Notes under the pieces: model-generated
What the model saw: the letters and a program-made list of their open reading frames with translations, nothing else
What the model was told of the DNA's origin: nothing
Database searches by the model: none
Translations under genes and position numbers: made by a program
DNA from: Schizochytrium sp. TIO01
Lineage: Eukaryota; Sar; Bigyra; Thraustochytrida; Thraustochytriidae
Direction: 5' to 3'
NCBI GenBank assembly: GCA_004764695.1
Contig: SMSO01000007.1
Location: forward strand, 832,001-896,000
Length of the DNA stretch: 64,000 nt
Part shown: piece after piece, positions 1-64,000 of the stretch
Numbering within the stretch: the first letter of the stretch is position 1
How the letters are laid out: each line of letters opens with the position of its first letter

Positions 1-715
1 TGCTGCTAGCTATTAGTATAGTCTAGCTAGTAACAGGAGGTAGTAGGTAGGTTGCACTGTCGCTGATCCTGCTGTACTGAAGTTGGGCGTGAACGTAGGC
101 TGACTAGGAGTCCAGTAGCAGTGGTTTCGCTAAGGGTCCTAGCACTTGTAGAGCGAGGAACGAAGAGGGAATGTGATTTTAGGAAGAGAGAAAGATAGCT
201 GAGCGAGGTCAGTCAGTCAGAGAAGGTCAACAATGAGAAACTCCCGCGGGCTGGGCTTTTGCTTCTTCCGTTATGAAAAGCTTTTGTTGTAATTGCTTTG
301 TGCGGCCTTTGGTGTTGAATGTATGATTTCAATCCCTTGGTTTTGCTATATTAATAGATGTGTATGTGTGTGAATGTATGTATGTATATGTGTACTACAG
401 ATGTATGTGAAGGGTAAAGTGAGACGATCGAGGTCTCAACGAGGTGCTCCAGAGCTGTGCTTAGAGAAGAAAGAGTCTCAGGCACCTTCCAATCGCCCTC
501 GTTTCCTCAACAACAACAGCAACAGCTAAAATATGTGCTGCTACTTCTTGTTGTACTCGCAAGTCACGGGGACTGTATTAAGAACGAGGTGCGGTCGGGG
601 AACAGCGAGGCGCCTGCTTAGGAGTCTGTTAGTGCCTCTTAGAAACCTCCCTCTTGTGATGGGACGAAGAGGCCGCGATCTGCCCTCAGATACCTCCACC
701 ACGTTCCGATCGAAA

Positions 716-746
<31 letters not shown>
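716..746. repeat. (GCT)n trinucleotide microsatellite
   Basis: About ten perfect GCT units are visible. They would encode poly-Ala on the plus strand, but the surrounding open frame has no other sign of being a gene. Confidence 0.9.
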
Positions 747-747
<1 letters not shown>

Positions 748-1037
748 CGTTGAAGAGGCGGCTGGGGCTCTGGAGTCTGGCTCACTTGCTTGTTTGCCTC
801 TTCAGGCTCTGCCCTCGAGCAAGCTCAGGTACAAGCTTGTCGGAATGCAGTGTAATGGAAGTGGGCAAGGACTTGCGCAGCTGGAACGTCGAGCACGCGA
901 CCAAGCCGGCTCTGCTGCACGGGGCGTCTCGCGCTCTTCTCCGGCGAGGTGACGCAGGCTAGCCGTGCCACGCAGACAGGCAGGCAGGCAGACGTGGCGC
1001 TCTCCGCTGCCCCGGCAGTCAGGCGAGCGCGCGATAT

Positions 1038-1060
1038 AGAGAGAGAGAGAGAGAGAGAGA
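1038..1060. repeat. (GA)n dinucleotide microsatellite
   Basis: About eleven GA units follow GCGATATA. It is a simple repeat in non-coding sequence. Confidence 0.9.
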
Positions 1061-2942
1061 TAGCGATGGCGAGGCCGATTTGAGATTCAAAATTTGAAAA
1101 TGCGACGCCAACAATCAAACCCTCTTCCGATCCGGTCTTCTCTCCAGGCCCGAGTCTCGCTGCAGCAACGGGGCTCGAGGTGAACGCGGGGGCGACACGG
1201 GGGGTCTGGCTTGGCGCGAGTGCGAACGGGCGGGCAGGCAGGCAGGCCGCTTCGTGCAAAGCGAGCGAGCGCAGCCGCTGTCTTTGGGGTGTCGTCGCGA
1301 ACAAGAAAGGGATTTGATTTTGCTTTGGCGAGACTCTCGCGCTCCGGCGCCCTCTAGTCCCTTCTACCGCAAACCCTAGGACCGATCTGGCAATCTAGCC
1401 GACGGACCTACCGTAAACTCTAGCAGTCTTCGCGAAACTTATTGACATTTTCAAATCTTCCTGTTCACTCTACTTTATTCTCACTTTTCTTTTTAAATTA
1501 AAGAAGTTTCCTTTTTTTCTTCTTTTTTTCTTTTTTTCTTTTTTCTTGTTGTCTATTTTCTAAATAAAAGGTGTATATTTCGAAAAGCAGCAGCAGCATC
1601 AGCAGAACTTTTTCAGGTTGGTCTTTGAAGATAGGGAATACGAGGCATGGCTATGCATAGCAGCAGCACTAGGAGGCCATCTCACAAGAGCTCCCTTCTT
1701 CTTATCCTCGAAAAGGTACAACATGTACCGTATCCTACGCGTAGCAAGTCAGGTTGCTTCTTTTACTCATTTTCAAATTGAATTTTTGTCAAATACTTAA
1801 AAACCTTTGAGAAAAAAAGTAATTTAAAAAATCTAAAAAAAGTATGCAAGCAAAGGTGCGAGAACGCGCTGGCATTGAGTAGGCTCTGCTTCAGCAGCGA
1901 CGATACGGCCACGGACCCGCAAGGATCGACGTATCGCTCATGCCTTGAGCGGCCTGACACCCTACTGCTCTCGCCCTGGCCAGCTTGAGGGCACAGCTTG
2001 AGAGCATATCTTGACCCTCTCCAACTTGGAGCCAAGACTTCGAAGCGAGGCTTTTCTTTGCCTTTTCCTCGCATGCCCTACCTTCCAAAACAGGCCAAAA
2101 AGAGAATTCCTTGCGCCGCGCCCCTCACAACAAGGATACCGTTCAGCGCACAGAAGTGTGAGCCTTTGTGAGGAGAGAGGGCGTTTTGGCCTTTTTTTCT
2201 TCTCTCTTTTTTTTTACCCTTTCTTTCATTCTTCTATCCTTCTTTTTCAATTTCTTTTTCTTTTCCTAAGGACTTTTCACGCCGCCGCTGCTCTTCTTTC
2301 TCCCTTTCTCTTCTCCTCTTCTCTTGGATGGGTCGTATCCTCACGTTGGTCGCTGCTTCTCGCTCCTCGCTTGGCTCAAGCTGCCAAAGAAGGCGCCTTT
2401 CTTCAGCTTTTTGCTTACTTTTTTCTACTATTATGCTCAGGATCAAACCAAGTTCGATCTTGCAAAAGACCGAGCAAGATAAGATGAATCCTATTTTGCA
2501 AACGACCACTTCAAGTACCGGGCAGTCCTAGTCACCCTTAAGTTTACACTAGTTAGCCAGCAGCTTGATGATAGCAGGGCTAATAATCTTCAACGAGAGG
2601 GATACGATACATTCGTGCCACTAGGTAGCACCGTCTACCGCCTCACTAGGAGTTCTCGAAGGGGTCTTATTATGTATGACTCAAATTCCTTTATGTACGT
2701 ACATCATAAGAGCTTATGGCAATTTTTATTCTTTATTCTTTTTTTACTTTTTTTTAAAATGCTTTTCTAAAAGGAGGTAGACTGCAAATTTGAAAGGCAA
2801 AAGGACGAGGACGGCGCTTACGTCAGAGTGGGAGGCACTTTTAGTATCTAAATGCACCTACCTACTGCTAGGCATCTGCTACCAGTGCTTAACTAGAAGC
2901 TAATCTGCTATTTTTGCAGGTTTCTATAAAGATATTTTAAAA

Positions 2943-2983
2943 TTATTGCATTGCATTGCATTGCATTGCATTGCATTGCATTG
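2943..2983. repeat. (ATTGC)8 pentanucleotide repeat
   Basis: Eight perfect tandem copies of ATTGC are visible, followed by TTGGG. Confidence 0.95.
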
Positions 2984-5900
2984 GGTTTCTTCATAACTTT
3001 TCTGCAATGTTCTCGATTTTCGCGACTTGCGAGTTTATAACGCTCTGGGAGGAGGAGAAGAAAGGGTATGTTATGAGCCTGTAGAGTGAAATGGCCACTC
3101 GAGCAAATAATTGATATCAACAACGAAACGACGCATTATCCACATCGCTGTCAACCTTGCAAACAAATGTCATCTTATCTAACTGGATAATCGATAATTG
3201 ACTAGTTAGTTCGTTAGCAGTTAGTTACCTGGTAGGGGCAAAAATCCTTTTAGGGGACTAAAACTCATTTATGTTAGTTATCTTTTGTTATCTTTTAAAA
3301 GTTTTTATTATTTTTTTTATTAAATAGTTTTATTTCTATTTTTTTTTTCAGGTTTTACATGAAAACTATCATAAGGGTTCTCTTATGAGTTTTATTATCA
3401 TATCGGTAATCAACTACTAGGACGGTAGGTGCTAACACCATAACTGCTACATCAAGCGCAGCTGACGTGGAAGTTTGCGAAGTGTAAAGGAATCCCTGTG
3501 AGGGCGCGAAACAGCATTACTTTGATGAATTTTTCAGGATGTTGTCAGAGCCTCTTCTCTGGTTACTCTGAAACATTCTTGGGAGGAGTGTCAATGAATT
3601 TCGTCTTTAGAGTTGAAGTTCTCAGACTCAGCCACTGAAAATTTCGTGACGTCAGCACTGCCGAGAGTGAGAGGAGATATTTGCGCTCTGTTTAGGAGAG
3701 GAAGGCGCTACAGCGCCTGCGGAAGTCGAGCGTTTTCACGACAGTGGAGATAGAGGGGAAGGTTTGCATGAGAACGCGCTCGCGTGCCCGCAGCAACGCC
3801 CCTTTGAGGCTCGTGTTAGGGGACAGATTGCGTGTAGGTGAGCGAGGCGCCAGATTGAGGCGGAACGCCCTCACGGGTAAACCCCAAGGCATTCAAATTA
3901 CCCGGCGCGCTCCAGGACCCGCGTCAAGACGGCCGAAAGAGCGGTCCGGGGAATCCAGACGTGCACTGGACGTTGTTTTCCCGAGCCAAAGATCGCAGGT
4001 GAAGCGCCGCTTTTCAAGACCTTCAGCGCTTTGGGCTTCGGCATTCTTCGCTCATCCTCTGAAAATGAGCGGCTTCCACGCAACCCTGCACAGCCAGAGG
4101 CCAGAGCAAGAGTGAAAGAAGGTCTTCCAGACTGCAACTCCAAATGTCCACAGACATTTCTTCTCCAGCCACGCTGGAAGATCCTCGAAGGGCGCGCCTT
4201 CAATAAACCCCTTCAAAAGAACGAGAACACACCTTCGAAGAATGAATGAGGAGATAGATACATAGAGAGATCCATAGATAGAGATACCTCTGAAGGCGGA
4301 AAGCCGCTGCAGGAATATAGAGGAAATGTCCTGGTGATGGCTAATGCGCCGCATAACCTAAAGCCTAAGACTGCGCCTTCATGAAAACACACGCTCTTGC
4401 ACCCTCTCCCTGTGTGTAAGTTACAAGGGCTGTGTAGGACCTCTCTATTAAATTCAATAGGAGTCCCGTAAGTTCTTCGCTAACTTGGTTAGTTGGTCGA
4501 TGATCGATCGATAACTGATAATCTGAGACGATGAGACTGTGCATCGAAAGGCGAGTTGGTCGAGAAGGGCCTCGAAAGGCAGTTACAGGGCCTCGAAAGG
4601 GCCGGCTTGAGCCTGCGTTCGACCTATGCGACTGTGGAAGAGGTCGAGTTCAAGAACTTCAAAGAAAGAGCTCTCTACTACGTCAGATGAAAATGCGAAA
4701 GTCTGAGAACAACAACTTTTTACTTTTCCTTTCTTTGTAATTCTAAATTATAAAATTTAAAAAAAAAATGAAAATTAGTATAAACTTTTCCAGAAAAAAG
4801 GAAGGCCAAGTGGAAGAACGCGAGTAGCTAGATGTAGTCGACCTCCTAGTAGGCAGTAGCGATGCACACCTTCCTTAGGTAGGTAGGTAGGTCCGTAATA
4901 TGTTCCACTGGATCATTTGTTCCTCCATTCACACCGTAAGTAGAGGAGCGGCGGACCCAGTGAGAGTGAGAGGGGCTTGAGAGGGCGAGGAGCTGAGAGG
5001 ACAGTGAGGGAAAGTACTCCCGCAGAGAGGAGAAATGAGAGTTATCGATGAGAGGGGTGAGAGGGGAAAGTAAACCAGCCACCGTACAACTCAGTAGCCG
5101 TCGTATAACAACCTTTACCCACAGCCGATGGCGGAGTTGTGAGGGAGGGATTCGTTTGATTGATGGCGTGGCTCCCTCCCTCCACCTCTGTCCCTCCCGC
5201 GCACTTTACTTGAATTACTTCAATCTTCAACAACTCAATTCGATTGACCCCTTTTTTCTAGAACTCCATCCGCCCTCACCGCCGCCTCAAGGTCTGCTTC
5301 TGAAAGCAGTGCCTCCAGGCCATGACCATGGCCTGTCCCTTCTCAACAGCTCTTCGCGACGATTTCTTCGCGACGATTTCCTCGCGAGAACATTTCCTCG
5401 TCATGATCCTTTCCAACTAACCTCACTCAAAGTATAAAATAAACAACTTCAATTACTGCGGCTTTTCGAAGATAATCTTTGATAACGAAGTAACTGAGAA
5501 CAGAGGTTTCGTTTCTATGACCCTACCGCACAGCTAGCTACTTCTACTGGCGCTAGGAGTACTACCGGCTAGCTAGCGAGGGGTCTCGAGGCTTGAGTTC
5601 TCAGGAACCCGAGCCTCGAAGACCGCCGCAGCCTTGTTGAAACCGCCGACCCGCTCGCCGACCTCTCTCCCGCAAGCCTGCAGACGGCGAGCGGCGGCCT
5701 CCACGGCGCAGAGGTCCCACGCCTCGGCTTCGCTTCAAGCTTGAGGTAGGCCTGGCTGATATCCTGTGGCATGGAAATGCAATCAATGCAAGAATGGCGC
5801 CTTCGCGGGAACCCGGAAAGGGCTTGCTTTGCGCCGCTCGTGGCGTGGCACGATAGGCAGCTGTGCTCGCGACAGCGCAGGCGGCAGAGGGCTTGAAGAG

Positions 5901-5995
5901 CCCGGGCGCCGACCCTCGCCAAGGCAACGCTGGATCGAGCGACTCGCAAGCAAGCCGCGGACGGCCTTTCGAAACATTCCTCGAATCGAGCCGTC

Positions 5996-6068
5996 CATCC
6001 ATCAAATATCCATCAAATATCCATCCAAAGATCTATATCCAAAGATCTGTACCCAAATACCCATCCAA
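5996..6068. repeat. Degenerate CCATC/AAATAT repeat
   Basis: Units of the type ATCCATCAAAT and TCCAAAGATCT recur in tandem with small differences. The array is short and imperfect and lies in non-coding sequence. Confidence 0.7.
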
Positions 6069-6339
6069 ATATCGCAGGCGTCACTGCACGTACGAAGTAA
6101 CGCCGGTCGCAGCGAAGAAGTCGGCGGTACCTTCTTTCGTACTCGAGTCGAAGAAAGATCTCGAGACCGATGGTAGTAAATAAATAAATAGCTACTCCAA
6201 GATCCCAGCCTGAAGACAACCAACCATCACGAAAGCCCCACCACCACTCCTCCGCAGGGATCCTGAGAGATCCAAGAGCTGAACGGCGACGCAGAAGACT
6301 CATGTGTGTCTGTGGAGCCCCAACATCGAAGGGCCAAGG

Positions 6340-6376
6340 AATCGAAGAATCGAAGAATCGAAGAATCGAAGAATCG
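6340..6376. repeat. (GAATCGAA)n octanucleotide repeat
   Basis: Four to five perfect copies of the 8-mer GAATCGAA are visible in tandem. Confidence 0.9.
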
Positions 6377-8471
6377 GTCCCAACCTCAGGAAGGCTGGTC
6401 TGGTCTCTCCTCTATACCATACCGTCGTTCACTAAGCCAAGCGTCACGAGGAACAGTCAGCGCCCAAAAAGAACGCTTCAGAGCCTTGAACTTGAAAAAC
6501 AAGGAGGGCCAGGATATACCCGCTTCGCCCGCCTCCTGTCAACTCCGAGGTGGGTAAAGGGTAGCAGAGGGTAGGAGTCCGTGGTGACGTTTGCGTTGTT
6601 TTTATTGCTGTGAATGGAAAAGTAAAAGTTGATCGATTTTCAATTCTTCAATTTGAATATTTATTTGTTTTCCTTTAAGTTAGTTAGTTCTTAATTGAGA
6701 GCTCTCGTCAAGGCCCGTAGGAGGCAGCTATCACGGCATAGTACCAACAACAAGTTCGTCTTTTGTTTGTCGGCTGGCTGGCTGCCAGTAGCACTACTTA
6801 TGTACCTACTAGTAACCGGCAGGCTAAAAGGCTTTTGAAACCTTTAAGTTCATAATAACCAATATGCTTTTATTATTAATATTTTTTTAATTGAAAGAAA
6901 ATAAATAATAGACTGAAAAATGAGAATTTAGCTATAATGATGAAAATATTCACAACGAAATCTCATCATCGCAATAGTATAAGTATGGCATAGCATCCCT
7001 AAATCTAAGTGAGTTAAAGTTCGGGTCTTCGATGCAGAGAATGGGGAAAGGAAGGGCGTCCTTTTCGAGGGCAAGCCGAGACCTGCAGAGAGAACCAGGC
7101 CTCAAAGCAGCCTCCAGTGGGCAGGATCAGTCAATTCGCAGGGAGGGGCCTTCAAAATGTAAAACCATTGAGAGCTGCGAGGGCAAAGAAAGATAAGTAA
7201 GGAAACAGAAGCCCTCCCTCTCGCTTCTTTCAGAGTTAGGCCAGTTTTAGTTGCTTTCGTTATATAAGGCTATACTTCTTTTGAAGTGGCTTAGTTTTAA
7301 AAGAACCGTGGCGATAGTGACAGGCGTAGTGGGGTACTAGGGCTGGCCTTCGCGAATAGGCCTGTTTTCATCTCTCTCTCTCTTGTTTCTTTTCTTTTAC
7401 AAGTTTAATTCAATGACGATGAGTGTCATTAAAACTTTTAAAAGGTCAACGAAAAGAAAAGACAATCGAACGATTGACCGATCAAGTGCGGTCCTCGAAG
7501 AAGAAGAGGGAGTCTTCGAAACCCTGCGCAAAACAACCTCAAAGCTCACAGCTTTGGCCATAAATCACCGTCTTCAGCAACGAACTCTGCAGCTTCACGG
7601 CCCGTGAAAGGTTCCTCGCACAGCCAGCCAGCCTCCATCGCCATCGCCGTCAACTTCGACGGCATCGACGCAATCTCAACAGCGATCGTCATCCTCAATC
7701 TGCAACGATGATGAATAATGGCATGAACCGGGACTCACACTTATGGAACTAATGGAACTATGGGAACGTAAAGAACACCTGGAACTTCCGCGATCTTGTG
7801 AAAGGTGCAGGAATCGCCGTCGATCGCAAGGCCCGAATTGGGGACAAAAGAAGCGCGACCTGGCGGGACTGCGGCGCCAGAGCTCTCAAGAGCGGCCCCG
7901 GATCGACCCCGGAGGCTGAGAAGAGACGTTTATCAACCTCCCGGCCGAAGCCGTTGAGGGAGAGAGCGCTGGGGCGAAGGAAAGCGGGCAAGCAGGAAAG
8001 ATCGAGTGCCAAGCAGCCGCCGAAGCAGGCCCGGAACACTGAGAATTTATGGAACATTAGGAGTGTTAAGAACATTGGGAACAGAGCGCCCCGCAGAAAA
8101 CCTGCGCGCTCGAGCCTGACCGTGCACTGCGTGGACTCGACCGACTATGATGGGTGCAGAAAAGAGACGGGAGCCACGCGCAAGCGCAGGCGCCGTTGAT
8201 CAAGACGGTCAGGCATAGAGGAGGCACGGTCATACGGAGGTGAAGCCGGCCAATCCTGAAGTTGCTAAGAGATCGATCGCCTTGCTCGATGATTATCATT
8301 TATATAGCTTGCAATGTAATACGGGGACTCAGAGGAAGGTGTGTACTGCCTAGATGGTGTGTACTTATTGCTTCTACGTTGGAGGAAAGCGACGATGACC
8401 TCTGTGAGACAAGATAATAAGGTAGCTGGTCTTCTAAATCTTGGAGTACCTAGGGAGGCAGCGACTACGTT

Positions 8472-8526
8472 CAAGCTTGGCTATGTAGTTTAAGCTTGGC
8501 TGTGTAGTTTGAGCTTGGCTGTCTAG
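8472..8526. repeat. Three tandem copies of a ~19-bp unit
   Basis: The unit AAGCTTGGCTGTGTAGTTT occurs three times with one or two changes; the third copy ends in TCTAG. It is non-coding. Confidence 0.85.
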
Positions 8527-8951
8527 CCCAGTAACTAGCTAGATAGCTGTGAAGAGGGCGGTGGAGTTATGGCTGGGTCGTCATCTCTGCCAGCGTCATG
8601 CGAGTTGGTTGCCGCCGTTTGGGCTGACTTACTTTTTGTAAGGTGAAGATCCTACGTGCTCCAATTGCAATTGTAAATTACCTAAGTACTTGGTAGCCTG
8701 TCGTAAAGTTCTGCTGGGCAACGAAGTTTTCGCGGCTATGAGGTGTGGCATGTGGGCTTTGCACAAATGATTGACGACGATTGACGATCTGAGCGGCGCC
8801 TCACACTCGCCTTCGTCTTCGCTACCTTAGTCTGCTACACCAACGTGCAAGTTCGGAAAACACTCGATTCATTGTGCCAGGACATGAGAAGAGGGATCCC
8901 TAGTTCTTGGTTACCTAAATGCCCCAGATGGGTAGGGACCTACATACATAC

Positions 8952-10010
8952 ACATTCTCAACGTGCTTGAGGGATCTCTACTAGAGATAAGTGATTGTGT
9001 TGGATTGGGGTTTTGCCCAAGTTATGAAAGATTATGACTTATTACCTCTGACTAGTGAAGGTGGGGATCTATATCCCTCGCTCGAGGTCGACGAGCTCAG
9101 TTGGCAAGCAAATATACGATCTTGTGTCTGCCAAAGCACTAGTACTACTGCAACCTCGAGTGGCGCCTTGAGGTTACTCAACCCAACTTAGCTAATGAGA
9201 TTTCCGATTTTGATTTTGTAGAAGCCGATCGGATCAAGCCTAGACGTGAAACCTTATTCAGGCTTCTCTTTGAAGCTGGCAAATTATGAAATAGGTACTC
9301 AGGCAGTCGCCAAGTTCTGTGAAATGCTAGCTCTCGTAGTAATAACATAAATCAATAACGCTGTTTTATTCGAAAAGCACAAGTGAGAAATGTAAAGGGC
9401 GAATTTAAAGGCTTGTTTAACAGAAAGATAAAGCTTTTAAAAACTATACTACTAATAGAAATCGCATTTGTGATCTTCTGCTTTGAATAAGTCATAATTT
9501 CGCTAGATATGTAGGAATTAACAATTCGAGAATACCATCGGAATTGAATTTTTAATATTTTGATGTGGTTGTTGAATTTTTGCATGCTAACCAGCTGGAA
9601 AGGGAGAGCGAGGCATATCCTATATTACATGCTGCTGACAAAGGCAAATATGAACTTGAATACACACGAGGTTGAATTAGTTTGTCAACCATTAATCTAG
9701 ATTCCATCGATGTAAAATTTTGCACTAAATGGGGTTTTCAGATGTACCTTAAGTCTTAGATTTCAAACACTTTTTAATTGTCTGAATGTCCTCGTCGTCC
9801 TATAGAACTTATACTGCTTTGTTACAGACGCTGACGCTGTGTCGTACATATACTCCTTCAACTACGAATCTCACCAGTTGCATTGGCAGCAGGGCACAAC
9901 TACTTTTGAGAAGCGCAGATAGATATTTTGTCTTTCACCAAAATCTATACTACAATCTATTTTACAAAAGGGTGGATTGCTCAGCCTTGTGTTACTTTAT
10001 TTTATGACTC
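8952..10010 (+). pseudogene. Decayed gene with kinase-like catalytic-loop remnant
   Basis: One plus-strand frame reads L-R-D-L-Y-stop-R-stop-V-I-V-L-D-W-G-F-A from about 8967 to 9017. This matches the spacing of a protein-kinase catalytic loop (HRDxxxxN) followed by a DFG-type motif, here DWG, with two stops inside the loop. Coding-like fragments continue in shifting frames: DYDLLPLTSEGG just after it, ISDFDFVEADRIKPRRETLF near 9205-9265, YFDVVVEFLHANQLERE near 9555-9605, and DADAVSYIYSFNYESHQLHW near 9820-9880. Stops and frame changes between them indicate a broken gene. Some breaks could be introns I cannot place. The parent family is uncertain beyond the kinase-like loop. Confidence 0.45.
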
Positions 10011-10397
10011 ATTGGAGATATTACTATTGCTCACTATATGTATATGAAGCCGCCATTATTTCATATTAAAAAGTGATTCAAGAACAGATTTTATTGGCAT
10101 CAAATAGTAAGGTAAATAATTTTCTTCATAGTTAACCTCTATCTGATCAGATTCTTGTAAGGCGCTTGAGGAAGGCTTGATAGCCTATGGCTTTGAGCGT
10201 TAGCAATCTGCTACCCATAGAATTGGATTCCTTGGCCTTGGCAGACTGATTCATCTCTAAATTGGAAGTCTAAGGCTTACTTGATCTTTTGCCAGACATA
10301 ATTGACAAAGTTAGGTTTACTTGTGTTTTCAACTGTCAATTTAGACTCAACCATAATTGATTCTAGCGAAGGGCGTATGGGAACTTTTGGTTCTCAT
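10011..10397. other. Spacer 3' of the deaminase gene
   Basis: AT-rich sequence between the plus-strand relic and the minus-strand deaminase gene. I see no gene, and it probably holds the deaminase 3' UTR. Confidence 0.5.
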
Positions 10398-13300
10398 CTA
10401 TTTGTCTTCACCGCCATGCACCTGGTTGTCTATTTCTATTCCTGAGTCTGATGATAGCATGTCAACTGGTTCCTTCGACGGAGTTTGAGGATCATCAACA
10501 TCAATAAAGTAGAAACCTCTTGTATCTACAAGCCGATCGATGGCACCCTTCAACAGAAGTGGATGATTATTACCGCACCTTTGAATCAAATCACAGATTT
10601 CCCCAGCAATACTAACATGCTGGTAGTGCTTCTGACATTTGTGAATGGCCCAAATGCCATCATTATCGGTGCAAATAATGGGTCTGGGAAATCCTGAATT
10701 CCAGCTGACGCTGTCTCCCGATTGACTTAATTCCAGTAAAGAAGAGAAAGCTCCTAGTGCTTGATCCGGAGCTCTTGCAGATGTCCCATGAGTGTCAAGG
10801 AGTAGCATGTCATTGGAGGTTGGGTTGATTTCGAAAGGTACATTGCGTTCACCACATCTCTTTAAAAAATCTCGAAGGCGATAGTAAAGATCTTCAAAGT
10901 CACGCTCTGAGCCAATGATCTCTGTTGCGGCGGCACTTCTTACATAGGTTTTCTTTCTTACAATGGTTTCCTCCAAACCATTGGTTAAATTCTGAGGGTT
11001 TCTCTCTTTTGGAAGCCCTAAACCCGCCCATGAAACGCAAAACGCAACCCCATGACCGATGCGTAACCGAATATCCGCTTCCACTATTTTGGTTATCCCA
11101 GTGATTAGTGTGTGCATGCAGAGTAAGTAAACCTGTTGGGCCTTTCCTGCATTTTTATTTGCTCGGTGTCGTTGCACACCTTCCCCTCCATGCACCCGCA
11201 ACCCAAAGTATTCGTTGAATGTTTTTTTACACCACTTAACAAAATCGATCACCACATTCGTACAAAACCAATTCGTTGGCATGAACAGCTCGTCTCCTAC
11301 CCAATCAAGACCAACAAGGAAGTGACATAAAAGCCTATCCTTGTTAAGACTATCCTCAAGCTTTTTCAAAACTCGTTCGTAATCTGGCTTCTGTTTTGCC
11401 TGTTTGTTCGCCTCTTCGTTGTTTTGCGAAGAATTTACATCGCATTCATGAACATACAGCTTGCGCAGAAAATCCTCCCTACATAATTCATCATCAAGGT
11501 GTGCAGAGCCCCCGCGGAACTTATGCAACGAGATAATAAAACTCAGCGCATTGAAACCAGAAAGGGAAGCAGCACGTTCCACTTTGCTCTTTATTTTATC
11601 TACATTGGAATCAGCTAACTCCTCTGCAGATAAAAAGCAGTCAATATAAGATTTCGCTAGCGTTTTGAAGGGTGTGACGCGTGAAAACGCCGCAAGAAAG
11701 CGAAATTGCATGCCTTGCGGATACTCATTGTATAAACCGTATGTCTCGATCCAACTTGGTTCCCAGCTTAATTTGCCAAGACGATCATTTAAGAATGCGT
11801 GTAGCATCTGCTTGTTTACCATCTTTACCTTGCCCGACTGCAAGGCCTTCTTGGTCGCGTAATCTATGATATGATCCCTAAGAACACGGATATAAAAGTT
11901 TGCATATGTTGTAGACCGGCGGTGATTCAGTTTCAGATCACTTTTTAGCTTTCTTTCAGCTAATTTTCTTTCCACAAAGATTTTATATTTGACTCGGGAT
12001 GACTTCACTTCTTCGCGAAGAAGTTCTCCAAAATACTGAGCAACAGTTGTTTTAATGGTGCTGGCATTCTCCTCGATAGTGTTCTTGATTCGAGACAGGA
12101 TTTCATTCGCTGTAGGTTTTTCTTCCTTTACAGAGGATTCATTCCCTGTGGAGGACTCTCTTTGGGGGGAATTCTCCTCTTTCAAAGTTGCCAAGAGGCG
12201 CTTAGCATTCTCCAATAGTTTCTTATGGAATGAAACTTTGGCATCCTCTTCAAAATGAATATCGGGTAACATCTCATTGGGTTTCTCAATACCACAACAT
12301 TCGGCAAGTATGGCCTGAAGCTTTTTGCGTACATCGGTAAACCTGTTCAAAAAAACCAGTCTTCTGGAGATGACGTCCAACTTTTCTTGTAGGTATATAT
12401 TTTTCATTTCAGTGCCTTCTAACCATGATCTAAGCTCTACAGAGGCATCTTTGGCTTGCTCTCGATTTGGACTTTGTTCTCTTAAAAATAATAGAACTCT
12501 ATCCAACTGTATTTGCGATATACCCGAGCATCCTTGTATTTGCTCTCCTAAAACCTGGGCATCTAAAACGTCAGCGTAAGAGAGAAAGCAGTTTTTCCCC
12601 TCCAGAATTTTATTGATTTCCTTTAGGATCGCCTGGAGAGATTTGGATGAAGCTTCGTTCCTACCATCTTCTTCTAACCCATTTAAAGGGCATCCAATAT
12701 TTTCTGAAGCCGCCTCAGTGATATTTTTGCACCTCTGAATCAGCTCTTTGGTGTTAATTTTTTCTTCACTAGTCGCTTCTCTATTGAGACTGTCTTGAAG
12801 AAAATCTAAGGAGCTTTTTATTACCCTTAAATATTCATCCTCAGGCTCAAGACGCTTGTCATCCCCTTCATAATCCGCGATGCGAAAACTGTCAAACACC
12901 ATTGTTTGCAATATTCTTGATTCCGCCATGTCCTTGGCTGAGACTGAGAATTCAACATATTTCACGCCAGCTTTGGCGTAACGCGAAAGCACTTGGTTCA
13001 ACAAAATAGCAAGGACTTCGATACGTTGTTCATAAATGCAGTCCTTCAATGCATAGCGCTGTGGGTAGAACGCGGGTGTAAAATTACCACGGAATTGCGC
13101 TCGTCTGTCACCCTCAGTAGGTTTATGACCTGAAGTACCCAACATTTCGAAGGCATTCCTTACAGAAGCCAAAACCTCAGGGGAAAGCTCTATAAGCTCG
13201 ATGAGATCTGTGTTTGTTATCCCTTCCACTTCCTCAAACTCCCAATTTCTTTGATTAAAGATGACCCATTTTTTGCATCGCGCGTTAAATTCCCATTGAT

Positions 13301-14020
13301 GAGAACACTCGACAGTAGGCGTCAGTAAAGACTCCAGATCTGCTTTATGATTTGCATCCCGAGCATTACCATCATCGGTATCGATATCGATATCATTAAA
13401 ACGAACAATGTTGAATCCTTTACATAGCTGCTTAACACCGTAAACCACATCATATGTAAACAGGCTAAGATCAAGCTTCTCTTCTCCCCAAATTTCTTTT
13501 AGCTCCTCGACCCAATATTTGCTTAGTTCTGGATTGGTTGTTTGATTGCCTTCACTCACTGCGAAGCCTTTCGGAAGAAATGGACGTTTACAAAAATCTT
13601 TTGCAAGAGTCTCAAAGATACTCTCCGCTTCTGCTTCTTTCGACTCGGCATTTTTTTTGAAATGTTGACTTCGGTGTCTTGAAGCACCCGTGGGAGATAA
13701 ACTTTCATGATTCGAGAAACCCAAAAGTCTGCAGATCCCATCCCAAGCAAGTGGGTATGGAGTTCTGCTAGCTTCCCACCAATGATATTTCGATCCAGTT
13801 CTCTCTCGCAATTGAATCTGTCTAGTTTCACCTTGGCAGCTCTCTCCTCTGGAGTTGGAGAGGTAGGACTTGTATCAGTGCGTTTTACCTTGGCAGCTTG
13901 CTCCTCTGGAGTTGGAGAGGTAGGACTTGTATCAGTGCGTTTTACCTTGGGAGCTCGCTGATCTGGAGTTGGAGAGGTAAGACTTGTATCATCGCCAGGT
14001 TGTTTGCGCTTTGAAGACAT
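10398..14020 (-). CDS. Giant adenosine-deaminase-superfamily protein, frame change at an A8 run
   Basis: A metal-dependent purine-deaminase fold spread over about 1200 residues; ordinary adenosine deaminases have about 350. The first ATG is at 14020. The first ~122 residues hold three 19-residue TSPTP...KVKR repeats and the metal-binding HxH motif (H88, H90, in ELHTHLLGMG). The frame then changes at an A8 run (13651-13658), and the rest lies in the frame ending at 10398. There I see a YVEFS strand (~350), then a ~550-residue helical insertion, then GLDWVGDE (~901), HGGEG (~940, HAGE-like with the catalytic Glu), RIGHG (~984), EINPTSN (~1062) and CTDNDG (~1114, metal-ligand Asp). All core residues look present, so activity is plausible if the frames are joined. 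Size and insertion recall RdrB of bacterial RADAR defence systems; that link is inference. Confidence 0.8.
13652..13658 (-). other. Candidate -1 slippery heptamer A_AAA_AAA
   Basis: On the minus strand the upstream frame reads TCA AAA AAA ATG and runs on to an unrelated tail and stop at 13556. The downstream deaminase frame reads AAA AAA AAT GCC. A -1 slip on A_AAA_AAA joins the two frames exactly. The alternatives are a homopolymer sequencing error or a disabling mutation; no intron is needed or visible. Confidence 0.5.
13825..13995 (-). repeat. 57-bp coding minisatellite, three copies
   Basis: Three near-identical 57-bp units encode three 19-residue blocks of the type TDTSPTSPTPEEQAAKVKR at the deaminase N-terminus. 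Each carries a Ser/Thr-Pro cluster and a short basic KVKR or KVKL patch. The middle copy and the copy nearer the core domain are most alike, which suggests recent expansion. Confidence 0.9.
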
Positions 14021-14400
14021 TGCTTTCGATCACACAGAAACTCCAAACTGTTTGCAGTATTACTATTGTCTTGCAAGAATGCGCGAGTTTGGGGCTTACT
14101 GAGCTGGGAACGGCTTGCTACTTAATAGTATCGCACAGACACCTTTCACCTCAGAAAAAGGAGCACTTACACGTTGCACGTAAGACTGATGCGCTATTTA
14201 CTGGTCTTGGTAATTCGGGTTTGCTTACCAGGTCAGAACATTCAAATTTAATTCCTCTCCAACCAACTTTTTGAATACTCGAGAGACGTGCCTCAGTATG
14301 ACAGCCCTATTGTCTACCAAATGACTAATGACCCAGCAAACTGTTTTTCAGCTCCAGTGGATTGATTCACCATCGCCAATGAGACTGAGTATTGCATGCA

Positions 14401-14403
<3 letters not shown>

Positions 14404-14434
<31 letters not shown>
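14404..14434. repeat. (CA)n dinucleotide microsatellite
   Basis: About fifteen perfect CA units are visible. Confidence 0.95.
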
Positions 14435-14435
<1 letters not shown>

Positions 14436-15910
14436 CTTCTCAACCTATTTTTTTTAAAGTTGTGCATGAGAGTTACGGTTTCAGAAGTTGCACTTACCTA
14501 CCCTTTTAAAGATAAAAAAGAATCATCCCTGCCCAAGTCAACGGAAGTCATTCTCTTTGCTGAGCTCGACGTACTCTCGGATCTTATGTCGCGGATAATT
14601 GAAAGAATTTTGCTTGGCTAAGTCAAACCGGCGCTTGCTACTACGCCGTAGCCTCAAAGTTTCGTCTTGTCTTGATTTTGCAAAACTTTGAAGTATGTAA
14701 AAGAGTTTTTCTTCATTTGGAAGATGCAGTAGATACCTCCAATTTCTGCTCTCTTCTACAAAACTGTGCGTAGGTCGAAGATATCACCTGCCAGTCAAAA
14801 CCCGCAGGATATCCTCAGTAGCCCCAGCAATAATATAAGGCGCAGTCCTGTGGACTTCACTTCCTGGCAAACTCTGGCAAACACATGTGGCTTTTCTATT
14901 CTTTAAAGTTTTCAGCTCTGAAGCATTTTGTATTCCATTTGAGGTCGAAGGAGCTCTGGTGAAGTCCAGGCTGCTGCAGTGTTGGGCCCTAAACCAAAAC
15001 CCCAACCCTAACAGGTAGACACCCATCATGATCTCCGGACGCCTTTGACAGATTTTGCAGACCATTCTCAAGTAGAGCTGTCGCACGGTCTTCCAAACAA
15101 TCTTTACACCCGGAACCAAACTTAAAATTTTCTTTTAAAAGCAGGGAGCGCTCTAGAGTTTATTACTGTCTGCGTATAAACGCTCAGGCGTTTAAAGTAG
15201 TTTAGTGGAGGGTACTGAAGTACGAAGTTGGAATAATAAATGTTATTTTCACTTATAAATTGTGTTCGTTTCGAGTTGGAAGCGTTGCACTACATTTTTT
15301 TATTTTTCAATATTCAAGGTTAAATCGATAACGCATCAAGATTAAAGTATGTAGAGCGAAGCAAGTCATATTCGTAGGAGTGACTTTGTGATGTAGACAT
15401 GGAAATAGCAGTTCTTTGCGTTGCAGCGTATCGATTCTTGACTTCGAAGGCCCGGCCTGAGACGGTCTTGTTAGTAAGAAACATTCAGAATAAAAGAAAG
15501 ATATTCCTCTAAATAATTAAGGAAATGTTGTACTGAATGGTTCAAGTGGACAATGACGTCAAACTAGTACCAGTTTAGACTTACTATTACTGCTTTTTGC
15601 ATCGTTGTAGTGTAGAATCCAACGAAAACAATAATAGAGGAAGAATTCTATAGTTAGGCATATATCTAGTCATCAAATATAATAGGGCACTGGTCTGAAG
15701 TGCCCCTTGGGTTTAATTTTTTAATTAAGATAAAAATAAGAATGCGTATGAGAGCCTGTAGAGTAACTTGAAGAGAACTCCACAATAAGTACTAGTTAAG
15801 TAAAGATAGGTATCGAGTGGTAGGTAACTCTAGCTAGACTGTATGTAGGGTATCATTATATATCGTCAATTTGCTTTTGGATTTCGTGGTAATGCTGAGC
15901 CTGACATTGT

Positions 15911-15937
15911 CTCCCCCCCCCCTCCTCCCCCCCTCCC
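15911..15937. repeat. Poly-C tract
   Basis: C-runs of ten, eight and three are separated by single T or TCCT interruptions. The complementary strand is G-rich, and the tract is a likely assembly trouble spot. Confidence 0.9.
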
Positions 15938-16079
15938 AAAGGGAGATATCATGGTTGAGGGTGTCGTGATGCTGTTGCCTGTGTGCTGATGAGCATGCAG
16001 CAATGTTCTTCGTGGCTTTATGTTGGAAATCTAGTATTAAATTGAATATATGATCGAATAGTTAAGCCTGGGTTCTGTT

Positions 16080-18560
16080 TCAGGCATTGCAGCGCTCATT
16101 TTCGACGTGGACAGAGAAGCAATGGATAATTTGTCGTGCCAATCCAAATTGTTGACTCTGGCAAGAATGAAACTGCCCTTTTAAATTCACAAGACAACGC
16201 CAAGCGCGTGTGGAAAGAACTAGAGTATGGATATAGCATCAAGCGAGTCTCCATCAATGAGTGTCATTCTCGATTAGCGGCAGGACAGTCAAGGTGTAGT
16301 ATTTAGAGATGCAGGCTTTAATGAAGACTTTCGCCCTGCTACAGTAAATTAACCAGCTCAAGCGAAAGCACAGCAGCAGATTTGTTGAATAAGTGAGCGA
16401 GGCCGAACGCAATCTCGATCTCTGACAGGCTCTCAGGCTCATTTAAGCGTCGTTTTGCAAACGCACGCAACCAGTCCTTTGAATCCAGCGTAGTTGGCCC
16501 CAGTTCTTCAACAACAACATCTAGAGTTCACATTAAAATTGACTCGAACAACCTGTTCATTTACTCCAAGTTTGTTGGTGAACAGCAGTGAGCATTGGAG
16601 AACCAAGGCGATACGGAAGGTATTTGAATTGAGATTCCTGGTAGCTCTTGTCATATCTATAGCACAGGAGATCGACGGATTCTGTCCAAGCCGTGGAAGC
16701 CTTGAAGCAACAGACTATATAGCACACCACAGTTTTCGAGCTTCTTTGGACAGACTTTGCGCAAGAAAACTACACATTGAGAGACCTCTCCTTAGAGCTG
16801 GCCCCCTTTGCCTACGAAGGTGCTTCGTCTACCATAGTGCTTAGCACGGCGAACCATTGAAGCTTCACCGTACGAGACCCTTTCAGCAACCTGGCTAAAG
16901 GCAACCGAACCGAAAGCTGTGACATTGACACAGTCTGTTTGTCAATCTTTTCAGCGTCAAAACACCCAGGTGCCTAGGTAGGTTCTAGTAGCCTCTGGGC
17001 CGTGAAAGGAAATTGAGCGAGAATATCGTGCCCCCTTACAGTATCTAAATCAGAGGCTTTTTTCTACTTTTCAAGCAATCCTTTAACCGAAAAGAGCATA
17101 TTGCAATGGTACTCATGACTGACTATTGTGCCGCGGCACTAGGTCACTTCTAAAGGTCCTTGGGTAAAAAGTCAAGTCAAAGCTTATTTCCGAACTTTCA
17201 ACATCAGTCTAGTTTGTATTGTTCTACCCAACCAAATTGCAGCTCAAAGTTATCAGGTACGTGGTTTCGTCAACTTGGAAGCTCCATATCATTTTAATCA
17301 GACCTAGAATCTGTTAGTTGAAAACCTCCTCTCATAGCTCATCCAATTTACATTTACCTAAGGTAATTTCCCCGAACCGATGGATCAAAACTAGCTTCAT
17401 TCTCAACGTATTTACATGTGACCATCTTTCAAAGTTATAGCACCAAACAGCCTGGATAAGTGAATTTATCACTCTGGTTCGTGGTAACAGACTAGAAGAC
17501 TGCTTTAGCTCAGAAAGAGTTGCCGCTAGCCATCACTATGACAAAATCACTTTCACAAGATCATTTTGTGTTTATTACTCGATAGACAATTTACACTGTA
17601 AAATGAAGTACATGTAGGGACGATGTTTGAAAACTCTACCATGGGCACGAAGTCCTACTGTTTTCACGAAACTGAAAAGGCAGGATCGTGAATAACTTCA
17701 CCCTCTAACGAGGTGAATGCCGATACCACTTTGAGACGTGCAAAAGAATCTCTTTCTCGTCGTCTTTTGCTATATTGCTTTGACCTTCTTGGGGATGATC
17801 GTTGCATTCTTTTCATGTTAAGAATGTCGAGCCTAGCTGGCGAAGAGAGCGAGGAAGTTGTTAAAAGGTAAAGTAGAGAGCATGCCCCTCAAAGCCTTGC
17901 GCTCCTGTAAACCCTCCAAAGGGGTCATACGTTGTTTTTCATATGATCATAGGAGGTAGTCTTTCTTGTAGCTGAGTGTGCACTTTCGAAGATTGCATTA
18001 TTGCAACAGTGAAAACGCATACCATTTCATGAACCCTTACAAGAGACTATTTGGAGTGAAACTCTTTCCAACACTTTCACCTTTGGAACTTCTGTCCAAC
18101 GAAGAGATATCAGTGTCACTCCACTATGACCGCTGGCTCACATATACTTCTAATATGACCCTCCATCTTCATCGATGCAGTTGAGGCAGAGCTACAATTC
18201 AGTCTTTAAGTACCCTGCCCAGAGAGCAACGCAAGATCATCGATCACATCAGCCGACATCCACGTGGCCCATTCCAGGCGGCACTTGTAATCTCAAAATG
18301 CCCAACTCGCTTTCACAGTGCATCATAATTCTTACTACATCTACAACTTGAAAAAAGGTCAAAAGTCCTTGCTTCAGATGCGGCCCTCGGCCTCCATCAT
18401 GCTCTTGAGATCATGCTTTTACTCATTGATGCGCTGGAGGTCCGTTCTCTCCAGTGCCTCTCTGTGAAAACCCATGGAAAGCTGAAGATCACTGAGTCTC
18501 TCAAGTCCCTATAGCAGCAGAGGGAATGCGGGGAATGCGAGTCTGGGCTTCGATCTGAGT
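16080..18560 (+). pseudogene. Long decayed or heavily interrupted coding relic
   Basis: Coding-like plus-strand fragments recur over 2.4 kb in changing frames. Examples are VDSGKNETALLNSQDNAKRV (~16145), RVHIKIDSNNLFIYSKFVGE (~16525), FELLWTDFAQENYTLRDLSL (~16735), WISEFITLVRGNRLEDCFSS (~17455), LRRAKESLSRRLLLYCFDLL (~17730), NPYKRLFGVKLFPTLSPLEL (~18030) and ALGLHHALEIMLLLIDALEV (~18380). A GTGAGC donor at 16588 and an AG acceptor at 16666-16667 join two fragments exactly in frame (80-nt intron). In-frame stops at 16720 (TAG) and 16858 (TGA), flanked by coding-like sequence in the same frame, cannot be removed by any intron I can see. I read it as a nonsense- and frameshift-damaged multi-exon gene of unknown family; more than one gene is possible. 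Confidence 0.45.
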
Positions 18561-18795
18561 GAGTCTGAGGATCTTCAGGAGGAAGAATAACGTGCTGATC
18601 TAGCATTCGGCTAAGGTAAACGCTAAGGCAAGCCTATGTTTTGGTCTTTGATAAGCAGCATGAAGATCTTGGTAAATGAGGAGGACTTCTGGCGAAGGCA
18701 AATCGCAATTGACAGCTAGCTGCGTTGTAACATCTGAAGCGTATCGATCGATTGAAGAAGAAGAAGCAAAAGAAGCAGCGTTGGGTTGTTGCAGG

Positions 18796-19092
18796 ATGAG
18801 TGGAACTGATGCTTTCGTTGCCGGCTATGGCGCCATGCTGACCGTAGGCGGCATTTTGGGCTTTGTGCGCCGAGGCTCGCTCATGTCCCTGGCCACTGGT
18901 GGCCTTATTGGAGGGTACTTTGTGTACGCCTCTACGGAACTCAACCGCTCCCACGAAGCCAACCTCACCATCCTCTCAGGCCTCCTCACCATTGTTATGG
19001 CTGCTCGTGCTCATGGTGCCGCAAAGTTCATGCCGTCTGGCCTTGTCGCAGTCCTTTCTGGAGGCATGCTCTGGTACCTCTTGAATAAGTGA
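18796..19092 (+). CDS. TMEM14 / FAX1-family small membrane protein
   Basis: A 98-residue protein of the TMEM14 (UPF0136) family. Family members sit in the mitochondrial inner membrane or plastid envelope and are linked to haem/porphyrin or fatty-acid export. The sequence shows about four short Gly-rich hydrophobic segments: FVAGYGAMLTVGGILGF, SLATGGLIGGYFVYAS, LTILSGLLTIVMAARA and MPSGLVAVLSGGMLWYLL. The length of ~100 residues, the early GxxLxxGGxxGF pattern and the AAKFMPSG block are typical. The frame is open upstream to 18676, but the extra 40 residues are acidic and unlike the family, so the ATG at 18796 (context gcaggATGag) is preferred. Which transported molecule applies here cannot be told. 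Confidence 0.85.
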   Translation: MSGTDAFVAGYGAMLTVGGILGFVRRGSLMSLATGGLIGGYFVYASTELNRSHEANLTILSGLLTIVMAARAHGAAKFMPSGLVAVLSGGMLWYLLNK

Positions 19093-21298
19093 CCCAGACT
19101 AACGTAATTCAAGTACTAGGTACAGACCTCTGGTGCTTCTGCAAACGCTTTGCAGAAGATCTCACTCCGCGAGGACCCATTCTTGAAACGACGCAGTGGG
19201 CTTATTCCTTAGCAGATTTCTAGCGCCCGCGCTTTTTCCTCGCCCTCTGACCCGGGCTGCATAAACAATCACTACAAGGTCAATATACTCATCCATATAA
19301 AGTAAAAGCTATTTATCGAGTCTAGCAAGTGAATTGTTTTCACGATAGATTATGTTCTCTAATTCAATGAACGACTTGTCAACTTCAAGTCACGTCCAAA
19401 ATTTATTTTCTTGCAACCTTTGTTACAACTTCGTGCATTTTGATTAGGTAAATTCAGGTCATGAGCGAAGCGAAGTTGGCTACTTTCTGGAGAATAGGTT
19501 TCACTTTGTCTGTCGCTACCAGGATGCCACAGTAGTTTGGAGGAATTGTGTGTTCCTTTACAATAGCTGTCACATCCGGTTCTGTCTGGTTAGTACTTCT
19601 CTCCCAGACCATGTCAGCCTCGAATTATAGACCGATTTTAGAATATCTTCTTTGCATTTTTTATTTTCAAGAAAGAAAAACGAAAGTCTAACGAGTAGAA
19701 TCTAACTGATCCGTTTATGTACATTCACAAAGCTATTAAGCCACAATGGTTCTCAATATTTTAAACAACTTGAAAAGTTATTCATACAGCGATCGAATAT
19801 GCCCTTCACCTCATTCTTCAATTTCTTCATAACTGGTCTCATCACCCTTCTTACCTAGGCGAGAACGCTAATTTAATTAATACTATGGCAAAGTAGCTTG
19901 TGCTGTGAAGCGTGCAGAGGTAGTCTGACAAGGACGGCGAACTCAGGAGAAAGAGAAAGAGGATAATATATGAGTTATTGGGATTTCGGGTCTGGATACA
20001 GGCTTGGATGAATGTATGATGTCAGTCCAATACACAGGATGTGTCGGACATGAGAGCTTGGTTAGGTTAGGTTAGGTCAGGTTTGGCAGTAGCTGTATAT
20101 TACTTCAATAAATACCAAACTTTCCAGAGCTTCGGCATCTTTGGGTTGCCACTAACTTAAAAATTAGAACTGTTTTCTAATATTTTTGTTGGGTATTTCT
20201 CTCTTCTACCCTTGAAAAGGGAAGTAAAAGATCCCTTGGTTTACCATGATCTCGCAGTTGTCGTCTTCCGATTCGGTTTTAATGCTCTTCCTATCTAAAT
20301 CAAGCAGGTGCTCAACACGTTGCCTCAAGTTTGCTAGGCATTCGAAATGTTGTTAGAAAAGCTGCTAGTTAGAAGCGTTAAATGCATAGCTAATTATTAT
20401 CTCCCCCGATCAACATGGCATTAGACCAAACTTGCAAGCAACCTAGTATTAATATTACAGATATTTGAGTAAAATCTAAACCCAAATGATTGAGCATCTC
20501 GTAACCTAGCAACTATATAGACGTTGCGGTAGTTCTGGCACTGTAAGGCCCGTGGTTCGTGCACTCAAGGTAAGCTGCCACCAAAGCTCAAGTCTCTTAG
20601 CTAGTGAGCTATATATAAGGCATCTTTTTAGAATAAACTTATAGCCTCCTTTTCAAACGGCGCATTTATTCCCAAGTTAGAAGATTTAGAACCATACATA
20701 CGCATTCCTATCTTTCAAAATGCAATTTAGACTCTTCATTTCGAAAACTTGATGAAGCGTGACCTGAAGGATATCGTTGAGTGGTTTTAAGATTTGAAGA
20801 AAATGCCAAGACTGCAAGAATCAAGATCCAATCTACGGCTAAGTATATATTTACGTCTATATGACCCAAAGAAATCATTTCTTAACGCTGAAATTTCCTA
20901 CAGAATTGTAAAAGACTTCAAGAATCACATTGTCACGTTTGTCTATACCCTGGTTGGTTCCCAAAGTTTCATAAAAGTGGCGATGGGACAACAACATTTT
21001 ATGAGACCTGTGAAGTTTTCCCCATCACTTAGAAATTGGTTCCTCACTGCGCTTCCTGGCAGAGAACAATTCAACTCTGCCCGTCGAGATGTCAGGATGA
21101 GGAAAGAAACGCCGAAGAGCCTGGCCATCATAGAACCTCATAGCGTAAACCATAGAAGTAGTGCGTACATTTATTTGCCCACGCGCCAAAATTATCGAAA
21201 TTTTCATGAGGTACTTTACCTAGGTACTAGTATGAAAAGATCACTAAAAGCAGAATCAATCGTAACCTTTCATCAACTCCTCCGTCTTATCCGCCGGG
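19093..21298. other. Spacer with short TTAGG run
   Basis: No gene is supported. A plus-strand frame is open from 20803 to 21387 and overlaps the start of the next gene; it looks non-coding (see rejected items). At 20060-20075 there are three TTAGG copies followed by a degenerate TCAGG, too few to call telomeric. Confidence 0.5.
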
Positions 21299-24200
21299 AT
21301 GGGCGTTGCGGAGAGTACGGAGGCCTCTGGATCCAATGTCGGCGCCCGAGAAGGTCTTCCACCTCGACCCTCGCGGCATGGGACTGAGGAATTGCCGTTC
21401 ATGGGCCGTCAGGCGAACGTCCCACCGCAGAACCTAGCTGGGGCTGCGGCCTTTAAGAGCCTCGACATATCCACATCGTCTTCGTCGTCTTCGTCATCCT
21501 CGTCGTCCTCGTCATCTTCTTCGTCCTCATCGTGGCCATCCAAATCATCAAAACTTTTGAGATCTCCAGGGTCCATAAAAGCTCACCAGTTATCTACTTT
21601 GGTGCCAACGACAACATCAAACAATAACCAGGCAGTGATGACCCCTGGGAACACAGGTTTGGCGGTCAATATGGGCACCTCATATGGAGTTAAGCACGGT
21701 ATGAAAAACAAAGGATTTCTGTCTCGGCAGAGTTCAGATGGGAGTGATGGAGAAACGAGGGCATCGCAGTCCGTGCAATCGTCGAGATCGAGGGCATCAT
21801 CATCATCGTCCTCGTCAACATCTAATTCAAAGCTTTCTTTTCCGTGGTTGGCCCCGAATTTTTTAGGCAGTAGTGTTGATGCGGTAGAAGCTGCTCAGGA
21901 GGCCAAGGTATCGGCAGTACAGCTCGCTATAGGCAATCCTGCGCTTTGGATTGACGATGAAAGTCTTGCAACAAAAATTGCACAACTACATGCCCTTGAT
22001 GAAGTATCCGCGGCCATGGTAGAGGCAGGTCCTCAGGGTCTTACAGAGATTAGTGACGATTTTTTGCAGCTTCTCTTTGCTGTATTTCTCAACAGTGATT
22101 CAACCGAGGCACAGCTCAAGGGATCAAGATTGCTCTGGCTAATTCTCTCTGGCGTCAATCCTGGATGGGAACCAGAGGACTTTCCTCCGCGGGGAATCCC
22201 AACAACATTAATGTCATCTGAAACACAAAGATCGGTTGCAATGATCGACGAAGCTATGATCAATGGCACAGAAACAAGGTTCTTTCCATATGCACTTTTG
22301 CCACTCATTCTTTCAAGCAATGAAGAAGTTGTGTGCTACTCTACAGCGTGCCTTTGCTTAATACTTGGTCGACAAAAGATTCCATGTCTCTTTGATGATC
22401 ATGCAGACGATCTTGATCGCCTAGTGCATGCACTTGCCTCAAACTCAATGTCTGCGGATCAGCGAATTCAGCTTGTTTCAATATCCACTCTGACCAGCAT
22501 TGCTGCTGATCGGTCTGTCAACCAAGCAATGACTGGTGCCGGCACTATTGATAACCTCGTCGCGGTGCTGAATAGAGACGAGAGTACGTCAAGCGTTGTG
22601 TGTGCTGCATCTATTTGTCTGCGTCTTCTTGTGCAACAGTGCGCAAGCGAAGCACTTCCGCTTCTTTTGAAACCAGCACCGTCTGGTACTCCGGGCATTT
22701 GTGTAGTGTTATGCAGGCTTCATGATTTCTTTTTCGAGACAGCAAATGTACGTCGACGTTCTGCAGCTAGCAAGTCCTCAATTATGGATTCCCTAATTAT
22801 TGCTGGGATATCTTTGCGCAGCCCAAGCTTGTTTGCCTTGATGACTTCAAACAAGGTTACATCCTTAAATATCATACCTCTGGCCTTAAAAGCACTTGAC
22901 TTTGTCAAGACAAAGCAGCACAATCTCAACTGCACAGCCATCCTCTCAGAGTTACTTCTTGATCTTTTTCAACATCATTCGTGCATGGTCGAAGTTCTTT
23001 TGGGAGGTCGAGTAGACGCTATCAAAAGTGCTCTTGACTTGTCAAGTGAGTGTGCATACAAGAACATGCCTCTCTCACCAGATGAGTTGGAACAATGTCG
23101 CACTGAGCGAACCATGGGTGCAAACAAAGTAATTCTACAGCTTGCAGAGTTCCTGAGTGTGATTACAGATGACGCAGCATTACGTATTGATGCCACGAAG
23201 GTTGTCCAGAGTGTCTTACTTCCTAAAATTTGGATCGGTCTTCACAGCTGTCTGGCAGCTTCAGACAGCTCAGAATTTGCCACAGCAAACGGGCATCACG
23301 CAACACGAAGATTTGCTCTCGCTGCGATCACATTTCTTGCGTTGAGAGAAGAATGGGCGTATGAAGTCTTTAGATTTCGCCAGGCTGCAATGGTTACCCG
23401 CCTTCTGGATTTAGGCCATGCGTTATATAGCCTATGCGCTTCTGCGATGAGCCGGGAGAGAATAAGGCCATATGTGTCGAGCACAGAGAGCAAAGGTCAC
23501 GGAAGCTTTTCAAGTAATAATAGTTTTGACGTTGATGGTGATCATGAAACAATCGCTGATGCTGTCGCCGCAATTGTTGCCGGAAGCAACAGTAGCAACA
23601 ACACTAGTGATGATGTACATATATGCTCCTCTATCGAAGAAAGTATAGAACCTGAACAAGAGACTGATGACAAACATGAGAAAGCCTCACGTCTTTTCTT
23701 TGCGACCATCTGTGTTTCATTGCATCTTGTTACCCGCGCACTAAGTTCTCTGGCTATGTATGACCAAATTATACAAAAGCAAGCATCTCACGACCGACTT
23801 TTGATCAGCCTTTGGAAATATTTCGCTCTTGTTGGACATGATGATCTATCATTTCCCGTGTCTTGGGATCTTCTCTGTTCCGTGCACCCCAACAATCACA
23901 TCTTGAAGAATCTTTGTATGGAGCACAAGTCACTAACAGGACCACCATCTAAAAGTTACTGTGATGCGCCCACTCTTTCTGTTACAGCGGTAGATGAGAA
24001 GGACGGACAAAGCCTTTCTAATAATCAAGCAGAGGCAGAAAATTTTAACACAAACGCTAATGTCTTCACGGATCAGCAAAAGTCCTCGGAGAACTGTCGT
24101 AAACGAAACCTTGTCTTAAATGCCATAACTGTGGAAGCCTCCCTGGGCAAGGCGCTTGTGCAAACTAGGTTTCATGGTCGCCTCTCAAATAGCTTAATTA

Positions 24201-25822
24201 CATCAAGTAACGCACATGAACTTGCTGACTCTCAGGATGCGAAGACGTCTGAAGAAGGTGACGAAGCAATCTTGGTGTGGACATCAAGGTGGGTAGATGC
24301 AGCAATGGGTTTTCTGAAACAATATCCCTGCGATAATCATATCAAGGCAAAATCGTTCGCACTAATGACCATGTCGCTTCGGCAACATGACTGGACACGC
24401 CTGTGGCGCAACCATCCAGAATCAAGCCTATCAGAGGATATGTGGCCTTGGGTGCCATCTGTAGTTAATGTGCTTGCCAACAGCCTGGATGAAATGGCAC
24501 CAAAGTCCCTGTCTCGAGCAAGTGCATATCAGAACGGTCACGCTGTTGAAGATGTAGCAAGCATTCGCGGGGTCTTGAGCACAATCATTGAATTAGTTCT
24601 ACCAGCGGGATTTGAAAGGCAGCATGACCTCCTCTTACATCTCAAGTTTGCTCATCAACATTCTTTAAACGCTGAGAGTGCTGGTAATACAATGGCTCAC
24701 ATAGTTGTACATGGAAAACCTCAGCATGTACGGGAGCTACACCTTTCAGAAAGCGTTAGTCAGTTTTCTCCGTGGGGTGTTTCGTTTGTGTCTTCAAAAG
24801 ACGCCTTTCGTATCGGTAAAATGAAGAAAAACCCTCGTTTGAGTCTGGGTGCAACACGAAATCAGAATCATGCACATTTATCTAAACGAGGTTGGACTAT
24901 AAGTTTTTGGGCCCGGTGTGAGTCAAGCGGATATAATAGTCTTGTAGGCGATGCTCATGTAAACAATGAAGCTGCCCAAGGGTCTCGGTCGCTGCATGTC
25001 TTAGCTAGCGCGTCTAATGGAGACTTTCCAGTCGCGGCACTCGCTACTCCGGACGGAATTGAATTAGGCTGCATGGAAACGGTGACCGAAAAAGATCAAG
25101 ATGATGTGTTCACTCAGCTACAGCAACGGTTTGAATTATTTTCCTTGGCAGGAAAGTCACGATCATCCTCTATTGATCGACACAGCAGATGGCATGGATC
25201 TGGGTTTGCTATAGATCGCTTGGTGCCTGGGTGGCATCATTTTGTGGTTGTTAGTGATGGAGAGTCTACACGTTTTTTTATGGACTCTTCGCAGCAGGGT
25301 GAAACTGTACATTATGCGACGCAGGGTGCGGACTTGCAGATGCTTGGTAATTCACTCAGTCTCCAACATGGGTTTTTAACAAACTGGATTGTCGCAGACT
25401 TTCGCTTGTATGGAACAGCCATCCCTCCTGCAACCATAGCTGCGTCCCCTGTGCGGGTAGCTTTCAATAGGCGTCCCTGGGAAATGTGTAACGCCGAAGA
25501 CCTTGCACATGAGGTTGCACGGGATCGTTTAGGTGCTCTGATTATGGGGTCTCTACTTGCGGCAATCGAATTTGACGCTGTGGAGATTCGCCACTACGCC
25601 GCTGAGGTTCTTATGTTTTTAGCAGCACAACGCTGCAATCTCGCAAGAATTGTCGCTGCTTCGGGAACAAGAACCCTAGACAAGTATAGCAACATCAGCG
25701 CAGGTATGAATTCGTCATGGAAACAAGAACATAACAAAAGTTGTCAGCCTGGCAGTTACATTTGTGAGTTTGGAGCTTTTACTCAAAGTACCTTGTTACA
25801 GGTATTGATGAAAATTCAGTAA
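21299..25822 (+). CDS. Large helical-repeat protein with LamG/ConA-like domain
   Basis: A 1507-residue protein. It starts MGVAESTE, which fits the N-myristoylation pattern (Gly2, Ser6), so membrane tethering is possible. A poly-Ser run (residues ~58-78) and other Ser-rich linkers follow. Residues ~200-1150 look like alpha-helical ARM/HEAT-type repeats with disordered acidic loops. Residues ~1195-1380 form a concanavalin/LamG-like beta-sandwich: GWTISFWAR, then GWHHFVVVSDG...FFMD, then VADFRLYGTAI. Helical repeats resume to the end. ARM, ConA-like, ARM is the order at the front of BEACH proteins such as neurobeachin, but no PH, BEACH or WD40 region follows. The end is uncertain: a GTGAGT after GSYI and an AG at TTACAG would allow a 38-nt intron and a different short tail. 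The poly-Ser DNA (21475-21533) is TCN-rich and likely length-variable. Confidence 0.75.
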   Translation: MGVAESTEASGSNVGAREGLPPRPSRHGTEELPFMGRQANVPPQNLAGAAAFKSLDISTSSSSSSSSSSSSSSSSSSSWPSKSSKLLRSPGSIKAHQLSTLVPTTTSNNNQAVMTPGNTGLAVNMGTSYGVKHGMKNKGFLSRQSSDGSDGETRASQSVQSSRSRASSSSSSSTSNSKLSFPWLAPNFLGSSVDAVEAAQEAKVSAVQLAIGNPALWIDDESLATKIAQLHALDEVSAAMVEAGPQGLTEISDDFLQLLFAVFLNSDSTEAQLKGSRLLWLILSGVNPGWEPEDFPPRGIPTTLMSSETQRSVAMIDEAMINGTETRFFPYALLPLILSSNEEVVCYSTACLCLILGRQKIPCLFDDHADDLDRLVHALASNSMSADQRIQLVSISTLTSIAADRSVNQAMTGAGTIDNLVAVLNRDESTSSVVCAASICLRLLVQQCASEALPLLLKPAPSGTPGICVVLCRLHDFFFETANVRRRSAASKSSIMDSLIIAGISLRSPSLFALMTSNKVTSLNIIPLALKALDFVKTKQHNLNCTAILSELLLDLFQHHSCMVEVLLGGRVDAIKSALDLSSECAYKNMPLSPDELEQCRTERTMGANKVILQLAEFLSVITDDAALRIDATKVVQSVLLPKIWIGLHSCLAASDSSEFATANGHHATRRFALAAITFLALREEWAYEVFRFRQAAMVTRLLDLGHALYSLCASAMSRERIRPYVSSTESKGHGSFSSNNSFDVDGDHETIADAVAAIVAGSNSSNNTSDDVHICSSIEESIEPEQETDDKHEKASRLFFATICVSLHLVTRALSSLAMYDQIIQKQASHDRLLISLWKYFALVGHDDLSFPVSWDLLCSVHPNNHILKNLCMEHKSLTGPPSKSYCDAPTLSVTAVDEKDGQSLSNNQAEAENFNTNANVFTDQQKSSENCRKRNLVLNAITVEASLGKALVQTRFHGRLSNSLITSSNAHELADSQDAKTSEEGDEAILVWTSRWVDAAMGFLKQYPCDNHIKAKSFALMTMSLRQHDWTRLWRNHPESSLSEDMWPWVPSVVNVLANSLDEMAPKSLSRASAYQNGHAVEDVASIRGVLSTIIELVLPAGFERQHDLLLHLKFAHQHSLNAESAGNTMAHIVVHGKPQHVRELHLSESVSQFSPWGVSFVSSKDAFRIGKMKKNPRLSLGATRNQNHAHLSKRGWTISFWARCESSGYNSLVGDAHVNNEAAQGSRSLHVLASASNGDFPVAALATPDGIELGCMETVTEKDQDDVFTQLQQRFELFSLAGKSRSSSIDRHSRWHGSGFAIDRLVPGWHHFVVVSDGESTRFFMDSSQQGETVHYATQGADLQMLGNSLSLQHGFLTNWIVADFRLYGTAIPPATIAASPVRVAFNRRPWEMCNAEDLAHEVARDRLGALIMGSLLAAIEFDAVEIRHYAAEVLMFLAAQRCNLARIVAASGTRTLDKYSNISAGMNSSWKQEHNKSCQPGSYICEFGAFTQSTLLQVLMKIQ

Positions 25823-27041
25823 ATCCTCACAAGAAGGGATGTTTTCATGCTGATTAGCTTATCATCCTGACCTGAAAGAACTGTGGGCCTTACTTTTAAA
25901 GCTGAGGTAAAATATTTTTGCATGATGCATTACTATCAAGCTTTGCCCGTCTCTTTGTCGTACTCCTAGTTGGTGATAAGTCAGGACACCTTTTTACGTC
26001 TTTGCTGTGATTTCTGAACCTATATACGTATGATGAAAAGTCAAGATCTACTAGGGTACAATGGAGATATTTATCGATCTATGTTTTTTTATTTAAGTTG
26101 CTAGTATTTTTATCCGGATTTTGCACCTTTTTATTGTATCAAGACTTGAAATAGACGTTAAAATTGACCTTGCTAGAGTAGGTTTACCTTTTCCCTGAAG
26201 CAGTGATATATCAAAATTCCTTGGCCGGTCGCTGTAAGTTTTTGAGCTTCCTTGTAATTGAACTAGATGATTTTTTTCTTCACAGATTTGAACATGTTGC
26301 AGTAATACGCAAATACTCTTAAGCCTCGGCTGGTGGTCACAAGATGTCTGAGATACTTATTTGTAGTTGAACTACCTATGCCTGTCTCCTTTTTAAATTT
26401 CAAATTTGGTGTCTACTAGCCTGACACTAACTTATGGTGATGATGAATGAAAAGTGTGTTGTTGATGTATTTGGTAGGATCATTTGGCCGTAAAATATAA
26501 CATGAGACATTGGTTGTACATTCTTCACGGTTGCATTTACTATGGCTTATATTCGCTCCGGCCACTACTTAGTTAGCATCCGCCCCGAAGAAATCACTCC
26601 ATTATTCGGTCTTATCTAGCAGTTGCGTGGGCCTCACCATCAAAGGTTAGTTCCTCCTCTTTCGTTACCAAGTACGCGCTTCAACAACTCCAACGTTTTC
26701 CAATTTCCCGCTAAATCAAGAGCCGACATCTTGAAACTTTCACAAGAATTATATTAAGCGAGCGAGTGATTATATCAACTCGAATGCATACGCCTGCAAG
26801 TGCCATTTTATGAACAAGCTGATCAAAAATGCCTTACAGAAAACGTCTTGAAAATGTTTTGGCAAAACAAGTTTGCCATGTACAACAGAAGTGACTATTT
26901 ACCTATTTCCAAATTATGTTCACCAAACAAAATCGACTAAAATCATCTCTCTTCACCCCTGGCTAGCTCAAACCCTCAGCACAACGAAGCCGCAGTTGTC
27001 ACCAAAGCTAGAACTTTCTTTCACACTCTCGGCCCGCCACC
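25823..27041. other. AT-rich spacer before the U1-C gene
   Basis: Both strands are full of stops. A 17-codon stretch near 25857-25908 (HPDLKELWALLLKLR) looks helical and could be a remnant or missed exon of the preceding gene, but no splice combination I tried puts it in frame. Confidence 0.5.
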
Positions 27042-27473
27042 ATGCCGCGCTTCTACTGTGACTACTGCGATATGTATCTGACGCATGACTCTGCGCATGG
27101 TCGCCGCCAACACCGGCTGGGTTGGAAACATCGACAAAACTTTGGCGCGTTTTATGAGCACATCTATGCGCAGGAAGAGGCAAAGAAAGCCCAAGAGGTA
27201 GCTCAACTTCAGATGCAGCAGCAGCAGAACTACATGGCCATGCAGCAGCAGCAGCAGATGCAGATGCAGATGCAGATGCAGTCACAAATGCCACCGCAGG
27301 ATATGGATATGCAACAAATGCACGGCCACTACGCCGGAATGCCACCTTTTCAGGGAGGTCCTTATGGCTATGCAAGCTACAATAACCAGAGCAATCAGCA
27401 CCTAGCGTATAGTCAACAAGATTATGGTCAACAGCAGCAGCAACAGCAGCAGCAACAGCAGCAGCAGCAGTAG
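27042..27473 (+). CDS. SNRPC: U1 small nuclear ribonucleoprotein C (U1-C)
   Basis: A 143-residue homologue of U1-C, the U1 snRNP subunit that stabilises pairing between U1 snRNA and the 5' splice site in the nucleus. The start [17 protein letters not shown] is close to the universal U1-C N-terminus. The zinc-finger ligands are Cys6, Cys9, His24 and His30, followed by the GWKHRQNF helix start. The rest is unlike the usual Pro-rich tail: it is a Gln/Met-rich low-complexity region with QMQMQ repeats and a terminal poly-Gln run of about 13 residues encoded by CAG/CAA. The start codon sits in a strong gccaccATG context. Its presence agrees with GT-AG introns elsewhere in the window. Assignment is firm from the first 40 residues. 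Confidence 0.95.
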
Positions 27474-27479
27474 AATAAA
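27474..27479 (+). promoter_or_regulatory. AATAAA directly after the U1-C stop codon
   Basis: AATAAA begins the base after the TAG stop. It could act as a polyadenylation signal, which would give a very short 3' UTR. It may also be coincidence in AT-rich sequence. Confidence 0.3.
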
Positions 27480-28387
27480 TCATTACGGGAATTCCAAAGG
27501 TTAAACGTGGTGACGGTTATGCCATCCTACCGATATGAAAGTCGAGCATAATTTGGAGACTTTGACGCGACTTTGCATTTCAGTTGTGGGAAGTCTTGGA
27601 AGGTATGTTTTCCCTATATTGCTCTTTGGGTTGAGGCGTTTTGCATATCCTGCAAAGTATGCATAGTTTGGAACAGTGCCTTGGTCCTGTATATCCAAGG
27701 GACGACGCCAAGCTCAAAGCTCAAACATACTTTGTGCAGCTTATCAAAGCAGCGTTTAAAGCTTAAAGGGCTTTTTCCCTATGGGTATTACCTCTAAGAA
27801 AATCTATGAAACGTGATGAGGCGGCACAACTAATCGAACTAGATTTGCTGAGGGTTAATTAGCACCAAGACAAGTAACAACCTACTGGAGTTTGATGAAC
27901 ACAATGTAGAAGAATAACCTGAAGCGAGGGTGGGATAATTCCCCTTATATATACTAGGTCACCGTATGATACAAGGTATCTTTGTTTGTATTTAAATCGT
28001 CTTTATTGACTTTATTTTGATACTTTTAGGGATGTAAGATAGATGGGTAACATTCCTATGCGAGATAAAAGATTTTACAAACGAAGAACAACGCTACTAC
28101 ATGCATGAAACTATTCAATGCAGTACAACGTTAATCTCAGCAGACCATATGGTAGTTCAACTAAAGCGAGGGCAAGTAGAATACTAATAAAATTATAACG
28201 TGAATTTTATTTTAAATGGTATGAGTATACAGTCAGGCCAAGGGCGCTAAATTTGCAGATACGTTTGATTTGATGGACAACTGTTGCAATAAAATTGGAC
28301 AAAAGAACTTAAATCAAATTATGGACCTGATCGAACGTCAAACAGGTGTTATGCATATTATAGTTTTCTGTCTCTCTCGACATGCAG
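27480..28387. other. Convergent spacer between U1-C and SDR genes
   Basis: No gene is supported. The AT-rich sequence should hold the 3' ends of the two convergent genes. Confidence 0.5.
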
Positions 28388-29344
28388 TTATTCACTCTGG
28401 TTCTTCATGATCTCGCGGGCATCCGCCATGAGCTTGGGTGCCTTAGCGACAGTAATGTTGCGAAAAGTACCCGGCATGTATGTAGCAAGGTAGGCGAAGA
28501 TCTTTTCACGAGCACTGCCAAACATCCAGACCTCATACCGACAGCTGGAGATAGTCGCAAGGTAAAGCTCAGCGCAACGCTCCACTTTCATGCCATTGTC
28601 AATGTTCTTGTCAGCACCATTGAATTTCCTATCAGCAGTTGTTGTCACTGCATTTCGAGCGACGTTTGTACGAACGCTGCCTGGACAGATATTGGTTACA
28701 TGGATGTTATGAGGTGCAAGCTCCAAGCGGAGTGCGTCGAAGTGACCAATAATGGCAAACTTGGCCGCAGAGTACGCAGTGCGCATAGGCGTGCCAATCT
28801 TGCCGGCTAGTGAACTCGTGTTTACAATATGCCCCGATTTGCGCTCAATCATGCCGGGCAACACAAGTTTTGTGAGTTTGGCATAAGACAGGAAGTCGAC
28901 AGTCATTACCTTTGTGTCCACAGAAAAGTCCGCATCTTCAGCAAATGCGCGGGTGGAGATGCCACCATTGTTCACGAGGATGTCTATGCGACCAAAAGAA
29001 GCAAGTGCTTTGGAGGCCACGTCTTCGAGACTGTCGAGATCGCCAAGGTCGCAGGCTACCACAGCAGTTTCAGCACCTTTAAGCTGCTCAGCAAGATTTT
29101 CCAGAGGTTCTGTGCTTCGTGAAGAGAGAATAATCTTCACGCCAACATTAAGTGCTGCCAGCTGCCTTGCAAGCTCGGCACCGATTCCGCTGCTTGCGCC
29201 TGTGATCCACACAACCTTATCCTGATAGTAGTTTTTATCGCAGCGTGAAAGGCTTGAGCCCACATCTGCGTCAAGACCTGCAACTACGCCCACTCCAACA
29301 AGTGCAGCAGCTGCTGTCGCCACACGGCGCTGCCAAGGCTCCAT
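28388..29344 (-). CDS. Short-chain dehydrogenase/reductase, DHRS7-like, membrane-anchored
   Basis: A 318-residue classical SDR, an NAD(P)(H)-dependent oxidoreductase. The ATG at 29344 gives MEPWQRRVATAAAALVGVGV, a short hydrophobic N-terminal anchor (~8-24) as in ER-membrane SDRs. The Rossmann fold shows TGASSGIG at 48-55, an acidic CDLGD cofactor loop and NNGG near 124. Catalytic residues are Ser178, Tyr191 and Lys195 (YSAAK), with the usual 13-residue Ser-Tyr spacing, followed by CPGSVRTN. The helix that normally supplies the fourth catalytic Asn reads VDFLSYAKL, with Asp where Asn is usual. The overall order fits the DHRS7 group (lipid, retinoid or steroid substrates), but the substrate cannot be predicted. 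The reading frame extends three codons upstream only through non-ATG codons. Confidence 0.9.
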   Translation of the reverse strand: MEPWQRRVATAAAALVGVGVVAGLDADVGSSLSRCDKNYYQDKVVWITGASSGIGAELARQLAALNVGVKIILSSRSTEPLENLAEQLKGAETAVVACDLGDLDSLEDVASKALASFGRIDILVNNGGISTRAFAEDADFSVDTKVMTVDFLSYAKLTKLVLPGMIERKSGHIVNTSSLAGKIGTPMRTAYSAAKFAIIGHFDALRLELAPHNIHVTNICPGSVRTNVARNAVTTTADRKFNGADKNIDNGMKVERCAELYLATISSCRYEVWMFGSAREKIFAYLATYMPGTFRNITVAKAPKLMADAREIMKNQSE

Positions 29345-30826
29345 TCTTATCAAGCTGCTTTATTGCTTCGATATCAACACTCTCGGAGTCTACACGCAAT
29401 TGAGGATCTGCTTTGGAGCGGACTGGAACTAGAGATCTGCATCGTCAGCCTAAAAACCATCTTTTTTAATCCTTTAACTCTTAGGTGTCCTAGTTAATGT
29501 AAAAGCTAGGGAGTTCTTCTGGTATCTAATCTACCCTAGTAGAGGCTATGCTGAGTCTCTTTGTTTTGTTAAAGTACTTAATGGAGTAAGTAATGCAAGA
29601 TAATGGGCGGACTGCAGAGCTTGTAGTTTGGACAGTGTTAGAAGCCAATAAGTACAACAACAATCGCAAGATAGAGCTCTCACGAGTGTTTAGGCCAACT
29701 TTCGCTGGAATGTCAGTAACATTATCTTTTTTCATAAATTTCTAGGACCAAAGTACCAGGGAAAAACACTCTTCTAATAAGAATCAGAAAAATGCACTAA
29801 TCTGGAACCTCACTCAATTGAGGGTGGGAGGTATGATGTAAAATGGACTCAAGAGAGGGATGCGGGCGATGTAAAGTCAAGTTAGCTCTCGGGCACATGT
29901 ATGAGAAAATACTACTCTGAAAATCCAAAACTACTCAAAAATATGATTTATCGTGGAACCCATGTCAATGAGGTATTGTTCGCAAGTCACACTAGCGTCA
30001 GCCAATCATTAGCGACAGCCGTGAAAACTGCTTACAGCCTGATAAATCTGCTTTTACAACATTCAAACATGGGGTGTTTGGAACAGTATTTTGTTAATGG
30101 AGATTGAAAAACAAAACAAAACATCTCTATTGTTCGGGTCTGCTGGGCGTTATCTTTTTTCTTCCAAAAGATAAGGTTCTTATAGAGGCAGTAAACTGCC
30201 TTCCTTCTTGTATTTTTGCCAGACAAGCAAGACAATGCACCTTTTGAGAAAGATATAAAAAATGGTTGGTGCTCTTCAACTAAAGTTTTTGACAAATTGC
30301 TAGCAAATAAAGTTCACCATTTCGCTTTATGCTGCAATATCAATGTAGCTTCTGACAAGTTGCTAGTAACGAGCTTCAAAACAATATGTAAACCTTGACT
30401 TTTGAAGAAATTAGACATGCATTCTTTTAAAAAGAAATTAAACAAAGTCGCCTTGGACAGCTCAGGGATAACCAAGCAAGGAAACAACACACACATTCTC
30501 CCATCAAGGGTGCGCACATGAGACAAGTTTTAAACATAATAAATTATAGAGTGGAGGTCAATATAGCGTATCTATCTACGTGGTATCTATTTTAGTAAAA
30601 CAAGAAGATGTATGAGTTCAATTATATTAGGCATACTGGTTGATATATTGTTTTTGCATGTGAAGGAATGGAAATCAACGGAGTTGACTAGCTTGTGATG
30701 AAGGATTCTTGTTCACGAAATTAGTTAAAGTTAGAACTTTCGCCAACAGTGAATCATCTTTGAGATGGTATTTAATCTGTGTGATTTAAGATGATCATAT
30801 ATTCTTTGTCAAGAGAGAAAGCCTCT
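29345..30826. other. AT-rich spacer between two minus-strand genes
   Basis: No gene is supported. Small open frames near 29.9-30.5 kb are mutually overlapping and featureless. Confidence 0.5.
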
Positions 30827-31759
30827 TTAGTCCTTCTTCGCCTTTGCAGGCGCGGGCGCCGAAAGGCCTGCAAGGACGGCGCCAAAGAGTAGGGCTCCGG
30901 CGCAAACACCGTGGAAAACAACACCAGTGTTGAACATATCCCGAAGAGCAAGAATGGTGCTCTCATCCGAGCCAGAAACATTTTCGAGACCCATGTGAAT
31001 GTAAAAGTCGACTGCACCGATACCGACATGGAAGATGAAGGTGAGCAATAGTGCAACGCTAGTCGGCTTCAATGTGTGCAAGAGGGCATTTGCTGTGAGA
31101 ACCTGGACGTTGTAGATGGTATGAATAAGCTGCAGGAACTGCAAGCCAAGAGGAGTAAGTACCTTGGTTACGCTAAATCCTGGTGTGTTGGCGTCTGCGC
31201 CGGGTGCCATCCTCTCAAAGAAGTATTCAGATCCCATGAGTGCAAAAAATGTCACCGTGCTCTCAATGGTGATCATAGTGTACAAAATAAGAGAGGCAAT
31301 GCGGGAGCTGGTGCGGCGGAGGCCCTCACGCTTTGATCCCGCGAACATGAGGCCAACGAAGTTAAGTGCGAGCACAACTTTATTGGCGAGATCCCCCATT
31401 TCAATACCTTCTGCGTGAAGAGCTGACAGGTCTCCTGAGTCGCGCATAAGTTTGGTGTCGCGGTCGAACGTAAGCACCAGCGCGATATGTGGAATGAGCA
31501 TGGCCATGAAGCCGAGTTTGGTGTCTCCGAGCATGAAGATAGTCAGGCCCAAGACTAGCTGCGCAAGGCCTGCAGAGCGCACAACGTACTCAGTAAACAT
31601 GGTTCCCGATTCATCTTTGCTCAGATACCCGAGTGTTTTGCCTCCGAAAACGCGAGTTTCGAGCTCGCTGTACCCGAAGAGATTGAAGCCACCATGGGCC
31701 ACCTCAAAGGCCGCCAGCGAGTAGTACAGCAGCTTGCTCACGACAGACTTTAGCGACAT
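30827..31759 (-). CDS. Multi-pass membrane protein, unknown family
   Basis: A 310-residue protein with about seven or eight hydrophobic segments. They include LLYYSLAAFEVAHGGFNLFG, SAGLAQLVLGLTIFMLG, FMAMLIPHIALVLTF, KVVLALNFVGLMFAG, SLILYTMITIESTVTFFALM, FLQLIHTIYNVQVLTANALL, LLLTFIFHVGIGAVDFYIHM and VVFHGVCAGALLFGAVLAGL. It ends in KAKKD, which fits the KxKxx form of the COPI-dependent ER-retrieval signal if the C-terminus is cytosolic. Helices 1-4 and 5-8 may be a loose internal duplication. I do not recognise the family, and no catalytic motif is visible. The ATG at 31759 is the first in frame and opens directly into helix 1. Confidence 0.75.
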   Translation of the reverse strand: MSLKSVVSKLLYYSLAAFEVAHGGFNLFGYSELETRVFGGKTLGYLSKDESGTMFTEYVVRSAGLAQLVLGLTIFMLGDTKLGFMAMLIPHIALVLTFDRDTKLMRDSGDLSALHAEGIEMGDLANKVVLALNFVGLMFAGSKREGLRRTSSRIASLILYTMITIESTVTFFALMGSEYFFERMAPGADANTPGFSVTKVLTPLGLQFLQLIHTIYNVQVLTANALLHTLKPTSVALLLTFIFHVGIGAVDFYIHMGLENVSGSDESTILALRDMFNTGVVFHGVCAGALLFGAVLAGLSAPAPAKAKKD

Positions 31760-32291
31760 GTTGAGCCAAACCCACGCCTCACTTTGTGTGCCACGCTAGT
31801 CTCGTCCCAAGCCTTTCACGAAGGTGCGTCGAGTTCTGCAGCTTGAATCTCATTCTATCATCCTGAAAACTCAACAGTCATGACGTCCCTCGAATCAGAT
31901 CTTTCCATTCTTTTTCCTAACTTCGTCTTTTCGATAGGAACACGTATTGTTATCTTCTTATAACGTTACGTTACGTACGATGGGACGAAAACGTTACTTC
32001 CCTCTTCAGCCTTACGAGGGACTGCGAACGAACGAGCTTGGATGAGGAAAGGGCTCTTTGGCGAAGGTCATTGGAGGTCACAGGTGGTCGCTCTTCTCTG
32101 CACAGACTAAGAAGCGCTTCTCAGTGGATTGTCGTGAAAGTGATATGCTTTATTGGATCAAATTTAGAAGCATCTCGGTAATGAGTAGCTTTGGTTTGTG
32201 AGTCAGGACAATCTGTAGTTCGGGATGCGCTTCTTTTATAGAGAGAGGGGCAGCTCCACAACTATCCTGAGACAGTTAGTTTGCTGGATTG

Positions 32292-32732
32292 ATGCGACAA
32301 TGCCTGCGGCTTATTCACGAGGCAAATCGCAAGGATATGTATGGGTCTGCTGCGCAGTTTTCATCATTCTTAGCGGAAAGCTATATCTGCAGTCCTCTCC
32401 TCTCAAGACTAGATTGCCCGAGACATGGTCTCGAGAGGATGCTCGAAATTGTTGAAATAGGGACATGCCTACTACTTTCGAAGCTAGCAATTCGGTCTGA
32501 CAAGCAGAACGCTTCGCCAGTATGCATTCTGTATTCATTCTCTCGAGGTATCACCATCATATGTTGCATTAGTTGCAATAGCAGTTATGAACTCCAGCAG
32601 CATTGGCCGAATTGGTTGTCGGAGCATCTAAAGCGCGATCTCGCATCAGTACGATTTACCACAGAAGACCTCATTTCGCCAGCACTGTTTACGCACTCCG
32701 TCGGAGGCGGTGAGGGCGACTTCCAAAGCTAG
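32292..32732 (+). CDS. Doubtful hypothetical protein, 146 residues
   Basis: An ATG-initiated frame of 146 codons with no recognisable domain. Composition is not low-complexity and one stretch looks helical (LERMLEIVEIGTCLLLSKL), which is why it is listed. The complementary strand is also open over part of this stretch and the neighbourhood is repeat-rich, so it may be chance or an exon remnant. No function can be proposed. Confidence 0.15.
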   Translation: MRQCLRLIHEANRKDMYGSAAQFSSFLAESYICSPLLSRLDCPRHGLERMLEIVEIGTCLLLSKLAIRSDKQNASPVCILYSFSRGITIICCISCNSSYELQQHWPNWLSEHLKRDLASVRFTTEDLISPALFTHSVGGGEGDFQS

Positions 32733-33486
32733 CAAAGCATTGTGCAGCTTCGTGCGCTTCTAAGCGGGTAGCGCTCCTCAAAGCAAATAATTTTGTGGCA
32801 AACATATGCCCAAGTTATAGCTGCCCGCCGGTCGCTTGCTGATAAATAGTTGAGCAGTTGATTCATGTCGAAGCCAACTGCTCAGAGTCAGACGGCCAAA
32901 TGCGCCCCAATATGGCTGGTCTTCGCTCAACGGTCAAATGCATCAAATCCGTCAAATGCGTCATGGCTGTGAAAAGCAATCGTTGCGTGAGGAATGGACG
33001 GATGGCTGTCGAGGACGATCAATATCTGCATATCTGCGTATCGGCAATTACGAAAGCGTTGGTTGCGATAAACTTTGGAGCATCTCTCGGCAGGGAAGAG
33101 GGCAGCACACCAGTGAACTACATGTGTGATAGATAACCTGGAGATCTCTCGACTTCTCGACACCACACCGCGTAATCCGGGTGATACACATTTCAGGCAG
33201 CGAGTGCACGCATGTCTCTAGTCAGGCCTCGACGATCGAGCAAACGTCTCGATCGATCGACCTTGATCGCCACGCTGTCTCGCCTTGCAGTGAACGAATC
33301 TGCCTTTCGACCCACCGGAACAGAAGAAATTGAGAATGTTTTATTCGCCATCCAACACGAACTCCTTTTTCCACAGTATTATGTTTTTCGATGTAGTTCT
33401 GCAAAAGAAAGTAAAAATCTTGAGCACCAAAAAACGATATTTACGAATTTGTACTTATTTCCATTTGCAAAATTACAATTGTTAAA

Positions 33487-33510
33487 CAAGAAAGAAAGAA
33501 AGAAAGAAAG
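33487..33510. repeat. (GAAA)n tetranucleotide microsatellite
   Basis: About six tandem AAAG/GAAA units. Confidence 0.9.
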
Positions 33511-34037
33511 GCTTTCAAGTTCTTCTCCTTTCCTCTTCTCTTCCTTTTCCCGTTCTGTTCCTTCTTCCGCTGTTCTTTCCCCTCTCTCTCTTTCTGCTAC
33601 AGCCGTTGGCAGTAGGTAGTACTAGTAGTCATTACACTAGCACCCACCTACCGGCAGACTAGGCGGGCGCATTTCCGGACACCACAATAAAATACCGTAT
33701 TTTAATCTCAGACCCCGCCAATGCATGATTGATCGATTGTTTGTTATTGGAGGCACTTCGAGGAGGCTGCTCGTGGCCACGAGAGAGACAGCGTCGCGAG
33801 GCTTGCGAGAAACCGGTTCCTCCTTACGGGTGTTCCGAGGGTCGCCAGGCTGGGGAGCAAGCTCGCAAGGACGATTGAGCCGGAGCGGGCCTTGGAAAGG
33901 GCCTGTGCCACAGGTGCTCTCTCGCTTCGTGGCCATTCGATGGATGCCGCCAATTAATCGCACATTTTCACAGCTTTTTATAACGCGATTATAAAAACCA
34001 ATCGTCATACTAACTAAGTGTGTACAGTACATATTGT

Positions 34038-34073
34038 TTGTATGTATGTATGTATGTATGTATGTATGTATGT
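34038..34073. repeat. (TATG)n tetranucleotide microsatellite
   Basis: About nine tandem TATG units. Confidence 0.95.
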
Positions 34074-34375
34074 ACATGGATTCACATGATGGTTATAATG
34101 TGGGATAATTGTTGAGGGATTCGTCTCCAAAAACCTCATCAGCTATCTATCTGTACGAGGATGGATTGAGTTGCGACTTACGAGGAATCGCGACGAATGA
34201 TTGATTGAAGCGGAGCACTGGCGTGTCTCTTGAAGCTCTTTCGCATTTGGCGAAACGGCAGCCGCCTGAGTTTCTGCCATGGCATCACGATCGACGTGGC
34301 GGCTGAGCCTTGAGCTCGAGCATAAAGTATACTGACAAACACAATTCCTTTGGAAAGCACACACTCACTCACTCA

Positions 34376-34606
34376 CAAAAGAAAAGAGAAAAGAGAAGAA
34401 AAGAAAAGAGAAGAAAAGAAAAGAGAAGAAAAGAAAAGAGAAGAGAAGAAAAGAGAAGAGAAGAGAAGAGAAAAGAACAGAAAAGAGAAAAGGAAAAAGA
34501 GGAAAGGAAAAGAAAGAAAAAAGAAGAAAGGAAAAGAAAAGAAAAGAAAAGAGAAAAGAAAAGAGAAGAAAAGAAAAGAGAAGAGAAGAAAAAAGAAAAG
34601 AGAACA
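34376..34606. repeat. Polypurine tract of AAAAG/AGAAG units
   Basis: Over roughly 230 bases the plus strand is almost entirely A and G (one C, in AAAAGAACAG), built from AAAAG, AGAAG and AGAGAAG units. All frames read as Lys/Arg/Glu on plus and Phe/Leu/Ser on minus, so the open frames are trivial. Such homopurine-homopyrimidine mirror-like DNA can form triplex (H-DNA). Confidence 0.95.
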
Positions 34607-35129
34607 ATGTAAGAGAGAAGAGGGCAGATTCGACCACGATCGATCAATCAATCATCATCAACCAAGAGTTTCGTGATAAAGGCTCCTTCTTCAAGGCCGT
34701 GGGCTCCTCCAGCTCCGGGCGTCTGGGCGGCGTGCAGCTTTGATTAGGTCAGGCCAGGCCAGGCCGATCCAAGGCACCTTGGTCACCTCGCAGCCAGCCC
34801 TTTGGGGCTCCTCGAGCAAGATGGCGCAATGCAATTTGCAAGCGCAAACAATAATGCAAGAATCGTAGAGCGGTAACACTCGCTACTGCCATCGCTAGCG
34901 CACAGGTACAAAGGGTACAAAGGGACCCAGCCACTCATTTGCCTCATCTATCTCATTTCATCTGATCTAATCTCTGGTTCTTCGCGGCGTCTGCGCCCAC
35001 GATCGTCGAGAAGGCAGGCAGGTCCCTCCCTGCCCAGCATCGAGTCTTATGTGCTTGCTCGTCTCCTCCTGCGATCTCCAAGAAGCGCCGGGTTCTCTCA
35101 TTCATGCCATATCTTGACCATGTGCAGAA
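34607..35129. other. Spacer between two repeat arrays
   Basis: Nothing gene-like is seen. AGGCC-type repeats occur near 34747-34765. Confidence 0.5.
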
Positions 35130-35396
35130 CATTCATAATTCATATATTCATAATTCATATATTCATAATTCATATATTCATAATTCATATATTCATAATT
35201 CATTATAATTCATTCGTTCATACATTCATACATTTTCATAATCATACATTTTCATAATTCATTATAATTCATTCGTTCATACATTCATACATTTTCATAA
35301 TCATACATTTTCATAATTCATACATTTTCATAATTCATCATTCATACATTTATCATTCATACATTCATAATTCATACATTCATTCATTCATCATTC
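35130..35396. repeat. TTCATAATTCATATA / TTCATACA repeat array
   Basis: A ~15-bp unit (TTCATAATTCATATA) occurs about five times, followed by degenerate ATTCATACATTTTCATAA units. It is AT-rich and non-coding. Confidence 0.9.
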
Positions 35397-36191
35397 ACAC
35401 TCCGCAGTACTGCGCAGATAGCGATAATGCCTAGCAGTGCACTCTACGAAGTCAGCGGTACCCGGACGATCTGTACTGCATTCCGGGACCTAACGTCCGC
35501 CTCCACAGAAGTTCTTCTGCCGCGGCCTGAGCTCGAGACCCTCTGGGCCGAGCCGTGCCATGCCGTGCAAAGCCCATGCATGCATGGATATCCCGGCAAA
35601 CCTCGCCGGGCGTAGCTTCGAGAGAGCCGTCGAGCCTAGCGCCAACCCGACCCCCCCCCCAAAAAAAATAAGAAACGAGCTCCAACTCCAACCAACCCGA
35701 ACTTCGAACATTGGTTTGCAATTTCAACATTCTTTCTTTCACTGCAGTTGCAACAATAAACGAACTCACCTCCGCAAAGGTGAGCACCACCCTACCACCC
35801 CACCTAACCTTTACTGTACCCACACCTCCTCCAAAGAAAAGGTTTCTGGTAATGACGCTCCATTTTGTAACCACGGCGCACTCCTACCCGATCCCTATAC
35901 AAACCATATATATGGTTACCAGGTCCTAATAGTCGCTAGCCCCCCGAGGTTTTCGTGGCTCGGCTCACCGGAGCGCTAGCGGCGCGTAAGCACTGCTAGC
36001 GGGTCCCTGGGCAAACGCTGTATTTGTATACGAAGACAGACAGCGACGATGAAGAAAAGGCTTTGTTGGTGTAGGAATTGGTGGGTGGACAATCTGTATC
36101 TTGGATAAAGGCTGTAACGTGACCGATGGGCTGTTTGGTCTGTTCGTTCGTTGCGGCGAGTTGAGCACCATCGATCAATAAACGAATGAAT

Positions 36192-36221
36192 CCATCAATC
36201 AATCAATCAATCAATCAATCC
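36192..36221. repeat. (ATCA)n tetranucleotide microsatellite
   Basis: About seven tandem ATCA units. Confidence 0.95.
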
Positions 36222-36401
36222 TGGCAAATGTAATAGCTAGGAGTGCGGCTAACGTAAAAGCTAGCCGTCGAGGCCGTCGTAGATACCGGTTAACGGTACA
36301 GGTACCCCTGAGCGTGTCTCTCAAAGGCATAGTATGGCTAGCTGACTCTTAGGCAGCCGCTGAGAAGCTGGGAGCGCAGAAAATCATACCGTGGGCGCCT
36401 T

Positions 36402-36426
36402 TGCTCTGCTCTGCTCTGCTCTGCTC
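36402..36426. repeat. (TGCTC)5 pentanucleotide repeat
   Basis: Five perfect TGCTC units. Confidence 0.95.
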
Positions 36427-37619
36427 GCCCTGCTCTGCGCCGGCGCCAGGGAGGGCTGAGGCCGCTCGGCTGAGGGAAGGGGTGGCGCGGGAGAGGGCCA
36501 GTGAGAGGCAGGAGCTGCGGCGCAGCAGGCTGCGGCTCCGATCGAGCGCAGAGCCACGGGCGCTCGCTCGCTTCGTACTAGAGCCATCCATCATCCGCGG
36601 TTGCGATTATGACTTTGATACGGGTTTTGCAGGGCCCAGGAAGCGCTCCCCGCGTTCCCAGGCGGGAACTTGCGGAACTTGCGGAACGGGTGGAACTGAA
36701 GAAGAAGCGTCAGAGGGTGAGGACTTTTCCTACCTTACGAGGCACCCTCGCCGTCGTCCGAATCTGCAGAGTCCCCTCTGCGACCACTGGGGGAACTGGC
36801 GGGGCGTGGAGGGGCGGCCACTGGGCCCTTGTCCTCCTCAGCCTTATGGAACCATTCCCCTCAGGAGGAGGCTGGGGAATGTTGAAGGGTTTGGGCTTAC
36901 CTCACCACAGCGACCAGAACATAAAATGCTTGTAGAGGTGATACACTGGAATCTTGAGTCAAGAGCCAAAGATATTATAGGGGCCGTGACGCCAGTGGTC
37001 CCTCACTGCGCACGTGCAAATATTCCAGTGGGGTTGGTTGCAGTGGCGCGTCTCACAACGCCACTGCCCACAGCTGATTTCCTCGCGCTCCATCCACAGA
37101 CCCTCTTTGCGCCCCTCGCTTGGGTAAATAAATAGCTATCCATCCTCGCGAGAACGCTGAGCCTTGGAGCGCCGCCGGGTCAGCACAGGTCCCGCACCCG
37201 TCGCCTCGAAGGACGCCCTCCCCCTCCGCCGTGCTCCCCTCGCAGAGTTCCGGGCGCCCAGACCCTCTTTCTTCCGGTCTCTGGTCCCAGATCTGAAGAT
37301 CGTCTCATCGTGCTCAAACAAACAAAGATTCAAACCATCCATCCATCCATCGTACGTACATCCAGCCGCCCTCCCGCACCCCAGGCCTAAGCAGGAGCCG
37401 GAGGCCCGCCGGGTCGGTAGAGGAGTGCCAAGCGTCCGAGCGCAGGCGCGGCGGTCCGTGGAGCGAGAGGTCGTGAGGCGCTGGTGCAGCGGCATCCTTC
37501 ATAGTTGTCTTCGCGACGTCGTAATCTCTCTTCTCTTCCTTTCTCTTCTTTTCTCTTCGTTCCTTCAGTTCGGAACACCTGCTACCTTTACAGGTAGATA
37601 GGTTGATATTGTTCGTTCT

Positions 37620-37642
37620 ATTGTTCTGTTCTGTTCTGTTCT
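37620..37642. repeat. (TTCTG)n pentanucleotide repeat
   Basis: Four tandem TTCTG units with partial flanks. Confidence 0.9.
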
Positions 37643-37696
37643 GAGGACTGTGGTTGTTCGTTCTTCTTTTGTTGAGGTTTTCGATTTCTTCGGATT

Positions 37697-37712
37697 TCTT
37701 TCTTTTTTCTTT

Positions 37713-37759
<47 letters not shown>

Positions 37760-37760
37760 G
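37697..37760. repeat. (CTTT)n tetranucleotide microsatellite
   Basis: About thirteen CTTT units follow a short impure start; CTTT-rich sequence continues to about 37800. Confidence 0.95.
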
Positions 37761-38667
37761 TGTTTCTTTTCTTTTTCGTTTCCTTCTTTCTTTCTCTCTT
37801 TGTTTTTCCAATCAGGGTACAACTTTTAACTGTAAAAGGAAAGAAAAAGACTGCTCGGGATAGAAAGGAAGAAAGAAAGAGGGAGAGAGAGAGAGATAGA
37901 GAGAGAGGGAGAAGATAGTAATAGAAGCAGGAGAAGCAAGAAAGGATTCGCTTAGTCAGGTAGTTAGTCTCTTCCTTCCTTAGTTCTCCCTTGGCTTCTC
38001 TGTTTTCTGCTTTCTTTTCTTCACTCGTTCTCTCTGTATTATCTGCGTCTCTGTCTTTCTTTTGGAGAAAGAATTCGACAGAGAGAGAGAGAGATTGGAA
38101 GAGAGCAAAGGTTCGAGGCAGAGAAAAGAGAGAAAGAAAGTTTTTCTTTCTTTCTTTCGCTTTTCTTTCGCTTTTCCTAGCGAAGCGCCCCCCCCCACAG
38201 CCGGGAGAGACTTACTGGATCGAGGCTATCCTTTACTCGCACCCACAGCCGCGCCGAGAACAAGCTGGAAGACCCGCGGGGGAAAAAAGACACCCCTTTA
38301 CTGCGAAACAAAGACACAAGCACAACCGCTCTACGCCTCCAACCACTCGCGCCCGCCCCACAGTAGCCCACAGGGTACCACAGCGGCCGCCCGTGGAAGG
38401 TACCGGTACCGTATAGAAGGACTCAGCCTCGTGCGGTCGAGCGGTGACAGCACAGGTAATACAGGGCGGTAGCAGTCGCCGTAAGCGAGCGCAGCAACGA
38501 CCGCGACGCCGTTGGCCGCACGGGGAGCGGCTCACGGATAGCGGAGGTCGCCGGAGAGGGCTCCTGCGATCCTGGCTGTGCTGCTCGGAGCTTTCTCTGT
38601 GCTTTGAGCTTAGGTTTGCCGTGGAAGACGCCGGATTTGAAGGTCTTGAGTGGATCTTGACAGCAAG

Positions 38668-39920
38668 ATGACGCGTGAAGACCTTGATCAGAGCGGCAAC
38701 AGTGCGGCGACGGGAACGCCTTCAGGCAAGGAAAGCCCTGAGTGCGCGGACCCCAGTGGAACAAATGCTAGCTTGCACTACCCTCACCCCAAGGCCTACT
38801 GCGTAGAGTTTCAAAGCAAGTATGGCACCCTCAAGGGTATTGAGAACGAGTGGGCTGCAGTCCCACCGAATGGCTCGTGCGAATGGGAGAATCAGCAACA
38901 CGGAAGAGGACATCACCTCAAGGTTGTGATCCGCAACCCCAAGGTCAACACCACCCTCGCGATGAGGCTTGTCTATGAGGATGGAACTCCGGCACCCGCG
39001 TTCACTCGGAACAAGTCTGGCCAGAAGAAGAGCACCATGCTGGTGGGCATTGACTCGCGAGAATGGAGATTGGGTTTCTCCTGGGCCAACGTTCGAAGGG
39101 AAGGCCCTCGCAAGTGGCATGCCGCGGCGACTTGTCGCATCGTGGTCGTGGAGCCTGACGCGACTCCCTTTTGCGAAATCCGCATGAACGAAGAGCTTGT
39201 GGTCACCGTACCCGCAGGTGTGGACATCATCGTTCCCATCCGCATCGAGGTGCTCTCTGCCGTCAAGGGTGCCAGCAACTTCAGCCGCTATGCTGTGCAC
39301 TGCTTTGAAACCAACATGACTAACCCATCAGCGCCGGCCTCGCCACTTGCTGGAGGGTGGTCCTGGGTTTCACCAAATGTTTTAGTGGAGGCCAAATGGC
39401 TCCCAGCTGCGCCTGTGCGAATCCACAACAAACAGCGTTTTGGAACATTTAGGAACGGTATGACACGTAGCTCCTCGTCAGGAACTCTGTCGCATTCGCA
39501 TGATGCCGAAGTCGATGACCCCGTGTACGGTCCCAACGGGTCCGTTAACTCCAACGGCGGCAAGAAGTCCTCCACGGGCTCTGCCACGACACCCCCGTCT
39601 CTGCGGGTCCCTGGGCGCACCGGAGGACCCTGCGGCTACGAGGACTTCCTGCAAGCCGTCACAGTAGTCCAGTCCTTCCTCGCTCAAGATCCCATGTCCC
39701 GAGACATCTCCACGAATGGCCAAGTTGACATGACAGTACAAGATCTGCAGTGTGCAGTGTCCAAGTACCTCTTGCAGCGCAGGATTTGCATGCAGCAGAC
39801 ACCCTCTGCCCATGCACACCCACACCACGTCCAGTTCCCGCAAACTGGTTTCGGTGTAAACCCCGTTTATTTCGGCGGCGCCGGAACTGCTAGCGCTTAC
39901 GGACAACTCTTTAATTCTAT

Positions 39921-39953
<33 letters not shown>

Positions 39954-40509
39954 ACAGCAAAGCGCCCAGGTTCAGCAAACTCTTGCTCGAGGACGAGCGG
40001 TAGCAGCCGCTGCTGCCGCAGCGGTGTCTAGTGCACCGCAGGCAAAGCGCAAGCCGGCAAACGCTGCTGGCCCCGACTCGAAAAAGGTCAAGGCTACCGC
40101 CAAACGCCGCACGTCATCCTCGTCTGCCGCGACAGCAGCAGTGGCGGCAGCAGCAGCTGCCGCAGCCGCGGCTGCAACTTCTGGCACAACGACTGTGCCA
40201 AAGCAACCACCTGCAGGCAAGACTCTGCTTTCGAATACCGTTACCAAGGCCGAGGATCTTCCCAAAGATGTGCTTAGTAGCCCTCCGCGGGGCCCGAAGG
40301 TCTCGCCGTTGCCGCCTAATGTCATGGCAACCCTTGCTCTGCCCAGCTCGGCTGATGGAGTTGCATCCCTGGTGGAAATGAGCAAGGGCTTCCGCTCCGA
40401 TCAATTTAAAGACAATGCCTTATTCAGGCACGGCGCCTTCAGCGCTTCGTCGTTTCCTATGGGCGTGGACTTGCTAGCCCAGGCTGCCGAAGTCGCCAGG
40501 CACGACTAA
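38668..40509 (+). CDS. Nuclear-type poly-Q/poly-A protein with an unrecognised N-terminal domain
   Basis: A 613-residue protein starting at the ATG at 38668; six more in-frame codons upstream begin with GTG. Residues ~35-220 look globular, a mix of beta strands with conserved-looking tryptophans (KAYCVEFQSKYGTLKG, CEWENQQHG, GIDSREWRLGFSWANVRREG, KWHAAATCRIVVVEP, VPIRIEVLSAVKGASNFSRY). I do not recognise the fold. A second compact stretch, GGPCGYEDFLQAVTVVQSFL, lies near 320. The C-terminal half is low-complexity: poly-Gln at ~418-433, poly-Ala at ~446-455 and ~490-505, and basic patches (KRKPANA, SKKVKATAKRR) that look like a nuclear localisation signal. The layout resembles transcriptional regulators, which is inference. 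The CAG/CAA and GCN runs are likely length-variable. The minus strand also stays open in places because of the repeats. Confidence 0.8.
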
Positions 40510-41278
40510 ATCTCAGAAATCCTGTCGTGGCACTTCGCCCATGCCTATAACCTTCTCTCTGTGTTGCCTGCCTGCCTACATGCCTCTCTGAGGACAAAAA
40601 TTTCCTATGATGTTCTCTAGCTGGCAACCACAATTTATGCTACTACGGTCGCTGCACCCACCCGATCTCTAGCTCGGGGGATCTCTGTCTTGTGGCAACT
40701 TATTTCTGTGCGTCTTCCGCCACATTCCGTTGACAAGAGAGCATGCAATGCTGCATCCCTACTTTCTCTTCCCGTCCTTCTTCTACCGCCAGCAGCTAGT
40801 GTAGCTGCTTGATAACCTGATAGCTATGAGAGAGCCTCCCCACCAAGCGATGTTTTTCTTGCGTGGGGTTTTCCAACTTAGACCACCCTGTTTCTGCTCT
40901 CCCATTTGGTTCTTGAGAAAGTAACCCTGACGAACAAAACAAAACAAAATTTAGTATCACAACAACAACAACTACAACACATTTCTTTCCATGAGTGAAT
41001 GATTGAACGATTGATGATGATGATGGAGATGGTGATACCAATTCTCTTTTTTCACCTCCACACCTCATTGACCCTCCTCTTTTTACACGAAGATCAATCA
41101 ATGATCAACTCAATAGCACTTTGCCGCACCACCTAAGACAGGCAGAGTAATAATATTGATGATGCCGATGATGAACTACACAAACTATGATGATATCTGA
41201 CAACAAACAAGAGCATTTGACCGACGACAACCCGAATCAATTCCCTCCTTAAAAAAAAAATCAAAATATATAGTTGAG
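40510..41278. other. Convergent spacer
   Basis: 3' flanks of the poly-Q gene and of CFAP74. No gene is seen; GATGAT/ACAACA-rich simple sequence occurs near 40955-41030. Confidence 0.5.
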
Positions 41279-44200
41279 TTAGTTTCCCTTTTTTACTAAG
41301 TTTTTACGAAGAACGATGCGCACCTTACGGCTGGCCTGATTATCCATAGTAAGAACACAATCAACAATGTGTTCACCAATGCTGCCGGGACGATCGATTT
41401 GTAAGGCCAAGGTCAAGGTCACCTTTTCGCCTGGCTTAAGGGCGCCCTTAGGCTTGTCTGCAACTATTGTTTCAGGCGTGCGCACAATTTCATAGCTTCC
41501 ACCACGAGTTGTTGAGCAAGATCCGACGACAATGCGAATTGTCTTGCCGTCAGAAGTATCATCGAAACATCCAACTAAGGTATAGTTTGAGAGGGCAGTA
41601 CCTGCTGAAAATGCAAACTCATTAGCAATACGATCGCGCGGAGCAACCATTCCAACATCAGCCATCCGAGCAAATATGGGATGACTCCAGGCACGACCTT
41701 GAAATCGCAGAGTGTGTTTTCCAATCTGATTTGGGACGTCGACTTCAAAAACACCGAAATGCCCACTGAGACGCTCTTGATCTGGCTCGAAACGAATTTG
41801 AACCTGACGGTTTTCCATTGCAGGGATGCTTGCCTTCTGTTGACCAATCACAAAAACATCTCTCCCCCCAAGGTTTCGAGGGATATTCGCCACCGGGGCC
41901 ACCTTTATTGCGTAGTCAAGGCCAAAGACACTTTTATTCTGAAGATATACATTTTGAGTAGACGACTCGTGAACTAAAACGTCTCCAAAATCGACGACTT
42001 GATCACTTGAAAACATGTTATCGATTCCTTGGCTATTCTCGGAACCATCTGCTGGGTTTTGCAATGAAACACTCAGCTTAGGGCTAACTCCCTCTCCGCA
42101 CAACAGAATATCAAGTTTTGCAGCTTGGCTTCGGATTGTAAATACCTCCTGGAAAGTGCGGTTAGATGATGGGGTGAATTTGATGTTCACAGCATGCGAG
42201 CCATTTACAGGAATATCTCGCAAAGCATTCACCATCATGAATGGACCAACCGGGTTTAAGCTATCCAAAGTTAAATGCGCCATAGTATTGCCAAAGTTGC
42301 GAATGCGCAGCACGAGCGTCTTGGAGTGACCCACCGCCACCTGAGAGAAACGCAGTTCGTCCTGATCTGCAACCAAGTCCGAGTCCACATGCACAGCGTT
42401 CACTTGTAAAGCTAACGGGACCTCGAAGCCCCGAACATGGCAACGCATGAGCCACTCGCAATGTTTACTCCAAGGTTCCCCTTCATCTGGGTTACTCCAA
42501 ACCACGGAGCCTACTTCTGGCGGAATCTCAAATGGATTTTTCTCCTCAGAACTTGCAGCATTGCTGGTTTCATCTGCTACGCCTACCTCTTCATTATTCT
42601 CTGTTGCTGATGCTTCAGTCTCGTTACCATCACCATCTGCAATTGCCTCCGGGTGAGACACGGCATTGGCAAAGGGGCCATCTTTCTCGGATGGTGCTGT
42701 CAACTCAACTTCGATACGAACAACCTCACCAGGATTTAATCTTCCAACCTGCGGGCTGACATGCAACCCATGTGAAAACTTCTTCAGAGGTAAGACGATG
42801 TGGAAGTCTCGAATTTCACGCGACGTGTTTGTCAAGAAGAGACTTTGCGTACGCCGTGTACCTAGAGCGCATGTGTTAAAAGCAACAAGAGTTTGCGAAA
42901 AATGAAGAGGTGGGTCCAATCCAACACCTTTACAAGGAATTTGAAAAGTACGATTAAGACTGGTACGCAGAGTCAAAGAAAAAGCGTACTCGACTGCCGA
43001 AGACGGGCTAAAAATTACCTGCGAAATGATTCTTTCTTTGGGCAAAAGAGTTCCAAAACCATTTGATGGCTCCACACTAACCTGAGGGCGAAGCTTGACA
43101 AAACCAAAACGTTGAGGTAACAAACTAGTGTTTTCTAGCACTAGCGGGCGTTGAACCGACTGTGTAGTGTAGCAAAAGCCAAAGTCAAGGGTGGCAGGAG
43201 AAAGTGCAATCTCACCTGATGTGAGGGTAGCGACTAGAGCTAGTTTTACAGGGAGTACCTGCTCCGGGACATGGATGTTGATGGGAATACTCACCCGAAG
43301 GATTTGACCAAACGTTGCATCTTCTTCCCGTGTGCAGTTATTCGTTTGTGTGCACCAATCGACAATTGCCTGGGAAGGCCGAACCTTAATCTGTACGTCG
43401 AACGAACCATCTTTTGCTCCATCCCTGGCCTGCACAAACCCCATGTCCGGTAAGAATTCGATACAGTCACGCAAAGGTTTTGGTGGTGAAATCTCTGCAC
43501 GTAATGCGACACTGCCCCGATTTCGCAAAACCAGTTTGTTTCTGTACAATTTGCCAAACACGCAACATTGGAAATCAAGTTTCGACGAGGCAGCGTAAAT
43601 TGGCACCTTGCTTGTGGCGGCCACAATTGTACAATGGACATGCTGGCCATCCTTGAAAATAATCTCAAGTGTTTTGCTTATTTCTACAGGACTATCTTCC
43701 TGAGGTCCATAGGTGATACTCATATTTGTCTCATCATAGCCAGTTAACTCGAATTTTACGGGTTCACCCATGGTGAGATCCTTAGAATCATAGCAGTCTC
43801 CTCCTAGTGAGAATGAACAAGGAAGAGCTCCTTCGTTTGCAATCTTTAGCACTAAGGTCTTCGTCTCGCCATGAACCACTGTGCCAAAATCCAGGGTTGA
43901 TTTCGAGAGTGCTGGAATTGTTTTGCGCTTGGTGCATTTAATGGGAACGTTGAATGGTCCAGTGTTGGCCAAAAATGGAAGATTTGCGACAATGTCCTCG
44001 TTCACCTTTGGTTCAAAGTCAACGCGAATTCTGCATGTAAGTCCAGCACTCATTCTACCTGGTTTTTCATATGTCACAGTAAAAAAGTTCTTAATGTCGT
44101 CGGGAAGCTCGAGAAGCTTAAAGCTGTTGAATGTGTATGATACATTTGTCAAGGTAAATGTTTTTGAATAGGACTCACCAACAATAAAGTCTTTGTAATG

Positions 44201-45988
44201 GATAACCGAGGGTTTCACAAGAAAGGCCTGCCCCTCAAACGTTTTACCCCAGACAACCTGGTCTTGTACAACATTTCGCAGCTGCGCCTCTCGAGCCTTT
44301 CGCAACATCTTCTGCTCAAACACACTCAGGTCGCGCGTGGTACCCTTAAATTTATTCCAATTCTGCTCCGCAGGTGACTCCAGAGCCGCAGACGAAACAC
44401 TACTTTGTATGACATCAAGCACAAGCCGACGTTCATCCTCAACTCGGTCATCTCCTTTAAACGAATCGCTAGGATGGAAGGACATACCCGGGGGGGGGCC
44501 TAAAGCAGCATCATTTTGCCGCTCAAGAATACGAGCTTCTGCATCCACTCCTCCACGGGGTTGCTTACCCTCTTCCTCCAGTTGCCGACGCTGGGCGACG
44601 GCAGCTTGAGATAGCTTTCTTTTATCTGCTTTCGGGGCTCCTGTTGGATTAAGATGCTCGGGAGGAATAAAGGGACGAAGGCGAGCCGGTATGAGTGAGC
44701 CGATCGGTTCAATACCTGCATTTGCTGGTTGTGCAGCAATCTTATCAACAATATCACTTCTTTCACGCTGCACGTTTCCAAGCCCAAAAGCATGTGTCTT
44801 CATGACAGTTACCTGGCTAGGCTCAACACGAAACGCACGTCCCGACGGATCGATCGAGTCCACCCCGCCGATTGTTCTAGACCGCATATATTCAAGGGTT
44901 CGCTCTTCTGCTGCATGGCGACCGAGAGATTTAGTGTACTGGTCCTCATAAGCCTTTTCTTTGGCTTCTTGTGAATCTTTTACACGGTTGTATTCATCAA
45001 AAGCTAGCATTTTTTTCATGAGCTGCATCTCTGACTGCTTGAGTCGAAGTTGTATCCGTTCCTTGGCGCTTTTCACTCTTGCATCCTGTTTTCGCCGACG
45101 AAAGACTTCATAAGGATTCCCTCCTGCTTCAAGGATCTCATTGAATTCCTCTTGCTCTCGTTGGGCCACCCGTGCTTCCTGCGCTTTACGCTGTGCAATT
45201 TTGCCTGCCATTTCTGCCTGAATAGTTTCTGTCGAGCGCTTTAACTGAAGAATTGCACGCGCGCGACGCTCGTGATCTTGGCTGTGTTGTGCCTCAACAC
45301 TTTCTAACAAGTTTTGAGTTGCCTTTTTGTTGGCCTGGACGCGCTTACGAGCCTTCTCTCGCTCTTTCTGAGCAGCCTCTACGCGCGACTCGTCCTCAGC
45401 ACGTTGTGCTTCCGCCTCGTGCAATGCCATATTGGCATCAGCACGGCGCATTCGCAAAAATTGTTTACCAACTTTACCTTCATTCGCTGCACGTAGGGCT
45501 GCAGCTTCTCGGAGGACTGCTTCGTTTTCTGTGACTTGCTTGCGTAGTGCTTCTGCCACAGGTCGAAGTTTGTGTAGCCGCACAACAGCAATGTCGCGGA
45601 GTCTTTCTGCCTCATCCATAGCCCGCGATGCCTCCTTTACACGCGACTGGAGCTCACGTAGGTTAAACTTTTCTGGTGTTGCATGTGTAGCTGCTTCTTC
45701 GTACGCACATCGCTCCTCGTTGAGGTGTTCCCTGGCCTCTTGGAGTGCCCTTGTGCGATGTTTGACTTCGACTTCAGCCTGTTCTGCTTGCGCCAGCTGC
45801 TGGCGAATCGCACGGTCCTCCTGGCAAGCAGCTAGCGATTTATGCACATTCACCACACCGCCAACGACATGTCTCTCGATGGCCTTTTCGCGAGCTTCTG
45901 CCTTTCGCTGTGCAATCTCCTGCTCTTGTGCAGCTTTCTGCTCCTCTGTATTCCCAAGTTCTGCACTGTGTGCATCCAGCGAGTCCAT
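41279..45988 (-). CDS. CFAP74: CFAP74-like central-pair ciliary protein
   Basis: A 1569-residue protein, close to the ~1580 residues of human CFAP74. In Chlamydomonas FAP74 belongs to the C1d projection of the axonemal central pair with FAP46, FAP54 and FAP221, so the host should build motile flagella. Residues ~15-350 form a charged coiled coil (RKAEAREKAIERH, KSAKERIQLRLKQSEMQLMK). A linker follows with GRHAAEERTLEYMRSRTIGG and PARLRPFIPPEHLNPTGAPK. From ~586 to the end come repeated ASH/MSP-type beta-sandwiches: YKDFIVGESYSKTFTLTNVS, STLDFGTVVHGETKTLVLK, ATLDFGFCYTTQSVQRPLVL, DELRFSQVAVGHSKTLVLRI, VVDFGDVLVHESSTQNVYLQ. The frame runs five codons beyond the ATG at 45988 without another ATG. 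HYDIN-type ASH proteins are the alternative, but size and the N-terminal coil favour CFAP74. Confidence 0.85.
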   Translation of the reverse strand: MDSLDAHSAELGNTEEQKAAQEQEIAQRKAEAREKAIERHVVGGVVNVHKSLAACQEDRAIRQQLAQAEQAEVEVKHRTRALQEAREHLNEERCAYEEAATHATPEKFNLRELQSRVKEASRAMDEAERLRDIAVVRLHKLRPVAEALRKQVTENEAVLREAAALRAANEGKVGKQFLRMRRADANMALHEAEAQRAEDESRVEAAQKEREKARKRVQANKKATQNLLESVEAQHSQDHERRARAILQLKRSTETIQAEMAGKIAQRKAQEARVAQREQEEFNEILEAGGNPYEVFRRRKQDARVKSAKERIQLRLKQSEMQLMKKMLAFDEYNRVKDSQEAKEKAYEDQYTKSLGRHAAEERTLEYMRSRTIGGVDSIDPSGRAFRVEPSQVTVMKTHAFGLGNVQRERSDIVDKIAAQPANAGIEPIGSLIPARLRPFIPPEHLNPTGAPKADKRKLSQAAVAQRRQLEEEGKQPRGGVDAEARILERQNDAALGPPPGMSFHPSDSFKGDDRVEDERRLVLDVIQSSVSSAALESPAEQNWNKFKGTTRDLSVFEQKMLRKAREAQLRNVVQDQVVWGKTFEGQAFLVKPSVIHYKDFIVGESYSKTFTLTNVSYTFNSFKLLELPDDIKNFFTVTYEKPGRMSAGLTCRIRVDFEPKVNEDIVANLPFLANTGPFNVPIKCTKRKTIPALSKSTLDFGTVVHGETKTLVLKIANEGALPCSFSLGGDCYDSKDLTMGEPVKFELTGYDETNMSITYGPQEDSPVEISKTLEIIFKDGQHVHCTIVAATSKVPIYAASSKLDFQCCVFGKLYRNKLVLRNRGSVALRAEISPPKPLRDCIEFLPDMGFVQARDGAKDGSFDVQIKVRPSQAIVDWCTQTNNCTREEDATFGQILRVSIPINIHVPEQVLPVKLALVATLTSGEIALSPATLDFGFCYTTQSVQRPLVLENTSLLPQRFGFVKLRPQVSVEPSNGFGTLLPKERIISQVIFSPSSAVEYAFSLTLRTSLNRTFQIPCKGVGLDPPLHFSQTLVAFNTCALGTRRTQSLFLTNTSREIRDFHIVLPLKKFSHGLHVSPQVGRLNPGEVVRIEVELTAPSEKDGPFANAVSHPEAIADGDGNETEASATENNEEVGVADETSNAASSEEKNPFEIPPEVGSVVWSNPDEGEPWSKHCEWLMRCHVRGFEVPLALQVNAVHVDSDLVADQDELRFSQVAVGHSKTLVLRIRNFGNTMAHLTLDSLNPVGPFMMVNALRDIPVNGSHAVNIKFTPSSNRTFQEVFTIRSQAAKLDILLCGEGVSPKLSVSLQNPADGSENSQGIDNMFSSDQVVDFGDVLVHESSTQNVYLQNKSVFGLDYAIKVAPVANIPRNLGGRDVFVIGQQKASIPAMENRQVQIRFEPDQERLSGHFGVFEVDVPNQIGKHTLRFQGRAWSHPIFARMADVGMVAPRDRIANEFAFSAGTALSNYTLVGCFDDTSDGKTIRIVVGSCSTTRGGSYEIVRTPETIVADKPKGALKPGEKVTLTLALQIDRPGSIGEHIVDCVLTMDNQASRKVRIVLRKNLVKKGN

Positions 45989-46555
45989 CTTCGCCACAGC
46001 CAAGCCACCTCCTCAAGAGCGTCCAGCGCAGGGCTTCCAGTCAGGGTTACTCCGACACGTTATGCCCCTTAACTTTCCCCGAGGCGGCCCGAAATAACCT
46101 AATTCCTGCGCTTGCGATGCACAGTGCTTGTGCGCAGGCATGTTCTCCAAGCTCAAACGGTCTTCTTTATTTGACCAACTATCCACAGGAAAACTGTCCC
46201 TTTTACCCCCTTCCGCCATCTCGACATGAGGAAGTAGGAATCGGATAGTATCATTTAGGAGAGGCGAGGCCAGGTGTTCTATTCTCTTGTTCAAAGATTA
46301 AACATAGGAACGTACTATGTACTTTTTATCTTTTTGCCATCTCCTTTTTTATTTTTTGAGGATTTGGTAAATTCCTAGATCGTAGGATATTTGTCGCACT
46401 CACAGAAGCGTTTCTCAGACAGATTGGAAGCGGATCGAGAGCTACTGCTGCTTTTGCTGTTGCCGGTGGTGTGTTTGGGGCAAAACCGTATTGACAAGGA
46501 GCCGAGACCAGACTGGACTTGTGGTGCTGACGGATAGAAACTCTTGCAAAAGAGG
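45989..46555. other. Divergent promoter region, CFAP74 / lactonase
   Basis: A 567-bp gap between two divergent genes, so it probably holds both promoters. No element is recognised with confidence. Confidence 0.5.
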
Positions 46556-48026
46556 ATGTCGCTCTTCGTGGGATGCTGTAGGTTCACTGGCCAAACGTGA
46601 CGAAACAGAGGAACTCAATATGCGTGGTGCGGCGTGACGTGTCGTGACGTGACGTGACATAGCCAGCATGTTGTTTATAGATTGCAATAGTTCTTGGCGA
46701 CTTGTTTGCCTTTGTGAATGTATCTTAGGACATGCAATCGAGAGACTTGTGTAGATGCGAGGATGAAAGTGCAAACAGAGACTAACTTCAACAACCTGAA
46801 TGCACATATGCACATGATCACGACTGTATTTGCACGTGCTAATAATTTAATTGTCATTTCTTCTAATACTGGAAAATTGGATTCGCCAAACAGATGGCAA
46901 GACGCTCGACTTTGTCGAGGCACATGGTGATGGAATTGGCTACTTTTCTGTAGAGAATGGCAAAGTGGAGTTACAAAGCATTCTGAGGTTCAAAGATAAG
47001 AGCGCAGGAGAGGTGCCTGAAAACCCGTCCTATCTTGCAGTTCACCCATCCCTTCCGGTGCTCTATGCTACGGAAGAGCTTCCTGACGAAGGTTTTGTCT
47101 GGGTCTTCGACATTGACACCAAGACTAAGACATTGTCCGTAGCTGGTCGCGAGTCTACGTGTGGCACGAGTGCCGCAATGCTAAGTGTATCCAAAGATGA
47201 GAAGCTCTTGTACACAGTCAATTACTCAAGTGGACCTGCGATGGTCTTTAGTCTCGATGAGCAAGGTCATATTGAAAATGCCGTTTCGAAGTTAGAGTGC
47301 ATCAGTGATCGTGAGTATCCTGGACCAAACAAGGGGCGCCAGGATAGGCCGCATCCGCATATGCATGTCGAAGACTTTACTGCCCCGGAGCGCCTCTCTC
47401 TCGTGCCTGACCTGGGCGCTGATTGTGTACACGAGTTCAGCTTAGATGAAAATGGCAACCAAATTGCAGAGAGCCAAGCTCTGCTGCCGCTAGGCTCTGG
47501 CCCGCGCCACCTTGTGATTTGCTCTTCAGATCGTGCACGTCTTGTACTTTGTGAGCTTACAACGATGCTCTGCGTGGTCCCTTGCAAGGAGAAACGGTCT
47601 GACATCCCTGATTCATCTTTGCAGGATGCCACACAGATGCTTTCCGTTATTGACGGAAGTGATCAAGTGAACTCTGATTCAGAGTGGACTGCTTCAGCAA
47701 TTAACCTGCACCCGAACGAACGGTTTGTCTTTTGCTCAGTTCGTGCTACAGATGCGTCTCGAAATGGTCGCATAGGCGTTTTTGAGGTTCACTCTCACAA
47801 AGAAGAAGGAACTCGCCTGGAGTTCAAGTGCTGCATTGATAGCCTTGGTAAGTGTCCTCGTGAAATGAAGCTTGACTCTACAGGAGACTTTCTCTTTGTC
47901 GCACACCAAGATTCCAACAATATCGAGTGCTTTGCAGTAAACCCTGAAACGGGCGAGCTTTCACGAGATAGCTCCCGAAGCTTTGAGTTTAAAACCCCTG
48001 TGGCTCTCTGTTTTAGTCAGCATTAA
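46556..48026 (+). CDS. Lactonase-type seven-bladed beta-propeller, two exons
   Basis: Homologue of the lactonase / YbhE-type 6-phosphogluconolactonase family, propellers that hydrolyse sugar lactones or resemble muconate-cyclising enzymes. The long frame (46851-48026) has no ATG for its first ~100 codons, so a start lies upstream. Exon 1 at 46556-46577 encodes MSLFVGC plus one base before a GTAGGT donor. The intron ends in CAG at 46893, and exon 2 from 46894 completes a Tyr codon. The joined start, MSLFVGCYGKTLDFVEAHGD, continues into GIGYFSVENG and fits the family's first strand (FVGxYT...GIxxF). The product is 384 residues. Blade motifs include NPSYLAVHPSLPVLYATEE, CGTSAAMLSVSKDEKLLYTV, RPHPHMHV, GSGPRHLVI, AINLHPNERFVFCSVR and PREMKLDSTGDFLFVAHQDS. 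The RPHPH and GPRHL blocks are the conserved active-face residues. Cytosolic location is likely, as no signal peptide is seen. Confidence 0.85.
46578..46893 (+). other. Predicted phase-1 intron of the lactonase gene
   Basis: A 316-nt intron from GTAGGT to CCAAACAG, with a branch-point-like CTAAT about 30 nt before the 3' end. It restores an ATG start and a family-like N-terminus, which is good internal support. Confidence 0.75.
46634..46659. repeat. (GTGAC)n pentamer with tandem TGACGT
   Basis: Units of GTGAC recur five times, one as GTGTC, creating three TGACGT hexamers and one TGACAT. TGACGT is the half-site core of bZIP/CREB-type factors, but a plain microsatellite explains it equally well. 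It lies inside the predicted intron. Confidence 0.7.
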
Positions 48027-48638
48027 AAATCCTTGAGAACTCAAACCAAAGTAGCGTGAGATATTGGAGAGAAAAAAGGAAATCAATTCTTCAAATTATT
48101 TTATTTCCATGAACTATGCGTTCAAGATTGCTTAAAGAAAGACAAGTAAAAGCTCTTTGTTTGTTTTCGGTCCCCAGAGACATACAGTTGTTCTAATGCA
48201 AGAGTAAAGGAATCTTGCATTAGTCGCGCCCGCTACTCTAAAAAGCCAATACATTCATTTGTACCACGTGTTAGGTGTTCATGGGTACTGTACATTTTAT
48301 GCGCAGAAGTTTTCACCTTGTTAGGGTACTTGTACTCCTGTTAATGTTTATTCGTGGTGCTGCTTGTTCCAAGGTCAAAGCTCTCAGAATTTGACGAGTA
48401 CATAGTAAAGATGAAATCCCACTCCAAGTCATCCTGGCATACGTTTGCCCCAATTCTACTTGAATCCATAATGGTTTCCCTTTATCCTAGTACCAGTTTC
48501 CCGATCATGACACGAAGCTTTGCCTCAAGTGGAAAACCAAATACCATGCTCGTTTTGCCATTACGTAAACTTTGAAGTTAAAAAATGCACGCGAAGATGA
48601 ATGAGTGAGCGAAACAAAAATGCAAATCAAATTTGGCC
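48027..48638. other. Spacer between two plus-strand genes
   Basis: No gene is supported. It should contain the lactonase 3' end and the promoter of the next gene. Confidence 0.5.
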
Positions 48639-50312
48639 ATGAGGGCTTGCAGAAGCTGGGCAGCGACAAGAAGCTGCAAGTTTGGCGAAGAATGCCGATT
48701 TGCACACGGTGTTAGTAGCGGTGATTCACGAGGAGGCCTCCGTGGCCGCTCTCAGGGCTATGGCGCAAGGTCGCAAAGCCAAATCGCCCAAAGTGGGAGG
48801 CCTTCAGATGGTGCCTTCAGAGGAAGCCAACGGCGCAGGGGCCGTGGCATGGTGACCTCGAGGCCGCGAGGATTAGCAAGGAGCTGGGTGCAAAAACCCA
48901 GAACAGTTGATAGTACTTCAAGACGGAATAATACAGAAACGACAAGGTTGCAGGCCAAGAGTCAGACATCGTCTCAGCCAGGCAGCAGCGAAATGGCCCC
49001 AATGACCCCTGGAAGAAATGCAAATACATCTGCAAATGGGTCCCATGAATTCACTTTGCTTAACTTCAATATTCTGGCAGACTGCCTTGTAGACCACACG
49101 CACTATCCTGGGACAGGAGATGAAGCCCTTGCCTGGAAGGAACGTGCACCTCGCATTTTGAAACATATTACGCAGGAAGTTCGTCCAGATGTTCTGTGCT
49201 TGCAGGAGGTAGATGCAGAGCACTTCGCCTCGACTTTTGACGAAAAACTTGCTTCTTATGGGTATATGGGGCACTTCAAGAAACGCACACGTGACAAGAT
49301 TGATGGGTGTGCTGTGTGGTTTCGCAAGAGTGCGTTTCGCTTGCTCGAGGAGGTTCCTGTGGAGTTTTTTGTGGCTGAGGATCACATTCTTGATCGCGAT
49401 AATGTGGCACTCGCACTTGTCCTTGAGCATTGCGCTCCAGGAGCCCAGCAGGAGAGGCTCATTGTTTGCACGACCCACTTGCTCTTCAACCCGCGTCGAG
49501 GCGAGGTCAAACTTGCTCAACTTATGATGCTCTTCGAGACAGTACGGGATATTCGTGGTAGATACCCCGATGCTAGGCTTTGCCTTTGTGGTGACTTTAA
49601 TTCAACTCCCAAGTCAGCTATTTACGAATTTCTCACCACGGGAGAACTTAATCATCTCCGAGCTCATAACCCTACCCATATGAGTGCTCAGGGACTCATC
49701 ATTGCTGCTTGCAAGCGTGAACAGTCTATTCACTACAATATGTACGGTCCACACGGGCCTGCAGGTACCTTTATTGGCCGGTACCAGCCCCCTAAGAACA
49801 TACCCCAGGATGCTGATGAGCATAGTCAACCTGGCTCTGAGGAGGAAAATGCTTGTGTGGATGATGAGCAAGTGGACAATGATATTAATAATATTGAATA
49901 TGGAAGTGGAGATGAAGGAGAGGACGATGGTTTTACCAATCCTGATATAAAGCGAATACTCGAGCAATTTGCAGAGTCTGAAGGCATTTCCAAGAGTGTA
50001 GTGTTGACAAAGCGTAGGAAACGGTCTAAATCATTTGGCAATTTGCCAGATAAAGTCGAAACTGGAGTCGAACCTTTAAAAAGTGCTTATGCCTTCAAAC
50101 CAACCCGAAGTTCTACAGGAGAACCTGCTTTTACAACCTACCATGAAACTTTCAAAGGTACTGTTGATTATGTATTCTATGGGAACGGACTATCTGCAGA
50201 GGAGGTCCTGGAATTGCCGCATGCAAAAGCATATGGACGTGGCATTCCCAGCACAGAATGGGGCTCAGATCATATGAGCTTAGGGGTGCGCTTTCAATTT
50301 AAGCCTTTATAA
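48639..50312 (+). CDS. CCCH zinc finger fused to ANGEL/CCR4-type EEP nuclease
   Basis: A 557-residue protein from the ATG at 48639. A CCCH finger opens it (Cys4-x8-Cys13-x5-Cys19-x3-His23), followed by an Arg/Gly-rich stretch (GGLRGRSQGYGARS, RRRGRGMVTSRPRG) suited to RNA binding. From ~137 comes an endonuclease/exonuclease/phosphatase domain: LLNFNILADCLVDH, LCLQEVD with Glu190 as metal ligand, THLLFNPRRGEVKLAQ, LCGDFNSTP (Asp319, Asn321) and GSDHMSL (Asp544, His545). THLLFNPRRGxxKLAQ is characteristic of the ANGEL branch of CCR4/nocturnin-like enzymes. Members act as poly(A) deadenylases; human ANGEL2 is a 2',3'-cyclic-phosphate phosphatase. An acidic insertion (~400-450, DNDINNIEYGSGDEGEDDG) precedes the last strands, and basic KRRKRSKS may be nuclear-targeting. 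All catalytic residues I can check are present. Confidence 0.9.
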   Translation: MRACRSWAATRSCKFGEECRFAHGVSSGDSRGGLRGRSQGYGARSQSQIAQSGRPSDGAFRGSQRRRGRGMVTSRPRGLARSWVQKPRTVDSTSRRNNTETTRLQAKSQTSSQPGSSEMAPMTPGRNANTSANGSHEFTLLNFNILADCLVDHTHYPGTGDEALAWKERAPRILKHITQEVRPDVLCLQEVDAEHFASTFDEKLASYGYMGHFKKRTRDKIDGCAVWFRKSAFRLLEEVPVEFFVAEDHILDRDNVALALVLEHCAPGAQQERLIVCTTHLLFNPRRGEVKLAQLMMLFETVRDIRGRYPDARLCLCGDFNSTPKSAIYEFLTTGELNHLRAHNPTHMSAQGLIIAACKREQSIHYNMYGPHGPAGTFIGRYQPPKNIPQDADEHSQPGSEEENACVDDEQVDNDINNIEYGSGDEGEDDGFTNPDIKRILEQFAESEGISKSVVLTKRRKRSKSFGNLPDKVETGVEPLKSAYAFKPTRSSTGEPAFTTYHETFKGTVDYVFYGNGLSAEEVLELPHAKAYGRGIPSTEWGSDHMSLGVRFQFKPL

Positions 50313-50917
50313 CTTTTACGACCTTGACTAGTCAACACACACATGTCTGACGTTTTTGCTGTTATCCTCTATTCATAGAATCCTACATGTTCCAGAGCTT
50401 GTGTGCTCGGGCGATTCCATCAACGGTATAAAGTACTATTGGAGTTATTTATGCTGAATGTATGCCAATCCATCGATGAAGCTCATTTGCATACTGCATT
50501 GAATTGCCTTTTTGTAAATCTAACTTAACTTCAGCTTTAGTAACGTTGAACATTCTTGTACCATGTTTAAACCCCTCCCCCCCAAGGCAGCAGAAGACTA
50601 TTTTGATCCTCAAAGCCACGGTTAAACTTTACCTATAAATGTAGCGTTAATCAATTATGGCAACTGTTCATGATGCTAAATGAAGTTGACTATGGTTTAA
50701 CGTTCATCGTTCGTGCATGTATGAAAGTCACTGAAAATAATAGTGCGTAAAAAGAGTGCATGGTACCTTACTCTTAGCTGACATGGTACTTCTCCTCTTG
50801 TGTAAGAAGAATCAACCATATAATTTTAGTAATAATAAAAACAAGAGTGCAATATTCACAACAAATGCATTTTCAATTTAGTTATGTTATCGCCAAGCTT
50901 TTGACTGTAATCGTACT
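50313..50917. other. Convergent spacer
   Basis: AT-rich 3' flanks of the ANGEL-like and LRR genes. No gene is seen. Confidence 0.5.
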
Positions 50918-51610
50918 TTAGTGGGTTTGCTCTAGTCGACTGTCAGCCTCTATTAAGAGCGCTTTGCATCCTGATAGATTGTCTTTGAAACCTTGTAATA
51001 ATGAATCTTCAAGCAATATCTCCGATCTAAAAGGGCTTGATGGTGTTGGAAAAGTCCATGGAGTAGGATTAGGCAGATCGATGTCATCCTCCTGAAGTTG
51101 CACATCTTCAAGCGACTCTACGTATGCAACCTTGCGCAATTTTACTCGTTCACCATCAAGGATCTGAATCTGACTATAACTCTCCAAGACCTCACGTGGA
51201 TAAGATGATGATTGACAAAGTACATTTTCGAGGTTTCCAGTCCGAGATTTAAAATAAACAATGCGAAGCCGGGGGAGATCGAGAAGAAAACGTCGTACAT
51301 CGCGATCCCAGTTCTCTATGGCATTCCCTTGAACATAGAGCTCTTCTAAACCTGAAAGGCCCTCGATTCCTGCAAGATTTTTTAGGCAATTCCCCGATAC
51401 GTCAAGACGTCGCAGCTTACTGAGATATCCAATTCCTTGAAGGGAAATGACCCTGTTTTTCGCTAGGCTTAAATCCTCTAGATTTTCACATTTTGCAATG
51501 CTTTCACCAACTTCTGTAAATCCAACGCCTTCTAGATTTAATCGTTTAATGGACCGCAGGCTCTGAAGTCCACTCCGAGAAAGGATTATTTCATCCGAGG
51601 GAATTGTCAT
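50918..51610 (-). CDS. Leucine-rich-repeat protein, SDS22-like class
   Basis: A 230-residue protein from the ATG at 51610. Four to five SDS22-type LRRs follow one another: LRSIKRLNLEGVGFTEVGES, CENLEDLSLAKNRVISLQGI, LSKLRRLDVSGNCLKNLAGI, LSGLEELYVQGNAIENW. A capping block then reads CQSSSYPREVLESYSQIQIL followed by DGERV. That cap (Y-R/P-x-x-V-L...Q-x-L-D-G) is common in U2A'-like and ciliary LRR proteins. The C-terminus is acidic, then unstructured. These proteins are binding scaffolds; the partner is unknown. A ciliary role is possible given CFAP74 nearby, but nothing in the sequence proves it. The frame runs nine codons further upstream only through a GTG start. Confidence 0.8.
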   Translation of the reverse strand: MTIPSDEIILSRSGLQSLRSIKRLNLEGVGFTEVGESIAKCENLEDLSLAKNRVISLQGIGYLSKLRRLDVSGNCLKNLAGIEGLSGLEELYVQGNAIENWDRDVRRFLLDLPRLRIVYFKSRTGNLENVLCQSSSYPREVLESYSQIQILDGERVKLRKVAYVESLEDVQLQEDDIDLPNPTPWTFPTPSSPFRSEILLEDSLLQGFKDNLSGCKALLIEADSRLEQTH

Positions 51611-52544
51611 TCTCCTCACGTAGATAACTTCTATCACGTTATTTTTTGTGTTTGAAGATGTTGATCACTGAAGCTTTGCTCTATGTTTTTCCTTTCTTAT
51701 GGTTCACTTCTATACGCCTTATCTACCTCTCACTTCTACATGTTTTCCCTAATAGATCCGGTGAACGGTCATTTGTGAATTCTATTCTTTATCTCTACCT
51801 ACCCGTTGTCAGCAGCGCACTAATGTATGGCGATCTGTATTTCGACGCTAAATGGTATCAAGAACATCAGAAGGATAAAATTCTATATTAGAGACGATCA
51901 TCAGTTGTTTTGGTCTTGCAAGGCCTATCAATGAGTCAGTTATTACTAATTTTCTTCTATGCAACATTTAAAGCGAGAACTAATAGTCTCTGTTTCTCCC
52001 TGGTTTTAAAGACCTTAGCTACTCGCGCAAGTCTTAGCATTGAATAAGCCTCGACATTTTTGGAACGAGGGGGTGGTCTGCCGGAATTATGGTACATCCC
52101 TTTAAAAAAATTAGTGGCTAATATATCCCAAGTGCTTGATAACAACTTAACTCGACCCAGCTTGAAATTTTGAGACAAAGTGGGATAGAGCATATAGTTT
52201 CACATAGCTGCTGCATGAACATGCTTTTTTGAATCTTACTCAAGCCTGTAATAAGAATATTTACCATATTATTTCTGTTTTCAAAGTACCTAACAAAACA
52301 AATACATATTATGCATAGCAAATGGAATACGCTAAATTCTATATCGACGTGTAAGATCAATCTTGACTTTGAGCGGTCAGCTTTGGGGACAACTAGAATG
52401 TAGTTTCGTTGCCAGGTTGTGAAGCTCCAAGTCTTACCATAAATTAATTGTGTTCACCTGAAAGACACTGATCAGGAATTTAGTTTTCTCATTCAGGCGT
52501 ATAATTAGCAGGTACAAAAACGATGTAAAGAAGAATCATTGTTA
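51611..52544. other. Spacer between LRR and coiled-coil genes
   Basis: No gene is supported. A hydrophobic plus-strand frame (51658-51891, 77 codons) is discussed among rejected items. Confidence 0.45.
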
Positions 52545-55535
52545 TTATTCAACGTCATTTCGTAAAAACTGATCCAAGTAGTTCTTCACTTCAGTCGGCG
52601 ACAAATCCGTTTGATTATTCACAATAAGAGAAGGATCTGCATATGCTGTCTCCACCTGGGGCGTATGGCGTTGCTTACGTCTCAATATATCTGCTACGGA
52701 ACGAATCGCGGGTGCTTTCGTCTCCAAATCTTCATTGCGAGGCGTATTATCAGCCTCTGATGATTCTGTTGTTGCAACTGAAGCAGGAGAATGTAACACA
52801 GGTTCCTCCTGACAAGCATTTGAGCTTCTTGGTGTAATAGGAATAAGACGCGGTTTACCACTACTAGGCTTTTTCTTCCCACCAGGTGCGGGGCGTCGGG
52901 ATACTCTAGCAGCTGCTGACTGAGGTCGCTGCTTTCGCAAACTACCCATCGAACTTGTCGAACTTAGCTGAAGTTTAGAAGTATATTTTGTCCCATTGTT
53001 GGTCGCTACTGGTGTATTTTTACTTCCTGTTGAAGGATCAGCCATTGACTTGTACAATTTCATTAAGCTTTGTTCGTTCTCCACAAGTCTTTTGTTTTCA
53101 TCCTGCGTACGTAAAAACTTATCTGTAAGAGCTGCTTTGTCAACTTGCAAATTATTAAGTTCCTCTTCAAGTCGGGATGCTTTCCATCGCGTTTTTTCAA
53201 GCTCTTCCTGAGTCTTTTGTTGTTCTATTTCAGCCATTCGTTGCATTGCTTGCTTTTCTGAAGCAAAGTCCTGCTTAAGCTTGCTAATCACTGCTTCATG
53301 TGTAATTTTTTCTTGTTCAGCTTGGCGAACTCGCTTGTCAAAGATTTGCAATTTACTACTGAGCTCACGTTTTGTTACCTCGGCAGCTTCCGCAATTTGA
53401 GATTCTTTGGAACTCATCACTTGAATGCTGGCTTTAAGACGAGCAATTTCGTTCCTCAGGCCTTCACTTTGTTGGTGGTAGGCTCGTGCCTTTTCATTTA
53501 ATCCAACAATTTGTGCTGCCATTGTTTGTTGGACCTGAGTATTCCGGGCCTCAAGAAGTCCACAGCGGTCCTGTGATTTTGCCAAATTTGCCTTCGTCAG
53601 TTCGTACTCATCTGCTAGTTTACGTAGGTGTGACTGGTATCGTTCCGCTTGTGATTGCTGAGCACTAGCTGCCTCTTTTGATATGCGCTGTAGTTCCTCT
53701 TGGGATACTCGAAGTTTTTGTTGCGTAGACTTTGAGGAAGCTTCCATAACACCAAGTCTAGCTTCGGTTTCCTTTTGTTTATCTCCAATTTGCTTAATAG
53801 TTGCCTTCGCTTGAACGAGTTGCGATGCCAGAACATCCCTCTCACGAATGGCAGCTTGAAGTTCTCCGTTACGAGTATTGAGTTCTGATGCCAAAGCCTC
53901 GCGTTTCTGTTGTTCTACTTTAAGTGACGCTTGCGAGCCCTCCTGTACACGTTGAAGCTCAGATGCACCCTTTCGCTCCCTCTCTCGAAATAGATGCACC
54001 TCTGCTGATTGCTCTTCTTGAAACTTTTGAAATTCCTTGCGAACTTTTACGAGACTGTCACGCTCACTTTGAAGGTTATTCATGAGTCGTTGTGAGGTAT
54101 CTTCGGCTTGCTGGCGCACTCTTGTTAGCTCCCCCTTAGTGTCTGTGAGTTCTGCTACTTTTGAAGCAAGGGCTTCTTCTGCATTCTGGTGATCGCGAGT
54201 GAGTCTTTGCACCTTATGTTCTAGTTCCTCAATCTTGGAGTTAGCCTTAGAAGCCTGATCCTGAGCAGCTTTGCTGGCCTCCTCATGGTTATGAAGCATC
54301 ATTTTCTCGCGTTCAAGGATTCGCGCGAGCTCTACTTTGCTACTCTCAAGGGCTGCAGAAATATCTTCATATGCAATTTTGCTTTTCGAAAGCTCGTTTA
54401 TTTTTTCGTCTCGCTCGGCACGAGTTTCTTGAAGAATCCTTTGTTGTTGCTCTACACTTTGCTGTAAACCATTCAAACGCGTAGTCAGGCCTCGGATACT
54501 CGAGGCATGCGTCTCCTTTTCACGAGTAATTTCCTCTGCGTGAAGTTTCTTGACTTGGTCAAGTTCTTTCTTGGTTTGCTTCATTTCTTGCTGAAGCTTT
54601 TGGACTTGTTGGTCTCTTTCCATCTCTAAATGATCAAGTTTGTTTTGTAAGTGCTGAGATTTTGCAAGAGCAAATCCCTTATCTTCTTCAGCTTGCTTGG
54701 ACACTTTGCGCAGAGTATCCTCTGCTTCGCTTTGCTCTTTGTGTGCTTCTTCCACAAGAAGACGCTGGGCTTTGACTTGGGTTTCCAAAGAGTGAACCTG
54801 GTCCCGAAGTTTCACAACATCTTCCTCGCTACGGCTCGCCGCACCCCGCGCGTGCTGTAGAGAGTCCTGTTGAGTAGAGTAAGACTCCTTCAAAATTTTA
54901 AGTTCTTCTAGAGTATCCTCTTTAGATATTCGCAGAGTTGACAGTTCGCTCTTCAGACTACTCAGTTCTACATCTGCAGTGCTCGCAGCTGTCTGAAGAG
55001 CCACGCATCTTTGACGTAGCTCACTAGTCCTTTTTTCGCTAATCTGTTTGGTCTGGGCTAGAATTGCTTCTGTTTCACGAACTCGTTCTGCTGAGGAAAG
55101 CGCTTCGAGACGAGCTCTCTCAAGAGCCGCCTCCAGTTTTTCCTGAGACTTGTCCCTTTCCTGAATCTGCTGCTCAAGCGCTGTTGCGCGCTGCTCGATG
55201 GCTTTTAACGAAGTTTCATATCCATTGCGGACCTTTTTGGCCTCTTGGACACTGCGCTGTAATTTACAAATATGCTCTTGCTGCTTTTCAGTGAAACTTT
55301 GTAGCTCCGCAATCTGACCCTGTTGCTCCTCATTTTCTTGCTTTAGCCGCTGCCCCTCCGCGCTGAGTGCTTCGATAGTCTCCGACTGTTTTGTCAATCG
55401 CCGTTCTTTGCTTTGTATACTGAATGTTTGTTCTTCAGCAGACAAAAGCACCTCACGAAGCCTCGAGACCAGACCATGGTCTACGGAGCTAGCCAGCGCT
55501 GCCGCTGCCGCGGTCTCCTCGGCAGATGAGGCCAT
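52545..55535 (-). CDS. Long coiled-coil protein
   Basis: A 996-residue protein from the ATG at 55535. Residues ~20-840 are nearly continuous heptad-rich coiled coil, Glu/Lys/Gln-rich with Ala/Leu at core positions (LEQQIQERDKSQEKLEAALE, SKIEELEHKVQRLTRDHQNA). The tail (~850-996) is basic and Ser/Pro-rich (KQRPQSAAARVSRRPAPGGK, PRLIPITPRSSN) and ends with a short helical segment, TEVKNYLDQFLRNDVE. I do not recognise a specific orthologue; centrosomal, ciliary or Golgi coiled-coil families are all possible. The frame is open 34 codons further upstream without an ATG, and those codons look coding (FETIPWDSEVGCEVQLDSIP), so a short 5' exon or a start in another frame may be missing. Confidence 0.75.
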   Translation of the reverse strand: MASSAEETAAAAALASSVDHGLVSRLREVLLSAEEQTFSIQSKERRLTKQSETIEALSAEGQRLKQENEEQQGQIAELQSFTEKQQEHICKLQRSVQEAKKVRNGYETSLKAIEQRATALEQQIQERDKSQEKLEAALERARLEALSSAERVRETEAILAQTKQISEKRTSELRQRCVALQTAASTADVELSSLKSELSTLRISKEDTLEELKILKESYSTQQDSLQHARGAASRSEEDVVKLRDQVHSLETQVKAQRLLVEEAHKEQSEAEDTLRKVSKQAEEDKGFALAKSQHLQNKLDHLEMERDQQVQKLQQEMKQTKKELDQVKKLHAEEITREKETHASSIRGLTTRLNGLQQSVEQQQRILQETRAERDEKINELSKSKIAYEDISAALESSKVELARILEREKMMLHNHEEASKAAQDQASKANSKIEELEHKVQRLTRDHQNAEEALASKVAELTDTKGELTRVRQQAEDTSQRLMNNLQSERDSLVKVRKEFQKFQEEQSAEVHLFRERERKGASELQRVQEGSQASLKVEQQKREALASELNTRNGELQAAIRERDVLASQLVQAKATIKQIGDKQKETEARLGVMEASSKSTQQKLRVSQEELQRISKEAASAQQSQAERYQSHLRKLADEYELTKANLAKSQDRCGLLEARNTQVQQTMAAQIVGLNEKARAYHQQSEGLRNEIARLKASIQVMSSKESQIAEAAEVTKRELSSKLQIFDKRVRQAEQEKITHEAVISKLKQDFASEKQAMQRMAEIEQQKTQEELEKTRWKASRLEEELNNLQVDKAALTDKFLRTQDENKRLVENEQSLMKLYKSMADPSTGSKNTPVATNNGTKYTSKLQLSSTSSMGSLRKQRPQSAAARVSRRPAPGGKKKPSSGKPRLIPITPRSSNACQEEPVLHSPASVATTESSEADNTPRNEDLETKAPAIRSVADILRRKQRHTPQVETAYADPSLIVNNQTDLSPTEVKNYLDQFLRNDVE

Positions 55536-56288
55536 CGGCGTCGGAATTGAATCCAGTTGCACTTCACATCCAACTTCTGAGTCCCAAGGAATGGTCTCGA
55601 ACCCAAAGTCCGCATGCTTGCTTGTAAACGTTCGCTCCTAGCGCCTCCTCGTAGTCCCTCCATTCCATATTCACAAACTAGCCGTTCAGAACATCTGGAA
55701 CAGGTTCTGGTGGGGTTAGTTTAGGCAGCGGCAATCTTAGAAAGCTTTTGATCGAGAACAGACCTTCGAAAAGGTTTTGCTTAAAACTTGCAACATACTC
55801 CCCTCCAAGTGCACACCTACCAACTCTAGTCGTCTTCGTCTTAAGGGTTACACATGGAAGCAAGTTAGATCTTCTGGTTCTGGCGTTGTGACCTGCCTCT
55901 AGCGATATATGATCCCCCTGAGCTTTGAAAGGAGAATTCTTCAAAAGGGTAGAGGATAAGGATTACCTATGAAAGGAAGTAATGGTGTAGTGATGGATAA
56001 TAGAAATATACGAATAAGCAAAAAGAGATTATGCAGGACGAGGTGAAGAAGAGGAAGATTACTTTGGAATGTTGCCAGGACGAATTTTCAGTTTAGTTTG
56101 ACGAATTCAGTCAGGCTTGGACTTTGGCTGTTAGCCGGTTTTGTTTTTCCATTGGTGGGGCATGGGACTGGGCATAATCGCGACCAACTTTATCTTTTTT
56201 TGGACTGGTGACAGCAGATCCACAAGGAGACTCGCGTATGGATGGAGAGTGATAAACAAACACCATTTGATCGTGGTAGCACGTCTCA
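55536..56288. other. Divergent promoter region
   Basis: A gap between two divergent genes. At 55536-55640 the minus strand continues the coiled-coil frame without ATG, and a separate minus-strand ATG frame from ~55668 (MEWRDYEEALGANVYKQAC) also looks coding; either could belong to the coiled-coil gene. The rest shows nothing. Confidence 0.4.
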
Positions 56289-57743
56289 ATGGCGCCGTCC
56301 AAAGGTAGAGAATGTATTCACAAGGATGCCCAAGAACGACAGAATATCAAAAGAGGTAGGAAAAAACGAGGACGTCCTAGAGGCGTAGTTGGCATTAACA
56401 ATCGTGACGGGGGTACACGACCATGCCCAGCACCAAGGGCACTGGCGCCTGTGCCACAAGTGAGTTCTGATACACTTCATGCTTTAGCTGAGCTGCGTCG
56501 GCACGTTGCAGAGGCAGAAGAGGGTAAAAGTACAATGCAGAGAAATAAAAGCAACTCTTCAAGTATAAGTAATGTGGCCTTTGATCCACTGGACCCAATC
56601 GCTAAGCTTGAAGCTGCTCGGCTAGCCAAGAAGTACCCAATTATTCACCCTGACGACAATTTCCGGCCAAGTGTAAACTTTATTGAAGAAGAGCGTCTTG
56701 TGCCCGTAAATTATTCAATTGCTCATAAGCTGCAAGTTGAAATGGAGGCTGCCGCCGCCCAGCAACGTATGCAAAATCTCCAGCGAGAACAAGCAAGAAT
56801 CTTAGAGGAACGCCGAGCTGATCGTCACTCCGGACCTGTCTCATTCATGGACTCCAGGCGCTTATTAGAAGAGCAGATAGGCAAAAATTTACTTCAAAAA
56901 GTCACATCACGAGGCTCAACAATGATACAGTCTCTGCGCCAGCTCGATCTGCGTGGAACTGGGTTTGTCCCGGCAGAGGATTTTCGCAATATTATCAAAC
57001 AGCACAAAGATGAGCTTGGGATAAGCTTAATCGAGTGTGATCGTTTGACGGAAGAAATTTTATTAGGTGACTTAGCACGTTACGACATATTACAATCCCT
57101 TCCCATGGTTCGGTCATTGGGTTTAGCATCAAATACTTCAAAGAGCGCAGCAGATCTACGCATAGATCGTTTGCTTGAGGAAGCTGAAGCCCGGCCTCAA
57201 CGGTATCAATGGGCAGCGGAGAAGCATCATAGTACAACACGGCTTTTAAGACCATTTACAGGAGATGAAGCATTTTTCCCAGATCAAGAGCGTCTAGTTA
57301 CAACTTTGCAACGTCCAGCAGATGAATGTTTATCACCTATTCTATTGGATAAAGCCCAACGTCTCGCTGAGAGCAAACGGTTAGGTCTCCAAGCACACTG
57401 GGCAAGGTTAGACTCTCTTCAGGCTGGTGAAATTGCAGCTGTTCAAGCGCGGGAGCGAGCTAAGCAAAAACACCTCGCTCACCAGCGGACTCGTTATCTA
57501 GAACCTCTTGAATTAAAAAAGAAGTATGATCAAGCTCAAGCAGAACGGCCTCGTGGAAAACGCAGGTTCGAGGATAAAGCCCCACTCCACCTTAATCAAA
57601 AGCTTCATCAGCTGGAGCAGCGAATAGGTGAAGAGGACGCCCGCAAGGCATATGCTGTATATGAAACGCGCACTCGGACGAAAGAATGGCAAGAAACTTT
57701 TGGAATACGGAAATGGCAGCTTGAAGCCCTTGAGCAGCGCTGA
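56289..57743 (+). CDS. AT-hook protein with degenerate EF-hand, function unknown
   Basis: A 484-residue protein with ATG at 56289. A basic N-terminus carries an AT-hook-like KKRGRPRG (RGRP at 27-30), which could bind the DNA minor groove. Residues ~95-190 are charged and helical (FDPLDPIAKLEAARLAKKYP, QQRMQNLQREQARILEERRA). At 220-231 a loop DLRGTGFVPAED sits between two helices, as in an EF-hand, but position 3 is Arg and position 12 is Asp, so calcium binding is doubtful. The C-terminal third is helical and rich in Arg/Glu/Gln, ending in YETRTRTKEWQETFGIRKWQ. I do not recognise a family. EF-hand-like pairs with charged helices are frequent in axonemal proteins, while the AT-hook would argue for the nucleus; these point different ways. 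It is convergent with the giant gene, 356 bp apart. Confidence 0.75.
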   Translation: MAPSKGRECIHKDAQERQNIKRGRKKRGRPRGVVGINNRDGGTRPCPAPRALAPVPQVSSDTLHALAELRRHVAEAEEGKSTMQRNKSNSSSISNVAFDPLDPIAKLEAARLAKKYPIIHPDDNFRPSVNFIEEERLVPVNYSIAHKLQVEMEAAAAQQRMQNLQREQARILEERRADRHSGPVSFMDSRRLLEEQIGKNLLQKVTSRGSTMIQSLRQLDLRGTGFVPAEDFRNIIKQHKDELGISLIECDRLTEEILLGDLARYDILQSLPMVRSLGLASNTSKSAADLRIDRLLEEAEARPQRYQWAAEKHHSTTRLLRPFTGDEAFFPDQERLVTTLQRPADECLSPILLDKAQRLAESKRLGLQAHWARLDSLQAGEIAAVQARERAKQKHLAHQRTRYLEPLELKKKYDQAQAERPRGKRRFEDKAPLHLNQKLHQLEQRIGEEDARKAYAVYETRTRTKEWQETFGIRKWQLEALEQR

Positions 57744-58099
57744 GGAAAACATATGATGCATGCGTCTTTCTCTGTATTTCTAAATTTTAAACAGGAGGAG
57801 AAAGGATTTAAATGGAAGATATTAGATATTGAGAAAAAGATGACTTACTAAACGCAGCTATATCCATAAACGGTATCTTTCATGCAATGCTATCTCGAGA
57901 ATAAAGCTACACGGTTCATTCCCATGGGCACAGCGGATAAAATTACAACTGAACAGGAGTAGCATTTTACAAGGTTAAGTTGAGTGAAATTATAAATTTG
58001 TCACAAATTTAATATCTTATTATAGAGGAAACTTTAAAAAAAAAAAATGATAATACTGAGAATGTCGAGATCGCTATGAACTAATCTGACGACTGAATC
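57744..58099. other. Convergent spacer
   Basis: AT-rich 3' flanks of two convergent genes; no gene is seen. Confidence 0.5.
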
Positions 58100-61000
58100 T
58101 TATACTCGCAGAGACTTGGCCGGTGCCCAAACCTGAACAATATTGTTCTCCGCAGTTGATACAATACACCAAGGGTCGTCAGGGCACCATGAAATGTCAA
58201 ACACCTTATCTGTATGGCCACCATGCACAAAAAGAAGCTCTGGAGGACCATCAATATTGTTGTTGCCTTTGTCCTTGCTGCTGGAATTGCTTCCACGAGC
58301 ATCCCAAATACAGACGTGACCATCTTCACCACAGGAGGCAACAAGATGAGGCAAATAGGGGTTCCAGCTAATTCCTAACACATCCCCACGGTGATGCAAT
58401 AAAGACATTGTAGGGCGATCGCCCTTGCGCCGATCCCAGAATTCCACAGTGCCATCACTACGACCTGTCACGAAACAATTCTCATTAGTAGGGGAGAAAC
58501 TCATGCAGTTGATGCTAAGGGAAGTATCAGCGGCAGCGCCTTTGCCTTTGGGTGGTTGACTAGATCCAAAAGATGAAAGACGGTTTTGGCGAATATCGCC
58601 AAAGCTGATTGTTGCACTGTCATCGACACACGCAAACTCATTGGCTGATTGAAAAACCCATTGAACTTCATTCACAGAAATGCCTTGAAGATCATCATAA
58701 TGAATGAGCTCTCGCTTGCGATGCAGGTCCCAGCAGGCGACAAGACCGTCATCGCTACTCGAGAGCAAGGCACCACGTCTAACATTGTTCCAACTTAAGC
58801 CATAACCAGGTTCTGTGTGCACCGTCCGAATCGTAAAGGCCGAAACGACATCAGAAAGACTTGGGTTAACACGAACTATCTGGATATCAGTTGTTGCTGA
58901 AAAGCAAGCTGCAACGTACGGATCCTGTGGCATTGTGCGTACTCGGTGAATATCAGAACCAATTTCGAAACGAGCTCCGAACTTGATATCGCCCATATAG
59001 GATCCACAGAAGTTTCCCTCACTCAATGCCAACTGTTCATTTTCACAGGAAGAGGTTTCCTGCGGAAGTTGCACTGTGGTGATGGCGATTTCGTCTCCCT
59101 TGCTGCCATCGCTGCGATTAGATCCACACCAAAACGCCGAACGGGGGGCGGTGTACTCGTTCATTGGGATCCACGAGCAACTAAGAGCCGGCCAATAAAG
59201 TTGTTGTGTGATAACAAAGTCGTACAGGATTGGAGCATACTTTGCCCACAAAGCATATTCTTGAGTACCTTCGACATCATTCTCGTTGGCTACGATTGCG
59301 TTTGCCATCTCCTGCGGGTCCTTCACAACACAACGTGCTTCCCGCTCACCGCGGGTGAGAGGTACTGTCTCGTCGCTTGCTGATGAGATTGACATGGCAT
59401 CATCTTCATCATCACTTTTGATGAGGGCATCTTGAAGAGAGGTGAACAAGGACACTTCAGGACGAGCTGTGCCACGATTCCGTGAGAACTTCCGTACAGA
59501 AGTACTTTTCCCAGCGACAGCACTCTCCAGCTGCTTTCCACCGCCCTGTGTACCTCCCTGCACAATAATTTGACCATCTTCATTAGTTGCGATTGTAATG
59601 CCAGCATCCTCAACAAGCTTTCGAACATCGACAATAGGAACAGGGATTGCTCGCCCACGATGAGGTCCAAATTTAATCACATCTTCAGGATCATGTCGTT
59701 CATCTTCATCAACCGTAAATAAGAGCTTTCGCATTTTACCCCCCTTTTTGAAAAAACTTGGCGGAAAGTGGGTCCAGCGAACATAAACGTCCTTTCTCTT
59801 CAAGTTCGTTACATCCTCGTCAGAGGCTCCCAAGTGCGCCAACCATCGCTCACGCAGATTTACGCCACCCTTGTTGCTTTGTCCTTTAGGGATTGCAGAC
59901 ATTGTGCCGGCCAGCCATTCATAACCCTTCGCAGCCAAAACACCTTCAGCTTCGCGGCACAGTCCTGCTGGTGTGTTACACTGTGTGAGCTCACAAACAC
60001 AGGAAGCAGTGTTGTAGTGCCGAGAAGTCTGAGAAGTGTCAATGCCGTCATCTGCGTTGTCAGCTGACTGGCTAGTGGTTGCTGCTTCCGAGCCTTTTCC
60101 GGTATTAGATTTGCCCTTCTCCTTGTCTTTCTTCCTTTTCTTTGGCTTAGATTCGGCGTCTTCCTTTTTGGATTTAGAAGGCTTCGGCTCCTTTGCATTA
60201 TTTTTCTTGGACTCCTCAGAAGATTTTGAGCTCTTTTTACCATTTGGTTGAGGGGTACTATCCGCAGGGGTTGCAGGCAGTGCAACCTCAGGTAAGTCCT
60301 TGAGATCCTCCTCGATATTGACCAACGGCACAGGAATAGCTTGGCCACGATACTTGCCATACTGGGCAATGTCATCCTGCGTGTGGCGATCGTCCGCATC
60401 GACCATAAATTTTAGCTTGCGCATGTTTTTATCGGTAAGAGAAAAGAAGCTCGGTGGGAAGTGAGTCCAACGCACATCCACGTTGCGAAATCCAAGGCTG
60501 CCGACCTGCTCTTCGGTGATTCCAAGGTGGGCCAGCCACCGCTCTCGGAGGTTGATGCCGTTACGCGCACCGCCAGCTTTTGGTAAATGCACCGAGAGGC
60601 CTTCGAGCCACTCGTTACCATTGGCTGCCAACCGAGGTTCAACTTCCTTACAAATTCCAGGACGAGAATAGATGTCAATGAGCTCACAGACACAGGAACT
60701 CTTGCGGTACTTAAACTTGACGTCCTTTTTAGAGTCATTACCATTCTCCTCTGCATTGGAGGCGGCCTCGTCGTCTGACGCAGCATCAGCACCCAAAGGT
60801 GGAGCGCCTTCCTTGAGAACACTTGTATTTGGCATTGGGGCATCCTCGGCACTAGGGGCAGGAATACCAGGCCCAATCTTAGCGCAAGGAACAGGTACAG
60901 CCATTGTGTCAGTGAACATATCTTCAGGCAGATGTCCGGGATGAACCGGGACGCTCTTTCGCAAGCGGCGCATTTGCCGGTGTTTGGTGCCAATCATGCG

Positions 61001-63193
61001 GAAGAAAGACGCTGGGAAATGTGTCCAGCGGACATGTACGGTTTTACGATTAAGAGTAGCAAGCTGCTCCTCAGTAATGCCGAGATGCTCGATCCAGCGC
61101 TCGCGAAGCTTGATACCGCCAAGTTCCTGACCAAAGGCAGGGAGCTGAATCGTTAGTCCCTCCAGCCAGGTTAGACCATTCTGGGCCGCTTCGCCTTCTA
61201 CCAATTTACAGTACCCCGACGGTACGTTACATGGAAGAAGTTCACAGACACAGGTAGGACCAGAGTTCATACCACTCCGCGTCCGCCTAGAACGTGATGA
61301 TGACGGAGTTTTGCTATCGCCAGATGATCTTTGCTTTTTCGGAGTAGTCAACCCATCCTCGTCATTTTCACCATCACCATCGTCTTCGGAGTTCTTTCCA
61401 TCCTCACCATCGCCATCCTCCCTATCACTTTCGCCACTAAGATCCATATCATCGTCACCCTCACCCGCAGCTCCTTCCGGAACTTCGGCCTCTTCAGGCC
61501 GTAGAGGCTCCTTGAACTCAACCTTTGAGTCTTTGAGTTTCATACACGGTACAGGAACACCCCGACCACGATGCTGACCAAACTGCAGAATATCTTCGGG
61601 TTCATGTTCTGGCACAACCTCGACAGTATGTAAAAGTCGTCGCGATTTGCTTCCCGTCTTGCTAAAGAAATAAGGATGGAAGTGCGTCCAACGAACTTGG
61701 ATATGTGCACGGTTAAGTTCCTGAATCTCGGCCTCCGTTACGCCAAGATGGGCTAGCCAACGCTCGCGCATGTTAATCTTGCCTATAACGGCAGATTCCC
61801 GAGGGAGTTGCGACATGAGCCCTGCAAGGCGACCGTAGCCTAGATCTTCAAGCTGGCTTTCCGCTAACCGGCACATGCCTGCAGTGCTCGTTGTCGGTAA
61901 AAGTTCGCACAAGCATGCATTCTGGTTTTGATACATGCTGCTACGTCTTTTGCCTTGGGTAGAGCTCTTATCGTCGGATTTAGATTTGGAGGCTTTCGCT
62001 GGTGTTGACTTTTTGTCATGCTTTTTCTTCTGTCGCTGCTCTCCCGCCTCAGAAGACATTGCCGCTTCTTCGGCCTTACGCTTCTGTGAATTTCTCTTTT
62101 GTTTCGCGGCAGCGTTCTTCTTTTCCTTCTCCTTTTCCGCATTCCGTTTATTTTTGGCACGTGCCTTTGTTGCGAGTACTCTCTGCAATCTCGAAGTCAG
62201 CTTGATGGGTTGCATATCTGGAGAGAGCTTCTGACTCGGGATGGGAATGCCCTTTCCGAAGTTTGGTCCTGCCTTGATAATTTGTTTGTTCGTGTGGGAA
62301 GAGCTCTTCGAAACTGTGGGTACAAGCCTCCAAGGGCGTTTTGTCCCGAGCTTGAAGTTTTGTAGTGGAAAGTGAGTCCATCGGATCACAAGAGGTTCAC
62401 TAATGTCCCCAAGGTCCTCCTCGCTCACCTGAAGTTGCTCCAGCCAGCTGGTTCTCAGATCGACACCCTCCTTCTTTATACCTGCCTCCGGCATCTTTAT
62501 CATCTTTCCGAGAAATTGCGCAAAGGTGTCGCAGTCAGGACCTGCTACGGCCCCTGCTTCTGCTTCGCGACAGAGGCCTGCCGCTGTTTTTGCCTTGACT
62601 AATTCGCAGATACATTTGAGGTCATGGCCCTCGATGGTTTCAACGCCATACAGCTCACCCTCATCTTCGCCGTCTTCATCTTCGTCTTCGTTATCGCCAG
62701 CGTTGTTCTCGTCAATCTCTTTTTCACCAGTCTCGCCTGAACTTTGAGCAGCACTTTCTTCTTTGTCCTTTTCAGACTCTGCCTGGGCTTCCTCAACTCC
62801 AGATTTCCCTTCGTCCTTCATATCAGATGCCTTGGGTGACTTCTTCTTGTCGTCATCTGCTTTGTTATCTTCGGCAGGAGATTTAGAAGATTCATCATCC
62901 TTGCTCTCGCTCTTCTTTTCGTCATCCTTGTCACCCTCAGCATCATCCATCTTAGAGTCCTCATCAGCTTTATTAGCTTCAGCGCTTTCGGGCTTTTCCA
63001 CCTTTTCCTTGTCAGAAGTGTCAGATTTGTCATTCTTCACAGCACTTTCTTCGCCTTTCTTCTCTTCATCATCATTGATCTTGCTGCTCTCTTCGGAGTC
63101 CACTTCCACCTTGACAGCGTCATTTTCGGTGTCCTTTTCAGGTCCTTTTTCAGAGACTTTTGGGGAGTCCTTTTCGAGGTCGTTATCACCCAT
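58100..63193 (-). CDS. Five-copy novel CxCEL/RWTHF domain protein fused to RBBP4/MSI1-like WD40
   Basis: A 1697-residue protein with ATG at 63193. Residues 1-185 are an acidic Lys/Glu/Asp/Ser tail. Five copies of a ~125-130-residue domain I do not recognise begin near 192, 425, 646, 832 and 1063; the first Cys of each is 194, 427, 648, 834 and 1065. The shared pattern is CxCEL, then G-x-C-[KR], then RERW[LI]xHLG (degenerate in copy 1), VRWTHFP, R[KR]L and RG[RQ][AG][IV]PVP. Linkers are acidic or Lys/Ser-rich. Residues ~1308-1697 are a WD40 propeller of the RBBP4/RBBP7/MSI1/p55 class. Its start (YALWAKYAPILYDFVITQ, WPALSCSWIP) matches the histone-binding N-terminal helix, and its end (PPELLFVHGGHTDKV, DPWCIVSTAENNIVQVW) matches the last blades. 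RBBP4-type proteins carry histones into CAF-1, HDAC, PRC2 and NURF complexes. A chromatin role is therefore likely; the repeated domain's role is unknown. Confidence 0.9.
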   Translation of the reverse strand: MGDNDLEKDSPKVSEKGPEKDTENDAVKVEVDSEESSKINDDEEKKGEESAVKNDKSDTSDKEKVEKPESAEANKADEDSKMDDAEGDKDDEKKSESKDDESSKSPAEDNKADDDKKKSPKASDMKDEGKSGVEEAQAESEKDKEESAAQSSGETGEKEIDENNAGDNEDEDEDGEDEGELYGVETIEGHDLKCICELVKAKTAAGLCREAEAGAVAGPDCDTFAQFLGKMIKMPEAGIKKEGVDLRTSWLEQLQVSEEDLGDISEPLVIRWTHFPLQNFKLGTKRPWRLVPTVSKSSSHTNKQIIKAGPNFGKGIPIPSQKLSPDMQPIKLTSRLQRVLATKARAKNKRNAEKEKEKKNAAAKQKRNSQKRKAEEAAMSSEAGEQRQKKKHDKKSTPAKASKSKSDDKSSTQGKRRSSMYQNQNACLCELLPTTSTAGMCRLAESQLEDLGYGRLAGLMSQLPRESAVIGKINMRERWLAHLGVTEAEIQELNRAHIQVRWTHFHPYFFSKTGSKSRRLLHTVEVVPEHEPEDILQFGQHRGRGVPVPCMKLKDSKVEFKEPLRPEEAEVPEGAAGEGDDDMDLSGESDREDGDGEDGKNSEDDGDGENDEDGLTTPKKQRSSGDSKTPSSSRSRRTRSGMNSGPTCVCELLPCNVPSGYCKLVEGEAAQNGLTWLEGLTIQLPAFGQELGGIKLRERWIEHLGITEEQLATLNRKTVHVRWTHFPASFFRMIGTKHRQMRRLRKSVPVHPGHLPEDMFTDTMAVPVPCAKIGPGIPAPSAEDAPMPNTSVLKEGAPPLGADAASDDEAASNAEENGNDSKKDVKFKYRKSSCVCELIDIYSRPGICKEVEPRLAANGNEWLEGLSVHLPKAGGARNGINLRERWLAHLGITEEQVGSLGFRNVDVRWTHFPPSFFSLTDKNMRKLKFMVDADDRHTQDDIAQYGKYRGQAIPVPLVNIEEDLKDLPEVALPATPADSTPQPNGKKSSKSSEESKKNNAKEPKPSKSKKEDAESKPKKRKKDKEKGKSNTGKGSEAATTSQSADNADDGIDTSQTSRHYNTASCVCELTQCNTPAGLCREAEGVLAAKGYEWLAGTMSAIPKGQSNKGGVNLRERWLAHLGASDEDVTNLKRKDVYVRWTHFPPSFFKKGGKMRKLLFTVDEDERHDPEDVIKFGPHRGRAIPVPIVDVRKLVEDAGITIATNEDGQIIVQGGTQGGGKQLESAVAGKSTSVRKFSRNRGTARPEVSLFTSLQDALIKSDDEDDAMSISSASDETVPLTRGEREARCVVKDPQEMANAIVANENDVEGTQEYALWAKYAPILYDFVITQQLYWPALSCSWIPMNEYTAPRSAFWCGSNRSDGSKGDEIAITTVQLPQETSSCENEQLALSEGNFCGSYMGDIKFGARFEIGSDIHRVRTMPQDPYVAACFSATTDIQIVRVNPSLSDVVSAFTIRTVHTEPGYGLSWNNVRRGALLSSSDDGLVACWDLHRKRELIHYDDLQGISVNEVQWVFQSANEFACVDDSATISFGDIRQNRLSSFGSSQPPKGKGAAADTSLSINCMSFSPTNENCFVTGRSDGTVEFWDRRKGDRPTMSLLHHRGDVLGISWNPYLPHLVASCGEDGHVCIWDARGSNSSSKDKGNNNIDGPPELLFVHGGHTDKVFDISWCPDDPWCIVSTAENNIVQVWAPAKSLRV

Positions 63194-63844
63194 TTTGACG
63201 TGCTGAATTTGCGTTGCGCAAATGTCTTTTAAACCGATTTTTGGTTCAAATAGGCCGTTTTCCGTCGGGTTTTCGACGCCGCCTCTGCACTTTCGCGCGC
63301 CTCTTGCAGGTCACGGAGTGATTCTTTGAGCAGGATTTCGCTCTACGGAGATTATTTAGAGTACCCTCAGGCCCCGGTCCTTTGTGTGACTCCTGGGTAG
63401 GCGTAGAAGAACAGAGTGTTCACCGTTAGGGCAGATGCAGTCCAGATGGCCTTCGACCTCGCGCTGATTTCGCGCGGAATGAGCTGGGCGAACGGCCCCA
63501 GCAGCCAGACACTCCCGCTCGAGGGCTCTATCCCAGCCTGCACCTCTGCTGCGGCACCAAGCGCCGCACAGATGCGCAGTCCGCTGCACAGGATGGTGCT
63601 GATGCGCGATTAGATCGCGATCTCCGTCGCAGCGACTATCTTCGCAGAGACAATAGGATACCTTCTATTCAATAATATTCTTTGATATAAAGGATATCCT
63701 CTTCTAATAAACAATATAAGCGACACAGTCGATCTTGAAGCTAAACGCCGCGGAAGAGCAACATCAGAGCTTGCAGCGAGAGCCCAGAGGAAAGGGATAT
63801 GATTCAGAAGATGTAAATAAGGGAGAAATTAATATCAGCTCTCT
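63194..63844. other. Divergent promoter region near the right edge
   Basis: This should hold the promoter of the giant minus-strand gene. A GC-rich block at 63356-63613 is open on both strands for 65-77 codons without an ATG start, and I make no call. Confidence 0.45.
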
Positions 63845-63945
63845 ATGGTTGAAATTCCAGGGGTGAATGGCATAGCAACGGCGAAGATGGTGGACGACTT
63901 GGCAAATTTGGCGGTTAATGAATTGATGGAAGATAGAAGTATTAG
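63845..63945 (+). CDS. Probable first exon of a gene leaving the window
   Basis: An ATG at 63845 opens a short frame MVEIPGVNGIATAKMVDDLA, continuing NLAVNELMEDRSI, which has a strikingly protein-like composition. It reaches AG|GTAGGT at 63946, the same donor hexamer as the lactonase intron, just before an in-frame TAG. The rest of the gene would lie beyond 64000. No family can be assigned from about 33 residues. Confidence 0.35.
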
Positions 63946-64000
63946 GTAGGTAGAACGGTAAGAATGATAGGAGTAGTCATAAAGGAGCCTTGTACAAACT

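Follow-up and report, generated by a model that had tools for sequence, protein, structure and literature searches.

One gene in the thraustochytrid Schizochytrium sp. TIO01 joins, in a single frame, an acidic N-terminus, five units of about 137 residues and a propeller of the RBBP4/MSI1 type. The units are most likely diverged THAP-like fingers, and the product is probably a nuclear scaffold protein composed of five such fingers and a diverged RBBP4/MSI1 propeller; the chromatin scaffold proposed in an earlier note on this DNA stands as our best guess at its function. The gene lies within a window of 64,000 nucleotides (contig SMSO01000007.1, positions 832,001 to 896,000 of the forward strand), and the positions in Table 1 refer to this window.

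Architecture of the fused gene

The frame contains 1,697 codons from ATG to stop, and 1,736 from stop to stop, without interruption. The earlier note had placed the repeats and the propeller in a single frame, with an acidic region on one side of the repeats and an RBBP4-type propeller on the other, and this arrangement was confirmed (Table 1; the unit boundaries are our own, set from motif positions). The N-terminal region (residues 1-185) consists of 39% D+E, 16% K+R and 9% hydrophobic residues, and the linkers among the five units are of low complexity and 49-96 residues long. NCBIfam gave no match for the fused protein, and Rfam, at gathering scores, gave none across the window.

It is very improbable that two genes or transcripts, one for the repeats and one for the propeller, have been misread as one frame. 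The codon-position GC bias does fade in two of the five linkers (between units 1 and 2 and between units 4 and 5), but the excess of GC at first positions persists in the other three, including the one that precedes the propeller, and no stop interrupts the 1,736 codons. In addition, a full-length protein from an outside source (P0002; 1,697 residues, on a contig of 5,645 bases, RNA or DNA) differs at one residue (position 1390, L/W), indicating that the fusion occurs outside this assembly as well.

Table 1. Features of the fused gene and of its neighbours in the window (aa, residues of the fused protein)
Feature	Window position	Strand	Basis
Complete open frame, 1,697 aa, read as one exon	58100..63193	-	Frame reading
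Acidic, low-complexity N-terminal region, aa 1-185	62639..63193	-	Composition
THAP-like unit 1, aa 186-322, most diverged copy	62228..62638	-	Alignment, genome search, tree
THAP-like unit 2, aa 419-556	61526..61939	-	Alignment, genome search
THAP-like unit 3, aa 640-776, 45% identity with single-unit gene L017	60866..61276	-	Alignment, tree
THAP-like unit 4, aa 826-963	60305..60718	-	AlphaFold model, THAP as first PDB match
THAP-like unit 5, aa 1057-1193	59615..60025	-	AlphaFold model, THAP as first PDB match
Linker from unit 5 to propeller, aa 1194-1304, 111 residues	59282..59614	-	Composition
Diverged RBBP4/MSI1-type WD40 propeller with CAF1C_H4-bd N-terminal region, aa 1305-1697	58103..59281	-	Pfam, RBBP4 alignment
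CFAP74-like flagellar protein, several Ig-like domains over Pfam cut-offs	41282-46003	-	Pfam
Lactonase-type seven-bladed propeller protein	46851-48023	+	PF10282, 208.7 bits
Endonuclease/exonuclease/phosphatase protein, N-terminal CCCH zinc finger	48633-50309	+	

The repeat units and their paralogs

We searched the genome (64.06 Mb in 37 contigs) with unit 5 as query and recovered the other four units at E values of 6e-42, 6e-39, 8e-29 and 7e-23, well outside the range of chance; aligned pairs across the five units are 27-50% identical. The five diverged copies of about 130 residues described in the earlier note are therefore real, each being about 137 residues long, and the motifs ascribed to them hold in part. 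CxCEL...GxC and RWTHF are each kept in all five units, RERWxxHLG in four (unit 1 has RTSWLEQLQ) and the literal VRWTHFP in three (IRWTHFP in unit 1, VRWTHFH in unit 2), while the closing [VI]P[VI]P is present in all five and the RG said to lead it in just three.

Six further genes carry one unit each (L014 and L017 on contig C30, L015 on C13, L016 on C5, L018 on C31 and L019 on C32), and Pfam found no WD40 match in any of them. Genome searches started from L016, L017 and L019 each recover the identical set of eleven domains, on which our domain counts rest. The L019 query adds a marginal twelfth unit on C13 (E 0.047), left out of the counts, in a Gln/His-rich frame of 748 codons (L059:1243-3486, minus strand, G000:C13); by eye, this frame holds CLC, LP, RTRWLAALGISEDE and AHF in the right order, together with a heptad-like C-terminal tail. 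Two still weaker places were returned by the L019 and L017 queries (C5:441565, E 1.4; C7:192313, E 0.45).

The tree places L017 beside unit 3 (support 87/92) and gives unit 1 the longest end branch; a star marks one of its eight inner branches, and 8% of 200 bootstrap trees unite the fused units in a single group. The family probably arose when a single THAP-like domain was duplicated within this lineage. At least L016 is transcribed, because its counterpart in JGI, MMETSP and EukProt (99% identical over 99%) is named as an MMETSP transcript. Downstream of the THAP-like domain, L015, L016 and L018 have weak, sub-threshold matches to coiled-coil families; a conserved coiled-coil region also occurs in human THAP proteins (PMC6402169, in part). 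In L014 (L014:898-2289, minus strand), a long, unbroken stretch of polyglutamine lies close to the C-terminus.

Outside this genome, a protein database search with residues 185-1280 (7,985 candidates scored) returned only the near-identical P0002 among the matches listed, and one with the six aligned paralog frames (7,999 candidates scored) only the counterparts of L017 (P0003) and L016 (P0004), again among the matches listed; these searches are length-limited and word-based, low-complexity words may crowd both of them, and they do not imply absence elsewhere. The L016 domain alone (61 candidates, E up to 10, by the same kind of search) returned P0004 only. Among 32 pattern stretches in viral contigs and 72 in prokaryote genome contigs, none is a relative of the unit.

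Relation of the units to the THAP domain

Pfam gave no match to any of the five fused units at E values up to 10. The earlier note could not match the unit to a known domain, but its relatives in the genome tie it to THAP by Pfam, by profile comparison and by predicted fold. In a six-frame scan of the genome the single match to the Pfam THAP profile (PF05485) is the L016 unit, at 27.4 bits against a cut-off of 23.9 (the first pass let through one candidate, and weaker matches could be missed). Among the six paralog frames themselves, four match the same part of this profile (E up to 0.016), with L016 alone over the cut-off. The profile search that had been suggested as a check thus reaches a named domain significantly through a paralog and not through the fused units.

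Profile-profile comparison with human THAP1, THAP2 and a THAP11 fragment gave a score of 19.6 (probability 4%) for the five fused units alone, 25.9 (30%) for all eleven domains and 30.3 (61%) for L014, L015, L016 and L018. When columns were shuffled, none of 200 shuffles reached the observed score in any of the three tests (shuffle means 10.7-11.2, maxima 18.2-20.1). Sequence searches of the PDB never ranked THAP first: the five-unit profile had no match, the L016 domain had three weak matches, none of them THAP, the eleven-unit profile had eight, two of them THAP (E 1.1 and 1.4), and the four-paralog profile had three, among which THAP2 and a dehydroquinate dehydratase shared an E value of 0.12. 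Such weak scores are normal within the THAP family itself, as a yardstick search indicates, since a PDB search with human THAP1 scores THAP11 at just 17.6 bits and does not retrieve the P-element and CtBP THAPs at E values up to 10.

AlphaFold modelled unit 4 with a pLDDT of 88.8 and a pTM of 0.82, and unit 5 with a pLDDT of 71.3; Foldseek against the PDB gave for both the P-element THAP as the first and sole credible match, with middling scores, and the models have the beta-alpha-beta fold of THAP. In the unit 4 model 71 of the 74 residues of 3kde are aligned, and 67 of the unit's 138 residues lie outside this alignment. A viral structure library returned 13 rows, the best with a probability of 0.11.

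Putative zinc ligands

The THAP landmarks are the C2CH consensus, a P, a W, an F and the AVPTIF box (PMC6004289, in part). All eleven aligned domains have C9, C11, C23, P46, W61, H86 and F87 (unit 4 numbering), and P46, W61 and F87 are THAP key residues. The first Cys pair is C-x-C, and in unit 4 the third invariant Cys comes 12 residues later. At the position three residues ahead of the His, L014-L018 have Cys, and the five fused units and L019 have Arg, so that the C2CH set ending in C-x2-H is kept in five of six single-unit paralogs and in none of the fused units. By eye, only fragments of the AVPTIF box can be seen (RRLRKSVP in unit 3, RRMKKRVP in L018) and no full box; this box varies among Kolobok transposases too, being conserved in 17 of 38 and 12 of 24 (PMC6004289, in part).

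Compared with the THAP domain proper (PF05485; human THAP1, THAP2 and THAP11, the P-element domain 3kde and C. elegans CtBP, 2jm3), the thraustochytrid units thus share the order of P, W, zinc His and F and the predicted fold over nearly all of 3kde, and have one paralog above the Pfam cut-off. They differ in the C-x-C first pair with an extra invariant Cys, in the Arg that replaces the third zinc Cys in the fused units and L019, in the largely lost AVPTIF box, in their stramenopile host and in length, the THAP domain having about 90 residues (PMC3688188, in part). The fused units have an incomplete C2CH set and C-x-C as their first pair, have lost most of the AVPTIF box and go unrecognized by Pfam; on these sequence grounds we class them as THAP-like and not as THAP.

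With Arg standing in for the classical third Cys, the five fused units may hold zinc by C9, C11, C23 and H86 and not by the classical C2CH set; three invariant Cys and one His would suffice for a four-ligand site. The conserved Cys and His are compatible with the metal-binding fold suggested in the earlier note. RWTHF, which it had offered as a reader surface, aligns with the C-x2-H-F zinc strand of THAP, and we dropped the reader pocket; the motif would instead supply a zinc ligand and part of the core.

The RBBP4-type propeller

Residues 1310-1694 match human RBBP4 chains (best 9koh_K, 7.8e-66), and the fused protein exceeds the Pfam cut-offs both for CAF1C_H4-bd (PF12265; 45.6 bits against 22.7) and for WD40 (60.9 against 27), the two parts that mark the RBBP4/MSI1 family. 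The alignment with human RBBP4 runs nearly end to end, with 131 of 367 aligned residues identical. Unlike RBBP4, RBBP7, MSI1 and p55, this propeller is fused to repeats and ends directly after the last blade. A canonical RBBP4 is encoded by a separate gene, L023 (221 of 389 residues identical to human RBBP4).

The surfaces differ as well. Of the ten RBBP4 residues described as contacting FOG-1/ZNF512B peptides (E41, D74, E75, E126, N128, E179, E231, N277, D318 and E319; PMC11602157, in part), the fused propeller keeps two and changes eight, E126D and E319D included, and so lacks the acidic top pocket for peptides of this type; L023 keeps seven and has E319D. The acidic PP loop, which helps RBBP4 to hold histones (PMC10679446, in part), reads GEEQSPEDAEDGPPELLF in the human protein and GSNSSSKDKGNNNIDGPPELLF in the fused propeller, where it is largely neutral and no longer acidic, while L023 keeps PEDAEDG. 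The earlier note had called this a full RBBP4/MSI1 histone chaperone propeller. The propeller type is upheld, but the chaperone label is not warranted, because the contact residues and the PP loop have changed, and with a canonical copy elsewhere in the genome we dropped the canonical chaperone role. We read the fused propeller as a diverged second copy, a duplicate with a changed ligand.

Proposed function and alternative readings

We favour, by analogy, a multivalent adaptor bound to chromatin, with the fingers on DNA and the propeller on a partner complex. The protein would be nuclear; each of its fingers would be folded around zinc and contact DNA weakly or with relaxed specificity, the five together giving multivalent binding, and at the bound site the propeller would dock a partner complex (of the deacetylase, methyltransferase or MuvB type). 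One chain would then do the job that animal THAP factors and RBBP4-containing complexes do in pieces. The preference for the adaptor comes from the nematode THAP factors that act with DREAM and from HIM-17, the two kinds of part being here in one chain. DREAM-MuvB contains RBBP4/LIN-53, and the THAP factors LIN-36 and LIN-15B act with it (PMC8552245, in part), so that a THAP-type module and an RBBP4-type propeller work jointly on chromatin, there as separate polypeptides and here as one fused chain. As signs of such a complex this genome shows an Rb family gene alone (L038, G000:C24:526285-526752; B-box PF01857 at 87 bits in a frame of 1,169 codons); DIRP, the marker of LIN9, had no genome match, and the control likewise gave none.

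The main competing reading is a multivalent protein scaffold whose fingers are off DNA, the units having kept THAP-like descent and become protein- or RNA-binding modules. We hold this to be possible but rather less likely. It would account for the Arg in place of the C-x2-H Cys in all five fused units, where five of six single-unit paralogs have Cys, for the long, charged N-terminus and linkers (most of them) and for the strong divergence of unit 1, and THAP domains may themselves mediate the interaction with DREAM (PMC8552245, in part). The possible replacement ligands, present in all eleven domains, the confident model of unit 4 and the basic residues that persist, by eye, in the RKL/RRL segment past the WTHF strand speak against this reading.

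The units are unlikely to be an undescribed zinc-binding domain whose likeness to THAP arose through convergence on a short core, even though Pfam does not match the fused units, the structural Z is middling with nearly half of unit 4 unaligned to 3kde, and THAP does not come first in PDB sequence searches. Sequence and fold agree on THAP, through the paralog matched by Pfam and through the models of two fused units, the order P-W-(C)xxHF is kept, and the shuffles stay below the observed score in all three tests. A recently domesticated or still mobile relative of P- or Kolobok-type transposases, which also have THAP domains (PMC6004289 and PMC9757741, in part), is the least probable reading of all, for Pfam shows no transposase family in the six paralog frames or the fused protein; the RNaseH-like transposase domain PF21787 had no match genome-wide, and control genomes likewise gave none.

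For the favoured adaptor we offer, tentatively, a history in which a THAP-related finger entered a stramenopile, multiplied five-fold, changed in its zinc ligands (the third Cys of C2CH becoming Arg, its role passing to an upstream Cys) and was joined to a duplicate of RBBP4; the result would be a multivalent adaptor from DNA to corepressor in a single chain. If true, this would be an independent fusion of the two kinds of part that nematode DREAM repression employs as separate, cooperating proteins, and possibly evidence of a direct and ancient working relation between THAP-type domains and RBBP4-type propellers.

Relation to described proteins

Gene fusions often expose functional links. We know of no described protein that joins five THAP-like fingers to an RBBP4-type propeller, our literature search being narrow, and to our knowledge HIM-17 of C. 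elegans has no RBBP4 propeller. A loose search on any two terms gave no 'THAP domain' or 'THAP' among the matches listed, which does not imply absence in print. HIM-17 resembles the fused protein in having several THAP-type domains, six in one chain, and in being chromatin-associated (PMC9757741, in part); it differs as a nematode transcription factor whose THAP domains are found by the Pfam profile, which the fused units are not. Should the fusion reflect a working partnership, it would fit the proposal that THAP domains act via the RBBP4-containing DREAM, and it offers both parts, the THAP-like fingers and the RBBP4-type propeller, in one purifiable chain.

THAP domains are described mostly from animals and their DNA transposons (PMC3688188 and PMC10027918, in part), with one reported in a choanoflagellate (PMC10027918, in part) and, going by a title in the reference list of PMC6004289, Kolobok transposons in Trichomonas. 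Eleven diverged THAP-like domains in seven genes of a thraustochytrid (plus a marginal twelfth in an eighth gene) would widen this range, and the family would provide a THAP-like variant with altered zinc ligands. The case also illustrates that a seemingly undescribed repeat can become placeable once paralogs from the same genome are added.

Other observations in the genome

A PfaA-type PUFA synthase is encoded by two successive frames (L036 and L037, G000:C4:608161-617209; 1,031 and 2,172 codons). Among eukaryotes, a synthase of this type indicates a thraustochytrid. The break separates the parts that match profile positions 6-953 and 1289-2577, and could reflect either an assembly error or a genuine split; with its neighbours in frame, the synthase is over the curated cut-off at 1157.4 bits.
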